A stretch of 64,000 nucleotides of DNA, taken from Muscardinus avellanarius (lineage: Eukaryota; Chordata; Mammalia; Rodentia; Gliridae). Below, piece by piece: positions 1 through 64,000 of the stretch. The stretch's first letter is position 1. Each line of letters starts with the position of its first letter. The notes beneath the pieces are model-generated. The model had not been told where the DNA came from, did not search any database, and saw only the letters and a list, made by a program, of their open reading frames with translations. Where the stretch lies: assembly GCA_963383645.1 (NCBI GenBank), contig OY726559.1:125637721-125701720 (forward strand), given 5' to 3'. A program made the position numbers and the translations under genes.

Positions 1-164
1 ATAGAATATAGTTATATATTTTAATTCTAAATCTACATGAACCTAATGGAGGAACACCCTATTTTATAAAGGAAACACTTTCAGACCTTAAGGGAGAGAT
101 AGGCTCCAATGCAATAATAGCGAAGGGTTTTAGTACTTCATTTTCATGAATGGATGGATCATCC

Positions 165-625
165 AGACCAAAAAATAAAATAAAATGGAGACGATGACTT
201 AGTAGGACCCTAGTGCTAGCTGGTCTCTAAATTGTCTCAGGACCTCTGGATTGAGCAGCATATCACATCCCAGACCACCTTCATGGGAAGTAGGGACTAA
301 AGACAGAAAATCTCAAGAATATCTACAAGGATGTTTTTAAACAACGAGGTTGAAAAAGGAAAAAGAAGCAATAAATCTGCGAACAAGAGACCTGAGAACA
401 ATAACCTGTGTCCCCAACTGACCAGTGGGAACTTTGATAACCCCCAAAATCTTATAACCCAGAGTGGGCACCGGCCACAGAATCGCACAGCCCTGTGGCA
501 GCACTGGACAGAGAAGGTGACTAACTCCACCCCCCTCCCCAGCCCCACTGCACGCCTGGTGACAGAGGTGAGTGTGTGACCCACGTGGAAGTGAGTGCAG
601 CCCCCACACCCTGGGAAACTGAGAA
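165..625. other. Unassigned segment inside L1 copy A
   Basis: About 460 bp that does not read as L1 ORF2, although it is flanked by endonuclease-like sequence on the left and RT sequence (FADDM motif) on the right. It is GC-richer than its surroundings around 470-610 and has a C-rich run near 528-548. Open frames of 82 to 98 codons exist on both strands, but they overlap and show no recognisable domain. It could be a fragment of another L1's 5' UTR, an old LTR fragment or DNA joined by deletion. I cannot name it. Confidence 0.4.
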
Positions 626-1337
626 GAGATCATAAGAGTAATAAGGCAAGAGAAATCAAAGTATTACAAGTAGGAAAAGAAGAACTGAAACTATCTTTAT
701 TTGCAGATGACATGATCTTATATTTAGAAGACCCAATAAACTCAACCAGAAGATTTTTAGAACTGAATAACAAATTCTGCAGTGTCTGGATATAAAATCA
801 ATATAAGAAATTCAGAAGCTTTTCGATATGCCAACCATAAATCCACTGAAAAAGAAATCCAGAAAACATTTATATTTGTAATAACCTCAAAAACAATATT
901 TAAAAATAAACAAATCAAGGAGGTAAAAGACTTCTATGAGGAAAATTACAAAATATTAAAGTAAGGAATTGGAGAAGATCTTAGAGGTAGAAAGATCTCA
1001 CATGCTATTGTATAGGCAGAACAAATATCATCAAAATGGCCATCCTTCTGCAACTGATCTACAAATTCAGTGCAATACCCATTAAAATACTGAGGTCATT
1101 CTTCACATATCTAGAAAAATCAGTCCTTAAATTTATAGGAAACAACAAAAAACTCCAGAATAGCTAAACTAGTTCTCAGCAATAAGAACCATGTAGGAGG
1201 CATCACAATATCTGACTTCAAACTATACTATATAACCATAGTAATAAAAACAACGTGCTTTCAGTACAAAAGCAGACACAGACCAATGGAGCAGAACAGA
1301 AGACTCAGAAACAAACTAACACACGTACAACCAATTG

Positions 1338-1572
1338 GTTTTTTTCTTGTATTTTCTTTTTCTTTTTTCTTTGTGAGTCTGAGGATAGAACCCAGGGGCA
1401 TTTGACCTTCGAACTGTACCCCCTGCTCTATATTTTTATTTTTTATTTTGAAACAGGGTCTCACTAAGTTGCAGAGGGCCTCACTGAGTAGCTGAGGCTG
1501 TTCACGAACCGCCATTCTCCAGTCTCAGCCTTCCGAATGCTGGGATACAAGCGTGGGCCACCACGCCCGGCT
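1338..1572 (-). mobile_element. B1-ID dimeric SINE
   Basis: Minus-strand copy: poly-T at 1338, then the ID-like half ('ataGAACCCAGGGGCATT'), then the B1-like half ending in 'CCACCACGCCCGGC'. It is inserted in L1 copy A. A short tggttttt duplication is visible at both ends. Confidence 0.9.
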
Positions 1573-2603
1573 CTGGTTTTTCACAAAGGAGACAAAAACA
1601 TACACTGAAAAAGAGATAGCGTTTTCAATAAATGGTGTTGGAAAAACTCTTTATCGATATGCAGAAAAATGAAAATAAATCCCACTTTCTCACTTTGACC
1701 AAGAATCAATTCAAGATGGATTAAAGACCTGGAAATTAGACCAGAGACTCTGAAATTACTTGAAAAAGGCATAGGACCAACACTCTCACATACAATGCAT
1801 AGGTCAAAATTTCCTCGACAAGACCCAAAGTACAAGATTAAAACGAGTCTTAATATGTGGGACTGAATTAATTGAAGAGCTTCTGTGCAGTGAAGGAAAC
1901 TCTCAAGAACTTCAAGAGAGCCTACAGAATGGGGAGATCTTTGCCTGCTACTTCTCTGATAGAGGACTAATATCTGGAATATACAAAAAACTCAAGAAAC
2001 TTGCCAACAAAAATAATAACCCAACCAAAATACGGACAAATGAACTAAATAGACACTTCACAAAAAGAAAATACAAATGGCCAATAATAAATATTTTTCA
2101 ACATAATTTGGAACCAGAGAGATGTAAATCAAAACTACCCTGATATTTCATCTAACCCCAATTATAATGGCAAGCATTAAAAACACAAACAATAATAAAT
2201 TCTGACAAGGATGTAGAGAAGTAGAAACTCTGATACATGTTGGTGGGATTGCAAATTAGTGCAACTACTTTGGAAGACAGTGTGGACGGTCCTCAGAAGA
2301 ATGGGAATGAACCTACCATATGACCTAGCTATAACAACTCCTTAACCTTAAACCTAACCCCCCAAAATTGAAACCAGGCTACCATAACAATGAATGTGTA
2401 CTCATAAATAATTTAAATAAAAATAAATTAAATAGAGTCTAAGAGAATAATACACAGGATCAACGAAACAGTTAGTTGGTTCCTTGAAGAGATAAAATTG
2501 ACAATTCTTTAGTTAGACTAACCACAATATAAATAAGTGAATAAATAACATTTTAGGTGAAAAGGGGGACATTACAACTGATACCACAGAAATACAAAGT
2601 ATA

Positions 2604-2820
2604 TCTGGGCATGGTGGTGCACACTTGTAATCCCAGCATTGGGAGGCTGAGACAGGAGGATGACGGTTTGCAGACAGCCTCAGCTACTTAGTGAGGCCCT
2701 TTGCAACTCAGTGAGACCCTGTTTCAAAATAAAGAATAAAAAAATAAGGCTGGGGGTATAGCCTGGGTTGCATCCTCAGTATTGAAAAAAGAAAAGAAAG
2801 GAAAAGAAAAGAAAGAGAAA
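2604..2820 (+). mobile_element. B1-ID dimeric SINE
   Basis: Starts 'TCTGGGCATGGTGGTGCAC' and continues through 'GGCTGGGGGTATAGCCTGG' to an AAAAG-rich tail. The flanks 'acaaagtat' upstream and downstream look like a short target-site duplication. It interrupts the RT N-terminal part of L1 copy B. Confidence 0.9.
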
Positions 2821-4357
2821 AACAAAGTATTATAAGAGAGTAATTTGAAAAACTATGTGCTAAAAATTAGAAAGTCTAGAAGAAATGAACAATCTGATCT
2901 AATAAAATTAAACCAAGAAGATATAAAAATTTCAAATAAACCAATAAAAATGAGTGAGGTTAAGTCAGCAATAAGAAAAACTTCCAAAAAAGAAAATACC
3001 CCAGGACTAGATAGCTTCACTTCTAAATTTTACCAAACTTTTAAAGAATCAACACCAATGTTTCTTAGACTATTCAATAGAATTGAAAAGGATGGAACCC
3101 TTCTAAAAGCATTCTTTGAGGCCAGCTCTATCTATTACCCAAACCTGACATGGACACAACGAGAATAAACGGCTACAGACTCGTAGATCTTATGAACGTA
3201 GATGAAAAAGTCCTAACAAAATATTAGCAAACTGAATTCAATAGCACACGAAAGGGTCACACACCACAATCAAGTTGTTTTCATTCTAAAGGTACAAAAA
3301 TGGTTTAACCAATAAATATGTCATATAAATAGAATGGAGGATAAAAATATTGCAATCATCTCAATAGATGCTGAAACTGCCTTTGGTAAAATTCAACATC
3401 TTTTCTAGATAAAAGGACTAAAAAATTAGGTATAGAAGAGTCACGTATCAACATAATACAGTTTATATAGGCACACTCATAGCCGGCATCATCGTGAGTG
3501 GGATCAAACTGAAAACATTTTCTTTCAGATCAGGAACAAGGAAGTAGTGTCTACTTTCATCATTTTTATTTAATATCGTACTTGAAATTTTGGCCAGAAC
3601 AATTAGACACAAGAAAAAAATAAAAGCTGTGCAAGTAGGAATGGAGGAAGTCAAGTTATTCCTAGTTGTATATGATATGACTCTATACATAGGAAAACCT
3701 AATGGCTCCAGCAGAGGACTCTTAGGACTAATAAATGAATACAGCAAAATAGCAGGATACAAAATCAACATACAAAAATCAGTAGCTTTTCTGTATACTA
3801 ACACTGAATTTGCTGAGAATGAAAATGTGAGCGCAATCCCTTACATGATACCCACAATAAAATAAGACCTAGGAAGACACCAAGGAAGCAAAAGACCTCT
3901 GCAATGAAAACTACAGACACCGAAGGCACCAAACGGCGGAGAAACCTCCATGTACCTGGATTGGAAGAATGACTATGATTTAAGGTCATTGCTACCTCAA
4001 ACGACCTATAGATTCAAGTCAACCCTCATCAGAATGAATGAGATTCTTCACAAAAGAAAACCTCTAAAATTCATATAAAAACACAGAAGACCCTGGATAA
4101 TTAAAGCAGTCTTGATTTAAAAAAAGAGTAAAGATGGAGGCTTCTAAGTCAATAACCAAAACAGCATGGTACTGGCATATAAACAGACATGTAGACCAAA
4201 TGGCACAGAAGAGAAGCAAAAATAAACCCAGGCACCTACAGGCAACTTATTCTTGACAAAAGTGCTGTGAGCATTCAATGGAGAAATGATGGCCTCTTCA
4301 GCAAGTATTGTTGGGAAAACTAGATATCCACATGCAGAAGACTGAAACTTGATATCT

Positions 4358-4416
4358 CCTCTTCTCTTCTCTTCTCTTCTCTTCTCTTCTCTTCTCTTCT
4401 CTTCTCTTCTCTTCTC
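4358..4416 (+). repeat. (CTTCT)n microsatellite
   Basis: About twelve units of CTTCT directly upstream of a SINE, replacing a stretch of the L1 copy B ORF2 sequence. Confidence 0.95.
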
Positions 4417-4429
4417 AATGGATCAAAGG

Positions 4430-4636
4430 CCGGGCGTGGTGGTACACACTTGTAATCCCAGCATTTGGGAGGCTGAGACAGGAGGATCACAGTTCACTGA
4501 CAGCCTCAGCTACTTAGTGAGCCCCTTTGCAACTCAAGTAAGATCCTGTTTCAAAATAAAGGATTAAAAAAGATAGGGCTGGGGGTGTAGCTTGGAGGTA
4601 GAATGCCTCTGGGTCCCGTCCCCAGTACTGCCAAAA

Positions 4637-4675
<39 letters not shown>

Positions 4676-4676
4676 A
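4430..4676 (+). mobile_element. B1-ID dimeric SINE with (TAAA)n tail
   Basis: Full dimer from 'CCGGGCGTGGTGGTACAC' to 'CCCAGTACTGCC', followed by an (AAAT)n tail of about ten units. A short atcaa(a)gg duplication flanks it inside L1 copy B. Confidence 0.92.
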
Positions 4677-5099
4677 ATCAAGGACCTTAATATAGGTCCT
4701 GAACCTCTAAAACTACTAGAGGAAAACATAAGAGAAATGCTTCAAGATATGGCACAGGCAATAACTTTCTGAATAGGACTCAAAAAGCACAAGAGAAAAG
4801 CAAAACTTGACAAATGGGATTACATCAAACTAAACAGTTTGCACAGCAAGGAAACATCCAGTGAAGACACAAACTGTAGGATGGGAGAGAGAAAATATTT
4901 GCCAGCTATTTATGTGACAGCACTAATACCCAGAACATAGAAAAATCTCAAGTAACTTAAATACAAGCAATCCCTTTTAAAATGGACAAGCTCTCTACAT
5001 AGACAAAAGAAGAAACACAAATGACCAATAAATAGATGAAAAATGGTCAATACAATATCTTTAGCCATCAGGGAAATGCAAACCAAAACTTCAGAGAAG

Positions 5100-5322
5100 C
5101 AGGGGAGAGGGGTGGTGCACACTTGTAATCCCAGTACTTGGGAGGCTGAAACAGGAGGATTGGAGGTTTGCAGCCAGCCTCAGCTACTTAGTGAGGCCCT
5201 CCTCAACTTCGAAAACCCTGTTTCAAAATAGAACAATAACAACAACAACAAAAAGGCTGGGGGTGTAGTTCAGAGGTAGAATGCACCTGGGTTCCCTCCC
5301 CAGTACCCCCCCCAAAAAAAAA
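5100..5322 (+). mobile_element. B1-ID dimeric SINE
   Basis: B1-like start 'GGTGGTGCACACTTGTAATC' and ID-like half 'GGCTGGGGGTGTAGTTCAG', with a C/A-rich tail. It is inserted in the ORF2 C-terminal region of L1 copy B. Confidence 0.88.
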
Positions 5323-5700
5323 CCCCACAAAAATCCCAAACTACAGAGAAATACCATCTCTCCCCAGTTAGAATGGCCATTACCAACCAACCAACGTAAG
5401 GCAAATGCTGGAAAGGATATAGAGAAAAGGAAACTCCTATATACTATTGGTGGGAATAGAAATTAGCACAGACACTATAGAATATGGTATGAAGGCTTCT
5501 TAAAAAGCTAAAATAAAAAAAACCCCATACATAGTACTACACGAGAGCTATCACACTCCTGATAATATAGCCAAAAGAAATGAAGTTAAGATACAAAAGA
5601 AATATCTGCTTATTCATGCTTATTGTGGCACTGTTCATAATACCTAAGATATGAAATCTGTCTAAATGCCCAGCAACAGATGAATAAATAAAGAAAATAT

Positions 5701-5748
<48 letters not shown>

Positions 5749-5750
5749 CA
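5701..5750. repeat. (TA)n microsatellite
   Basis: A nearly pure AT run within the L1 copy B 3' region. Confidence 0.95.
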
Positions 5751-6036
5751 CTAGAGCATTATTCAGCCATCAAGAAGGATGGAATGCTGTCAGAGAAAAT
5801 TGAATGGAATTGTATATCATGTTAAGACACAGAAAGATATGTTCTTTCTAATATGTAGACACTGAAGTCAAAAGTCTACCTGAAGCCATGATTACTGGAG
5901 TCTGAGAGGGTGCTGGGGGGGGGAGGAAGGGGAAGGAGCCTGGCTGGGCACGAGCAGCGTGCACTGTACGCATGCCTGGAAGCACCACAGTGCATCCCAC
6001 TAATTTGTATAATTAATATATGTTGTAAAAAGAAAA

Positions 6037-6112
6037 GGGCTGGGCATGTAGCTCAGTTGTAGAGGTCTTGCTTAGCATGCATGAGGACCTGGATTCAAAC
6101 CCCAGCACTATA
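6037..6112 (+). mobile_element. ID element (tRNA-Ala-derived SINE)
   Basis: Reads 'GGGCTGGGCATGTAGCTCAG' then 'GCTTAGCATGCATGAGG' and 'TTCAAACCCCAGCAC', the ID consensus with recognisable pol III A and B box regions. An A-rich tail follows. It sits exactly after the A-rich end of L1 copy B. Confidence 0.9.
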
Positions 6113-6124
6113 CATTTTTTAAAA

Positions 6125-8118
6125 AAAGGATTCAGAGAAATTAAATCATACACTGTTGAAATTTAGCTGGTATAGCAATAAAAATTTAAAAGCCCGTCTT
6201 TTGATTTTCTTGGTCAGGTTTTATGGTCAGGTTTTATAAACATTTACTGGGCATCACTGTGTACTTAGCACTCTGCCACCTATTAGGGGAGTACAAAGCC
6301 CATGGAAGACACGGGGCACATGTCAGAATACTTTCCAGTCTAGTGCATGAAAAACCCCAGGTGATTCAGAGAAATCAAAGTGCTCAAAGGAAATATATCA
6401 GCAACTATGAGGCAGCCAGGACATTATAAATAGTGGGGCTAAGTATGTGATGTGTGTTAAAAAGAGCTGGAGTCTTGAACCTACTTCTCCTTGGGAAGGG
6501 TGCAAGAAGACAGGGAAAGGAGACCTGGGAAGGGATGGGAGGTTTGGGTCCACTGAGTCAGATTCTGTTGCCAGGAAACGACACTAAATCAGAAAGGGAG
6601 AATGTGAGCTCGTTGCTGGGTACCTTGAACCACAGTTCCAGCTGGTTGCAGTTCAACTTGAAAAATCCTTGCACATTCTCAAGTGAGTGTGCAGATACAC
6701 TTCCAGGAATGACTGTGGTGGCACTACAGAGACACAGGAACACAAAGTTGGGGATGGTGACAAGGGGAAAATCCATGGATGATGATTTCTTTCAGAAAAC
6801 TTTCAGCTGTGGCCACTGCTAGTCATTTGAATATTTTTTGGACCTGTGAATGTCTTAGTAACACAAACATAGTATCAAGCCTTATTATTATTAGAAACAC
6901 AAGGCAAAGTAGATTTTCAAAGTACATTTCTTCTGCCTTGTGGGGTTCTTAGGATTATTATTCAGATAGCTAGTTCACAGTTGCATAATTGTAGAACGTT
7001 CAAAAAGAAAAAGACCTTAGAAGGCATTGGTCCAAGATCCGTGTATTTAAAAAAGAAGGTGACCTAGACCCTGATAGGTCATGGCTCCTTCCAAGATTGC
7101 ACAGTTAATTAGCAGTCATTAAGGTTTATTCCCATGGGCCAGGGTAACAATCTCACAGTATTTCTTCTGTAAACTGAGTTCAGTTTAGTAAATAATATTT
7201 GCCCTTAAACAGACACGTGAGCCACTACATGGTACTCTGTTGTCACAAACTTTTTTCTTCCTCTGATGTTTGACCTCAGTTTTCTCTTTTTACTTGGAGG
7301 CTGAAGGTTCTATCTCAGCACTTAGCTTTGTACCCGACACACAACAGGTACTCAGTGCATTTTTGTTGGGTTGAGCTGAATTTAGATCACTGATGTTTAT
7401 TTCTCTGTCCCCACGATTTCCAGAACCTACTTCTTTGTTTTCTTTTGTTGGGGGGATAAAAATCTATGGAGTGCTACTTAGGACACTTATGGCTATTATG
7501 TAGAATAATAAATCTTTGATGGCCGCCAAGTAAGTAAATAACAATTTCTGGGAACAATTTTCCACTGAGCATGGGTTTTAGTTTAATTTGCAAACATCCC
7601 ATCAGTAGGAGAAGCTAAACCTGAGAGAGGCCCTGAAATCAAATCTGGAAAAAAAAAAAAAAAAAAAAAGCAAGACAGGGCCACAGAATTAGACGTGGGC
7701 CAATGACTGTGCGTATCAGCTGCTGTATTCGGTCTTCAGTCCACAGTCACAGCCCCACCGACCCCCTGCCTGCAACCTGCTAACTCACACTTGGCAGAAC
7801 CGAGTCTTACTATGGGTCTGGCTTCTGTAGCCTCTCACTGGAAGTGGAAAACGACACCCCCTGATGTCTGGTTGAATGTGGCCAGAGCATCCTCTCCTAA
7901 CACAAAGGGCTGGCCATTAATCCTTCTGAGTGGAAGGTCAAACAGAGGCTGCCCAGCAACGCTCTGCTGATTTCATTCAAGTTCTCGACGACTGTGACCC
8001 TAAAACTCCCTTCACACTGACAACATGGATGGAAGAGCCATCATGGCTGACTTGGTTCTCCAAGCCACTTGGTCAATGCCAGAGCCCTCACGGAGAGTCT
8101 GACTCTTCACTTTGAGGC
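6125..8118. other. Mostly unique non-coding sequence
   Basis: No credible exon. A stretch near 6230-6300 ('acatttactgggcatcactg') and one near 7300-7375 ('aggtactcagtgcatttttg') resemble decayed MIR/L2 ends. A pure A run of about 20 bases lies near 7650. The open frames here (68 and 122 codons at 6223-6822) have no domain I recognise and no coding-like context. Confidence 0.5.
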
Positions 8119-8119
8119 T

Positions 8120-8490
8120 GTCTTAGTCTTCTTGGGCTGTCATAACAAAATACTACAGACTGGGAGCCTTCAACAACAGGAATACTTTTTCTCCTGGTTC
8201 TGGAGGCTAGAAGTCCAAGGTCAAGAGGTCAGCAAGTTGGGCTTCTCGCGGGCCTCTGTGGCTCACAGCTGGCTGCCCTCTCTCTGTCTTCATGGGCCTT
8301 TTCTCTGTGTGTGTCCCTGGTGTCTCTCCCTGTTCTTGTAGGGGCACCAGTCCTGTGGAATCCGGGCCTCACCCTTATGATTATGCTTAAACTTAATTAT
8401 CTCCTTAAAGGCCCTGTCTCCAAGCACAGCCATGTTTGGGGTTGGGGCTCCAATATATTAATCTGGGGCACATAATTCAGTTCACAGTAA
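8120..8490 (-). mobile_element. MLT1-type MaLR LTR
   Basis: Reads, on the complement, as an MLT1-like LTR. Plus-strand landmarks are 'GCTGTCATAACAAAATACTA', 'GGTTCTGGAGGCTAGAAGTC', 'TCACCCTTATGATTATGC' and a CACATAATTCAG end. It is an old solo LTR of the mammalian ERVL-MaLR group with no internal region. The 90-codon plus-strand open frame inside it is incidental. Confidence 0.75.
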
Positions 8491-9688
8491 AGGAAAATAA
8501 AAATCTCTTACTACAACTTCCTCTTCACTGGTCTTTTCTCAAAGAAACACTTGCAAATAATTTAGAAGGCGATGAGGGGAAAAAAAATCCTTTACTAGTT
8601 GAGTTCCTAGGTTATGAAAAGTGCTTAGGAAGGAGGGAAATGAACAGAAGTGCGCCTTGCTGGAAGGAGAAAAAGGATTTCTGTTACACTTGGCAAGATG
8701 GAAGGCACAAAGAAGCAAACGCACGGAGGGGAGGAAGCCAGGCTCGGAAGTTCTCTCAGCAGAAGGGAGCAACGTGGCTGCCAGGCTGTGAAGAGCATGG
8801 CTTGTCTGCCTGATTTACACAGGTACAGGGAGAATGATCTGGAGGCTGCGGCCTGCTCAGCCAAACGCCCATGTGTGCATGAAATTAGAATGTCAACATT
8901 TGATTCATGTTGCCAAGCTGTGACTGTGAAACAAATTATGTCAGTGGGTGGCAATTGCAATATTAGTCTAAGCAGATAACATTTAACTATAAAGAGGGGC
9001 CCCCGTCTTCCAGCCTTCTCTCTTTTATTATTTTAATATCAGCATTGTGAGACCTAGATGAGATAAATTTTTGAGAAAAAGGCATATGTTGGACGTGGAA
9101 GCCTGAGTTCTATAGGACAGGTCACGCTGCAATTTAAATGGCATTTGCTCCTAACCCTCTTGAAATCCAGAAGCTAGGTAATGGCAATGTTGATTTTTAT
9201 GACTGCCCACCATCAACTCAACTGAGTTCAAAGTGGACAGCTGTGCCATTGGTGGGATAATCTCAATTGCAAATAAATAATTGTCTCTTATATGCAAAGC
9301 CTTTGATTTCTGGGCAGAAACTAGGAACTTTGTCCTTAAATAAATACATTGCAGGAAGTGACAGATACCTTAAAGGTGACAGTAAACAAATTATTTTAAC
9401 TTTCTTCCTGGGATCTTCACGGAGCCATGTCACCAGAGTGAGAGGTCTGCATAGCGCAGCCATTTGAACTGAAACCTGTTATTTTCTACTCAATTGATTT
9501 AATCCTGGGCAGATTAAAAATGAATTTTGAATTCATGTGTGGTTGGAAATTTGCTGAGGAATTTCATGTAAGAAGTGGGGATTTTGTTGCTGGGTATTTT
9601 TTTTTTTCCTTTAAGACTTTCTTGGTGAAGCAACTTACTGCACAAGATAAATTTTTTTTTCATGAAATGAGGCTCACATCTATCTCTA
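8490..9688. other. Unique non-coding sequence
   Basis: No repeat or exon that I can identify. Overlapping open frames of 109 to 125 codons around 8436-8979 lie on both strands with no domain and no codon pattern suggesting a gene. Confidence 0.4.
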
Positions 9689-9689
9689 C

Positions 9690-9889
9690 TTGAAGCCTCC
9701 TTTTTTTTTTTTGTGGTACTGGGGTTCCTGGAAGCCCTTCTACCTCTGGGCTACACTCCTATTTTTACATTTTTATTTCGAAACAGGGTCTCCTAAGCCA
9801 GTGCGCGCAGCTGGCTTCGAACCTGTGCGATCCTCCTGTCTCTGCCTCCTAAACGCGGGGATTACAAGTGTACGCCACCACGCCCGGCT
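9690..9889 (-). mobile_element. Young short-form B1-ID SINE
   Basis: Minus-strand copy of the short subfamily. Its ID-like end reads 'GGTTCCTGGAAGCCCTTCTA' and the centre 'CTCCTAAGCCAGTGCG', lacking the 'CTACTTAGTGAGGC...' block of the common form. It ends 'CCACCACGCCCGGC'. Confidence 0.9.
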
Positions 9890-10151
9890 ACTTCTTTTTT
9901 TTTTTTTAAACTAGCAATACAGCAAAATGTCAATTGAAGTTTTATTCCATTACAAACATGCATGTAGTTAAAGTTAATGCTGTGAAAAATCCAACTTGTA
10001 GCAGTGAAATGTTTATTGAAGCAGTCCTCACTTCAGTTAAACCAGGCCAAGGTAACTAGCCACTGGATTAATGAGCAGAGAGCAGAGTAAGAGGTCTTGG
10101 GGAGAAAGGGGGAGGGAAATAGACGAGTGTCACTTAAAAACCTGTCCATTG

Positions 10152-10322
10152 CCGGGCGTGGTGGCGCACGCTTGTAATCCCCGCGCTTGGGAGGCGGAGA
10201 CAGGAGGATCGCGCAGGTTCGAAGCCAGCAGCGCTGGCGTAAGAGACCCTGTTTCAAAAATATAAAATAGGTCTGGGAGCGTAGCCCGGAGGTAGAAGGG
10301 CTTCCAGGAACCCCAGTACCAC

Positions 10323-10365
<43 letters not shown>

Positions 10366-10371
10366 AAAAAA
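10152..10371 (+). mobile_element. Young short-form B1-ID SINE with long A tail and perfect TSD
   Basis: Starts 'GCCGGGCGTGGTGGCGCACG', keeps an intact pol III B-box-like 'GGTTCGAAGCC', and ends 'CCCCAGTACCACC' followed by about 40 A. A perfect 16-bp duplication AAAAACCTGTCCATTG flanks it (10136-10151 and 10372-10387). The intact CpGs, long tail and perfect duplication indicate a recent insertion. Confidence 0.96.
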
Positions 10372-10412
10372 AAAAACCTGTCCATTGGTTTAAAACCAAT
10401 ACAAATTTTTCT

Positions 10413-10631
10413 TAGTTTTTTTTTTTGTTGTTGTTACTGGGGATTGAACCCAGCCAGGGACATTGTATCCTCAAGCTACACCCCCAGCCCTATTTTATTT
10501 TTTATTTTGAAATAGAGTCTTGCTAAGTTGCTAAGGTTCTGATTAAGTTACTCAGCCAGGCCTTGAACCTACAATCCTCCTGTCTCAGCCTCTCAGTGTT
10601 AGGATTATAGGCATGTACCACCCTACCTGGA
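10413..10631 (-). mobile_element. B1-ID dimeric SINE (older)
   Basis: Poly-T head, 'GGGGATTGAACCCAGCC', and B1-like end 'GGCATGTACCACCCTACCTGG'. More diverged than its neighbour at 10152. Confidence 0.88.
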
Positions 10632-10779
10632 TAACATTTTCTAATAAAAGAGATCTTCTTGTGGCTAAACATGAATGCTCTATTTGGAATCACTGCACTG
10701 TGTGCCTGTCCTCTTCCCCTGGTAGAGGCTTCATCTTCCACTCATAGGTATCTATGCCCCAAACTCTAATAATATTGGG

Positions 10780-10812
10780 TCCTCCTCCTCCTCCTCCTCC
10801 TCCTCCTCCTCT
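10780..10812. repeat. (TCC)n microsatellite
   Basis: About eleven CTC units preceding a minus-strand SINE. Probably its mutated tail. Confidence 0.9.
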
Positions 10813-10829
10813 CCCCTTTCTTCTCCTCC

Positions 10830-10996
10830 TTTTCCTGATATTGAACCCAGGGGTATTCTATCTCCAATCAACACCCTCAGCTTTTATTTATTTTTTATTT
10901 TGAAACAGAGACTTGCTCAGTTGTTGAGGCTGGCTTTGGACCTGTGGTCCGCCTGTCTTAGCCTCCAAGTACAGATGTGTGCCATGATACCCAGCT
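10830..10996 (-). mobile_element. B1-ID dimeric SINE (older, diverged)
   Basis: 'GATATTGAACCCAGGGGTAT', 'TTTTGAAACAGAGACTTGC' and an end at 'GATACCCAGCT' mark a diverged minus-strand copy. Confidence 0.8.
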
Positions 10997-13900
10997 GCAT
11001 TTTTCTTCTTACTATAGCATATAACTTTATCAGAACCTTTATGAGAGGAGAGACATTAATCAAATTTGGTTCTTTTAAATAGATTTCCTGCTTGAAAAGA
11101 GGTCTGTGGAGAGATAAGGCTTTAAAATTCCCCAAATAACCTTTTGGCACAATTATTTTTATTCCAGCTCTGTTGTACCAGACAGAGCAATGCCAAGTTT
11201 CTATAGTTAGTAAGCTGATTTTGAAATTGCTTGCCTCATTGGACGGGGCATGCTCTGCAGGACATATCAATAGATAGTTCTTTTCTCGGCTGGCTGAAGT
11301 ATGATATAAACGCATCAAGGAGCAAAACAGATTTTTCAAAAGTAGAAGCTTTAGGACGGCTAGCCACACACCTACTGTCTTCTCTCCAGCACATGGCTTG
11401 GTGACAGTGGCACTGAACCCACCGATTTGATCTTCGCCTACACACAAAATCCCTGCACCGAGACGCTCTCGTTGTCCAAGAGGGTTTTGAAAAGGCTGCC
11501 TCGGTGGAAGCTCTCTAGACAGATCATTGTGAATGGGAGAGGGCTAAGGTAACACGCCAGTTTGGCCCATCACTCCAGTCTTTGCTGTGGCCATGCCTAC
11601 TGATGCAGAAATGAGTTCCCCCTTTGCCTCTCAGGCAAGAGTTTCCACTCTGAAATTTCATTCATTCTGAAAACACTCCTTGCTGAGGCCATATTTCCTT
11701 TTCATTCAGATGATGTCAGAGCCTGCCATCCATTTTAAAGCCCTGACCTCTTTACAGCGATGCTACATATCCCACCACTTCCTCAAACCCAAGGGAAGCT
11801 TGTCTCTGCACAGGACGGTTGCAGGCTTGAGACTTCTTTCTCTATCCTCTGGAAACCATAGTAGAAACGTTGCCTGATTGTCAGCAGTTAACTGTCAAAT
11901 GCATTTAATGCTTTCTCTTTTTTTTCTTTTTAGTAGAACGAGAGACAAAACCCCTCTTGTCGCCCATGTCAAGAAAGTGAATGTCAGGAAAGTCAATTCC
12001 CAGGCGGAGATGTAAAAATTTGGATCCGAGAATGGAATAAACAATATTTTGATGTCAACAGATGATCAACAGGAGAGGAATGACCGTCTGGTCACCCGGG
12101 GGTGGGGGGCTCATTCGGTTAACACTTCTACCCCTTAAAGACAATGGTGTGCAATCGATGCATATAGGGCCTTTCAGGACCGTTGCTAAGTGACACGCAG
12201 TGTCCACAGAAAAATGCCGGATGTACAGAAGACAGCTCCGGGCCCAAGAGAGATCAACACCCTCGGATGATATTTTAAACTTAATTCAGTTCCCGATGAA
12301 GATTGTGACAGGTTCCGTGGCCAGAGTAGAAAAGATGTTTGCACTGCAAAATCCGACTCCGCAAAGTTTCTCTACTGTGTGCAAAGAGTGTTTAATTTGG
12401 GAACAAGTGAATCATGGCCCTAACAGTAGTTGGTTTAAATAGGAAAAGGCAGCCAACAGGGGCATCCTGAATATTCATTTCTTGCAAGGCACAGCAGTCA
12501 TTTCACAATCTCAGCTTCAGTATCAGAGCTGATCATTTGTCTCAGATGGTATGTGCATTCTCTCATTTTTTCATCTCTAAAATCTATTTTAGGAACAGTC
12601 CCTGAAGCCATTTTCAACAGCTTCTTCAGAAATTCTAAAGAAAGGAAAGAAACTTGAATGGGCTCACATCATCCCCTACAACCATGAAAACCTGTTTTGT
12701 GGGGCATTCTTGAAACCAGCCCAGAAGCTCTTAAGAGTTTTTGTATTTATTTACCCATTTCTTTCTCTCTCTTCTCCCCCCTCTCTGGATTTTTATATTC
12801 AAATGCAAAAGATTTCCATGCACACTAAAGATCCATTTATGTATTGGTTTAGGAGATCATGCCACGATATTGAGAAACGCAGCTTTTTTTTATAAACAGA
12901 TGTTTACAAATTCAGTCTTTGTACCAGGAAAAGCACACTTACCACAAAGAGCCTGTTTTCCATATTTGAAGGCATAAATCCCTTTGAAAAAACCCAATAT
13001 CCCTAAAGTCTAGGAAATGTTACCCTCAGATATATTATTCCTGGAAGCCACTTCCCCAAAAGTTGCCTTACAAAACCTACAAAATATTTTCCTAACAAGA
13101 CACCGGTTCATCCTGCCTTCCTCGAGTTGCTACCCACAATAAACACTTGCTCGCACAGGCTCTAACCACGGTGTAGACAGGAGGCGTTCGGCGACACGAT
13201 CCATGTACTCCATCCAGAAAGCACCGCTCGCCTAGCAAACATGAGCTGTTTAAGAGCCCAAGTCACATAATTTTCAGTGGGCCAGGTTTGTCTTCTTTTG
13301 TCCTTGAGAGTTTGGTCTGTTTATTAAACCAATAAGCGCCCAAGAGCATTTTGTGGAGTGGGCTAAAAACTCCTAAAGCGGGGCATATTAACAAGGGTCG
13401 AGGAGAGGGTAGGGAGGGGGCTGACTTCTTGACATTTTTCTTCCTGTCTCATCCCATGAAGTTAATTTTATAGGGTTGTTCCTGTCATGTTTAAGCTACA
13501 GGTAGTAACGGGGAGATTGAAGGCAGATAAAACCACACAAAAGCATTCCAGGGCCTTGTTTCCTCGGCTCACTGAGGGTGGTTTTCTCTCACAGAGGCAT
13601 TAAAGCATTAAGAGGCAATGAAGAAGCAGCGTACAGAAACAAGCCGGCAAGTTACGGTGCTAATCGTGCAGGGGCGGCCGTCACAGTCTTCTGTGATCTG
13701 GGCCTCTCCCTGCTAGGAGTCTGCAGTAAAACCCATGCCAACATCCCCACGCTTCTAAAAGATGGAAAGATAGGTCTCTGGCCCTGGGCCGGCAATGCGA
13801 ATGAGCATCTTAGAAGAGGTCCATGTTGGGGCTTTTGCTGGTAATGGATTAATTTCCATTTGGGTTAATGATCACGCCTAGCTCTTCTTTCTCACCCTTG

Positions 13901-14710
13901 GAGCAATAGAGGAGGGAGGAGCTTTACTTGGGACAAGTAGCCTTGATGCCACAAATATTTATCAAAAGGCACAAAATGTTAATTGAACTGTTAACGTCAA
14001 AGCTATCACAATTTCTGGACAAACATGAAAAAGTATGTGTGTAAAAATATGAGTCCTTAAATACCTAATAAAATGAGTTGGCAACTTCTCTACTTTTAGT
14101 TCAGTAAACAAAGCTTTTCATATCTTTTCTGAGCTTATCCAAACCACCTCACAGAAATCACGGACAAGGCTTCTCCTATTATCTAGCTCTAGTATAAATG
14201 CTGAGCACCATAGACAGTTTGAGCAGGATGTTATAATTTGGGTAATGCTTCAACTTAGGGTATGTCCCCGACCTGCATATATCTTTGCCTATAACATGTT
14301 TTTTGTATAATCATTGGAGAGGAAGATCAGAGTTACTGTGGTCTGTTTATTCCATAAGAGTCGCCGGGGGCTCTCTGTCCTGGGGAGGGTGTGTGAGGAA
14401 GCCTTTGGCTCTTGTTTCACTCCTTCCCCTGGTCCCTCTTGTGGCCAATGGGCTACACTGGTAAACGTAGGCTGGGTAAGTGAAGATGTCTACAGCACAG
14501 CTACCCTGCAGCAGGCATACTAGCCAGGGCACACGAACAGAGCCTGTGGTTTTAGAAGCTTTGCAAGTGTAGGTGCTAACCAGCAGATTCTTTGGCTGAA
14601 GCTGGACAGTTTCAGGTGTAAAGCTGCAGAGCATGCCATGGATCAGCGGAGCCCAAATAAAGCATCCAGGGAACAACAGAATCAAAGAGGGCAATGTTAC
14701 TTTTTAATAA
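10997..14710. other. Long unique stretch with possible conserved non-coding blocks
   Basis: About 3.7 kb without a recognisable transposon. Open frames (up to 176 codons on the minus strand at 10917-11447) start in repeats or lack domains. Near 11915-11937 a pyrimidine tract ending in TTTTTAG resembles a splice acceptor, but no exon follows. Bases 13130-13900 are richer in CpG and contain several transcription-factor-like words such as TTTATTAAACCAATAAG and AGATAAAACCACA, so a regulatory element is possible but not shown. Confidence 0.4.
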
Positions 14711-14800
14711 AAAATAGGGCAGGGGCTGTAGCTGGGAGGTTGAATGCCCCTGGGTTCCATCCCCAGACCCGCAACAAACAAACAAACAAACAAACAAAAA
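14711..14800 (+). mobile_element. ID-like half of a SINE
   Basis: 'GGGGCTGTAGCTGGGAGG' to 'TTCCATCCCCAGACC', then a (CAAA)n tail. Only the right half of the dimer is present. Confidence 0.8.
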
Positions 14801-14952
14801 ACAATAAAACTATAGAAATGTACAGCCATGAACATTATAGCTAAATCATGAGCCAGGCACAGTGGAGTATACCTATAATCCCAGTACTTAGGAGGCTCAG
14901 ACAGGATGATTATAGGTTCTAGGTCAGGCTCAGCAACTTAGAAAAGGCACTG

Positions 14953-15079
14953 TTCCTTTTTTCTTTTCTTTTCTCTTCTTTCTTCCCTTTCCTTTCCTTT
15001 TCTTTTTGTGGTACTGGAGATTGAACTGAGAGGCATTCTACCTTCAAGCTACACCCCCGGCCTGATTTTATTATTATTA

Positions 15080-15120
<41 letters not shown>

Positions 15121-15376
15121 CACTGAGTTGCAAAGGGCCTCATTAAGTAGCTGAGGCTGGTCATGAACCTGGATCCTCCTGTCTCAGTCCCCCAAATGCT
15201 AAGATTACAAGAGTGCGCCACCACACTTGGCTCTGATTTTATTTCTTATTTGGAAACATGGTCTCACTAGGTTGATGAAAATCTCACTACTTGCTGAGGC
15301 TGTCCTTGAACCTGTGACCCTCCTGTCTCAGCCTCCCAAGTACTGGGATTATTGTTGTGTGCCATCATACATGACT
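14953..15376 (-). mobile_element. Middle SINE of the nest (split)
   Basis: Pyrimidine tail and ID-like half at 14953-15070 ('GGTACTGGAGATTGAACTG'), continued by its B1-like half at 15232-15376 ('TTGGAAACATGGTCTCAC' to 'GCCATCATACATGACT'). It is split by the inner element. Confidence 0.75.
15072..15231 (-). mobile_element. Innermost SINE of the nest with (GT)n tail
   Basis: A B1-like part on the minus strand ('TGAGTTGCAAAGGGCCTC' to 'GCCACCACACTTGGCT') preceded by a TTATTATT and (GT)n tract at 15085-15118. The duplication 'ctgattttat' occurs just before (near 15063) and just after (near 15232), which gives the order of insertion. Confidence 0.8.
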
Positions 15377-15469
15377 GACCCTGTTTTAAAATAAAAAATA
15401 AAATAGAGCTTGGAGGAGTAGCTCAGAGGCAGAATGCCCCTGGGTTTAATTCCCAGTACCATAAACAAC

Positions 15470-16635
15470 TACGACAAAAACATGAAGTTAAGCCAGATCG
15501 TCTGTTTCCAAAAATTTCTTCTATAGGTTCAATATCACTAACTCGAATATCTGAATCCGAAATGCTCCAAAAGCTGAAAGTTTTTGATTGCTGACATGAT
15601 GCCATAAGAAAGAAATTGTACACCTGACCTCAGACCTCATGGTCAGAATCAAAATAAAGACGTGCCAAAAGTGTATGAAATCACCATCAAGGCTATGTGT
15701 ATGAGGTCAGTAAGTGCATTTTGTGTTTAGACTTGGGTCTCTTCTCCAAGATACCTCATTATGTACATTCAGATGTTCCAAAATCTGAAATCCAAAGCAG
15801 CTCTGGTCCCAAGCATTTCAGATAAGGGATATTCCACTTGTAAAACACTTAACACACATTTGCTCACTGTTCATCGCTTTCTCTGAGAGAAGATCATTGT
15901 TGAGATTCAGTCTGCTACACCAGCTTACATTAGCATCACCTGGGGAACTTTTAAGCCATGACAGATGCTCAGGTCCATTCCTAGAAGTTCTCCTTTAATT
16001 GGCTGGGATGGAGGCCAGGCAATCGCTGCTAATGTTCCCCAGGAGAGCTAAAGGGAGGGCCACAGTTGTAGATAATTGGGTGGAGGTAGGTGCTGACAAA
16101 ATGGCAGAATTTATGGGAGGAAAACCTGAAAGTGGAAAAAACATCATCCATTCATTTTTATTTTTCTGGGAATGGAGAAATAAAGGTCATTATTCAATAT
16201 CAGCAGCAAAGTATCTTTGTTTAGCTCTAGGATCAATGTATTCCCTAGAAACCAGTTCAGACATACTGACTTGTTGATTAGAAAGAGACCCCAAAATCTG
16301 GAGGCAGGTACCCAGTGTCAGCGTGCTGCAGTAACACGAGGAGACCCAGGAACTGAAAGCCAAGTCTTGGCCATATTGAGGGGAAATGCCCTGTGACAGG
16401 TATCAAAGGCTGTACAGCTGTGGGAGGCATCAGAGAAGGCTTTCTGGAAGGGGTGCTTCTTGGAATGGGCCTGGAATTGAAAGGTGTCTAGGAGCAAGTG
16501 TAGGTGAGGTGAAGGGGTCTGGTTTAGATATAAGTAGGGAATTCTTCCTTCAGAGTGTGAGGTTCTTTAAATAAAAAGGCAAAAGAATACTTCACTTTTT
16601 TGTCTTTTTAGCATGCTTTTTTTCCTGCTTCCCAA
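15470..16635. other. Unique non-coding sequence
   Basis: No repeat I recognise and no supported exon. Open frames of 60 to 90 codons only. Confidence 0.4.
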
Positions 16636-16639
16636 ATAT

Positions 16640-16835
16640 GAACGATAATAAGAGCTAACATTTACTGAGTATTTATTATGTGCCAGACATTATTCTAAAA
16701 ATATTTCACTCAAATCCTTTGCGCTTAAGTCACCTGTCAGAATGTTTATGAGGAAGGTTCTACAATGACCCCATTTTATAGGGGAGGACTCCAAGGCACA
16801 GAGAACCGAAACAATCACTCGAGATCATATGGCAA
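16640..16835 (+). mobile_element. MIR element
   Basis: 'AGAGCTAACATTTACTGAGT', 'TATGTGCCAGACATTATTC' and 'CCCCATTTTATAGGGGAGG' follow the MIR consensus core. Confidence 0.85.
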
Positions 16836-19697
16836 CAAAACAGTCTGTACCTTCTCTTCCTCAGGAAGTGTCTCTGGCTAGAATCACTTCTTCCCCCAGC
16901 AGCTCTCACAATGATCGACACTTGCTCTCCAGGAGCCGGCACATCTACTGTCCCAAACCAGCAACTCATGGGATTTAGAAAAGCACTGTAGACCCACACA
17001 GCTGTGACCCTCTGTCCATCAGAGCAGCAGCAAATGCCCCAGCTCAATCAGGCTCCTCTTCTCTGACCACTCAGTCTCTTTGTATGTACATATTATACAG
17101 AGGACCACTCTCTAGATTATTAGGGTGGTATATAGATTATAAAGGAACGCAGATCACTACTGAAACGTAGGTTATGCCATGTTCTCTGTTGAATCTCTCT
17201 AATGTGGCAAGTTATTACAAGTTGTGAATACTGAGTGTGTGGCTTCACCTAAGAGAGCCAGAAAAGAGCATTTTAAATTGTTTTGAAGAATGCCCTAGAG
17301 AATTGGTATGGCACAGGCCAGTGAAACGTCCCTTTTTTTCCTCTCCCTCAAATCATTTAATTCAGTTTACCAGACACTTACTGAGCACAGCTACGCATGG
17401 GGCATTGAATCTGAGCATAGAGATGACAGTCACAGAGGCTCCTATAACAGAAGGTGAAATGTAAAGGGTCATGAGGAAAATGTCAAAGGGCCGGGGCCAT
17501 TTGGAGGAAGGTAAGAAGAAAGAGGAGACTTTAAGGCTTCCTGGAGGAGGCAAGGCTTCAGGCAGGCCCTGGATCTGGAGGGTTTCAATAGAGGGGAGCG
17601 AGAGGGCTAAGGGGCTGTCTGCTCTTCTGCAGCGAGAGACCTGAAACCACTTCCCTTGCCCATCCTGGAGTCAAAGGTCTCTGGGCTGCCTGTTAAGGCT
17701 GGGAAGAACAAAGAAAAGGTTTGCTGCCAACTTCCAAAATTGCACAGGCCGCAGAGTTGGGGGCAGGGATGCTCGGAGGTCGTTTGTGCGAAGTCCAATT
17801 TACAGTTAGGACTACACTTGAGTCAATTAAAATGTTTTATTAGCGGGAATCTGAATCTCTTACCTTCATTAACATTTAACAGTAAATGGGAGAAAAAAGG
17901 TAAATAAAATATTATCTGGCTTTTTAAAGGTCATTTCAGACTGAGCATTATAAAATGAGAACTGGGGAAGAGCGGGCTGGCCCTTTGTGTGGATTTAGCA
18001 CATGGAGCCCTCCATGTGCGTGGATCTATAGCCCTGTCTTCCAGCGCCGGCATTAGGACACCTCATGGGCAGGTGAGATGCTCAGAGGTAGATTAATTAC
18101 ACTTAGCACCTTTGAGGCAGGTTGGGGGAGAAGTGGGCCTGACATGGGAGAATTAACTTTTTGCTTTAGATCTCAGATTATAAATCATTTGGGGTAAGTA
18201 GCCCTTAGTAATTGCTCTTGTAACACCTGCCTTCTAACACCCTGGGCCAGGAGCCTGAACTGATTAAATGGCATACCTAGCCATTCCCCTGCAGGAAAAA
18301 AGTGCAAGGAAGACCTGTGCCAGGTCCCACCGGGGCTCCTGAGGGCCTGAGGGAGTGAGCAGCCATTGGGGAGAGGCCACTCGCCCACCCCAGGCACTCT
18401 GTGGACACTGGACATCAAGGCCTGCTGTTGGAAGCTATAAGCCAAAATAGGACAGCTTGACAAAAATATAGACACTTGAGTCAAAGGGAAACCCTTTTTG
18501 TTTTTTTAATTTTCTGAAGTGTAGAGCCAGAAATGACTTAAAAGCCATCCCGAAGATACCCAGTGAATATTCCACCCCCCAGGTCTCCCCTGGAGGTAAA
18601 ACCCAGGGGGTGAAACTTTAGCCTCCTCTGACCTTGGGGAAGCAGCAGGAAGCCCAGGGGTTCCCAACAGAGGAAAGAGACCTTTCTAGAACTCTCCATC
18701 AGAATGGTGGAGCAAGAAGAAGACCCAGCCACCCCTGACGGGGCTCCTGAGGACTGCAAGGATTTCCTGATCACCGTGCTCTTTGCCATGGGTGACAGAG
18801 TGGGCAGGGAGCAAGGGGGACCCTGGACCTGGGGCAACAAACAAACCCTAGAGAGTGGGCAGCTCCCCCCTTCTTCAATAATGGCATGATCTTCCTCCAT
18901 GAGGAAAAGCTATGTAGCTAAGCACCTTCTTGGTCTTCTTTGAGATTAGGATATTTGGCCTTACTGTATCTGAAGATAGGGGTGGGGAATGAATTGAGAG
19001 CAAAATAAATATTTCCTAATTTTAAATAAATATTGCTAAGCAGAGTGATGGTGTTCCTAAGCACAATGTAATTAGATAAATACAATGAGTAAAATTAGGA
19101 GGGAAAATGGGGGATTTTACATATATAAACACAAACCCCAAATTTGATTTTATTTTGCTAAAAGCATCTGGTCTAGCTCACTAAATGTCAGAGGCTGCTA
19201 CTTGCTGTCCTTCCAGCGCTCCCTCAATTAGGGGCGAGAAGACGGCCTCTCTGCATCCAAACCTGAAGGTAAATATCACAGACTTCAGCACAACAACAAT
19301 GATGACCTTTCCCGGTTCCATTTAACAACTTTATTTTGCATTTAGTCTAGCAAAGAAATGAGGAGAGTGCTGTGGGAGGTGGGAAACCCAAGCCCTAAAC
19401 AGCACCTCCTCCGCCCCATTCTCCACGACCTTGTCTGTTTCCTTTTCTGGATGCAGAGTAAATTCTAGAAACTTCTAGAACACCCTAAGAAGTGGGGACA
19501 CTGCTGAGCCTGAAAGACCTTTGTCATTGAGGTATGCAAGGCCATAGCAGAAGGCAGGGAAACGAGACTGTGTTTTCAATGCCATCCAGAGAAGCCAACA
19601 TTGCGTGTATATATGTACATGTGTATTTGAGTTCTCCACACATAGACATGCATGCTGTTATCCAAAAACACTGTCATATTGGGTTCCTGTTAACCAT
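16836..19697. other. Long unique stretch
   Basis: No transposon recognised. Bases 17790-18200 are rich in homeodomain-like TAAT/ATTA words (for example GATTAATTACACTTAG and CAGATTATAAATCATTTG), which is compatible with a conserved enhancer. Overlapping open frames around 18185-18900 on both strands have no domain. Confidence 0.4.
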
Positions 19698-19713
19698 TGA
19701 AACAATCATTTTT

Positions 19714-19922
19714 GTGTGTGTGTGTGGGTCTGGGGATAAAACCTAGGGGCATTCAACCTCCGAGCTACACCCCTTGCCCTATTTTTTATTCTTTATTTTG
19801 AAACAGGGTCTCACTGAGTTGCAAAAAGCCTCACTAAGTAGCTGAGGCTGTCTGCGAACCACGATCCTCTGGTCTCAGCCTCCCAAATGCTGGGATGACA
19901 AGCGTGCGCCACCACGCCCGGC
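19714..19922 (-). mobile_element. B1-ID dimeric SINE with perfect TSD
   Basis: Minus-strand dimer with a GT-rich tail. The perfect duplication TGAAACAATCATTTTT lies at 19698-19713 and 19923-19938. Ends 'CCACCACGCCCGGC'. Confidence 0.95.
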
Positions 19923-20013
19923 TGAAACAATCATTTTTTTTTAAGTTAGGCACTGTATTTTTACCTTAGTGAACTTCATCGTGATCAGTCTTGTAAGTAT
20001 TGTATGAGGTGGC

Positions 20014-20220
20014 TTTGGGGGGGGTACTAGGAATTGAACCTAGGGGTATTCTACCTCTATGTTACAACTCCAACCATATTTTATTTTTTAATTTTGAAAC
20101 AGGGTCTCACTGAATTGCTGAGGTTCTTGCTCAGTTGCTGGGGCTAGCGTAGAACTTGTGATCTTCCTGTCTCATCCTCCCAAGTACTGGGATTATAGGT
20201 GTTTACCACCACACCCAGCT
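20014..20220 (-). mobile_element. B1-ID dimeric SINE (older)
   Basis: G-run then 'GGTACTAGGAATTGAACC', 'TTTTGAAACAGGGTCTCAC' and an end at 'CCACCACACCCAGCT'. Confidence 0.88.
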
Positions 20221-20383
20221 GGGTGGTTTTACCTCAAATGCAGAGAATGAAGCTGGGCTCACAGAGAAAATTTCAGTCTTCCCTGCTCTAGGTTAACCAG
20301 CCTACATCTGCTTTCTCTTAAAAGTAATTTGAAAGTAAATAAGTGAAATGACCACCTCTTCCTAGCAATACAATGGGACTTGC

Positions 20384-20602
20384 TTTTGTGTGTGTGTGTT
20401 ATTGGGGATGGAACCCAGGGGCACTGTACCTCCGAGCTACATACCCAGCCCTATTTTTAGTCTTTTTTTTTTAGTTTTGAAACAGAGTCTCACTGAGTTG
20501 TGAAGGGCCTCGCTAAGTAGCTGAGGCTGTCTGCAAACCGCAATCCTCCGATCTCAGCCTCCTGAATGCTGGGGTTACAAGCATGTGCCACCATGCCCAG
20601 CT
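20384..20602 (-). mobile_element. B1-ID dimeric SINE
   Basis: GT-rich tail, 'GGGGATGGAACCCAGGGGC', end 'GCCACCATGCCCAGC'. A short tacaatgg flank repeats on both sides. Confidence 0.9.
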
Positions 20603-21165
20603 TACAATGGCGCTTTCTTAACCCGCACTGATTGAGTAACTCCAATGTATTCTTAGAAAGAAAGCACTGGAAGTGAATTGGGGGTTCTTGTATCCATCCC
20701 AAAGGCTTTACAAGAGAATAGGGAAGGGAGGTGTAATGGTGGCTGGAGTGTTGTGTTCTCTAGTCCAACATTGGTTTGGTGCAGTGAAGAATCACACAGC
20801 CCCACCAGGAAACATCTATTCCCTCTCTGGTGAGGAAATTCTGGCCAATAGATGAATCCTGGATTCAAGACTTAATCCTGGCTCAGAGATCGACACTGCT
20901 TACATAATAGTAGAAAAAATATCCACAGATAATAGATTAGACTGATAGATACATACATACATATTTCAATTTTGTGCCAGCTGCCTATACCTTTCTTAAG
21001 TACCGCTGAAAAGTCTTATGACTGTTCCTGTACTTTTTCTTCCTCAAGAAAAAAAAAAAAAAAAACAGAATAAATCCCTATCTTTTGCTGTCCTTCTCAA
21101 TTAGGATCTTCTTTCTAATACCTGATTTAACAGGAAACTTCAAACCACTCCAAACAAAGATTCTC
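20603..21165. other. Unique non-coding sequence
   Basis: No coding or repeat feature recognised apart from an A run near 21050 and a short (ATAC)n near 20951. Confidence 0.4.
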
Positions 21166-21169
21166 TGAT

Positions 21170-21370
21170 TCAACCAATATCTACTGAACACTGTTGGACA
21201 GTGATTCTGGTGCTTCTCAACACATTACTTCATTCAACTGTAACTCAACACTGTGGTACAGATACTAAGTCCATTACATAGGTCGGAAAACCAAGGCTTT
21301 GAGTGGTTCATGTGAATCCTCCAGGGCTCATAACTGGTGTCTTTGTTTCTAGCCTCGCATGCTATCACTC
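21170..21370 (+). mobile_element. Decayed MIR
   Basis: 'ACCAATATCTACTGAACACTG' (5' part), 'CATTACATAGGTCGGAAAACC' and a following 'GGGCTCATAACTGG' match the order of MIR blocks. Strongly diverged. Confidence 0.6.
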
Positions 21371-21682
21371 AGACCTCTCCACATCTCAGTTTTGCCACCT
21401 GTCAGCATCCATTTTCTCTTCTGCAATGAATGGATGGTGACAGGAAGTCCCTTTCAAAGCTGGTGATGACCTATTGGGTGGGTGAGGTCTGGGTAAAAGA
21501 CTCATTGAGATGGAATTTCTGAAAACTCTGTCCACATTTCCAGGGGAACATGGCAAACTTGAGTGTGACACATGTCACTCATTTGCCAGAGAACAAAGCA
21601 TATCCAAGGTGAACTGAAATCTCCTGAGAAAGAGAAGATACACAGGAAAAATCAATGATGAAAGCTCATGGCCATTTCCTGG

Positions 21683-21684
<2 letters not shown>

Positions 21685-21729
<45 letters not shown>
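21685..21729. repeat. (CA)n microsatellite
   Basis: About 22 CA units abutting the left end of a MaLR LTR. Confidence 0.95.
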
Positions 21730-21732
<3 letters not shown>

Positions 21733-22110
21733 TTTGGATCTGAAATGTCCCCCAGAGGCTTATGTATTAAAGCCCTGATGTCCAGCCTATAGCAGTATTG
21801 GGAGAGTGAAACCTTCCCCAAGGCGGGGCCTCGTGGAAGGAAGTTAGGTTACTGGGGGCATGCCCTTGTAGGGGGATCTGGACTGCAGCCCTTCTCGAAG
21901 CTTTCCTTCCTGGCCACTACCAGGCCACTGCCTCCTTTGTCACCTGCCCCTCCATGCTGTGCTGCTTTGCCACAGCCCAAGGGCAAAGGGGCCAAGCAGC
22001 CGTGGACTGAAGGCTCTGAAACCAGGAGCCAGAAAAAAGCTTTCCTCTTCATAAGTTGTTTATCTCAGGTATTTTGTCTGTCACAGCAACAGAAAGCTAA
22101 CTAATACACA
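21730..22110 (+). mobile_element. MaLR LTR (MST/MLT-like)
   Basis: Starts 'GAGTTTGGATCTGAAATGTC', then 'CCCCAAGGCGGGGCCTCG', and ends 'CAGCAACAGAAAGCTAACTA' followed by atacaca. This order is typical of ERVL-MaLR LTRs. Solo LTR without internal sequence. Confidence 0.8.
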
Positions 22111-22136
22111 CACATACACAAACATATACACACATA

Positions 22137-22612
22137 TGGGGAGCCATTAAGGCTTTCCCCTAGATTAATGTTTCTGACTCAGCTGACTGTCCTTCGCCTA
22201 GAGTCAACAAGGTTTGGGGGCATGGAAAGTTCAAATTAAAAGGTCTGGGAGAAGATCAGATGGTGATGGCACGAGGATACTGATTAACCTATCTGTAATA
22301 TATGTGCTTTGGATTGGTCTTTACTGTATTCTGGTGGTGGTAGCATGAGGATGTTGATTGACCTGTAACTGTATAAATACCTCTGGAAAAACAAACCCAG
22401 CGTCGGCACAATAGAGAATACTGACCCAGGAGTAGGCGTCGGCCAGTAGAAAATATTGACCCAAGAACAGGGGTCGGCCAGTAGAGATAGTAGGCTGGCG
22501 CCCCCTCCACATTAAAATAAATTAAATATTCTGAGAATCAAATTCTTAGAGTTAAATTCTTCATCCTCACGCCTCTCTTCAGAACCCGTACTTTTGCTGG
22601 CTGGCTCCGGCA
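22137..22612 (+). mobile_element. Solo ERV-like LTR inside a CA repeat
   Basis: Bounded by TG (22137) and CA (22612) with near-inverted termini TGGGGAGCC and GGCTCCGGCA. It has a TATA-like TGTATAAATAC near 22370-22380 and a polyadenylation signal AATAAA at 22516-22521, as expected of U3-R-U5 order. A 36-bp tandem unit containing GTCGGCC starts at 22402, 22438 and 22473. The flanks are CA-rich on both sides (cacata before, cacaca after), compatible with a 6-bp duplication. The retroviral class is not assigned, and there is no coding region. Confidence 0.65.
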
Positions 22613-22619
22613 CACACAC

Positions 22620-23745
22620 ATATGCACACAAACACACACACGATAGACGTGCAAGGGAACAGGAGGGAGAGGAATGAGGGAATAAATGAAATAAGAAATG
22701 TGATTAACGTTACCTTTTACTCCTGCTGTTAAAATCGTAAAGCAAGTTTATGACAGTTCAAAAGTACATATGCTATGAAGACTCCTAATAAAGAAGTTAA
22801 AATTCCCAAACCTGATGAGTTTTGAACAAGTTGGGTGTGTGAACAGTATGAAGAAGCAGAGATGAACTCTCCTCTGCTAACAGAGGACTCCTCTTCAGGA
22901 ATTCCATAATTATGTGTTACGGCTGCTCATCTATCGCCTGGAAACCAGCCCAACTCCAGCCGGCCTGCCTGCTGGGAGGGCAGGACAGAATGACCGACTC
23001 ACTTGAAGGATGGCGCTGTGGATGGCACCCATCGGCGCACATGGGAATAGGGAAGAGGCTGCAGGTCAGGGGCGGCCACCCTGATTCAGGCTGCTCATAA
23101 TTAAAATGTTCGCAGGGAGTGGAAACTGACCCTCATCATCTTACGGAACCAGAGGCTGCTCATGTGAAGCAAAATTCTTAATTGTTTTTCCTTTGCTCTT
23201 GGTTTTAAAACAATGGGTAGAAATCATATAGCCTGGCAAAATAAAAAATAAATATTCTATCACATGGCCAGTGTTTAAAGTGCAGAGGTTTTCAATGATT
23301 GTGCGGAATATGTGTATGTATACACACACAAACACACACACACACATACACAGAGACAGAACAAACACTCTGATGAATAAAAATGTGAGTTTGAGGGCAA
23401 ATGAGGCATGAAACATATTGGCCAATAAAAAACACAAAAGAAGGTCATACTAAATTTTTTATCTAACTAGACTGGGAAGCATCTGAGCCAAGACTATCCG
23501 CCAAGAAAAGACTTTCAAAGAAGTTGCCTTTCCTACTAAATACAAAGGATTGCTGTTCATTTATTTTGTGATAACTCAGACATAAAGAAGCCTGGGACAT
23601 CTCTACTGTCCTGTACTTATGAGACTCAGTGAAGGCTTAAAACACCTAAAAACACAGGCTTAACCTATTATGAGAAAATAAAGTATGCCCAAAGTACTCC
23701 ATAATCACATCTCTCTTCTGAAAATGTCTCATCCAGGAGGTTCTT
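22620..23745. other. Unique non-coding sequence with a CA-rich tract
   Basis: Contains an impure (CA)n near 23322-23352. No exon or transposon recognised. Confidence 0.4.
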
Positions 23746-23749
23746 AGGT

Positions 23750-23930
23750 TGGTAAAGTACTTCTCAGCACACAACACTCCTTCAGACCCACCCATAAGTG
23801 GAAAGAGCAGGTAATATGTTCTCCATTATCCAGATGAGGAAGTCAGTCAGGGGATTTTCTCAAGTTCTTAAGGTCAGGGAGCAGCCAAGTCCAACTAGGA
23901 TCTGATATACCTGACTGCTAATTTATTTCT
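23750..23930 (+). mobile_element. MIR fragment
   Basis: 'ATTATCCAGATGAGGAAGTC' followed by a 'GGTCAGGGAGCAGCCAAG' block fits the right half of a MIR. Confidence 0.65.
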
Positions 23931-24114
23931 CCCCTGTCAAGATGTCAGTCCTGTGGTCTGAAAGGGCCACTGTAAATGTGCACTGTGCGGTCTTTGTTGC
24001 TTGTGGCTTTTCAGGCAAAGCTAATCTCAAGAGGCTGCCTCACACCAGTGTCTCAGATCAACATCTCCTTCCTTTCTTCCCTCCCCTCTCTCCCTCCCTC
24101 TCTCCATTCTTCCC

Positions 24115-24302
24115 TTTTTTTCTTTAGTACTGGGGATTGAATCTAGGGCTACTCTACTGCTGAGCTACATTCCCTGCCCCTTTTATTTTTTCTTTTGAGA
24201 GAGATCTCACTAAGTTGTTCAGGCTGGCCTCTAACTTGCCATCCTCCCGCCTCAGTCTCCTGAGAAGCTGGGATTACAAGTGTGCACCGCTGAGCCCTGG
24301 CT
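24115..24302 (-). mobile_element. B1-ID dimeric SINE (diverged)
   Basis: A pyrimidine-rich tail (24062-24125), 'AGTACTGGGGATTGAATC', and end 'GCACCGCTGAGCCCTGGCT'. Confidence 0.8.
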
Positions 24303-24324
24303 TCAATCATCCCTTTTTCAAGGG

Positions 24325-24490
24325 AGACAAGATAGTGCCTGGTAGCTAAGAGCCAGACAGGCCTGTATGCAAATACTGGCTCTATAAGACACCTGCTGAA
24401 GGGCTTTGGAAGGTATCTGAGCCTCTGAAAATCTCAGTTTTCTCTTTCGTAGTATTTTGATGATAATTTCTGTCTTCCAAAGCCCTGGAT
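24325..24490 (+). mobile_element. MIR element
   Basis: 'GGTAGCTAAGAGCCAGACAG', 'CTGAGCCTCTGAAAATCTC' and 'GATGATAATTTCTGTC' match the MIR 5' half. A younger SINE is inserted at its right end. Confidence 0.75.
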
Positions 24491-24504
24491 GCAATAAAGG
24501 CTTT

Positions 24505-24729
24505 TTTTTTTTTTTTTTTTTTTTTTTTGGTGGTACTCGGGGTGGAATCCAGAGGCTTTCTACCTCCGGGCTATACTCCCAGACCTTTTTTATATTTTAT
24601 TTGGAAACAGGGTCTCACTAAGTTGCTGAGAGCCTCACTGAGTAGCTGAGGCTGGCTTCGAACCCATGCGATCCTCCTGTCTCAGCCTCCCAAGCGCGGG
24701 GATTACAAGCATGCGCCATCACGCCCGGC
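24505..24729 (-). mobile_element. B1-ID dimeric SINE with perfect TSD
   Basis: Long poly-T (about 25), 'GGGTGGAATCCAGAGGC', end 'CCATCACGCCCGGC'. Perfect duplication TGCAATAAAGGCTTT at 24490-24504 and 24730-24744. Confidence 0.95.
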
Positions 24730-24744
24730 TGCAATAAAGGCTTT

Positions 24745-25986
24745 GGATTATTAGTAAGCATTCTTATTTTTTCTTCTCCACAATATACAAAGGTAATACC
24801 AGAAAATTATACTTTCAAGAAATGCTTAGAAGTAATGCACAAGACAGCCTGGCCTCCAAGTGGAATCTCCCACAGACAGGACCTAGGAATGAAAACTTTT
24901 CTGGGCATAGACTATAATAATAGACCCAAAAGAACGATGAAAAGCGTTCTCGTAGAGACTTTTCTATCCCATATCAATCACCCAGAAGCATCAAGGAAAT
25001 GACACTCTTTCAATATTTCCAGACCAGCCTGTGCAAAGTGAAAAGGTTTCCTGCCCCTGCTACTTCTGAGAAATTATCTGAGCCTTGCAAGGCTGAGGTC
25101 AGTCCAAGCTCCTCGGGGCCTCTCTGTCTGCTCTAATTAGAGAAAGCAATATTGTTTCAAAGCATTCCCTTCATCTGTCTTCCAACTCTGCTTGGCTCCA
25201 GGACTGGGCTGTCTGGAAGTCTACCAGTTCACACAGTCTGTCAGCCCTTCAAAGGTGGGGAATAGCACCAGCTCACGAAACAGGTGAAGGAAACACGAAC
25301 GGGGAACGGGAAGAGAAGGGCCCAGACTGACTGTCCTTCCACTCTGTGCCTTGTCTTCGTTCTCTTTGTCATTTGCAAAGCTAAGGCAGGCTGGTGACCC
25401 GGCCTTCCACGCCTTCAAAAGGAAGTATTGACTGAAGGGTCATGCTGCTGCTAACACAGCCTCCCTCATCTGCAGGACGCCCACAGGAACTCAGTCACCA
25501 GCAGAGCGACCGTCCTTAGACTTTTCTCACTGACACCCAGAGGCCCCAGGGAGGACAGGAGTGCTGAAGGACCCATCACAGGAGAAGTTACAAACCAACC
25601 GCACTGAGAGACTGGAAAATTTTTAATTAATGTTCAAAGGTAAGAAACTACAGACAGGACCAATCACTCAGAATCTAAGAAAAATATACCCTTTCTGATG
25701 ATGAATAAGTCTAAAATTTCCCAGGAACTTACAACTGAACCTACTGGCTAATAATCCAACCTGTTTAAGTAATCAGGTTTTCCCAATCTCCACATACCCA
25801 CAAAACTCTAGTTCCTAGAAATTAGGTAAAAGATCCCCAACTTGAGATAGGGATAACAGGAAGTTCTTGTGGTGTTAGCATGACAATGGGGATAATTTTA
25901 GTGACCAGACACACTCTGTCAGAGAAAACAAAACAACCACAATTCTGATGCCTAAGAATGGTATTTTTAAAAATATTTTTGTTTTT
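24745..25986. other. Unique non-coding sequence
   Basis: No exon, repeat or RNA gene recognised. Confidence 0.4.
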
Positions 25987-26185
25987 GCTGGACGTGGTAG
26001 TGCACGTTTGTAATCCCAGCGCTTAGGAGGCTGAGACAGTAGGATTGCACAGGATCGAAGCCAGCCTCAGCTAATTAGTGAGGCTCTCAGCAACTTAGTA
26101 AGACCCTGTTTCCAAATAAAATATAAAATAGGCCTGGGAGTATAGCCTGGAGGTAGAAAAGCCCCTGGGTTCCACCCCCAGTACC

Positions 26186-26190
<5 letters not shown>
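25987..26190 (+). mobile_element. B1-ID dimeric SINE
   Basis: 'GCTGGACGTGGTAGTGCACG' to 'TTCCACCCCCAGTACC', with its tail now part of the CA/TA/GT tract that follows. Confidence 0.9.
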
Positions 26191-26294
<104 letters not shown>

Positions 26295-26299
26295 TGGTT

Positions 26300-26499
26300 G
26301 TTGTTGTTTTGTTTTTGTTTTGGTGCTAAGAACTGAACCCTGGGGGCATTCTACCTCCAAACTACAGCACCAACCCTTTTTTATTTTTTATTTTGAACCA
26401 GGGTTTCACTAAGTTGTTGAGGGTGACCTTGAACCTGTGATCTTCCTGTCTCAGCTTCCCAAGTTCTGGGATTACAAGTGGATGCCATGGTGCCTGGCT
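26300..26499 (-). mobile_element. B1-ID dimeric SINE (older), opposed to the one at 25987
   Basis: 'GGTGCTAAGAACTGAACCC' and end 'GCCATGGTGCCTGGCTT'. It points toward its neighbour across the palindromic tract. Confidence 0.88.
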
Positions 26500-27023
26500 T
26501 AATAAAAAGTTTTGAATGAATCAGAGAGGAGGGAGAAGGAAGGAAGCAGGTTGGAGTGGGGAAAGAGATTTTTTTTTCTTCTGCTGGGAATAAAGGATGA
26601 TGGGAAACAGAAATTCTGAAGACTTTAGTATTCCAGAAAAATGTCTTCAGACTTGAGCTGGCTTGAGTAAATCACAAGGAAGAAGATTAAGATTTAAGCA
26701 GAGGTCAAGCCCTTAGCCCACCTACTCTTCCTCCAGGGGTTTCCCAACTTTATTCCAGAAGCTTACAGAAGATTCAGCCCCAATCATTCTTAGCCACACT
26801 AGCTCCATCCCCAGGTCACCTCTGTGGATGCCCTTCTTTTTGGGAAGAGCTTGATTTGACTCCAGAATTGTTTCTGTCTCCAGACAGACATGAATGAAAG
26901 CAGCAGACTATGACCTTCTCTCAGATGTGAAAGAAATTCCAGTACAGTAACTATTACCATTCAGTTCTATGTAGGATTTTACTTTTCTTTTTTTCCCAAA
27001 TAATAAAAACTTTATTTACTTTT

Positions 27024-27236
27024 TTTTTTTTTTTGGTGATACTGGGGGTGGAACCCAGAGGTTTTCTACCTCTGGGCTATACTCCCAGACCTGTTTTATA
27101 TTTTATTTGGAAACAGGGTCTCACTAAGTTGCTGGAAGCCTCACTAAGTAGCTGAGGCTGGTTTCGAACCTGTGTGATCCTCCTGTCTCAGCCTCCCAAG
27201 CACGGGGATTACAAGCGTGTGCCACCACGCCCAGCT
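27024..27236 (-). mobile_element. B1-ID dimeric SINE with perfect TSD
   Basis: Poly-T, 'GGGGGTGGAACCCAGAGG', end 'GCCACCACGCCCAGCT'. Duplication AACTTTATTTACTTTT at 27008-27023 and 27237-27252. Confidence 0.95.
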
Positions 27237-27252
27237 AACTTTATTTACTTTT

Positions 27253-28169
27253 AAGGGTGACTGTGACAAATATACAATGAACTTCCCTCTTGACAAATGT
27301 TCCCCAGAAACAACATGGTCATATAGGAATGCAGGGACTGAACTGCACAATCACTTCTTCTGAAAAATGTAGAGGGAAACAAAACCTCTTTCTTTTAGTC
27401 TTGTGCTGGCACCTGTGAATTTAACTAATGAAAGACAGATTAACAGAAGAGGGGAACAAAGTTTCTGTGTGCAATGAAAATACTTATGGAAGGTCTTAGT
27501 GATGAATTTCTTAAAATAGTTAGAATTGGGATCTTATATATCATCCAAACAATGAATGATAAAGTATGGAGAAGAATTTAGATATAGAAAAGGGGGCTTG
27601 GACTGGTTAATTCTGAAGGTATTACTAGGAAATATATAGTAAACAAGGATTGGTTAATAAAGTTTCTTATGCAGACTAGAATCATTCTTTACTTCCTAAA
27701 AGAGGAAAGGAGAATACATTAACAATGGAAATTTATTACATTTCCCAAAGAGAAATTCATGTCCTGCTTTTAGACAGAAAGGAAGAGGGACAAAGAGCTA
27801 ATAGCTTCTACCTCAAGACAACCCCTAAAGTTGTCCATTCAGGGATAGCATACTAGGATCTCCTCCACTAAAATGGTTTTGATGTTAATTGATGCAGAGA
27901 AAGTCTTTCAGTTTGGGGGGGGGAGGGAGATCAGGGAGAATGTAGACCTCTCTATGTCACAGATCTGTCTGTCTCTAGTTTGAAGGAAGAGCTCAGGAAA
28001 ACACAGGTGTGTGAAGGTATGACATGCCTGGATAGTGGTTATTCCTATCTGGGTGGAGCTCAGAGAAGGGCTGGCAGAACAGGTAAAAAAAGACTGGCAG
28101 AGTTTCTGTCAGCAGGACCACCATGCATTTTTCAACCTACAATTAGGAGCTATTTAAGATATTGAAGTA
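27253..28169. other. Unique non-coding sequence
   Basis: AT-rich, with a G run near 27916-27925. No supported gene. Confidence 0.4.
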
Positions 28170-28340
28170 AGGCCAGGTGTGGTGGCTCATGCTTGGGAGG
28201 CTGACACAGGAGGATTTCATGTTTGAGGTCAACATATAGTAATTTAGCAAGACCCTGCTTCAAAATAAAAAAAATAAGATAAGGCTGGCAATATAATTCA
28301 GTGGTAGAATGTTCCTGGGTTCAATCCCCAGTAGACAACT
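28170..28340 (+). mobile_element. B1-ID SINE with internal deletion
   Basis: 'GGCCAGGTGTGGTGGCTCAT' jumps directly to 'GCTTGGGAGGCTGACACAGG', losing the TGTAATCCCAG block. The ID half ends 'TTCAATCCCCAGTAG'. Confidence 0.85.
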
Positions 28341-28522
28341 TTTTATTTGTGAAGGAAATATCTAGTTCCCACAACATGCCAATGTTCTGGATGCCAGGCA
28401 CTGAGGGTGTGTTGATGCATGAAGCTAATGCAGTCACAACCCTCCCAGTGTTTACCATCTAATGGGATGTGGAGACAGCAGTAGGTGGCGTCAACCATCC
28501 CAGCTGAGTTTATGAAGTGCAT

Positions 28523-28574
28523 AGGTATTTCTTCTTTCTTTTCCTTTTCTTCCTTCCTTTCTTCCTTCCTTTCT

Positions 28575-28614
<40 letters not shown>

Positions 28615-28650
28615 TCCTTCTTTCTCTTTTTTATTCTTTCTTTTTTTAAA
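28523..28650 (+). repeat. (CTTT)n / pyrimidine-rich tract
   Basis: TTTC and TTCC repeats, strand-asymmetric, at the 3' (poly-A complement) end of the minus-strand L1 that follows. Likely its mutated tail. Confidence 0.9.
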
Positions 28651-29600
28651 TCTTTTTTTAATTGGTGTCTTGTAATCACTCATCTTGATGAAGTTCAGTG
28701 TGATAGAGTCACACATGCACACAGCACCGCAGTTCCCACTCCACTGCCTCTCCCTCCCCACCTTCCCATGCTCAACACAGTGATTGGCTTTGATAAGTTT
28801 GCGCATGTACATCATGTCCATGGAAGTGCTTCCCACTTCAAGTTTTCCTACCACTCCTATCTCCTTCAGTTATGTTCTCTCCTTCACTCCACTAAGGCTT
28901 CTCCTCCTTTGTTTGGAGTCCCTCCTGTGTTCAAATTTCTCCCTAGCTTCTGCATATGAAGGAGAACATCCAAACTTTCATTTTTTGTGATTTACTAATC
29001 TCACTTAGCATAATATTCTCCGTTCCATTTATTTCCCTGAAAATGACATAATTTTGTTCTTTATAGCAGAGTAGAATTCCATTGCTTATAAATCCCATAA
29101 TTTTGCAATCCATTCATCTGTTGATGGACATATTGGCTGGTTCCATAGTTTGGCAATTATGAATTGTGCAGCTATAAACATAGATATGAATGTGTTGCCA
29201 TGGCAGTCTCTTTTGGATAGATACCCAGGAGTGACATAGTTAGGTCATATGGTAGGTTCATCCCCATTCTTCTGAGCATCCTCCACACTATTTTACAAAG
29301 TGGTTGCACTAATTTGCAGTCCTACCAACAATGTATCAGAGTTTCTACTTCTCTACATTCTCACCAGCATTTGTTGTTGTTGTTTGTGTTTTTAATGATT
29401 GCCATTTTAATTGGAGTTAGATGAAATCTAAGGGTAGTTTTGATTTTCATCTCTCTGATTGCTAATGATGTTGAACATTATTTCATATATTTATTGGCCA
29501 TTTGTATTTTTGTGAATTGTCTATTTAGTTCACTTTATAGAGTGTATTTTTTAACATGGAGAATCTACTGTGTATGCAAGATAGCCACTTGGAAAGGTTC
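28650..29600 (-). mobile_element. L1 3' end (5' truncated), minus strand
   Basis: Complement of the L1 ORF2 C-terminus and 3' UTR. Plus-strand landmarks are 'ATCCATTCATCTGTTGATGG', 'GGATAGATACCCAGGAGTG' and 'TTTCTACTTCTCTACATTCT', the well-known antisense of the L1 3' region. It ends near 29600, where the sequence leaves the L1 pattern. Confidence 0.9.
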
Positions 29601-29621
29601 AAGGAGCCTGGAGTCAGTCTA

Positions 29622-29752
29622 GTCAGGTGTGGTGGTCCATGCTTGTAATCCCAGCACTTGGGAGGCTGAGACAGGAGGATCCAAGTTCAGTGAAAGTATA
29701 GCTCAGAGGTAGAATGACCCAGGGATCCATCCCCAGTACTGAAAAAAAAAAG
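29622..29752 (+). mobile_element. B1-ID SINE with internal deletion
   Basis: 'GTCAGGTGTGGTGGTCCATG' through 'GAGACAGGAGGATCCAAG', then directly 'AAAGTATAGCTCAGAGG'. Ends in an A tail. Confidence 0.85.
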
Positions 29753-29979
29753 AGCTTCTAAGACTCATTTGATCTGAAGAAGATCTGGTTTCCTGATTAT
29801 TATTTGTGTGCTTCTATTCAGAAGAGAACATTTCTCTTGGAGAATTTCTTGTCTGAGAGGAAAGTTAGTCAAGTAATGGTGCTACTGAGTGTTAAGTCTT
29901 GGCTTGTGCTGCAAGGGTCTTTAACTTCAACCACTAGGTAAAGAGCAAAAGGATTGCAGTACAGACCCTAGGCCTGCAT

Positions 29980-30356
29980 TTTAGTTCTATGACTCATCAG
30001 CTGTAATTCCTTGCATTTCCCAAAGGCTCACATATTAAAGGCCTGTCCTCAGTGCAGGGGGTAGAAACTTTAGAAGGTGGTGCCTAGTGGGAGGTTCTTA
30101 GGTCATTCAGGGTGTGCCTTCATACAGGCATAGCAGGACCCCAGTCTCTTCCTTCTCTTTTACTTCCTGACTGATGAGGTGTGTGGTTTGTTCTGCTCTT
30201 CATTCCTTCCATGATGTGTTGCTTTGACACAGGCTCAAAGTAGCAAGACACTTGGTCATGGATTGAAACCTTAAGAACTGTGAGTAAAAATCCTTTTTTA
30301 CTTTGTAATTATCTCAGGTATTTTATTATAATGATAGAAAGCTGACTAATATACTC
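29980..30356 (+). mobile_element. MaLR LTR
   Basis: 'GGTGGTGCCTAGTGGGAGG', 'CATGATGTGTTGCTTTGACA' and the end 'ATGATAGAAAGCTGACTAAT' follow the MaLR LTR order. Left boundary uncertain. Confidence 0.7.
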
Positions 30357-30721
30357 TCTCATTTCAACAGAGAAGTTGGTTATTATTTCCTGATGATGCA
30401 AAGTCAGGACAGAGCTGACAGAACTCTCAATGGATCTCCCTCTTCTGTGAAGAAATCTTGACCATCAAGCCACTAGTGGTCTTCTCTGCATTCCTACTGG
30501 AGGTCAAAATTTCATCCATGGAAGCCATTTAGGCTTCATTAATATTCTTTTACTGACATTCACATATTTTATTATACCTTCTCTAACTCAGCAAACCCTC
30601 CTCTTTCCATTCTGCTCCCAAAGTGTTTTTTCAGACCTTAGCAAAAATAACAGATTTATTGCTTCAATTCCCACAATGCACATGTATTTATTCTGTCCTG
30701 CCTTAAAGCAAATTTATAGAT

Positions 30722-31142
30722 TTTCTTTTTGGGGAGGAGAGGGAACTGAGGGTTTAACCCAGGGACATTCTACCTCTGAGCTACACCCCCACTCTTCTTT
30801 TTTTTTTTTTTTTTTTTTTTGGTGGTACTGGGGATGGAACCCTTCTACCTCTGGGCTACACTCCTAGACCTATTTTATATTTTATTTGGAAACAGGGTCT
30901 CTTAAGCCAGCGAGGCTGGCTTTGAACCTGCGTGATCCTCCTGTTTCCACCTCCCAAATACGGGGATTACAAGCGTGTGCTACCACGCCCAGCTCCCCCA
31001 GCCTTATTTTTTATTATTTTGAAATAGGATCTTACTAAGTTGCAGAGGGCCTCACTAAGTAGCTGAGACTGGCTGCGAACCTATGACCCTCCTGTCCCAG
31101 CCTCCCAAGAACTAGAATTACAATCATGTGCCACCACACTTG
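30722..31142 (-). mobile_element. Older B1-ID SINE split by a younger one
   Basis: The ID-like half at 30722-30798 ('GGGTTTAACCCAGGGAC') and the B1-like half at 30995-31142 (to 'CCACCACACTTGA') are the two parts of one minus-strand SINE. The younger element lies between them. Confidence 0.85.
30799..30994 (-). mobile_element. Young short-form B1-ID SINE (inserted)
   Basis: Poly-T of about 22, 'GGTGGTACTGGGGATGGAAC', and centre 'CTCTTAAGCCAGCGAGGC', which is diagnostic of the short subfamily. Ends 'CTACCACGCCCAGCT'. Confidence 0.9.
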
Positions 31143-31797
31143 ATTATAGATTTTCTATAATCATTTTTGCAAGTGCCAGAGATCTGATATCCAACTTCAG
31201 GATGACTTTTAACATATGGACTACCACTCAAAGCCAGGGATCCAGAAATTGTAGTGTTTTAGTGCCTTCCAGATACTCTAAATGACCTGCTAATTACAAA
31301 ATGTAGGCATCAAACACAAATCTAACAGATTAAAAGTAACCTTGATCTAATCTCTGTTTTTTCTAGTTACTGAGACTCTGAATACCACATACATCATACC
31401 TGTGTTTTGGTCTGAGGCATCACATACTTTAATATATTCCCCAAAGTCTGTAATTCTCTGCCAAGTAGTGTTTCTTCTGCTGCTGAAATTAATAAGCCAA
31501 TTCACTTTCCTCACTGGAGAATGTTTCACATGCAGCTGAGCTGGCCCTGTCCTTTCCAGAGGACACATTGTGGTGCCACAATGGGAATGTTTCCGGAACT
31601 TGACCATAGCACTCTGCCCACAAAGAGAAAACTCAGGCTTCCAGAGGACCCCTACAGAGCTGTCTGATTTGATTTGATTCACCCTCTGTCCCAGGAGAGT
31701 GACTTTTAGGTTTTATTACCCTTCCTAAATTCTAGAAAGCTCTAACATTTGGTAAGCAAACTAACTTTAGTCATATGTGAAACACAAGCTCATCATT
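31143..31797. other. Unique non-coding sequence
   Basis: A 111-codon minus-strand open frame (31347-31682) has no recognisable domain. No other feature. Confidence 0.4.
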
Positions 31798-33321
31798 AAA
31801 TTGATATTTACTGAATTCAAGATGGTAGAATAGGGGAAGACAGTGGGTTTCAGGTGCTCTGAGACTCGGAAATCAACCAGCAGGAAGATTGCTTCTTGGC
31901 AAGGGAAGAAAAACAGCCAAAATTCAATAGAAAAATGATAGTCAAAACGTGGTAGAATTGGAGGCAGAAGAGAGAGCAGAGGATGAAAGGAGCTCCCTGG
32001 GTGACACCTGGTGAGTGGAGATTGGCGGCAGTACCATCTTGCTGGGGCTGGCAGCTGCTGGACTGGGGCTATCTGAGACCAATTCCAGCAAAGAAGCAGC
32101 AGCAGAACATTGTAGAGCCAGCAGCTACAGACCATCATCAAAAGTAGCCGCACATTTCTCTCTACAATCAACAAACACCCAGCTACCTAGATCCTGGAGC
32201 TGCAGCTAAACCCATCTCTGTCTGCAGGGACTAGAGCAGTGCTCATCAAGACTGAGCTTGGGTTAATAAGCTCTCACAGTGGGCCACAGCACTTCATGGC
32301 CACAGGGACTTGCCTGGCAATGAACAGACTCTCAAGATAGGTGAGTTTACAAATCACCCCTGCAGAGGTGGGGATGGGGGCTACAGTCCAACACAGCAGA
32401 AACTTGAATTATCAGACAGCTCCTCCTAGGACATTTGGGCAGGAGACACCTAAAGTCCACAGTTTATTATGCAGGGTTACCAGTGATAACTATAGGACTG
32501 TCAGCTATGGTGTCTGTGGGGTGAAATAACTCAGCCTACTGAGTTGAAGGCTCTGAAAGCTATAAATTCATGCCTGGCTGTTTTGTGCACTACAAACCCC
32601 AACACTAGAGGCCAATAAGGGCTCACATGATTGCAGCTGCCCAGAGCAGTAGTGCTGTTCCTGGCACTAAATAATAGAGCCATCCAAGTCCCAGACTCCA
32701 AACAGTACAAACTCTCCCTGCCAGAGCTTACGCCCTAAAAGCAGGGAGGCCAGGGGCCAGCAGGAGTTCACGTGATCAATTATAGCTACAGGCTAAAAAC
32801 TCAACAATTTCTCCTCCAGCAGAGTATGTGCCTGGCATGCATGCACACCAGTGGCTGACAGTGGTCTTTGTGATCATAAACAGTAAATCAGCAGTGATGT
32901 TTCTGGGCCATCAAAACTCAGCAAGCTGGGCCACAAGCTCAGAACATAGCAATCACTGGCCCAGCTGAGTTTAGGCCCACTGGCCACAGAGACTGGAGGT
33001 CAGTGTACTGCAGTTTTATGGGCTGACAATCAGCAGAGAAGTGGTGGTCTCTGTGGGGCATGAAAGTCCAACCAGCAGGCAGCAGGCTCTGGACAGAACA
33101 ACATAGCCTCTGGCCCTATGGAGTTTGGGCCTGTAAAGAATGGCAGCCTGGAGCCAGTCAGAGACTCCTGTTTACTTGCACTAAGAACTACATCTTATTA
33201 GAGAAGTTCTAGAGGACAAAATCAAAAGTTTTATCATATGAGACAGATTTGTAGAGGCAAATATATACCCCAGGCCTTATTATAAAGCAATAACAAATAG
33301 ACACAGGACTCACACAGAAAG

Positions 33322-34350
33322 ATGAAGAAGATGCCAAGACAACAGAAATACAAACCTGATAACTCTGAAAACATGAAAATAAAGAACAACAAGGAAACAA
33401 TAAACTCCCACAACTCAACTACAAGGGAGATCAACAATACAGACCTACAGGAATTGCCAGAAGGAGAATTCCAAATTTTAATCTTCAATAAGATCAGAGG
33501 CCTTAAAGAAAATGTACAAGAAATTAAATGTACAGGAAATTAAAGAGATAAATTTTCAATAGAGAAATTGAGGCCCTAAATATAAACAAAAAAGAGGCTT
33601 TGAGTGAAGTGAAGGAGTCAGTGAATTAAAGACTGCAATAGAAACCACTTCTGGAAGGCTAGACCATAGGAGAAATAGAGTATCACTCTTGGAAGAGTAT
33701 CTTGTCTTAGAAGACAGTTTATTCAAAACTGAAAACATAGTCAAAAATATAGAGAAGACAATATAACATGACCTGAACATCCAACAATTATGAAATAATA
33801 GAAAATGACCTAACTTATGGATAATAAGCATTGAAGAAGATCTAGAAGCAAAAATCAAGGGCATTAGAAACTTCTTCAGACCAGGTTTGGTGGCATACAC
33901 TTATAATCTCAGTACTTGAGAGGCTGAGACAGGAGGATTGTAGGTTTGCAACCAGCCTAAGCAATTTAGTGAGACCCTCAGCAATTTAATAAGACCTTGT
34001 TTCAAAATAAAATAATGAAGTAGTACTGGGGGTGTAGCTCAGAGGTAGAAAGCCCCTTGGTTCAATCCCTAGTACCACAAAAAGAAGAAGGAGGAGGAGG
34101 AGGAATAAGAGGAGAAGGAGGAAGAAGAGAAGGAAGAGGAGGAGAAACCTCTTCAGAAAAATAATATCAGAGAATTTCCCCCAAGTAGAAAATTATTTGG
34201 ACATTTACATACAAGACACATTCAGAACACCAGCGAGACATGATCAAAGATAGACTTTCTCATACCATGTGATAATCAAAATGAGTAACATAGAGTCCAA
34301 AGGAAAAAGTCTTAAAAGCAGGGGCAAAGCAATAAGAAATAGACCTCACT
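33322..34350 (+). pseudogene. L1 ORF1 relic (copy D)
   Basis: Begins with a lysine-rich N-terminus and 'STTREINNTDLQELPEGEFQ', the start of an L1 ORF1p. It is followed by coiled-coil-like sequence, broken by stops, to 33880. A SINE (33881-34143) splits it. The continuation at 34144-34300 matches the 'ENFPQVE...RTPARHD...VIIKMSN' region at the RRM junction. The C-terminal domain appears to be missing. No translatable product. Confidence 0.75.
33881..34143 (+). mobile_element. B1-ID SINE with (GGA)n tail in L1 ORF1
   Basis: 'CCAGGTTTGGTGGCATACAC' to 'CCTAGTACCAC', then a GAAGGAGG-rich tail. The flanks GAAACTTCTTCAGA and GAAACCTCTTCAGA form a duplication with one mismatch, so the purine repeat belongs to the SINE tail. 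Confidence 0.92.
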
Positions 34351-34384
34351 CAAAAATAGACCTCAAAATGGCAGGAAATAACAA

Positions 34385-35290
34385 TCATATCTAAATGATA
34401 ACACTAAATGGCAATGATCTTAACTTCCCAATGAAAAGGCATAAACTAGTAATGTGAATTAAAGACCATAATTCAACTACATGCTGCTTGCAAGAAACTT
34501 ACCTTACAGCCAAAGATACCTGTACATTAAAGTTGAGAGGATGGAAAAAGATATAAAATGCAAATGGAGACCAAAAACAAGTAGAGGTAACAATGGTTAT
34601 AGCTGACAAAACAAAGTTTAAGGTAAAACAAATTAGAAGACTCAAAGAGGGACACTTCTTATTACTAAAAGAAAAACCCCAAAAGAAGATATAATGATAG
34701 TAAACACTTAAGCCCCAAATGTGGGTGCACCTACTTTTATAAAACAAACTCTTTGGGACATAGTCCTCAAATAGACCCAAATACAATAATATGTGGCAAC
34801 TTTAACACACCATTCATACCATTAGACTGAGCTTCTGGGCCAAAAATAAAAAAGACTCTTCAAACCTAAACAACACTATAAACCAAATGAACCTAATAGA
34901 CATATACAGAATATTTCAACAGCTGAACACACATTCTTCTCATCTGCCTGAGGAAACTTCTTTAAAATAGACCACATTATAAGCCACAAAGCAAGTAACC
35001 AACAAATTTAGAATGTAATATAATTCCTTACATCTTCTCATAGCACAATGAAATGAAAGTAGACATCAACAAACAACAGGAAGATCAAAATATTTGCATA
35101 AATAGACTGAATAAATATTCTTGAATGGATTGGATTAGAAAAGAAAAAAAGGAAAATATAAAAATTTCCTAGAATTAAATGAAAATAGAGACACACAAAA
35201 TCTATGGAACACTTTGAAGGCTGTTTAAGAGGAAAATTTATAGCACTGACTGTCCATATAAGAAAAACAGAAAGTCACCAAATAACCTAA
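34385..35290 (+). pseudogene. L1 ORF2 endonuclease domain relic (copy D)
   Basis: In-frame fragments match the L1 apurinic/apyrimidinic-type endonuclease: 'LNGNDLNFPMKRHK', 'CCLQETYLTAKDT', 'LRGWKKI', then the IYAPN-like and DHI-like regions. Many stops. The next ORF2 sequence belongs to the far C-terminal part, so the polymerase domain is absent. Confidence 0.75.
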
Positions 35291-36919
35291 TAAAAAAAAT
35301 AAACAATATAATCCACAATTTCTGGTTTCAAATTACACTACAGAGTTACAGTATAAAAACAGCATGGTATTGGCACAAAAACAGACATACAGACCAGTGG
35401 AACAGAATAGAAGATACAGAAAGAAATCCACAAGCTTATAGCCGATTGATCTTCAACATAGTTGCCAGACACATACATTGGAGAAAAGACAGTCTCTTCA
35501 AAAAATGGTGCTGGAAAAGCTGATTATTCAGTTGTTGAAAAATGGAAGTAAAACCTTACTTCTTAATCTGCATAGGAGTCAACTCAAGATGTTTCACAGA
35601 CCTAGAAAATAGACCAGAGACTGTGAAGCTACTAGGGAGGGTATAGGCCCAACACTCCAACATAAAGACACAGGTAGAAACTTCCTCAACAAATTCCCCA
35701 AAGCCCAGGAAATCAAAATAAGAATTAAAGAATGTAAGACTTTACCCCTCCCCCCATAGAAATAACTGACAAGAAATGGGTATTTGAACTAAATAGACAC
35801 TTCACAAAAGAAGAGATACAAATGTTCAATAAATATGTGAAAAAATGTTCAACATCATTAGTAATTAGGAAGATGCAAATAAAAAGTACACTGAGATTCC
35901 ATTTAACCCAAATCAGAATGGCAATTATGAAGAAATCAGGAAACAATAAACATAGGCAAGGATGTAGGGAAATAGAAAATCTTATACATTGTTGATGGGA
36001 TTGTAAATTAGTTAATCTACTATGGAGATCAGTGTGGAGACTCCTCGGAAAACTGCAAATGGATCCATCATCTGATTCAGCTATATCACTCCTGGGTATC
36101 TTTCCAAAGGGCTCAAATCAGAGAACAACAGTAATATGCATATTCATATTCATAGCAGCACAATTCATAATAGCCAAATTATGAAGCCAACCTAGGTGTC
36201 CATCAACAGATGAATGGATTGCAAAATTATGGGATATTCACAAAATGGAATTCTACTCAGCAATCAAGAATGAAATTATGTCATTTTCAGGAAAATGGAA
36301 AGACCTGGAGGACATTATGGTAAATGAGATGAGCCAGTCACAGTGAGTGAAGGGTTCTATGTTTTCTCTAATATGGGAAACCTAGGGAGTAATTGGGATA
36401 CAAGAAGTACTCCAGATAATCGAAGAAAAACCAAAATAGCAGAAAAAGAAACCAAATAGTGGAGCCAGAGAGGCAGCCTAGGGGAAGGGAAGGGGGAAGA
36501 GTGAGGATCATTGAAGGCATTACTACCATCAGCTTTGTGTATATATGTGAAAATATTAATCTCAGTACTCTGTATTGGAAAGGGAGCAATAGAAAGAAAG
36601 GTGGAAGGGGACACCAAGTGCTGAGTGCACATATGCCACTGTGAACATGAATTACACTATGATGTGAGATTATAACTCATCAATAAAAGCATATAAAAAT
36701 TAATATTTTTTGAATGCTTACTGTCTATCAGGTTCTATGCTTGACAGAGAATAAAAAAGAAATTTAAAAAACAGACTCAGAATTCAATGGTAACCACTAT
36801 TAATTCCAAAAATTTTTAATGATAGTGACCTTTATTTGATGAGAGTTTGTTATATATAACCAATATCATCAGTTATAAAAGGTGACTAATTCATAAAAAA
36901 ATATTAAATAAATAAAACA

Positions 36920-37130
36920 GAGCCAGGAATGGTGGAAAAATGCCTGTAATCAATCCTATTACTTGGGAGGCTAAAATAGGAGGGTCACAGACTTGAGGCC
37001 AAGCTAAAAAACTTAGCAAGAGCCTGTTTCAAAATTTTAAAAATAATAATAAATTAGGGCTGGGGGTATAGCTCAAAGGTAGAATGCCTCTGGGTTCAAT
37101 CCCCTGCACCAAACAACAAACAAACAAAAA
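36920..37130 (+). mobile_element. B1-ID SINE (diverged)
   Basis: 'GAGCCAGGAATGGTGGAAAA', then 'GGCTGGGGGTATAGCTCAAA' and 'TTCAATCCCCTGCACC' with a CAAA tail. Confidence 0.85.
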
Positions 37131-37164
37131 TAAAAATAAGATATAGTCTTACACTCCCATGCAG

Positions 37165-37275
37165 CCCCATGAGGACAAGGAATTTTGTCTGTCTCACACA
37201 GACTATGTCCAGTACCTTGACCAGAACCTGAAATATTATATGTACTCATCAAGTATTTTTTAAGGAATTAATGAA
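37165..37275 (+). mobile_element. L2 3' end
   Basis: 'GGACAAGGAATTTTGTCTGT', 'CCTTGACCAGAACCTGAAA' and 'ACTCATCAAGTATTTTTTAA' follow the L2 3' consensus. Confidence 0.75.
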
Positions 37276-38845
37276 ACCCTTAACCCATTGGGAGGAAGTT
37301 AATTATATTGTACAAACTTTAATCAAGCAAATGTTTGAGAAATACTACCACTTTCTTCTAACAAACCTAGGGGTATGCATGCCTTACGGCCACTGAAAGA
37401 TGTTTTAGAGGAATTTGTAATTACAGGAATCGATGTCAGCGATACTTAGTCACAGGAACAGGTTAGGAAGCAGTATGCCTAGTGCAAGCTCATCCTCTTT
37501 TAGCCAAAATTCACATAGTATCTCTTTTTGGCAAATGGGTTTGGGGACAGTTTTATTTTGCCTTTTCTTTCATTCTTTCTCTTTTATTTCTTCTTTTTTC
37601 TTTTTCTTTTTTTTTTTTACTACAATGACCATATGTTATTTTCCTAGTCACATTTTCCAACATCATTCTAAAAGAAAGATTATTTTCAGTTTTCATTTCA
37701 AGTCTATTTAAGCCCCTCTATTTAGCTATAAAAATAGCAGAAACTCTGTCTTTGAAGAGAAGATAGGACAACTTCGTGAGGCTGGTATTTTACACCATGT
37801 CTGAGAAAAGAGATGGCTACAGCTCTCATGAATCAATTCCAGTGTCAGAGCCCATTGTGAGATTTTAACTCTGCGAAGGCCACCTCGCCAGGTAGGAAAG
37901 ATGATGGACCCACAATTAAAAGGATCATTCTTGTATCCCAGGAGAATTAAGCCACTAAAATTCATTTTATTTTAATTATTTATATTTCAATAGATTCTAA
38001 AACTAGAATTGTACCAAACAAAATCAGGAATAGGTAACACTTTCTTTTAATGATATATTTTTTTCCTCTGTGTCTTTCTCACCTAGGAAAAAGGTTTAAC
38101 TAGGATTTCAAAGCCTGACCTGGCTGTCTTTTTTGGGAGTTTGGCAGCTGTAGAATTTGGGTGTCTGTGTGCCAGCAATGTGTTAGGATAATCACCCACT
38201 GAAGGATTTTAGCACATTATGTTTCCCCAGAAGCCTTTGTCTAAAAAGGTAATTTATGACCTGGTTCAGGAATCTAGTCTTTACAAAACAGTAAATTCAC
38301 ACTTGCACTGGACTTCAAAGCTGCCATTAGGAGCCTCAGTAGCAGAAGGCATCCTGCAGCTGAGAGCCAGATCAACAGATAAGTGAGTTTTTAATGATTT
38401 CTTTCAGGCAGGCTGAGAAGGAGACAGGGCTGATGGCCACTGCAGCATTTGGCCATTCTGGTTGCAAACATTCTGCCCTAAAAGTGAGTCATTTTGACAG
38501 CGTAGAACCATTTTATTTGCTCTTTTCAGAAATAGGGACCTGGAGAATTGGGGAAGGATAAAGAAACAATCAAGAGGTTCCCAAGGGAAGGTCAGCCACT
38601 CCAGTTTCTGGCAGAGTCTGCTGGGATGCCAGTGGAAGGCCACTCCCCAACCCAACTGGCCCAAATCCAAAGGTTCCTCTCTTGAAAGAAGGAGGTAAGA
38701 ATAGGATGAGTGTCTCAGTGTCTCCAGCTGGCTCAACAGATTCTTGGGGCCAAGGGCATCTTTCCACACACAAATCTTGTATAAACCTAGATTAGATATT
38801 CCAGAGTAGTCTGTTTATGGCTTGCATATTAATTACCAGGAATGA

Positions 38846-38886
<41 letters not shown>

Positions 38887-38946
38887 CCAAACCTGTTGTG
38901 TCAATTACCAGGCCTAAAGATTATAATTTTTTCTTCTTTCTTCATT
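37276..38946. other. Unique non-coding sequence
   Basis: Contains a T-rich tract near 37575-37620 and a pure (CA)n at 38848-38883. Open frames of 70 to 120 codons at 38404-38773 on the minus strand show no domain. Confidence 0.4.
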
Positions 38947-38950
38947 TCTT

Positions 38951-39024
38951 GGTGCTGGGAATCAATCCCAGGGCCATGTGCATGATAGGCAAGTGCTCAA
39001 CCACTGAGCTATACCTCCCAGTCG
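38951..39024 (-). mobile_element. ID element
   Basis: Complement of ID: 'GGTGCTGGGAATCAATCCC', 'GGCAAGTGCTCAACCACTG', 'AGCTATACCTCCCAG'. Confidence 0.9.
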
Positions 39025-39149
39025 CTAGGAATTAGAATCTTTAACCAAGAGTTCAAATCATTCTTATGAACACCAAGTTTTAGAAACTCTGCTTAGGATA
39101 AAAATAGAAAGGCAAAGAATAAGATTTTTCAGTCTCAAGACTTTGTGAT

Positions 39150-39300
39150 GAGTAAGGCTCAGGATCAAATCTAGGAGCCACCTTTTAGAAGCCATGTGCA
39201 CTTGGACAAGTGTCTTAACTATTCAAATCCTTGGCTGAGTGGTAAATGAAAAGGAAGACATGCCTCCTAGTTTTGTAGTGAGGAGTAACTTCCACCTCTG
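39150..39300 (+). mobile_element. MIR fragment
   Basis: 'GTGCACTTGGACAAGTGTCT' followed by 'TTGGCTGAGTGGTAAATGAA' matches the MIR middle. Diverged. Confidence 0.6.
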
Positions 39301-40280
39301 AAGATGTGGCCTGCTGGCCCTTCTGGATTATTTAGGATTCTCTTCTTCCTGTCTGGGTCTCTACCTTTTGTTTCCATGCTGCCAATTGGTAGAAACAGAA
39401 GAAAGCAAAGAAGAAGTGATAAAGTTCATCTTTCCTGATGGCTCCGTGTTCCAGCCCCCATGAAAACATCTGTCTTCCATGTGAGACACAGCATGTCTAC
39501 AGTAGCTACACTGTTGCCATTTTCTTCTGTTTTTAGGCAGCAGAAACCATTTTCTAAGTAAAATCTTTCTTAACCCATCATATATTAATCAGACATCTTT
39601 CTAAATACAGATGCTCCGTGTGAAGCCCAAGCAGGCTCTACCTTTGAGTTTCCTTGCGCCCCTCCACCCGACCCCTGGGAACCCCCAAAGCCCTCAAGGC
39701 CCCTCTTTTGGGCATCATCCTCAGCAGAATGGAGGGAAAGAGCGTTGTGTCTGGGGTGGAGATGAAATGCAAAGTGGAGAGTGAGAACTCACTGGTTTCA
39801 TGGTGGCAGAGAATAGGTGGCATGAGAGGAGAGCCAGTTTTCAGGGAGATAGCGGTGAGTCTGGTTTCTGATACATTTAGTTTGGAATTCCGTAGATGGC
39901 TAGTAAGTGAGGTTGCCTCCCCAGATACTGGAAATCCACACCCAAGAGCTGAGGTCTAGCAGTGTGCCATCTGCTCCAGTCTGAGATTCCTAAACAGCTG
40001 CCATGTGGAATTAGCTGAGAGCTTTAAACATAAAAGGTGCCTGCTTCTTTCCTCTGGATTTTAATGTGATGAATCAGGGCTGCAGCCTGGCATTCGGATA
40101 TTTTCATCTCTCCCGAGTGATCCCACTGTTCAGCTAGATGTGGGACCCACTGCTCTTCACGTGGAATAAAAGACTGGTCCTTCTTATAGGCACGACCATG
40201 CAGATAAGAGGAAGCTGTACTCAGTATCTAAATCTTGAAATATAAACTCATAGTGATTTAACTGTTAATTTTCATTGCTA
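39300..40280. other. Unique non-coding sequence
   Basis: No recognised repeat. The open frame at 39654-39959 (101 codons) has no domain. Confidence 0.4.
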
Positions 40281-40284
40281 GTAA

Positions 40285-40735
40285 TTGGTATTCATTTCCT
40301 ACGGTTGCTGTATCAAATTACCACTAACTTACGGGCCTAAAGCACGGAAGTATTTTCTCTCACACTTGTGGAGGACAGAAGTCTGAAATCAGTGTCACTG
40401 GGTTGAAATTAGGGTGTTGTCAAGGCTGTTCTTCCAAAGGCTTTGCAGAAAAGTCCCTTGGCTTTCCCAGCTGGGTTCTGGGAGCTTTGGCTTCCTGACC
40501 GTGGCATCTCTTTAGTTTCTGTATACTCTTTCTTTGTGTGTACATCTCCCTCTGCCTCCCTCTGACAAAGACACATATGACTGCACCTAGGGCCCACTTG
40601 GATAGTTGAAAATAATCTTTGATCTATGCATACCTGCGATGTCTTTTCTTGCCATATAAAGTAACATTCACAGAACCCAGGGATTTGGACCTGACACCTC
40701 CGGGAGACTCTTATTCAATCTACCACTGTCATCCT
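40285..40735 (-). mobile_element. MLT1-type MaLR LTR
   Basis: Plus-strand landmarks 'GTATCAAATTACCACTAACT', 'GGAGGACAGAAGTCTGAAAT' and 'GGATTTGGACCTGACACCT' are the complement of an old MLT1 LTR. Confidence 0.75.
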
Positions 40736-41249
40736 TCAAGGTTTATGCTCACTCCACATGTAAAATAAATTCACCTCCAAAATAAATCAATATCCTTGAA
40801 AGTCTCAACTGATTACAGCATAAACTCATATCCAAAATCCCATCTAAACATTATGAGTTCAAAATTCCCGAACTCATCATCTAAATTATGTTCATTTCTA
40901 AGTATCACTCATCCTGGGGCAAAATTTCTCTCCATTACAGAAGAGGAATTATGCTTTTATTATGTAGTGGTGTAACTGGCTCAGGTTAATAGACCTTCCA
41001 TTCTGAAAGAAGAAAATGGACAGAAGACAGAAGAATGCTATCACTGTTTCCAAGCAATTAAAAAATTCAGCAGAAAACTACACTAGTTGTTAAGAACTAG
41101 AAATAATACCTCTGTGCTGAACACTCCCCTTTGGGCTCATGGCTTTATCTTTTGGGCCTGAGACCCCACCCTAAGGTCATTCTTCCTTTTTCTTGAAAGG
41201 AAGCACACATTTTCAGCTGAGTGGTTAGATCAGCATGTTTACTGCTTGT

Positions 41250-41745
41250 GATGGTTAATTTTGGTTGTCAACTTGACTGGATCAAGTGATGCCTAGAAAA
41301 CTGGTAAACAACATATTTGGGTGTGTCTGAGAGAGTGTTTCCAGAGGTAATTGGTATGAGAGCCGGGGAACTGAGGGGAGAGACTTCCCTGAATGTGGAT
41401 GACACCATGCAATAGGCTAGGGGCCCAATGAAACAAAGAGTGAAAGAAGGGGTAAGTTCCTCCATACATTAAACTGGGCTCTTCCAGAGTGGGTGTGGTT
41501 TTGTGCTCCCATCACCCGTGGATATCAGGCTCTAATTCTGCAGCTGTTGAATGTGGACTCACATCAATGACTCTCCAGGGATCTCTGGGGCTGCATCATT
41601 GGTCCCTCTTATTCTGAGCCTCCAGGGATGATAAACTACTGGTTTACCTGTTTCTACCACCTGCACATGGTCATGATGGGACTATGCAGCCTCTGATCAT
41701 GTAAGCCATTTTAATAAATTTCTTCTTATAATTATGTATAATATA
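41250..41745 (+). mobile_element. Old LTR, probably ERVL/MaLR-related
   Basis: Starts 'GATGGTTAATTTTGGTTGTC' with 'AACTTGACTGGATCAAG' and contains AATAAA in 'TTTTAATAAATTTCTTC' near 41710. The start matches a common mammalian LTR family, but I cannot name the subfamily. Confidence 0.55.
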
Positions 41746-41925
41746 TTTTCTTTCCCACTTGGGAACACTGACTTATAAAATACCTAGAATTCTGAGAATT
41801 CAAAAGGCCTCCTTCATTTCATCCCATCATTTTCAATCCAGTGTTTCTGCTGATATAACAGACTCAGCATCCTTGTAGATCTTGAAGACATATCATGAGG
41901 ATTCATGCTATAGAGAATCCCCTTG

Positions 41926-42120
41926 AGCTGGGTGTGATGGCCCATGCTTGTAATCTCAGCTTTTGGGAGGCTGAGACAGGAGGACTGAGGTTGGCAAACA
42001 GCTTAGTGAGGCCCTTTGCAACTCAGTGAGACCCTGTTTCAAAATAAAGAATAAAAAATAGGGATGGGGGTGTAGCTTAGAGGTAGAATGCCCCTGGGTT
42101 CCTTCTCCAGTATTAAAAAA

Positions 42121-42186
<66 letters not shown>
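41926..42186 (+). mobile_element. B1-ID SINE with (GA)n tail
   Basis: 'GCTGGGTGTGATGGCCCATG' to 'CTTCTCCAGTATT', then A-run and about 30 GA units (42125-42186). The flanks AGAGAATCCC and AGAGAATTCC suggest a duplication. Confidence 0.9.
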
Positions 42187-42191
<5 letters not shown>

Positions 42192-42424
42192 CCTATAGAT
42201 CTTTCTTGGGTCCATGAGTCACACATTCTCTTTAAAGAGCCCTTATGTGAATAAATATTTTGATATTTGATCACTCCAAAGTATGAACAAAAGGTTTTCT
42301 AGACACATCCTTGGTTTTCTTCTCAGTGAATGTTTTCCTGACAGTGGATCTCCTAATTTTAGCAACTTTGTGAAAACTGGACAGGCTGAGAATTTCCTAA
42401 ATTATCAGCTGCTAGTTACTTTTT

Positions 42425-42626
42425 TTTTTGTCCTAGAGGTTAAATCCAGAAGTATTCTACCTTCCAGCCCTACCCCCAGCCTTTTAAAATTGTATTTATT
42501 TTGAAACAGGGTTGTATTAAGTTGCTGAGGGTCTCACTAAGTTGCCAAAGCTGGCCTTGAACCCACAGTCCTCCTATCTTAGCTTCCCAAGTACTGGGAT
42601 TAAGGGGTGCACCACTATGCCTGGCT
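42425..42626 (-). mobile_element. B1-ID SINE with TSD
   Basis: 'GTCCTAGAGGTTAAATCCAG' to 'CACCACTATGCCTGGCT'. The duplication TGCTAGTTACTTTTT flanks it (42410-42424 and 42627-42641), marking a mid-age insertion. Confidence 0.92.
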
Positions 42627-42641
42627 TGCTAGTTACTTTTT

Positions 42642-43375
42642 GCTTAATACTTATTCTCTCATTGTATTTTTTCTCTTTTATTATACTGTATACAGCAAGA
42701 AGAAACCAGGGCGCACCTCCAACACTTTTATTGGACATTGCATCTGCTAAAGGTATTAAGACATGGATATCTTTTTGGGGAGCTGGCATTACTCAGCTTT
42801 ATGTACCATAAAATATAATTATTATTCTGTATGTGTAAGTCAAACTGTGGTTGTGGTTGTTATTGGAAACATCATTCATTTATGCAGCAAAAGGCAGATT
42901 CAGTTACTGTGAATGATTCCAGGTAACGATGACCAGGGTTGTTATGTTATTTAGCCATAACCACACAGCAAGTTTATCATGTGTGGTATTGACTTACATT
43001 ATAAACTCCCCACTAGAGAACACGAAATTACTTCATATTGTAAAAACCACTAAAATCCTTGACTCACATATGTACAATATAGCAAAACAACTGAAGGAAA
43101 GTCACAGTTTAGGATAGATAGGTGAAAAATGCAAATGGTTACATGGCCCAAAGATTAATTTGCTTATGTCCAAATGTCTGTGTGGGGCACTCCTGTGATC
43201 CAGGGATTAAAAAAGGAGGCACAATCTCTGCTGCTGCACACCTGAGAGCCAAATACACACTGCTCACCACACAACTGAGTCTGTCTTCTTAAAGAAATGT
43301 CTTCTTTTACATCAAGGCCAAAAATAACATCTACGTTCTCCATTGTAGCCTTGAGTTAGAAGAGTGAAAGACAGA
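42642..43375. other. Unique non-coding sequence
   Basis: No recognisable gene or repeat. Confidence 0.4.
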
Positions 43376-43470
43376 TCCAGGAAGAACAGCTTGTATCTCT
43401 GTACCAAACTTGCAGGGAGAACTGTCTTTAACTCTTCCAGGAAGAACTGTCTTTAACTCTTCAAAGTTGG
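43376..43470. repeat. Local tandem duplication with a 31-bp templated copy
   Basis: 'CCAGGAAGAA...CTGTCTTTAACTCTT' occurs twice in tandem (43376-43437 and 43437-43462). The first copy is interrupted by a 31-bp segment (43387-43417) that is identical to 43833-43863, about 446 bp downstream. Confidence 0.85.
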
Positions 43471-43740
43471 GCTCTTTAGTCCCATTCTGCCAATGGGACA
43501 AGAGATGCAGAAGGACTTGTGTTGCCTGCTCAGGGTTACACAGGCCGTCACTGGGGGACACAGAATTTGTTTCCCAGTAGTACAACTCTATGTGCTCATT
43601 AGATGCTTATACAAACTCTCAAAATGGCAATAACTTCCATCTTACAAAAGAGGAAACTGAGGTTCAGAGGGTAGACTAATAACAGAAGGCCCCACAACTA
43701 CTAGGATCTGGGATCTGATCTCTAGTCTCCCAGGCTCCAA
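43470..43740 (+). mobile_element. MIR fragments
   Basis: 'CCCATTCTGCCAATGGGACA' and 'CAGGGTTACACAGGCCGTC' (about 43475-43560), then 'CATCTTACAAAAGAGGAAAC' with 'TGAGGTTCAGAGGG' (about 43640-43680), are two MIR-like cores in the same orientation. Confidence 0.6.
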
Positions 43741-44124
43741 GGCTCCCTCTCACTTTCCAGTGTAACATAATGCCTCTGAAGGGCAAAGCTCCTGGGAGCT
43801 GATATTGCTGACCTTTCCAGTTCTCTAGAAGGCAGCTTGTATCTCTGTACCAAACTTGCAGGGCTTGGAGAGAAGGAGCTGGTTTATGCTGTCCTTTGGG
43901 CAGAAATAGGCTTGCTATCCCCTTCCTAGGGAAGTATGGGATAGTCCACAAAAAATGTCAGACATACAAAAGCAGCATTAGTGTAACTTGGGAGTCCTTG
44001 AACAAATGACCCAAACTTACTGGCATTTACAATCATCTAACTGGACTTTAGATATATCTTTGGTGCAAGAAGTAGTCTCCTGGGGGAGGGGAAGCTGGCT
44101 GGATGCAAATCAAATGGTGGAGAG

Positions 44125-44330
44125 GTCAGCTCTATAGGCTCTGGAATCCATGACTTTGGCTACAGTTCCCAGCTTGTCCTTTATCCTTTGGTGACCTGGG
44201 ATACAATATTCAGCCTCCTATATAGAATAGAGGTGATTCTAGTACCAGCTGCATTGGGTTTTATAAAATTTAAATGAGAAAATGAGATACTATATGCAAA
44301 GTGTTTATCTGGTGCTGGGCTCATAGTGAG
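44125..44330 (+). mobile_element. MIR element (diverged)
   Basis: 'GGCTCTGGAATCCATGACTT' and 'GGTGACCTGGGATACAATAT', followed by an 'ATAGAATAGAGGTGATTCTA' block and 'GTGCTGGGCTCATAG', follow MIR order. Confidence 0.65.
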
Positions 44331-44373
44331 CAAACCAATACATTGGCCATGATGATCAATATTGGCAAACCTG

Positions 44374-44389
44374 ACTTCCGGGAAGATGG
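44374..44389 (+). promoter_or_regulatory. ETS-like plus YY1-like motif at element start (copy E)
   Basis: The first 16 bases hold ACTTCCGG (complement of the ETS core CCGGAAGT) immediately followed by AAGATGG (YY1 core). Human L1 has a YY1 site at the same place, where it positions transcription initiation. A promoter role here is inferred from that analogy. Confidence 0.6.
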
Positions 44390-44637
44390 TGACTGAGAAA
44401 AGTGGGGCTTAAGAGCCCCACTAACAACCAATCTCTATTACCACAAAATCAGCGCCTTTCATAGCCAGAAAACACCATCACCAGAGAAACAAAAAAATGT
44501 AATTACAAGGGACAGAGAAAAAGAGGGCTGGAAAAACGGGACACCAGAAAGAAACCAGACTGCAGTGCTGCAGCCAGAGCCGTGGCGCGGAACGGCAGGC
44601 ACCATCTTTCCTTGCAGCGTCAGCCCCAGAGAGGAGG

Positions 44638-45070
44638 GGGACTCAGAACGGAGCTCAGAGACACAGAGAAGATACGCCGGCCTCACGCCCGAGGATGCGG
44701 CAGCAGCACCTTACTGCCAGTGGCAGCAGCGAGTTCACCAGACGGCTACGGCTACAGACCAATGCACTCAACAGCCCACCAGGCTCCAGAGAGAAGCGGA
44801 TGACAGCGAGCCGAGGTGAGCCGCTGCGGAACAGCCAGGCGGGATTCGGCAGATTTTTCCACGCAGGGAGCATCTTAAGCTCCCAGTGGCTGGGTTTAGC
44901 ACACCCTGCAGGGACTCAGAGTGGAGCTCAAAACCAGAGAAGAAATACGCCAGCCTCACGGCCGAGGGCGTGGCAGCGGCGCCATATTGTCACTGGCAGC
45001 AGCAGCAGTGAATTCACCGAGTCCACGACAGCTCCATCACTGCACTCAACAACAGTGAGTCAAATTGCGG
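44638..45070 (+). repeat. Two-unit tandem 5' UTR repeat (copy E)
   Basis: A unit starting GGGACTCAGAACGGAGCTCA (44638) recurs as GGGACTCAGAGTGGAGCTCA (44911), 273 bases later. Both contain the blocks 'CGCCGGCCTCACGCCCGAGG' / 'CGCCAGCCTCACGGCCGAGG', GCGGCAGCAGC-like and GGCAGCAGC. The layout recalls promoter monomers of rodent L1s. Confidence 0.8.
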
Positions 45071-45345
45071 CCCCTAGAGGAGAAATCCCAGTACTGCACT
45101 CCCAGGGACTTGACCCAGTGGGGGTGGCGGTGGCAGAGATATCACACCATAGGAGAACGCCCAACCTGACACCCCCCATAGTCTAAAGCAGCCTCTATCG
45201 ACTCCCTGGGTCGGAGACTCTGTGATGCAACCTAGTAAAGGAGTAGTGGGGTCTGAGATACCACAGACTCGAGATCCAGAGCACCTTAAGTGAAGTCGTA
45301 GTGACTCAAGGGAAGAACCCAGAGAAGGCACAAACTTCCGAAATC

Positions 45346-46261
45346 ATGGGAAAGAGGAATAACACTGGAGCAATGAATGTCCACAACCCCACAACATCAG
45401 AACCTGATAAAACAGAAATTCAGAGATTTCTAGAAGATCAAATCAGGAAAATAACGGTAGAAATAATAGAGGTGTTTCAAAAAGAATTCAGAGAGAGCCA
45501 AAAAGAGATAAAGGATGCAATTAATGAAGTAAAGGCCTCAATTCAAAGTACAAACAACTGATTAGACCACATGGAGAATAGAATCTCGCTCCTAGAAGAT
45601 GATCACTCCAAAAATGAATGCATAGTTTCTAATCTAGAAAAAAATACCCGAAAGCAGGAATCTGACATTGAAGAAATATGGGCCCATTTTAAGAGAGCTA
45701 ACCTAAGAATAATTGGAATAGAGGAGGGAAAAGAAGATGAAAGCAAAGGGATCAACAATATCTTCAAGGAAGTAATAGCAGAAAAATTTCCAAACAGAGC
45801 AAGAGGTTGATACACAGGTCCAGGAAACTTATAGAACTCCCTTTAGACAGGATTGGAGAAGAGGATCCCCACGCCACATAATTGTCAAAATGACCAATGT
45901 GGAAGCCAAGCAGAGATTCTTAAAGGCAACAAAAACAAAGGGCCAAGTGACATTCAGAGGCAAACCAATTAGAATCACTCCAGACTTCCCAAACCAAGTC
46001 ATGAGAGCCAGAAGGGCTTGGAGTAACATATTCCAAACTCTGAAAGAAAACAACTTCCAGCCAAAAATTTCCTACCCAGCAAAACTTTCTATCAAATTAG
46101 ATGGAGAAATAAGAAGCGTCCATGACAAACAGAAACTGAAGGAGTTTATGTCTTCAAAACCAGCGCTAGAGAAAATACTCAAAGAGATTAACTACAAAGA
46201 AGAAATAGATAACACACACCAGAACCAGAGAAACAAGATTCTCCATCGAACAGACAACTAA
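45346..46261 (+). pseudogene. L1 ORF1 (RNA-binding chaperone), copy E, two lesions
   Basis: The L1 ORF1 protein is an RNA-binding, trimerising chaperone that packages element RNA in a cytoplasmic particle. ATG at 45346. The N-terminus starts MGKRNNTGAMNVHNP, and about 45420-45680 is coiled-coil-like (charged heptads, 'MENRISLLEDDHSKNE'). The RRM and C-terminal domain follow, with 'RHIIVKMTNVEAKQRFLKAT', 'GKPIRITPDF' and 'NFQPKISYPAKLS'. The stop TAA is at 46259-46261. Two private lesions break it: a TGA at about 45559-45561, where the sister copy has CGA, and a 2-base loss near 45796-45800. Without them it is 305 codons, somewhat shorter than the 338 residues of human ORF1p. From 45890 to the stop, 119 of 123 residues match the sister copy. 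Confidence 0.92.
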
Positions 46262-46477
46262 GATTGGTTATCTGTGGAGATTCATTATTTATGTTAGTCT
46301 TTTACCTATCTCTAAATTGTATTGTTTGCTTTTATTGTTGTTAATTTTTAGGATTTCTAGTTGGAATATTAATATACCTTCAGATATAGCATTTGGAAAT
46401 ATTTTATCCTATTATATCAGTAACTTTTAACTCTTTACATTGTCTTGGATATACAATTTTTATTTTTTTATTTTTTA
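46262..46477 (+). other. AT-rich spacer of the composite element (copy E)
   Basis: About 215 bp after the ORF1 stop, shared with the second copy. I recognise no L1 sense sequence or other family in it. No open frame of note. Confidence 0.6.
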
Positions 46478-46962
46478 GGGAGTTTGTATACTCTTCTGTT
46501 GCCTGTGCCATTGAAATCATATTCAAGAAATCACTGCCAATTTCAATGTTGTGAGGTTTTATGACCCAGATTTTCTTCTAAAAGTTTATAGTCTTAAGAT
46601 TTATATTTAGGTCTTTTATCTATTTTGAGTTAATATTTGTATATGGGATTAGGTAAGGGTCCAATTTTATTCTTTTTCATGTAACTATTATTTTTCAACA
46701 ATATTTAGTTAAAAGATTATTATCTCCTCCACCAAATGTCTGTGGAAACCTTGTCAAAAATAACTTGACAATATATGGAAGAATTTAGCTCTAGGCTTGT
46801 TTTTAACTCCAATGGTTTATATATCTGCCTTTAGAACAGTACTACACTGTTTCAATTATTGTAGCTTTATATGGTTTGAAATCAGAAAATATACATCTTC
46901 TAGCTTTGTTCTTTTTTGAGATTGTTTTGGGTATCTAGAGTCCATATTCTATATTAGGATAG
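46478..46962 (-). mobile_element. Inverted L1 ORF2 3' segment inside the composite element (copy E)
   Basis: Reads as the complement of L1 ORF2 near its C-terminus. Plus-strand landmarks are 'CTGTTGCCTGTGCCATTGAA', 'GGTAAGGGTCCAATTTTATT', 'ATATATCTGCCTTTAGAACA' and 'AGATTGTTTTGGGTATCTAG', the familiar antisense of that L1 region. It is present at the same place and orientation in the second copy, so it is a fixed part of the element and not a later insertion. Confidence 0.88.
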
Positions 46963-47326
46963 ATTTTTTCTGAAAAATAAATATATAAATATATGATAGT
47001 TTCACCTAAAAAAAAAAAGAAAAAAATATTCTCTGGTAAGAAAGAAAGCAAAAAGAAATATTGAAATGTTATCTTTAAGTCATCAAAAGCTTGGTATCAG
47101 ACAAATGAAACTGTTATGTGAGATTATCATTTTTAAGTTTGGATAAATTGCTATAATACTAGATGTCAACCACTAAGCCAAGCATGGGAAGGAGGGATGG
47201 GGAGGGAATGGGGTGGGGATCGGGTGGGGGCTGTCTGGGCAATGGGTGCATGTATGTCTACAAAAGTTTTTTTGTATCCCACTATGATGTATGAATACAG
47301 TGCACCAATAAAAAATAAATTAAAAA
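46963..47326 (+). mobile_element. L1-like 3' UTR of the composite element (copy E)
   Basis: Contains an A-run near 47008-47020, a G-rich polypurine tract (about 47187-47231, groups such as GGGGTGGGG and GGGTGGGGG) typical of L1 3' UTRs, and the end 'CACTATGATGTATGAATAC' then 'GTGCACCAATAAAAAATAAA'. The G groups could fold as a G-quadruplex. Confidence 0.8.
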
Positions 47327-47369
47327 AATATTGGCAAACCTGTGAATGGCATATCAAGAACTGAGGCTT

Positions 47370-47615
47370 TATCTATTCAAATTATAAAACCAGGAGACTA
47401 GTTCTCCTCTAAGTGCTTTATAGATAGTCTTATTTAGTCTTTAAGATACCTCTCTGAGATAGGTTCTTTTATTTTTCCTATTTTATAGTGGAAATGCCGA
47501 GGCACAAATAGAGTTTATCTCACCCAAGGTCACATGGCTAATGAGCGGGGAAGCTAGGAACTGAACCAGGCAGACTGGATCTACTGTCCTCGCTATAACC
47601 TCTGAGGTGCTCCAG
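47370..47615 (+). mobile_element. MIR element
   Basis: 'CTCTAAGTGCTTTATAGATA', 'CCTATTTTATAGTGGAAATG', 'CCCAAGGTCACATGGCTAAT' and 'GAAGCTAGGAACTGAACCAG' are MIR blocks in order. Confidence 0.88.
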
Positions 47616-48635
47616 TTTTCACAGTAAATGGAGATATCCATGACAGAGCACTAAACCACGTATGCAAACTCTCTGGGTTTAGAGGTAATTTCTGTGACTC
47701 TATCTAGCTGATTTCTAAAGTCCATCTCAGCTTCATATGCTAAGCAAAAGGCAAAGAGAAAATCCTGACTTCCCAACTTATGCCTGGATAGGAGAAACTC
47801 AGACTTGAGTGGTTCTAGCTCCCAGTCTTGTGCCCTGCTTCCTTTGCTCGCTGGAACGTGCGTGAACCTCACTGCAGTTACCACTGGCACTGACCACCTG
47901 GTTGCTGATTAGTGAGAGCTAGTGAACAGAATTCAGGAGAGCCTGGGCTCCACAACACCCTCTCTTTGAACAGGCTGCAGCTGCCTCTGAGGTGGTTCTT
48001 TGGCCAGGATGTGGTCGAATATTCACACTTAAAAGCCCACTGAAGGGGACTTAAAAGAAACAACAACAGAAGCAGGTGGAATAGAAGTGACCTAGTCACC
48101 TTTTGCCCTCAGTGCTGCTGCAATATCTGGGAAGAACTGGGCAGACCAGCCATGCTGGACCCTAAACCTCTCTGTGATTCCCGCCTTGCTGCTCCTTTGA
48201 ATAGAACTCCTGCCAGGGACTCATTCCATGGTAAAACAACCTCAATTGGAGAGGGAATTGCTGCTGGAATTCAAAGTAAGTGTGGAGGGGAAGAGTCTAA
48301 TTTGAGGAACTGGAATTTCAGCAAAGGTGACTTAGTTTCTTGATTGGCAAATTGAGAGGTGCCTTTTAGTGCCCAGGGGAAGCTCGCAGCTGAGGGGCTC
48401 TCGGCTTGAAATAGGTGGAGTGGGGCTTGGAGAGTGTGGCAGACTGCACGTCTGCACGTCGTGTTGGTTTTCTCCTTTCGCAAACAAAGCAGTTCAAGAT
48501 TCTGTCCTTCTAGGTGGCTTTGTTCAGTTTATATCCTGGGGTTAAACCTCCTAGGGAAATGAGATTATAAAAACAAATGGGAGGGGAGAGGGAAAGGGGG
48601 ACCTATACCAGAGGGTTAAACAGTGATGCTGATTC
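47616..48635. other. Unique non-coding sequence
   Basis: No exon or transposon recognised. Open frames of 60 to 80 codons only. Confidence 0.4.
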
Positions 48636-48652
48636 AAAATCAGGGATATTTA

Positions 48653-48875
48653 TTTATTTATTTATTTATTTTGCAGGTCTGGGGATGGAACCCAGGGGCA
48701 TTCGACCTCCGAGCTACAGCCCCTGCCCTATTTTTTTTTTCTTTATTTTGAAACCGGGTCTCACTGAGTTGCAGAGGGCCTCACAAAGTAGCTGAGGCTG
48801 TCCGCGAACCGCAATTCTCAGGTCTCAGCCTCCCAAATGCTGGGATTACAAGCATGTGCCACCACGTCCAGCTAT
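48653..48875 (-). mobile_element. B1-ID SINE with perfect TSD
   Basis: (TATT)n tail, 'GGGGATGGAACCCAGGGGC', end 'CCACCACGTCCAGC'. Perfect duplication AAAATCAGGGATATTTA at 48636-48652 and 48876-48892. Confidence 0.95.
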
Positions 48876-48993
48876 AAAATCAGGGATATTTAGATTTGAA
48901 AAAAATGTTATGTCATCTATTTTGATATAAGTGGTCAAATTCAAATGACAAATATTTTAGTAATCCTCTCCAAAACATTGTACATTATTCCGT

Positions 48994-49196
48994 CTTTTTT
49001 TTGTGGTAATGGAGATTGAACATAGGGATGTTCTACCTCTAGTCTACACCCCCAGCCTTTTTCATATTTTGTTTTGAAACAGGGTCTTGCTAAGTTGCTA
49101 AGAGTCTTGGTAAGTTGCCAAGGCTGTCCTCAACACTATGATCCTCCTGCCTCAGCCTCCCAAGTACTGGGAATACAAGTAGCTACCACATCCAGT
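48994..49196 (-). mobile_element. B1-ID SINE (older)
   Basis: 'GTGGTAATGGAGATTGAAC' to 'GTAGCTACCACATCCAG'. Confidence 0.85.
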
Positions 49197-49318
49197 TTTC
49201 TGTCCTCAAGAGTTTTGTTTGTTTGTTTGTTTTTTGCAGTACCTTACTGTGACTGAACTGTCCATTTGCCCCACATGGTTTCCTTGCACACACCTCAAAT
49301 CCAGAATATTGAAAACTG

Positions 49319-49320
<2 letters not shown>

Positions 49321-49365
<45 letters not shown>

Positions 49366-49368
49366 TGT
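49321..49368. repeat. (GT)n microsatellite
   Basis: About 24 GT units with one interruption, adjoining an ID element of the minus strand (likely its tail). Confidence 0.95.
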
Positions 49369-49369
49369 T

Positions 49370-49673
49370 TTCCTAGGGATCAAAAACTAGGGCTTTGCAC
49401 ATGCTGGGCAAGAACTCTATCATTGAGCTGGGCATGGTGGTGCACGCCTATAATCCAAGTACTTGGGAGGCTGAGACAGGAGGATCAGAGGTGCAAGACC
49501 AGCCTTAGCAATGTAGTGAGACCCTCAGCAATTTAGTAGGACCCTGTTTCAAAATAAAAAATAGAAAGGGCTGGGCTTGTAGTTCAGAGATAGAATGCCT
49601 CCAAGTTAAAATCACAGAAAACAAAAACAAACAAAAAAATGAGCTCTACCACTGAGCTACATCTATAGGCAAA
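49370..49673 (-). mobile_element. ID element split by a SINE
   Basis: 'GGGATCAAAAACTAGGGCTT' and 'CATGCTGGGCAAGAACTCTA' (49376-49425) continue at 49641-49673 with 'CTCTACCACTGAGCTACATC'. The plus-strand SINE lies between, and the ctctaYcaYtgag segment is present on both sides as its target duplication. Confidence 0.85.
49426..49640 (+). mobile_element. B1-ID SINE inserted in an ID element
   Basis: 'GCTGGGCATGGTGGTGCACG' to 'CTGGGCTTGTAGTTCAGAG', with a CAAA-rich tail. Confidence 0.9.
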
Positions 49674-49754
49674 GGCTGAGGTCTTGATTTACTCTCCCAA
49701 ACTCTTTCTGAAGCAGCTGTCCCTTCTCTAAGTAGCACTTTATCTTTCTAGTTG

Positions 49755-50425
49755 TTCAAGCCAAAATGAAACAAAACAAAATCCCTGTGGGGTGATCCTG
49801 GACGTCACACTTGGTTAGATCCATGCTTCATTGAATCCATCAACAAATCCTGTCCTCTCTCTTGAAAACATGTACTCAGAACCAGCTCTCTTCCTCACAG
49901 CCTTCTCCCTGGCTTCCTGCTTCCACCCTTGACCCCATTTCCCTGTTCTCAGCACCACAGCCAGGGCAGGGCTCTTACACCAACGCGCAGGTCTTGTCAC
50001 TTGTCTGCCTACAGCCTTCCTGGGGCTTCTCACATTTCCCTCAGTGTCGAAGCCTTGCCATGGCCTGGCCTGTGCGCTTGCTCCTTCTGCCTGGCGTGTT
50101 CTCAGCCCTGGACTCCTCATGTCCACGTGGGGCCTCCTTTGCTCTCAGGCTTCCCACAGAGCTCTTCCTGGTTACGCTATTTAAATTGCAAACTTCCCTC
50201 AGTCCTATTTTCTATCCCCTATCTCCTTCGCTGGATCTTTTTTCCCTCCATAGCACTTACCACCACCTGGTAAATTTATATTGTATTTATTTATCTTGGT
50301 TGCTGTCTGTCTACCCCCACTTGATTTGTAAGATACATAAGAGCTGAAATTTTCCTGTTTTTTTAATTGATGTATCCCTCGAACCATAATGCCTGAACAG
50401 TCAGTACTAGGCTTTTAGTAGGGAA
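49755..50425 (+). mobile_element. L2 element (3' portion)
   Basis: 'CTTGCCATGGCCTGGCCTGT', 'CTTCTGCCTGGCGTGTTCT', 'CCATAGCACTTACCACCACC' and 'ACCCCCACTTGATTTGTAAG' match L2 blocks in order. Open frames of 103 to 161 codons across it are incidental. Confidence 0.8.
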
Positions 50426-50457
50426 GAAGGAAGGAAGGAAGGAAGGAAGGAGGAAGG
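50424..50457. repeat. (GAAG)n microsatellite
   Basis: AAGG units in tandem after the L2 end. Confidence 0.9.
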
Positions 50458-50459
50458 AA

Positions 50460-50980
50460 TCCAAAATTATCAGTGGAGTAGTACATATAAGAACAATTGT
50501 TGAAAGATAGACTCAATGATTCTGGAATTATAAATTAAAGCATTGAACATTAAAAGAAATATGAGAGCCAATAAAACAAGAATGTTTGGTATGCATATTT
50601 ATAAATACAGAGCATGCATATACACATGCATACACACAATGAATTTGTAAGTCTTCTACTAAAACTGAAATAAAAGTTCCTATAGAATAAGAAATAATCA
50701 CTGGAAACCAATGATATGATTTCAGTATTACTAGTAGAAATATATAAGATGTCATTGAGATTGTTTTTGTTAACAGTTTGTTTCTGTGTTTTAGTTTTCT
50801 GAATAAATAACCATTAATGGGCTTTCATAGATTTATTTTTTCTTTCAGGTCCCAATCATGGTTTTCCACTTAAGTGTCAGGTTTCTTAATTTCAAATTGT
50901 TTTACAATAGCACTCACCAAGAACCAAACCCCTAAACTGTAGATACATTTATGCATTCCTTTTTATATCAGAAATAAATA
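50460..50980. other. AT-rich unique sequence
   Basis: No feature recognised. Confidence 0.4.
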
Positions 50981-51200
50981 AACCAAGCACGATGGCACAT
51001 GCCTGTAATTCTACCCCAAAGAGGCTGAGCCAGGAGAATTCCAGATTCAAGGCCAGCTTCAGCAGCTTAGTGAAACCCTGTTTCAAAATTAAAATTAAAA
51101 AGGGTTGAGTGTGCAGCTTGGAGATAGAATCCCCTGGGTTCAATTTCTAGTACCACTAAATAAAGAACTACATACATACATACATACATACATACATAAT
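50981..51200 (+). mobile_element. B1-ID SINE (older) with (CATA)n
   Basis: 'CCAAGCACGATGGCACATGC' to 'TTCAATTTCTAGTACCAC', then an (ATAC)n repeat at 51171-51198. Confidence 0.85.
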
Positions 51201-51340
51201 ACATACATATAAAAGACATACTAATTATCTAGTGTTGGGGCTTCTAATTCTTCCATGAGGACAGCTTCCTCCTCTCCCTCCCGCCTCTGCCTCCTCTTTT
51301 CCCCTTCTCCTCTCCACCTTCCTCCTACTCCTTTTTCTTC

Positions 51341-51412
51341 TGTGCTGGGGATTGAACCCAGGGCTTATGCATGTTAGGTAAGTGCTCCACCACTGAGCTA
51401 CATCCTTAGCCC
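51341..51412 (-). mobile_element. ID element
   Basis: 'GTGCTGGGGATTGAACCCAG', 'GGTAAGTGCTCCACCACTG', 'AGCTACATCCTTAGCCCC'. A pyrimidine-rich tail precedes it (51258-51340). Confidence 0.92.
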
Positions 51413-51589
51413 CATTAGTACAACCTCTAATGAGAGTGCATGCAAAGCAAAATTTTCTCTCTCCTCAATGCCATAGAGAACAGATGTCATTATTTCCTCT
51501 TAACAAATGACCACTCATATAGATCATAGTAGCTATAAAAAACAAAGTAAAGGAATAGCAAACTAAATTCAAAGAAAGCAACAGAAAGG

Positions 51590-51785
51590 CCGGGCATGGT
51601 GGCGCACGCTTGTAATCCCCGCACTTGGGAGGCAGAGACAGAAGGATCGCGCAGGTTCGAAGCCAGCCACGTGTGCTGGCTTAGGAGACCCTGTTTCCAA
51701 ATAAAAATGTAAAAATAGGTCTGGGAGTGTAGCCCGGAGGTAGAAGGGCTTCCAGGAACACCAGTACCACCAAAAAAGAAAAAGA
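51590..51785 (+). mobile_element. Young short-form B1-ID SINE with perfect TSD
   Basis: 'CCGGGCATGGTGGCGCACGC', B-box-like 'GGTTCGAAGCC', 'GCTGGCTTAGGAGACC'. Perfect 18-bp duplication AAGAAAGCAACAGAAAGG at 51572-51589 and 51786-51803. Confidence 0.95.
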
Positions 51786-51817
51786 AAGAAAGCAACAGAA
51801 AGGAATTAATAAAGGAG

Positions 51818-52050
51818 GAGCCAGGAGTGGTGGCACATGCTTGTAATCCCAGTACTTGGGAGGCTGAAACAGGAGGACCACAGATTCAGGACCAGCCTTT
51901 GCAACTTAGCGAGACCCTGTTTTAAATAAAAAATAAAGTAGAGATGGTGATGTAGCTCTGAGATAGAATGCTTTTAGGTTTAGCTCACAGCACACACACA
52001 CCAAAAAAAGGAAGGAAGGAAGGAAGGAAGGAAGGAAGGAAGGAAGGAAG
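51818..52050 (+). mobile_element. B1-ID SINE with (GGAA)n tail
   Basis: 'GAGCCAGGAGTGGTGGCACA' to 'GCTCACAGCACACAC', then GGAA units at 52010-52050. Confidence 0.9.
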
Positions 52051-52081
52051 GCAGCCATGAAATATATAAGAAATATATAGT

Positions 52082-52290
52082 AGAGTCTGGTGTGATGGCA
52101 CACACCTATACTCCTAGTACCTGGGAGGCTGAGATGAGAGGATCACAGATTTGAGGACAGCCTCAATTTAGCAAGACCCTCAGCAATTTAGTAAGATCCT
52201 GTTTCAGAATAAAAAAAAATTATAAAGGGGCTGAAGATATAGCTCAGAGGTAAAATACCCCTGGCTTTGATCCCCAGTACCAAAAATAAG
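52082..52290 (+). mobile_element. B1-ID SINE (diverged)
   Basis: 'AGAGTCTGGTGTGATGGCAC' to 'TTTGATCCCCAGTACC'. Confidence 0.88.
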
Positions 52291-52622
52291 TGAATACATA
52301 AATAAATAAAGACATACAATTGAGATCAACAAACAAGAGTGAATTATTTAGAGAAGTACATAAAATTAACAAGCCATAGCTGAGAATGATCAAAAAATAA
52401 AAGTCACAAATATGAGAAATGAAGAAAGGGGCATTATTAAAAATACCTTGGAAAACTGACAGAGAATGAGAGAATTAGCAACTAGTTTCTGTCCTTATGT
52501 TTGATTAATTTATGCAAATGGAGGCATTCCTAGAAAAGTTTGACTCCAGAAGAAACAGAAAACTTGAAACCACAAATAGAATTAATAGTTTAAATTTTTT
52601 CCAAAAGAGAAAATACAACTCA

Positions 52623-52797
52623 TGCTGGGTGTGGTGGCGCATGCTTGCAATCCCAGCATTCGGGAAGCAGAGACCAGAGGCCCTTTGCAACTCACTGAGA
52701 CCCTGTTTCAAAAAATATAAAGACTAAAAAGTAAGGCCGGGGGTATAGCTTGAAGGCAGAATGCCCCTGGGTTCCATCTCCAGTACCATAAAATAAA
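52623..52797 (+). mobile_element. B1-ID SINE with internal deletion
   Basis: 'GCTGGGTGTGGTGGCGCATG', then 'AGCAGAGACCAGAGGCCC', missing part of the B1 right end. The flanks GAAAATACAACTCAT and GAAAATATAACTCAT form a duplication with one mismatch. Confidence 0.9.
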
Positions 52798-52995
52798 AAG
52801 AAAATATAACTCATATAAAACTAATTCCCAGTTAATATAAAGCTTGATTCTAAAATTTATTAGGACCACAGGTGAGAAAATAAATCTAAGGCCAATCTCA
52901 CTCAAAAATTCTTAGGAAATTATTTGTGAGCCGAATTCTATAATATTTGAGTTCTGTAACATTATGAATATATACTAATGTATTATGATCAATGG

Positions 52996-53370
52996 GGTTG
53001 TGTTAGCTTTCTGTCATTGTAACAAAATACCAGAAATAATCAACTCATAAAAAAGAAAGGTTGGCTTGTGGTTTCAAAGGTTTCAGTCCATGGTTACTTG
53101 GCCCCATTGCCTTTGTGGCTATGGTGGCGCTGTAGATCATGAGGGCAAGGAAGCTGCTCAGGTCACAGAAGTTGGGAAGCAAAGGAAGAGAGGAAGGAGT
53201 GGCCAGAAGCCAAATAGCCATGTCCAGGGCCTGCCCCAATGACCTAACTTCCTTCCACAAGACCCCACCTCCTAAAGGTTCTACTACTTCTCCATAGCGC
53301 CATGGGTTGGGGACTAAGCCTTCAACACAGGAGCCGTTGGGGGACATTTATACAAACCATAGAGTGGATT
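52996..53370 (-). mobile_element. MaLR LTR
   Basis: Plus-strand landmarks 'TGTGTTAGCTTTCTGTCATT' and 'GTAACAAAATACCAGAAATA' are the complement of a MaLR 3' end. It continues to 'GGGGACATTTATACAAACCA'. Confidence 0.8.
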
Positions 53371-53390
53371 TTACCAATATACAAACACAC

Positions 53391-53395
<5 letters not shown>

Positions 53396-53438
<43 letters not shown>
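53396..53438. repeat. (TA)n microsatellite
   Basis: Pure alternating AT of about 42 bases. Confidence 0.95.
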
Positions 53439-53440
<2 letters not shown>

Positions 53441-53869
53441 AACTAATATAGTTTACCAATTTGCAAACTAATATCTGATGATCAGATGATCAAAGTAACT
53501 TTTAGCAAACTAGAATTAGGAAAGAAATTTTTTATTCCAACAAAAAAAAAATCTTTAGAAATCCTAAAGCAAATGCATTTAATCATAAAATATTAAAAGC
53601 TTTCCCTTTGCAATTGAGAACTAGGTAAGGATGTTTTCTATAACTATTTTCATGCAATACTGTACTAGAGGCCTTTGACAAGATAATATGAAAGAGAAAT
53701 AAAGGTTGTATAAGGTTTAGAAAAAAGAAATGCAGCTTCATTATTCATGGATAATTATTATATAAATAGAAAATTCTTAAATCTACAGATAAGTTATTAG
53801 AATTTACACAAATTTGGGAATTTCTAGAACAAAAATCTCTATATAAACCCATACTAGTAATGATACTTT

Positions 53870-54113
53870 CAGCTGGGTGCAGTGGTGCACACCTATAATC
53901 CCAGGTACTCTAGAGGTGAAGGTAGGAAGATGTCAAGTTTGAGGGCAATCTGAGCAACTTAGCAAGAGCTTATCTCAAAATAAAAAATAAAAATGGCTAG
54001 GGGTATAACTCCATGGTAGACTGTTCCTGTATTAAATCACTAGTACTGGGGAAAAGAAGACAAAATAAGAAAGAGGAAGAGGAAGAGGAAGAGGAGGAGA
54101 AAGAGAAAGAGAA
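53870..54113 (+). mobile_element. B1-ID SINE with (GGAAGA)n tail
   Basis: 'CAGCTGGGTGCAGTGGTGCA' to 'AAATCACTAGTACTGGGG', followed by an AGAGGA-rich tract (54066-54113). Confidence 0.85.
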
Positions 54114-54236
54114 ATTGTGGAATTAGTGCAGAGATAAATAAGTGGTCCACTAGACCAAAATATAAAGCCCTAAAACAGACTTTGGCATGTGACAGAGGTA
54201 GCAAAGCAGAGCAGTTAAAAATTGACATAAATGGAG

Positions 54237-54254
54237 ACTTCCGGGAAGATGGCG
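54237..54254 (+). promoter_or_regulatory. ETS-like plus YY1-like motif at element start (copy F)
   Basis: ACTTCCGG at 54237-54244 and AAGATGGCG at 54246-54254. The YY1-like part here is the full consensus, whereas the sister copy has AAGATGGTG. Inferred transcription start region by analogy with human L1. Confidence 0.6.
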
Positions 54255-55025
54255 ACCGAGAAAAGTGGGGCTTAAGAGCCCCGCTAACTACCAATCTCCA
54301 TTACCACAAAATCAGCGCCTTTCATAGCCAGAAAACACCATCACCAGAGAAACAAAAAAATCACCAGGCTCCAGAGAGAAAGCGGACTGAGAATAGAGCT
54401 CAGAGCCACAGAGGAGATACACCGGCCTCATGCCCGAGGACGCGGCAGCAGCGCTATACTGCCGGCGGCAGCGGTGATTTCACCAGACAGCTACAGCAAG
54501 CCGAGGTGGCCGCTGCGGAACAGCTAGGCGGGATTTCTCGGCGAAGGTACATCTAAAGCTCCCAGTGGCTGAGCTCAGCACACGCTGCAGGGATTCAGAG
54601 TGGAAATCAAAACCAAGAAGAAATACGCCAGCCTCACGGCCGAGGGCGTGGCAGCAGCGCCATATTGCCACCGGCAGCAGCAGCAGAGAATTCACCAAGT
54701 CCAGTACGGCTACATCTGCGTACTCAAGAACAGTGAGTCAAATTGCGGGCCACAGAGGAGAAATCCCAGTACTGTACTCCCTGGGACTTGACCCAGTGGG
54801 GGAGTGGCGGTGACAGAGATATCACACCATAGGAGAACGTGCAACCTGGCACCCCCCACAGTCTAAAGCAGCCTCTATCGACTCTCTGGGTCGGAGACTC
54901 TGTGATACAACCCAGTAAAGGAGTAGTGGGGTCTGAGATACTACTGACTCGAGATCCAGAACACCTTAAGTGAAGTCATAGTGACCCAAGGGAAGAACCC
55001 AGAGAAGGCACAAACTTCCGAAATC

Positions 55026-55942
55026 ATGGGAAAGAGGAATAATACTAGAGCAATGAATGCCCACAACCCCACAACATCAGAACCCGATAAAGCAGAAAAT
55101 CAGAGATTTCTAGAAGATCAAATCAGGAAAATAACTGTAGAAATAATAGAGGTGCTTCGAAAAGAACTCAGAGAGAGCCAAAAAGAGATAAAGGATGCAA
55201 TTAATGAAGTAAGGCCTCAATTCAAAGCACAAACAACCGATTAGACCACATGGAGAACAGAATCTCGCTCTTAGAAGATGATCACTCCAAAAATGAATGC
55301 ATAGTTTCTAATCTAGAAAAAAATATCCGACAGCAGGAATCTGATATTGAAGAAATATGGGCCCATTTTAAGAGAGCTAACCTAAGAATAATTGGAATAG
55401 AGGAGGGAAAAGAAAGTGAAACCAAAGGGATCAACAATCTCTTCAAGGAAGTAATAGCAGAAAATTTTCCAAACATAGAGCAAGAGGTTGATACACAGGT
55501 CCAGGAAACTTATAGAACTCCCTTTAGACAGGATTGGAGAAGAGGATCCCCACGCCACATCATTGTCAAAATGACCAATGTGGAAGCCAAGCAGAGATTC
55601 TTAAAGGCAACAAAAACAAAGGGCCAAGTGACATTCAGAGGCAAACCAATTAGAATCACTCCAGACTTCCCAAACCAAGTCATGAGAGCCAGAAGGGCTT
55701 GGAGTAACATATTCCAAACTCTGAAAGAAAACAACTTCCAGCCAAAAATTTCCTACCCAGCAAAACTTTCTATCAAATTAGATGGAGAAATAAGAAGCTT
55801 CCATGACAAACAGAAACTGAAGGAATTTATGTCTTCAAAACCAGCACTAGAGAAAATACTCAAAGAGATTAACTACAAAGAAGAAATAGGTAACACACAC
55901 CAGAACCAGAGAAATAAGATTTTCCATCCAACAGACAACTAA
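55026..55942 (+). pseudogene. L1 ORF1 (RNA-binding chaperone), copy F, one frameshift
   Basis: Same 305-codon ORF1 as in the other copy, with ATG at 55026 and stop at 55940-55942. A single lesion is visible: one A is missing in GTAAGG near 55210-55212 (the sister has GTAAAGG), which shifts the frame before the coiled coil. The downstream 230 codons (55250-55942) are open and cover the second half of the coiled coil, the RRM ('RHIIVKMTNVEAKQRFLKAT') and the C-terminal domain. Codon 1 context is 'AAATCATGGG' with a G at +4, adequate for initiation. Confidence 0.93.
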
Positions 55943-56153
55943 GATTGGTTATCTGTGGAGATTCATTATTTATGTTAGTCTTTTACCTATCTCTAAATTG
56001 TATTGTTTGCCTTTATTGTTAATTTTTAGGATTTCTAGTTGGAATATTAATATACCTTCAGATATAGCATTTGGAAATATTTTATCCCATTCTATTAGTA
56101 ACTTTTAACTCTGTTTACATTGTCTTTGGATATACAATTTTTTTTATTTTTTA
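55943..56153 (+). other. AT-rich spacer of the composite element (copy F)
   Basis: Matches 46262-46477 of the sister copy with small indels. Origin unrecognised. Confidence 0.6.
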
Positions 56154-56636
56154 GGGAGTTTGTATACTCCTCTGTTGCCTGTGCCATTGAAATCATATCC
56201 AAGAAATCACTGCCAATTTCAATGTTGTGAGGTTTTATGACCCAGATTTTCTCCTAAAAGTTTATAGTCTTAAGATTTATATTTAGGTCTTTTATCTATT
56301 TTGAATTAATATTTGTATATGGTGTAAGGTAAGGGTCCAATTTTATTATTTTTCATGTAATTATTATTTTTCAACAATATTTAGTTAAAAGATTATTATT
56401 TCCACCACCAAATGTTCGTGGAAACCTTTTCAAATATAACTTGACAATACAGGGAAGAGTTTAGCTCTAGGCTTGTTTTTAACTCCAATGGTTTATATAT
56501 CTTCCTTTAGAACAGTACTACACTGTTTCAATTATTGTAGCTTTATATGGTTTGAAATCAGAAAATATATATCTTCTAGCTTTGTTCTTTTTCAAGATCG
56601 TTTTGGGTATCTAGAGTCCATATTCCATATTAGGAT
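56154..56636 (-). mobile_element. Inverted L1 ORF2 3' segment inside the composite element (copy F)
   Basis: Same inverted segment and same junctions as 46478-46962. Landmarks are 'CTGTTGCCTGTGCCATTGAA' and 'AGATCGTTTTGGGTATCTAG'. Small differences from the sister ('GGTGTAAGGTAAGG' versus 'GGGATTAGGTAAGG') are ordinary divergence. Confidence 0.88.
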
Positions 56637-57357
56637 AGATTTTTTTTCTGAAAAATAAATATATAAATATATAATAGTTTCACCAAAAAAAAAAATAGAA
56701 AAAAAACATTCTCTGGTAAGAAAGAAAGTAAAAAGAAATATTGAAAGGTTATCTTTAAGTCATCAAAAGCTTGGTATCAGACAAATGAAACTGTTATGTG
56801 AGATTATCATTTTTAAGTTTGGATAAATTGCTATAATACTAGATGTCAACCACTAAGCCAAGCATGGGAGGGAGGGATGGGGAGAAAATGGGGTGGGGAT
56901 CGGGTGGGGGGTGACTGGGCGATGTGTGCATGTATGTCTACAAAAGTTTGTATCCCACTATGATGTATGAATACAGTGCACCAATAAAAAATTTTAAAAA
57001 ATTGACATAAATGATGCTGGAAGAACTTGGTATCCCTTGGAGAAAACTGAAATTGGACCCTTGTCTCATAAAATATGTAAATAATAATTGTGGATAGATT
57101 TTAAGAACTAAATTTAAAAGACAATACTATAAAAACTTTAGAAAATAATACAAAAATATATTTATGACCTCAGAGTAGAGAATGATTTCTTAATCAAGAC
57201 ACTTAAAAATTCTAACCATAAAGGATTATAAATTTTTACCACATTAAAACTATGTTTAGTAAAGATAGCTTTAAAAAAAGAAAAGATAATTTCCCCTATA
57301 GAATGAGTGAATCTAATTGCCAATACATATAATCAGTGGGAGCCTACTATCCACTAT

Positions 57358-57359
<2 letters not shown>

Positions 57360-57396
<37 letters not shown>
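57360..57396. repeat. (CA)n microsatellite
   Basis: About 18 CA units within the old L1. Confidence 0.95.
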
Positions 57397-57397
<1 letters not shown>

Positions 57398-57673
57398 CAA
57401 ATCCTATCATCCAGTCAGAAGATAACCCACAAGAAAGTTTGACAAAAGATTTGGACAGAGACCTCACATAAAAGAAAATACAAATGGCCAATAAGTGCAT
57501 GAAAATGTCAGCAATCTGTTACTAAGGAAATGCAAATTTTTACCACTCTTATTTACCCTATAGAGGAGAGTTATGTAAATCAAGATATATGTTCAAGATT
57601 TCATACTAGCATTGCTCATAATCACCCAAGCTGGAAACAACTCATGTTAGCTAAAGTGAAGCTGACTTCTGTG

Positions 57674-57675
<2 letters not shown>

Positions 57676-57704
<29 letters not shown>

Positions 57705-57775
57705 TGTATAGATAGATATAGATAGATATAGATATAGATAGATATATAAATATATAGATATATAGATATATCTCC
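57676..57775. repeat. (GTAT)n followed by (GATA)-rich array
   Basis: About eight TATG units (57677-57709) run into mixed GATA/TATA units (AGATAGATAT repeats) up to about 57770. Confidence 0.95.
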
Positions 57776-57779
57776 TAAA

Positions 57780-59840
57780 ACCTCATGTGCTTGGCATAAT
57801 AAAAGTTTATTTCTACTTCATGTTAACCCTGCGTGGATGCGTCTAATCAGAGAGTGCTGCTGGGCAGCTTTCATCCTAGACATGGTTCAGGACCCCATTC
57901 CTCTCTATCTTATGACTTTGCCATCTTCCACATGTAGCTTTCAAGGTCACCCAGAGGTCATCTCCAGATGATCCTGGAGGGTCCTACATAACAGAATCAT
58001 ATGGGCAAGACCAGACTTGTCCATACCTTACTGGAAAGGAGGCTGTTAAATGCCTTCCAAACATGCCCAGGAACAAGAGGACCCCAGGGCTGGTGATCCC
58101 TGCCACATGCCAAAATGTCTATAAACAACAGTCATGCAACCTGGGTGTGACTTAGGAGTGAGATGTGAAAGGATCACACCTACACAACACAGATGCACCT
58201 CACAAAATGAATATTAAGCACAAGAACCCAGACCCCCAAGAATATTTAGAAGTGGTTTCATTTCTACATGCATAAACAAATACAGTCCACAATAGGCAAC
58301 ATACAAGCGCACTATTTTGGGAAGTATACACAGGTATAGAAGTATAAAGAGAATCTAGGGAATGGTTGCATGTGGGATCTTAGCTCTTGAAGAAGAGGAA
58401 GGTGGATGTGTGGCTGGGGAGGGTACCCTGAGGGGCTAGCAATGAAGTTCTGGACCTGAGTAGCAGTTACTGGAGTGTTTAGATAGTCCCCCCCCCCAAG
58501 TATATCACACCCACATGCAGAATTTTAAAAAGCCAGTGCGATTTCCAGCTTTGCATTAGTCATGCTGTCGGGCATAGAGGAGAGAGGTTTTCCTCTGGTC
58601 AGAGCCCCATCGCCCTCTAGCTAAGCACACTTCACTGTCTCCTCTACTGGATAACCAGTGCCCTCCAGTCTTAATTTTCTCTGATGTACTATGTTGAAAG
58701 GAAAGAAAAATCTGTGCTACCATTTGGCATAATTGCAAAACACCGGATTCGGTCTCTGTAGCGCCCTGCGTAAATGTTATTATCTGCTGTTGTCTCCCAT
58801 AATTACTACCCCTCTCCTGAGTTGATGAACAGTTTCTGCCACCGTCGAGTTTTGCAGTTAGCTAAATGCCATCTTCTACCGGCGTTGTTCCTCCTCTCAT
58901 GATCTCTATATCTTTCTTTCCTATAGTAACTTGTAAATTCCAGTGACTCATATCTCTCTTGTTCCAGACACTTAACTTTCAAATCTGTATTTTCCACTCT
59001 CCAGTGCACAATTTGTTTTACATTCTCTTGCGTCTCCCTTTTCATCATCCTTGAATTCTGCAGCTGGGAAAAGCTTTCCTCCCTCTCCTCAGCCCCGAAC
59101 ACCTTTGTTTTTCCATTTCACAGACTCCAACACTTGTCTTTTGAAGGTAGATAATCTGAAGTCTTCCCATGTCCCCCTCGCATAAAAGGCATTTGTACTG
59201 GTGTCCTTCAGCAGAAACCTCTCTCTGCCTCCTACTGAGATATCCAAAGGGCTGGCTGGCTTCTGGCCCTCCGTTCCAGAAATGGTGGCATTTTGGTGGC
59301 AAGATTCCCACTACCTCTTGATTGTGAAATGGGTTGGAATGAAATGTTTGGTATAAATGGATGAAATGGGATGGCCAAGTTGCTTCCCCTGGGGGGCCCA
59401 TCTGTTACTGGCCAGGTGTTGGAGGCCCGAGTCCACGCTCCAGAAAAGCTGTCTCGGAAGGTCTTTCTTCTTTTTTTCAGTGGCAACTTTCTTTTCTTTT
59501 ACAGTTCCTCAGGAGTGAAATCCACTGTGCCAGTCACCACCACGGACCTAACAGGGAAACTCTGAAGGAGTTTCTCTTTTCTTTTTTCTCTCCTCCAGTC
59601 AACCTAAGAAGCTCTATGAACTCTTTTGCAGCCTGTTAGAAGCTGAACTCCAGCTATGTGGATGCAACTCCTGGTCACACCTGCTGATTAAATGACTTTC
59701 TTTAAGAAAAAGCCACAAGCCTAATGGGTAAACGAGTGAGCAGGCCTAAAAGTTGTGATGCCTACAGAAATCATAGAATCAAATATAGTTGACTGTCATT
59801 TTCTAATGGCTGGCATTTATTTTAATGGGGTTTACTCAGG
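57780..59840. other. Unique non-coding sequence
   Basis: No recognised repeat except a C run near 58489-58498. Two minus-strand open frames (58806-59102, 98 codons, and 59045-59401, 118 codons) overlap in different frames and have no recognisable domain, so I do not call a gene. Bases 58740-58880 have more CpGs than the surroundings. Confidence 0.4.
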
Positions 59841-59844
59841 GCAG

Positions 59845-60067
59845 ATTTTATTTATTTATTTTTATTTATTTATTTATTTATTTTTTGTGGTACTGTGGTT
59901 ACTGGAAAACCTTCTACCTCTGGGCTACACTCCCAGACCTATTTTATATTTTTTAAATTTGGAAACAGGTTCTATTAAGCCAGTGAGGCTGGCTCCGAAC
60001 TAGTGCGATCCTCCTGTCTCTACCTCCCAAGCGCAGGGATTACAAGCGTGTGCCACCAGGCCCAGCA
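59845..60067 (-). mobile_element. Young short-form B1-ID SINE
   Basis: (TTTA)n tail, 'GTGGTTACTGGAAAACCTTC', centre 'TATTAAGCCAGTGAGGC', end 'GCCACCAGGCCCAGC'. An 'agggcagat' duplication flanks it. Confidence 0.9.
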
Positions 60068-60755
60068 GGGCAGATATTTTTAAAGGGTGTTTTGAGAAAG
60101 ACAGTCATGTTACACCTAAGTGAGATAATATACAGGCCTTCCCACCTGCCTTTCTGTTGCAAACTATCTCAGTCAGGCCTACAGTAAACAATGTGTCACT
60201 AGCTATTGGATTATATGCAATAAAAGTCTTTTTTCTAACTGTCATTTACTACTTTCAAAAACAAATTGGCAAAATTAGTGTGGCAAGTTACAAAAAGCCA
60301 ATCAACCTAGGGTGATTAAGTTTAACATTTTGGCTTTTTAAAAGAGATAATTTAAAATGTCAGAGTTGCTTTAAAAACTAAAAGCCAGAGATTCCAAACT
60401 GTGTCAGTTAAAGAAAGAAAGCGTCTATTTTGTTATCTCCACAGATCCCAGGCATTAAAACGATGTGATGTTAATGAAGATTATGCCAACCTCTTCCATT
60501 ATTCATAACCTAATTGCAAAATACAACTTATATTTACGTAGATCCATAAAATATTTTCAGTGGAAAAACATTATAAATGTCCAACTAATAGAATGTATTG
60601 ATCATATATAGCCTCATCAATCTTATCAGATCCTTGGCATTTTACAGTGTTCTAAATCCTCAATGATTGCTTTAGAGACAAAGTAATTTAAAAAGAATAA
60701 CATAAGTAATATTCAAAATTCCCATGTTGAGACTTAAAAAAAAAAAAACTTTTAA
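60068..60755. other. Unique AT-rich sequence
   Basis: No gene or repeat recognised. Confidence 0.4.
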
Positions 60756-60756
60756 A

Positions 60757-60960
60757 CTGGACGTGGTGGCGCACCCTTGTAATCTCCGCGCTTGGGAGGC
60801 AGAGACAGGAGGATCGTGCAGGTTTGAAACCAGCCGTGCTGGCTTGAGAGACCCTGCTTCCAAGTAAAAAATATAAAATAGGTCTGGAAGTGTAGCCTGG
60901 AGGTAGAAGGGCTTCCAGGAACCCCAGTACCACCACCAAAAAAAAAAAAAAAAAAAAAAC
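60757..60960 (+). mobile_element. Young short-form B1-ID SINE
   Basis: 'ACTGGACGTGGTGGCGCACC', 'GTGCTGGCTTGAGAGACC', 'GGGCTTCCAGGAACCCC', A tail of about 20. Confidence 0.93.
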
Positions 60961-62079
60961 CTAAAAAAACCTTATTTCCCTGAGCCAGATAAAAAATTTT
61001 AAAGTGTTATTTTTATTAAAGAGAATATAGGATTGTTTAAGTGATGTCTCATAAATCAGCTACAACTGAGAAATGATAAATTAAGGCTACTAGCCCCTAG
61101 ACTCTCAAATTGCACACACACACACACACACACACAAGCACACACACACAAGCACACATTCAGCTGATACACTGGCAATTTTCACCTTGTCTAAAGCTTC
61201 CCTTTTAATCTTACATATTGAATAATAATATCAGGAGCTTTGGGTCCTCCCACAAATAATGCTTTCTAGGAAGACTTCCTTCTTCATAAGTTTGACTTAC
61301 CCTTTTTGGTAAGTTTGACTTATCCTCCCTTTCTAAAACTGTCCTCTCAGATAAAAACTTGACAAAGCCCTAAAATGCAATACATCATCAAACACTTTGC
61401 ATATCAGTGGAGTTTCTGGGCTGGGGAGGAGTGTGTGGGTGGGGCTGCAGGTGGGGAGGGAAGGAGGTTTGACAGCTGATCTTCCTTCAAAGAAATCAAC
61501 CGGGCAGATAAGTGGGTTGTTGTTTCTTTCCATGCTTTTCCAGTCAGTCAGTGTCTGTTCCCCAGTACTTCAGAAGACCAAGAATCTCTGCTCCCTGATC
61601 CCAACACTGTCCAACGTACTAGTTCCTGGCATCCTGCAACCAGCTCGGGGTTGCGCCCTGAATCTTGTAAAGTCACAAATCACTGGTTCAAATAGACCCG
61701 CTTCTTCAAAGGAGAGAATGGGAGTGGTGGGGGAAGAAGGAGGAGAGATGCTTAAAGTGATTTAGGACCCCCCTAGGAGAAGGGTTTTGCCACCTGGGCC
61801 ATTATGCTGGGACAAGGACTATCTGGTTAGTAACAAGAGACATTGAAATGTACTGTATGAGGGGCCGATTAGGATGTTTCAATCTTCCCTGGATTAGTCA
61901 AGCATTTGATATAAATAAGTAAACACCCAAATTATCTCCAGTACAGCCTCAAATATCTCCCCTTTCACTGTGTTTTTTTTTTTAAGAGTGAAAGGGACTA
62001 GAGATTAGAAAAAGAGGTCTTGTGTATTCAAAGTGCTAATTCAGAACTTCTTTCCTAATGCACTCATGAAACATTTTAA
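60961..62079. other. Unique non-coding sequence with (CA)n
   Basis: CA repeat at 61113-61160. A short tandem 'AAGTTTGACTTA' pair near 61290-61322. No gene. Confidence 0.4.
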
Positions 62080-62420
62080 TTGTCTGACTTTGCATTCAAA
62101 AGCCTTGTTTGCGACTCCTAATTGCAGGCTGCTTTGAACAAATAATTGAAATGCATGACTTGTGGGGCCTGCTTAAACAATTATAATGTGCTTTGCCGCT
62201 AGGTGCCGGTTCCCCCTCCCACCCTGGCCCTTTTTGCATAATGAGGAGCAGCCAGCTTGGTATTTGCAGCCAAGTTAAAACCTTGCTAATTTGCTGCGCT
62301 GCAATCGGGCTGTGGCAGTGGCAGTACCTGCATTAGTGCTTGCAACAGCAAAAATGGCTCTAATAGTTCAACTGAATGTTAAGAAGACCTTTTCATTTTC
62401 TGCTGAGAGGATCCCACTGG
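62080..62420. promoter_or_regulatory. Candidate conserved non-coding enhancer
   Basis: A repeat-free block with a high density of homeodomain/POU-like words: CCTAATTGCAGG, AAATAATTGAAATGC, ACAATTATAATG, TTTTTGCATAATGAGG (octamer-like), TGCTAATTTGC, GCATTAGTGC. There is no open frame of interest. This composition is typical of developmental enhancers in gene deserts, but conservation cannot be tested here. Confidence 0.35.
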
Positions 62421-63023
62421 GGTTTTGTTTTCAAAATACAAATCTTTCATGTGCCTCTTAGTTTTGTATCTGTATACAATTTATGGAGCTATTTCTCTGA
62501 AAATTCTCCCCAACCTGATTTTTAGCAGAGTCCTGGACAAAATAGGCTCCTTCCCTTCCTCTCCAGTGACTCAGGTTTAGAAATGAAACAAAAGTGTCCC
62601 GACCCTGGGAATGTTCCATCACTGGCAGGCCACAGTGGGCGGCTGAGGACCACACACAGGGACACTGGTCCCGCACAGGACTCTCACTTTTAGAATCCAG
62701 AAGACAGTACAAGATGTGACTCCCTTCTCACCTCTTGTCAAGTCTCAGAGGTCGAAGAAAATAAGATTGCATTCGATTTTGTTTTGAAATTTAAAATTTT
62801 TCATTTTCTTAAAGATTGTGGCAAAATATAGATAACCTAAAATTTACTCCTTTGACGTGTAGTTCAGTGCCATCCCTACCATCTATCCACTGAACTCTTT
62901 CCATTTTGCAAAACAGAACCTCGCAGCCATTAAACAGTAATTCCCTGCCCACCCACTGCCATTCTACTTTCTGTCTCTATGAATTTAACTCCTCTAGATT
63001 AAGCATTAAAAAAAATAAAAAAG
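62421..63023. other. Unique non-coding sequence
   Basis: No feature recognised. Confidence 0.4.
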
Positions 63024-63226
63024 AGCCGGGTATGGTGGTGCACGCTTGTAATCCCAGCGCTTGGGAGGCTGAGACAGGAGGATTGCGCAGGTTCGAAGCC
63101 AGCCTCAGCTACTTAGTGAGGCTCTCAGCAACTTAGTGAGACCTTGTTTCCAAATAAAATATAAAATGGGCCTGGGAGTGTAGCCTGAAAGTAGAAAGCC
63201 TCTGGGTTCCACCCCCAGTACCACCA

Positions 63227-63265
<39 letters not shown>

Positions 63266-63266
63266 A
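63024..63266 (+). mobile_element. B1-ID dimeric SINE with (TAAA)n tail
   Basis: 'GAGCCGGGTATGGTGGTGCA', B-box-like 'GGTTCGAAGCC', 'CTACTTAGTGAGGCTCTCAG', with an (AAAT)n tail to 63266. Confidence 0.94.
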
Positions 63267-63271
63267 TTCTT

Positions 63272-63506
63272 CGCCGGGTGTGGTGGCGCATGCTTGTAAC
63301 CCCCACTCTTGGGAGGTGGAGACAGGAGGATCGCGCAGGTTCGAAGCCAGCCGCGCTGACTTAAGAGACCCTGTTTCCAAATAAAAAAAAAATATAAAAA
63401 ATAGGTCTGGGAGTGTAGCCCACAGGTAGAAGGGCTTCCAGGAACCCCAGTACCACCAAAAATGAATAAATAAATAAATGAAGAAATAAAATAAATAAAA
63501 AATAAA
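63272..63506 (+). mobile_element. Young short-form B1-ID SINE
   Basis: 'GCCGGGTGTGGTGGCGCATG', 'CGCGCTGACTTAAGAGACC', 'GGGCTTCCAGGAACCCC', AAAT-rich tail. It lies directly after the longer form at 63024, which allows the two subfamilies to be compared side by side. Confidence 0.94.
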
Positions 63507-63511
63507 AAGAC

Positions 63512-63648
63512 CCAGCCAGGCATGCTATTGGATTCCTCCTACCCCAATATTTAGGAGGCTGAGACAGGAGAATTTCAGGTTCAAGGACAGACTCAGCAAC
63601 GCAGGGAGACTCTCAGAAACCTAGTGACACCCTTAAGAAAGAATCAAC
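63512..63648 (+). mobile_element. Diverged B1-like part of a SINE
   Basis: 'CAGCCAGGCATGCTATTGG', 'TTTAGGAGGCTGAGACAGG' and 'AGACTCAGCAACGCAGGGAG'. No ID-like half. Confidence 0.75.
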
Positions 63649-63649
63649 A

Positions 63650-64000
63650 CTTTACTTTTTAAGAGCAAATTATGACTTCATTGGAATCATCTAGTTCAAT
63701 AATTCTCAACCCACCTACTATCTTACTTATTTGTATTTTGGGTGTTGGATAGGAACAGTGCTTAGCAGACTTTTTAGAGTAGATGACAAAACTCACTGTT
63801 TTACGGTCCCAACTCTGCCAGATTAAAAAAAAAAAATAGCACTAAAAATAAGCTCCCTGTACCCGTGGGCCTCCCAGATGCTCAGTGGTCTTGATGAGGT
63901 GGCCACAGGAGGAAGCCCCTGGTGGTCCTGGCAACGTGATTTATGTATTGTCAGTTCTAAGTGCTCACAGTGACCCATGAGGTTGTCTCTTCTTTACAGC
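63650..64000. other. Unique non-coding sequence
   Basis: No feature recognised up to the window edge. Confidence 0.4.

Follow-up and report, generated by a model that had tools for sequence, protein, structure and literature searches.

An ORF1-only, HAL1-type L1 family at thousands of places in the Muscardinus avellanarius genome shares its composite 3′ tail with an autonomous L1 family

Two insertions in a 64,000-nucleotide stretch of the Muscardinus avellanarius genome (contig OY726559.1; the whole analysed stretch is hereafter the window) very probably belong to a HAL1-type family of large size. Its members would be non-autonomous retrotransposons that arose from one host L1 lineage and are presumably copied by L1 ORF2p. 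The element consists of an L1 5′ UTR, ORF1, and a composite tail, without ORF2, and is thus of the half-L1 (HAL1) type, a kind already known. The same tail is found in this genome on a young family of autonomous L1s, and it is possible, at a likelihood we place below even, that this ORF2-intact family runs on a 3′ tail taken from its own ORF1-only parasite.

Two independent full-length insertions

The two copies and their target-site duplications are as follows.

44374-47326, forward strand: copy A, full-length ORF1-only (HAL1-type) element, aligned to copy B and 38 other loci
54237-56996, forward strand: copy B, full-length element with a shorter 5′ UTR, aligned to copy A
44358-44373, no strand: left duplication of copy A, 16 nt, identical to 47327-47342
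47327-47342, no strand: right duplication of copy A, pairing with 44358-44373
54217-54233, no strand: left duplication of copy B, 17 nt, with TT before it, the pattern of a TT/AAAA site
56997-57013, no strand: right duplication of copy B, pairing with 54217-54233

The copies are 94.6% identical (2747 aligned columns), and each is bounded by an exact duplication of its own, AATATTGGCAAACCTG at copy A and AAAAATTGACATAAATG at copy B, as the preliminary description had stated. That description also proposed two insertions of one architecture produced by independent retrotransposition; both are real and independent, with the correction that copy B starts at 54237 and not at 54234, an extra GAG trinucleotide (54234-54236) lying directly before it. 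A segmental duplication of one aberrant insertion, which might be suggested by two same-strand copies at a distance of 10 kb, is vanishingly improbable and is refuted for this pair, given separate duplications, flanks that share only two 11-nt chance matches (1 kb per side), and a junction present at 19,555 genome places. Copies A and B are therefore real, full-length, independent insertions. The window also holds what we take to be B1/ID-like SINEs.

A dispersed family of uniform structure

The junction between ORF1 and the tail, searched as a 41-mer with at most 3 mismatches, occurs at those 19,555 places in the host genome, and the reversed control at 0. The region 46200-46700 is spanned at a level of at least 96% by all 40 scored matches (from 1462 candidates), and all ten ORF1-end matches that were read onward, out of 40 scored, run into the same tail. 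We aligned 40 copies, namely copies A and B and 38 further loci that are the best matches to copy A and not a random sample; in each of the 40, the end of ORF1 leads directly into the antisense segment described below, and both junction regions are present. Duplications of at least 10 nt bound 22 of these 38 fetched copies, compared with 17 of 1406 mismatched pairs, and the remaining 16 have no duplication of that length by the rule applied. No ORF2-like frame of at least 100 aa was found within the two window copies. The ORF1-only copies thus form a dispersed multi-copy family of uniform structure, in agreement with the earlier proposal of a mobile ORF1-only L1 derivative, for which many copies with distinct duplications had been named as support.

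The 5′ UTR and ORF1

44374-45345, forward strand: 5′ UTR of copy A with two tandem units, with a match to one autonomous L1 5′ UTR
45346-46261, forward strand: ORF1 region of copy A, broken, from tblastn, Pfam, and alignment of the breaks
55026-55942, forward strand: ORF1 region of copy B, broken, from tblastn, Pfam, and alignment of the breaks

The tandem 5′ UTR noted previously is evident in copy A as two 93-nt units (44638-44730 and 44911-45003) that are 78% alike and start 273 nt apart. Over a 555-column match, the 5′ UTR is 78% identical to that of one autonomous L1; about 185 nt of it are missing from copy B, and among the 36 aligned copies that extend far enough, 8 have the block at 44500-44540.

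In intact copies ORF1 comprises 305 codons, and it is open for at least 300 aa in 16 of the 40 aligned copies; one intact copy matches the solved LINE-1 ORF1p with an E value of 4e-58. Both window copies have a full-length ORF1, as had been claimed, with the L1 ORF1 domains Transposase_22 and Tnp_22_dsRBD, but their reading frames are broken, in copy A by the loss of 2 nt near 45795 together with a stop at codon 72, and in copy B by a 1-nt deletion. Maintenance of ORF1 by selection is weakly suggested by the coding variants: those common to 4-20 copies comprise 13 synonymous and 22 non-synonymous changes, against an expected N/S of 3.3, but the counts are 66 synonymous to 186 non-synonymous among singletons and 14 to 42 among variants found in 2-3 copies.

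A tail built on an antisense ORF2 fossil

46262-47005, reverse strand: antisense fossil of copy A, C-terminal part of an L1 ORF2, ends approximate, from shared stops and the ORF2p match
55943-56680, reverse strand: antisense ORF2 fossil of copy B, ends approximate, from a match to human ORF2p
46262-46415, reverse strand: part of the fossil, about 154 nt, in ORF1-only copies and missing from eight autonomous L1s sampled
46976-47027, forward strand: AATAAA followed 26 nt on by an A-rich run, perhaps the relic of an internal poly(A) site
47028-47150, forward strand: further stretch, common to the one young L1 read through the whole tail
47151-47312, forward strand: L1 3′ end with a G-rich tract and terminal AATAAA, matching an older L1 at about 79% identity

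The antisense segment follows directly on the ORF1 stop (46261), continues uninterrupted until about 47005, and aligns to human ORF2p residues 858-1080, in copy B to within a few codons of the 5′ edge. It is regarded as a fossil because 13 of the 14 stops in copy A are common to at least 30 of the 40 copies, and compared with the ORF2 of an older L1 whose ORF1 is closely related, it shows only 59% identity. By these comparisons, the inverted stretch is a decayed remnant of the ORF2 of a distant L1. The earlier view that the element had replaced ORF2 with its own inverted 3′ fragment is ruled out by this low identity, the shared stops, and the presence of the segment in the 3′ UTR of young L1s. 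Nor is there a separate AT-rich spacer, as had been described, or an internal junction at 46478; the second boundary lies near 47150, where sequence in common with older L1 3′ ends begins. The L1-like 3′ end and A-rich tail of that description hold good. Of the 40 aligned copies, 39 have the internal AATAAA.

Antisense pieces in L1 insertions are taken as a sign of twin priming, as described in PMC13174262, and each copy might accordingly be read as an individual twin-priming or internally deleted L1 insertion. This is highly improbable, since all 40 aligned copies have the same junctions and, by the 59% identity and the shared stops, the inverted piece does not come from the same L1 copy. This reading is refuted for the family as a whole and is possible for the founding event only.

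For the HAL1-type element, a scheme of propagation can be proposed. Its RNA would begin at the L1-like 5′ end, encode a 305-aa ORF1p, and end in the composite tail, that is, the antisense fossil, the stretch at 47028-47150, and the last ~160 nt of L1 3′ end with its A-rich terminus. As the element encodes no reverse transcriptase, the ORF2p of L1s would have to copy this RNA in trans by target-primed reverse transcription, in line with the initial proposal, and we infer that the element's ORF1p may act on its own RNA.

A young autonomous L1 family with the same tail

One L1 of this family was read in pieces. Its ORF1 is 93.4% identical to that of copy A, its ORF2 frame is open over 1278 aa, and its tail matches that of the element at 91.7-92.2% identity; it is the one tail-bearing L1 read through ORF1, which contains a stop. 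Its tail junction is found in 7 further L1s (8 of 8 sampled in all) and, as a 38-mer, at 781 genome places, so that by junction counts (19,555 vs 781) the HAL1-type element is about 25 times as numerous. Within the L1 3′ UTR, ordinary L1 sequence lies on either side of the fossil, which is common to both families from 46416 onward. Because the fossil also makes up the 3′ UTR in young autonomous L1s, the tail is not distinctive of the ORF1-only element, and the novelty first ascribed to it does not stand. Splicing as a conceivable source of the junction between ORF1 and fossil was weighed by eye: the position after ORF1 in three autonomous L1s shows GT in L026 and none in L012 and L059.

All 40 scored matches of the tail-bearing L1 are identical over 181 nt (985 candidates); among the ORF1-only copies, the best others (39 of 40 scored, the query itself aside) stand at 98-99% over 501 nt (1617 candidates). 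The tail-bearing L1 family looks very young, whereas amplification of the ORF1-only element looks older and may have ended. The L1 family has many open ORF2 frames, so that ORF2 donors exist in the genome.

Origin and direction of the shared tail

Two histories have to be weighed. According to the first, whose likelihood we put close to even but just under it, the ORF1-only element formed first, when transcription of an L1 5′ part and ORF1 ran on through adjacent DNA containing the antisense L1 fossil and ended in a short L1 3′ end that was itself truncated; after amplification it passed its tail to L1 when a template jump led from the abundant ORF1-only RNA into the 3′ UTR of an L1 RNA. Upstream of the L1 junction, the ORF1-only copies have about 154 nt of fossil without a break, which indicates that the capture was once longer than in the sampled L1s and that L1 may have taken the tail from its parasite. 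The excess in junction places (41-mer vs 38-mer) and the greater divergence among ORF1-only copies, compared with near-identical L1 copies, point the same way, as do the need for two events rather than three and the 0 places found for a long-form L1 (0-60 nt), although that single exact-motif search was narrow. When the tail tree is rooted with 150-nt ends from seven older L1s, the L1 tail falls within the ORF1-only tails; however, the root sits on a single row, and a topology that unites all 40 ORF1-only rows in one clade is not rejected, with a marginally better score (p-AU 0.546).

According to the second history, plausible but somewhat further below even, the long fossil first entered the 3′ UTR of an ancestral L1, the ORF1-only element arose from this L1 through an internal deletion reaching from the ORF1 stop into the fossil, and the present L1 later lost the ~154 nt. 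A sister position of L1 to the ORF1-only copies is compatible with the ORF1 tree and with the tail tree, and the fossil is flanked by ordinary L1 sequence in the L1 3′ UTR; against this, one extra deletion is required, and the long-form L1 expected here was not seen in the same narrow search. A transfer of the tail from the parasite to L1, if it took place, would directly exemplify how a helper can be shaped by recombination with its non-autonomous element.

Relation to known elements

SVA and LAVA composites are not known to have an L1 ORF1 gene of their own. They resemble the present element as non-autonomous composites mobilised by L1, as described in PMC7353768. HAL1 elements, in the accounts given in PMC5322556 and PMC5753468, are L1-derived, contain ORF1 only, end in poly(A) with duplications, depend on L1 RT/EN, and had several independent origins in mammals; the family reported here likewise has an ORF1 able to code for ORF1p (in 16 of 40 copies), no ORF2, an A-rich tail, and duplications. 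Nearly 2,100 human HAL1 copies are given in PMC5322556, compared with the 19,555 junction places here, the counting methods being different. The present family may also differ from described HAL1 elements in its tail, which is built on an antisense L1 fossil and common to a young L1 family. Law & Burns 2026 (PMC13174262) describe a catalogue of separate chimeric L1 insertion events in the human lineage, which likewise join L1 to foreign sequence via template switching or RNA fusion, whereas here a single chimera occupies thousands of places. Compared with L1 3′ UTR replacement, the new UTR here is common to a non-autonomous derivative with a longer form. A half-L1 at about 20,000 places, part of it with open ORF1, beside an L1 with the same tail constitutes a natural experiment on trans mobilisation, one that bears on the roles of ORF1p and the 3′ tail and on whether L1 can reclaim parts from its parasites.

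An IMG/VR scan for relatives yielded 6 pattern matches, of which 0 were confirmed. A protein search returned 87 matches, the best at 75% and 70% (ENA records) and squirrel and marmot L1 proteins at 49-58%; with marmot ORF1p as the query, mostly host frames were recovered at only 44-53% identity, some of them from the ORF1-only family.

An ORF1-only L1 family with a uniform structure

The window contains two ORF1-only L1 elements:

44374-47326, + strand, copy A, ORF1-only element
54237-56996, + strand, copy B, ORF1-only element

The two copies share 94.6% identity over 2747 aligned columns and carry separate, perfect target-site duplications of 16 nt (copy A) and 17 nt (copy B), and their flanks (1 kb on each side) have only 11-nt chance matches in common, which upholds the preliminary description of two independent insertions with duplications of their own. 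TT directly precedes the duplication of copy B (TT/AAAA), and three extra bases, GAG, stand ahead of its ACTTCCGG start. The right flank of copy B (57008-57149) matches the ORF2 fossil of the element's own tail, described below, at 67% in the opposite orientation, and copy B therefore appears to have inserted into the remains of an old L1. An older L1, comprising ORF1 pieces (30-43% protein identity to that of the element) and the start of ORF2, lies at 33373-35285 of the window.

The 2.5 Gb assembly that contains the window was searched with a 501-nt query crossing 46262 and 46478 of copy A, and the best 40 of 1462 candidates all covered the full span at identities of at least 96%. Besides copy A, 38 of the 39 other matches were fetched (20 + 18), plus two neighbouring stretches; 32 of these 38 copies start within 30 nt of the 5′ end of copy A, and the remaining six start at copy A positions 50, 64, 649, 1162, 1778, and 1788. 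All 40 aligned copies, window copies included, retain the boundary regions near 46262 and 47150. When only the end of ORF1 served as query, the best 40 of 502 candidates were all at least 98% identical, and each of the 10 taken from them and read onward enters the same tail. In the genome, 19,555 places (9772 + 9783) match the 41-nt ORF1/tail junction with 3 mismatches or fewer, and none matches its reversed control.

The expectation that many copies would have their own duplications was also borne out, with duplications of at least 10 nt in 22 of the 38 fetched copies versus 17 of 1406 mismatched pairings. Among the 20 fetched copies with a near-5′ start and such a duplication, 18 have 0-4 extra bases, mostly G, at the 5′ end, which we infer to be cap-derived additions; the exceptions are L023 (an overlap) and L048 (a 17-nt stretch). 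Two independent copies, L012 and L026, were inserted at the same position in older L1s, shortly before ORF2, and several more element pieces, possibly nested insertions, surround another copy, L033.

The ORF1 reading frame

In intact copies, ORF1 encodes 305 aa, and the product of one of them (L010) matches a solved LINE-1 ORF1p structure with an E value of 4e-58. Of 40 copies, 16 keep the frame open for 300 aa or more. It is broken in copy A (a 2-nt deletion and a stop) and in copy B (a 1-nt deletion); the 230 aa that stay open in copy B include both L1 domains. As a gauge of selection on ORF1, where an N/S of 3.3 is expected, non-CpG variants number 66 synonymous and 186 non-synonymous among singletons, 14 and 42 among those in 2-3 copies, and 13 and 22 among those in 4-20 copies. 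L012 shares a tract of ~300 nt (copy A ~45600-45900) at 99-100% identity with a neighbouring older L1 in inverted orientation, which may reflect local gene conversion.

The tail and its relation to HAL1

On the antisense strand, the region from the ORF1 stop to ~47005 is a decayed L1 ORF2. The antisense translation of copy B (X at stops) matches residues 858-1080 of human ORF2p (E 1.5e-21), and this match ends only a few codons from the ORF1 stop; the separate AT-rich spacer that had been proposed therefore does not exist, and 46478 lies inside a continuous fossil. In the register of copy A, 13 of the 14 stops of the fossil are common to at least 30 of 40 copies, so it was already dead at capture.

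An older L1 adjoining L026 resembles copy A through ORF1 (85.6% identity), where the match ends at the stop, and runs on into an ORF2 that shares just 59% identity with the fossil; over its last ~155 nt this L1 matches the end of the element at 79%. Since this related L1 has so different an ORF2, the fossil is not the ORF2 of this lineage, and the tail is not the element's own inverted ORF2 fragment, which had been supposed at first. HAL1s are ORF1-only L1 derivatives with several independent origins (PMC5753468, PMC5322556), and the present element is of the HAL1 type. No title or abstract in our literature search names the family, which may already have a repeat-library entry; the paper defining HAL1 was outside that search. 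Within the tail, 39 of 40 copies have an AATAAA, which in copy A is followed 26 nt later by an A-run; this may be the remnant of a poly(A) site.

An autonomous L1 with the same tail

The genome was also searched for RVT_1, and the best 150 of 26,730 candidates were scored; 71 of 149 rows among the matches listed have a frame open for exactly 1278 aa. One such locus, C1 (RT at 109102055), was read in pieces. Its ORF1, which has a stop near its N-terminal part, shares 93.4% identity with copy A over 803 nt. The tail begins ~36 nt past the apparent ORF2 stop and corresponds to copy A from 46416 through its end, with identities of 91.7% and 92.2%. A 5′ UTR piece of the autonomous L1 matches copy A at 78% over 555 columns. 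In this piece (L069, C1:109098540-109099290), the first ~150-230 nt are a GC-rich series of short degenerate repeats, for which no alignment with the ORF1-only copies was obtained.

The tail junction recurs in 7 of 7 more loci picked from the 150 RVT_1 matches (181 nt at the ORF2 end), five of them identical over the 181 nt. Genome-wide, the best 40 of 985 candidates for this 181-nt query are all 100% identical, and 19 of the 40 sit, by hand comparison, at a fixed distance from RVT_1 matches. Allowing up to 3 mismatches, the 38-nt L1 tail junction was counted at 781 places (399 + 382) and its control at none.

Relative ages

Among 22 ORF1-only copies, pairs differ on average by 5.0% overall and by 3.0% within the fossil, and the median end branches of the trees are 0.016 (tail) and 0.015 (ORF1). 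With the little-diverged tail of one copy (L038) as a 501-nt query, the best other copies among the matches listed (1617 candidates) reach 98-99%. Because the 40 best L1 matches listed are identical, albeit for the shorter 181-nt query, the ORF1-only burst appears from these identities to be older than that of the tail-bearing L1. L1s of a ground squirrel are reported to be silent (PMC5857283), whereas those of the present host look young.

Origin of the shared tail

Compared with the sampled L1s, the ORF1-only copies keep an additional ~154 nt of the fossil, which implies that the captured fossil was once longer. Two histories are nearly even. In the slightly favoured one, an L1 took its tail from an ORF1-only element, a reading supported by the number of events, by abundance, and by the nesting of the L1 tail in a tail tree with outgroups; however, the root of that tree sits on one row, and the test does not reject a tree that unites every ORF1-only row in one clade (p-AU 0.546). 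In the slightly less favoured one, an ancestral L1 already had the long form of the fossil; one narrow exact-motif search of the genome for a long-form L1 returned 0 places. In the unrooted tail tree, L1 groups with the ORF1-only copies L034, L046, and L033 (99/97). In the ORF1 tree, whose bootstrap has not settled, L1 joins the ORF1-only rows at an open fork; L012, with its apparently converted tract, is not among these rows.
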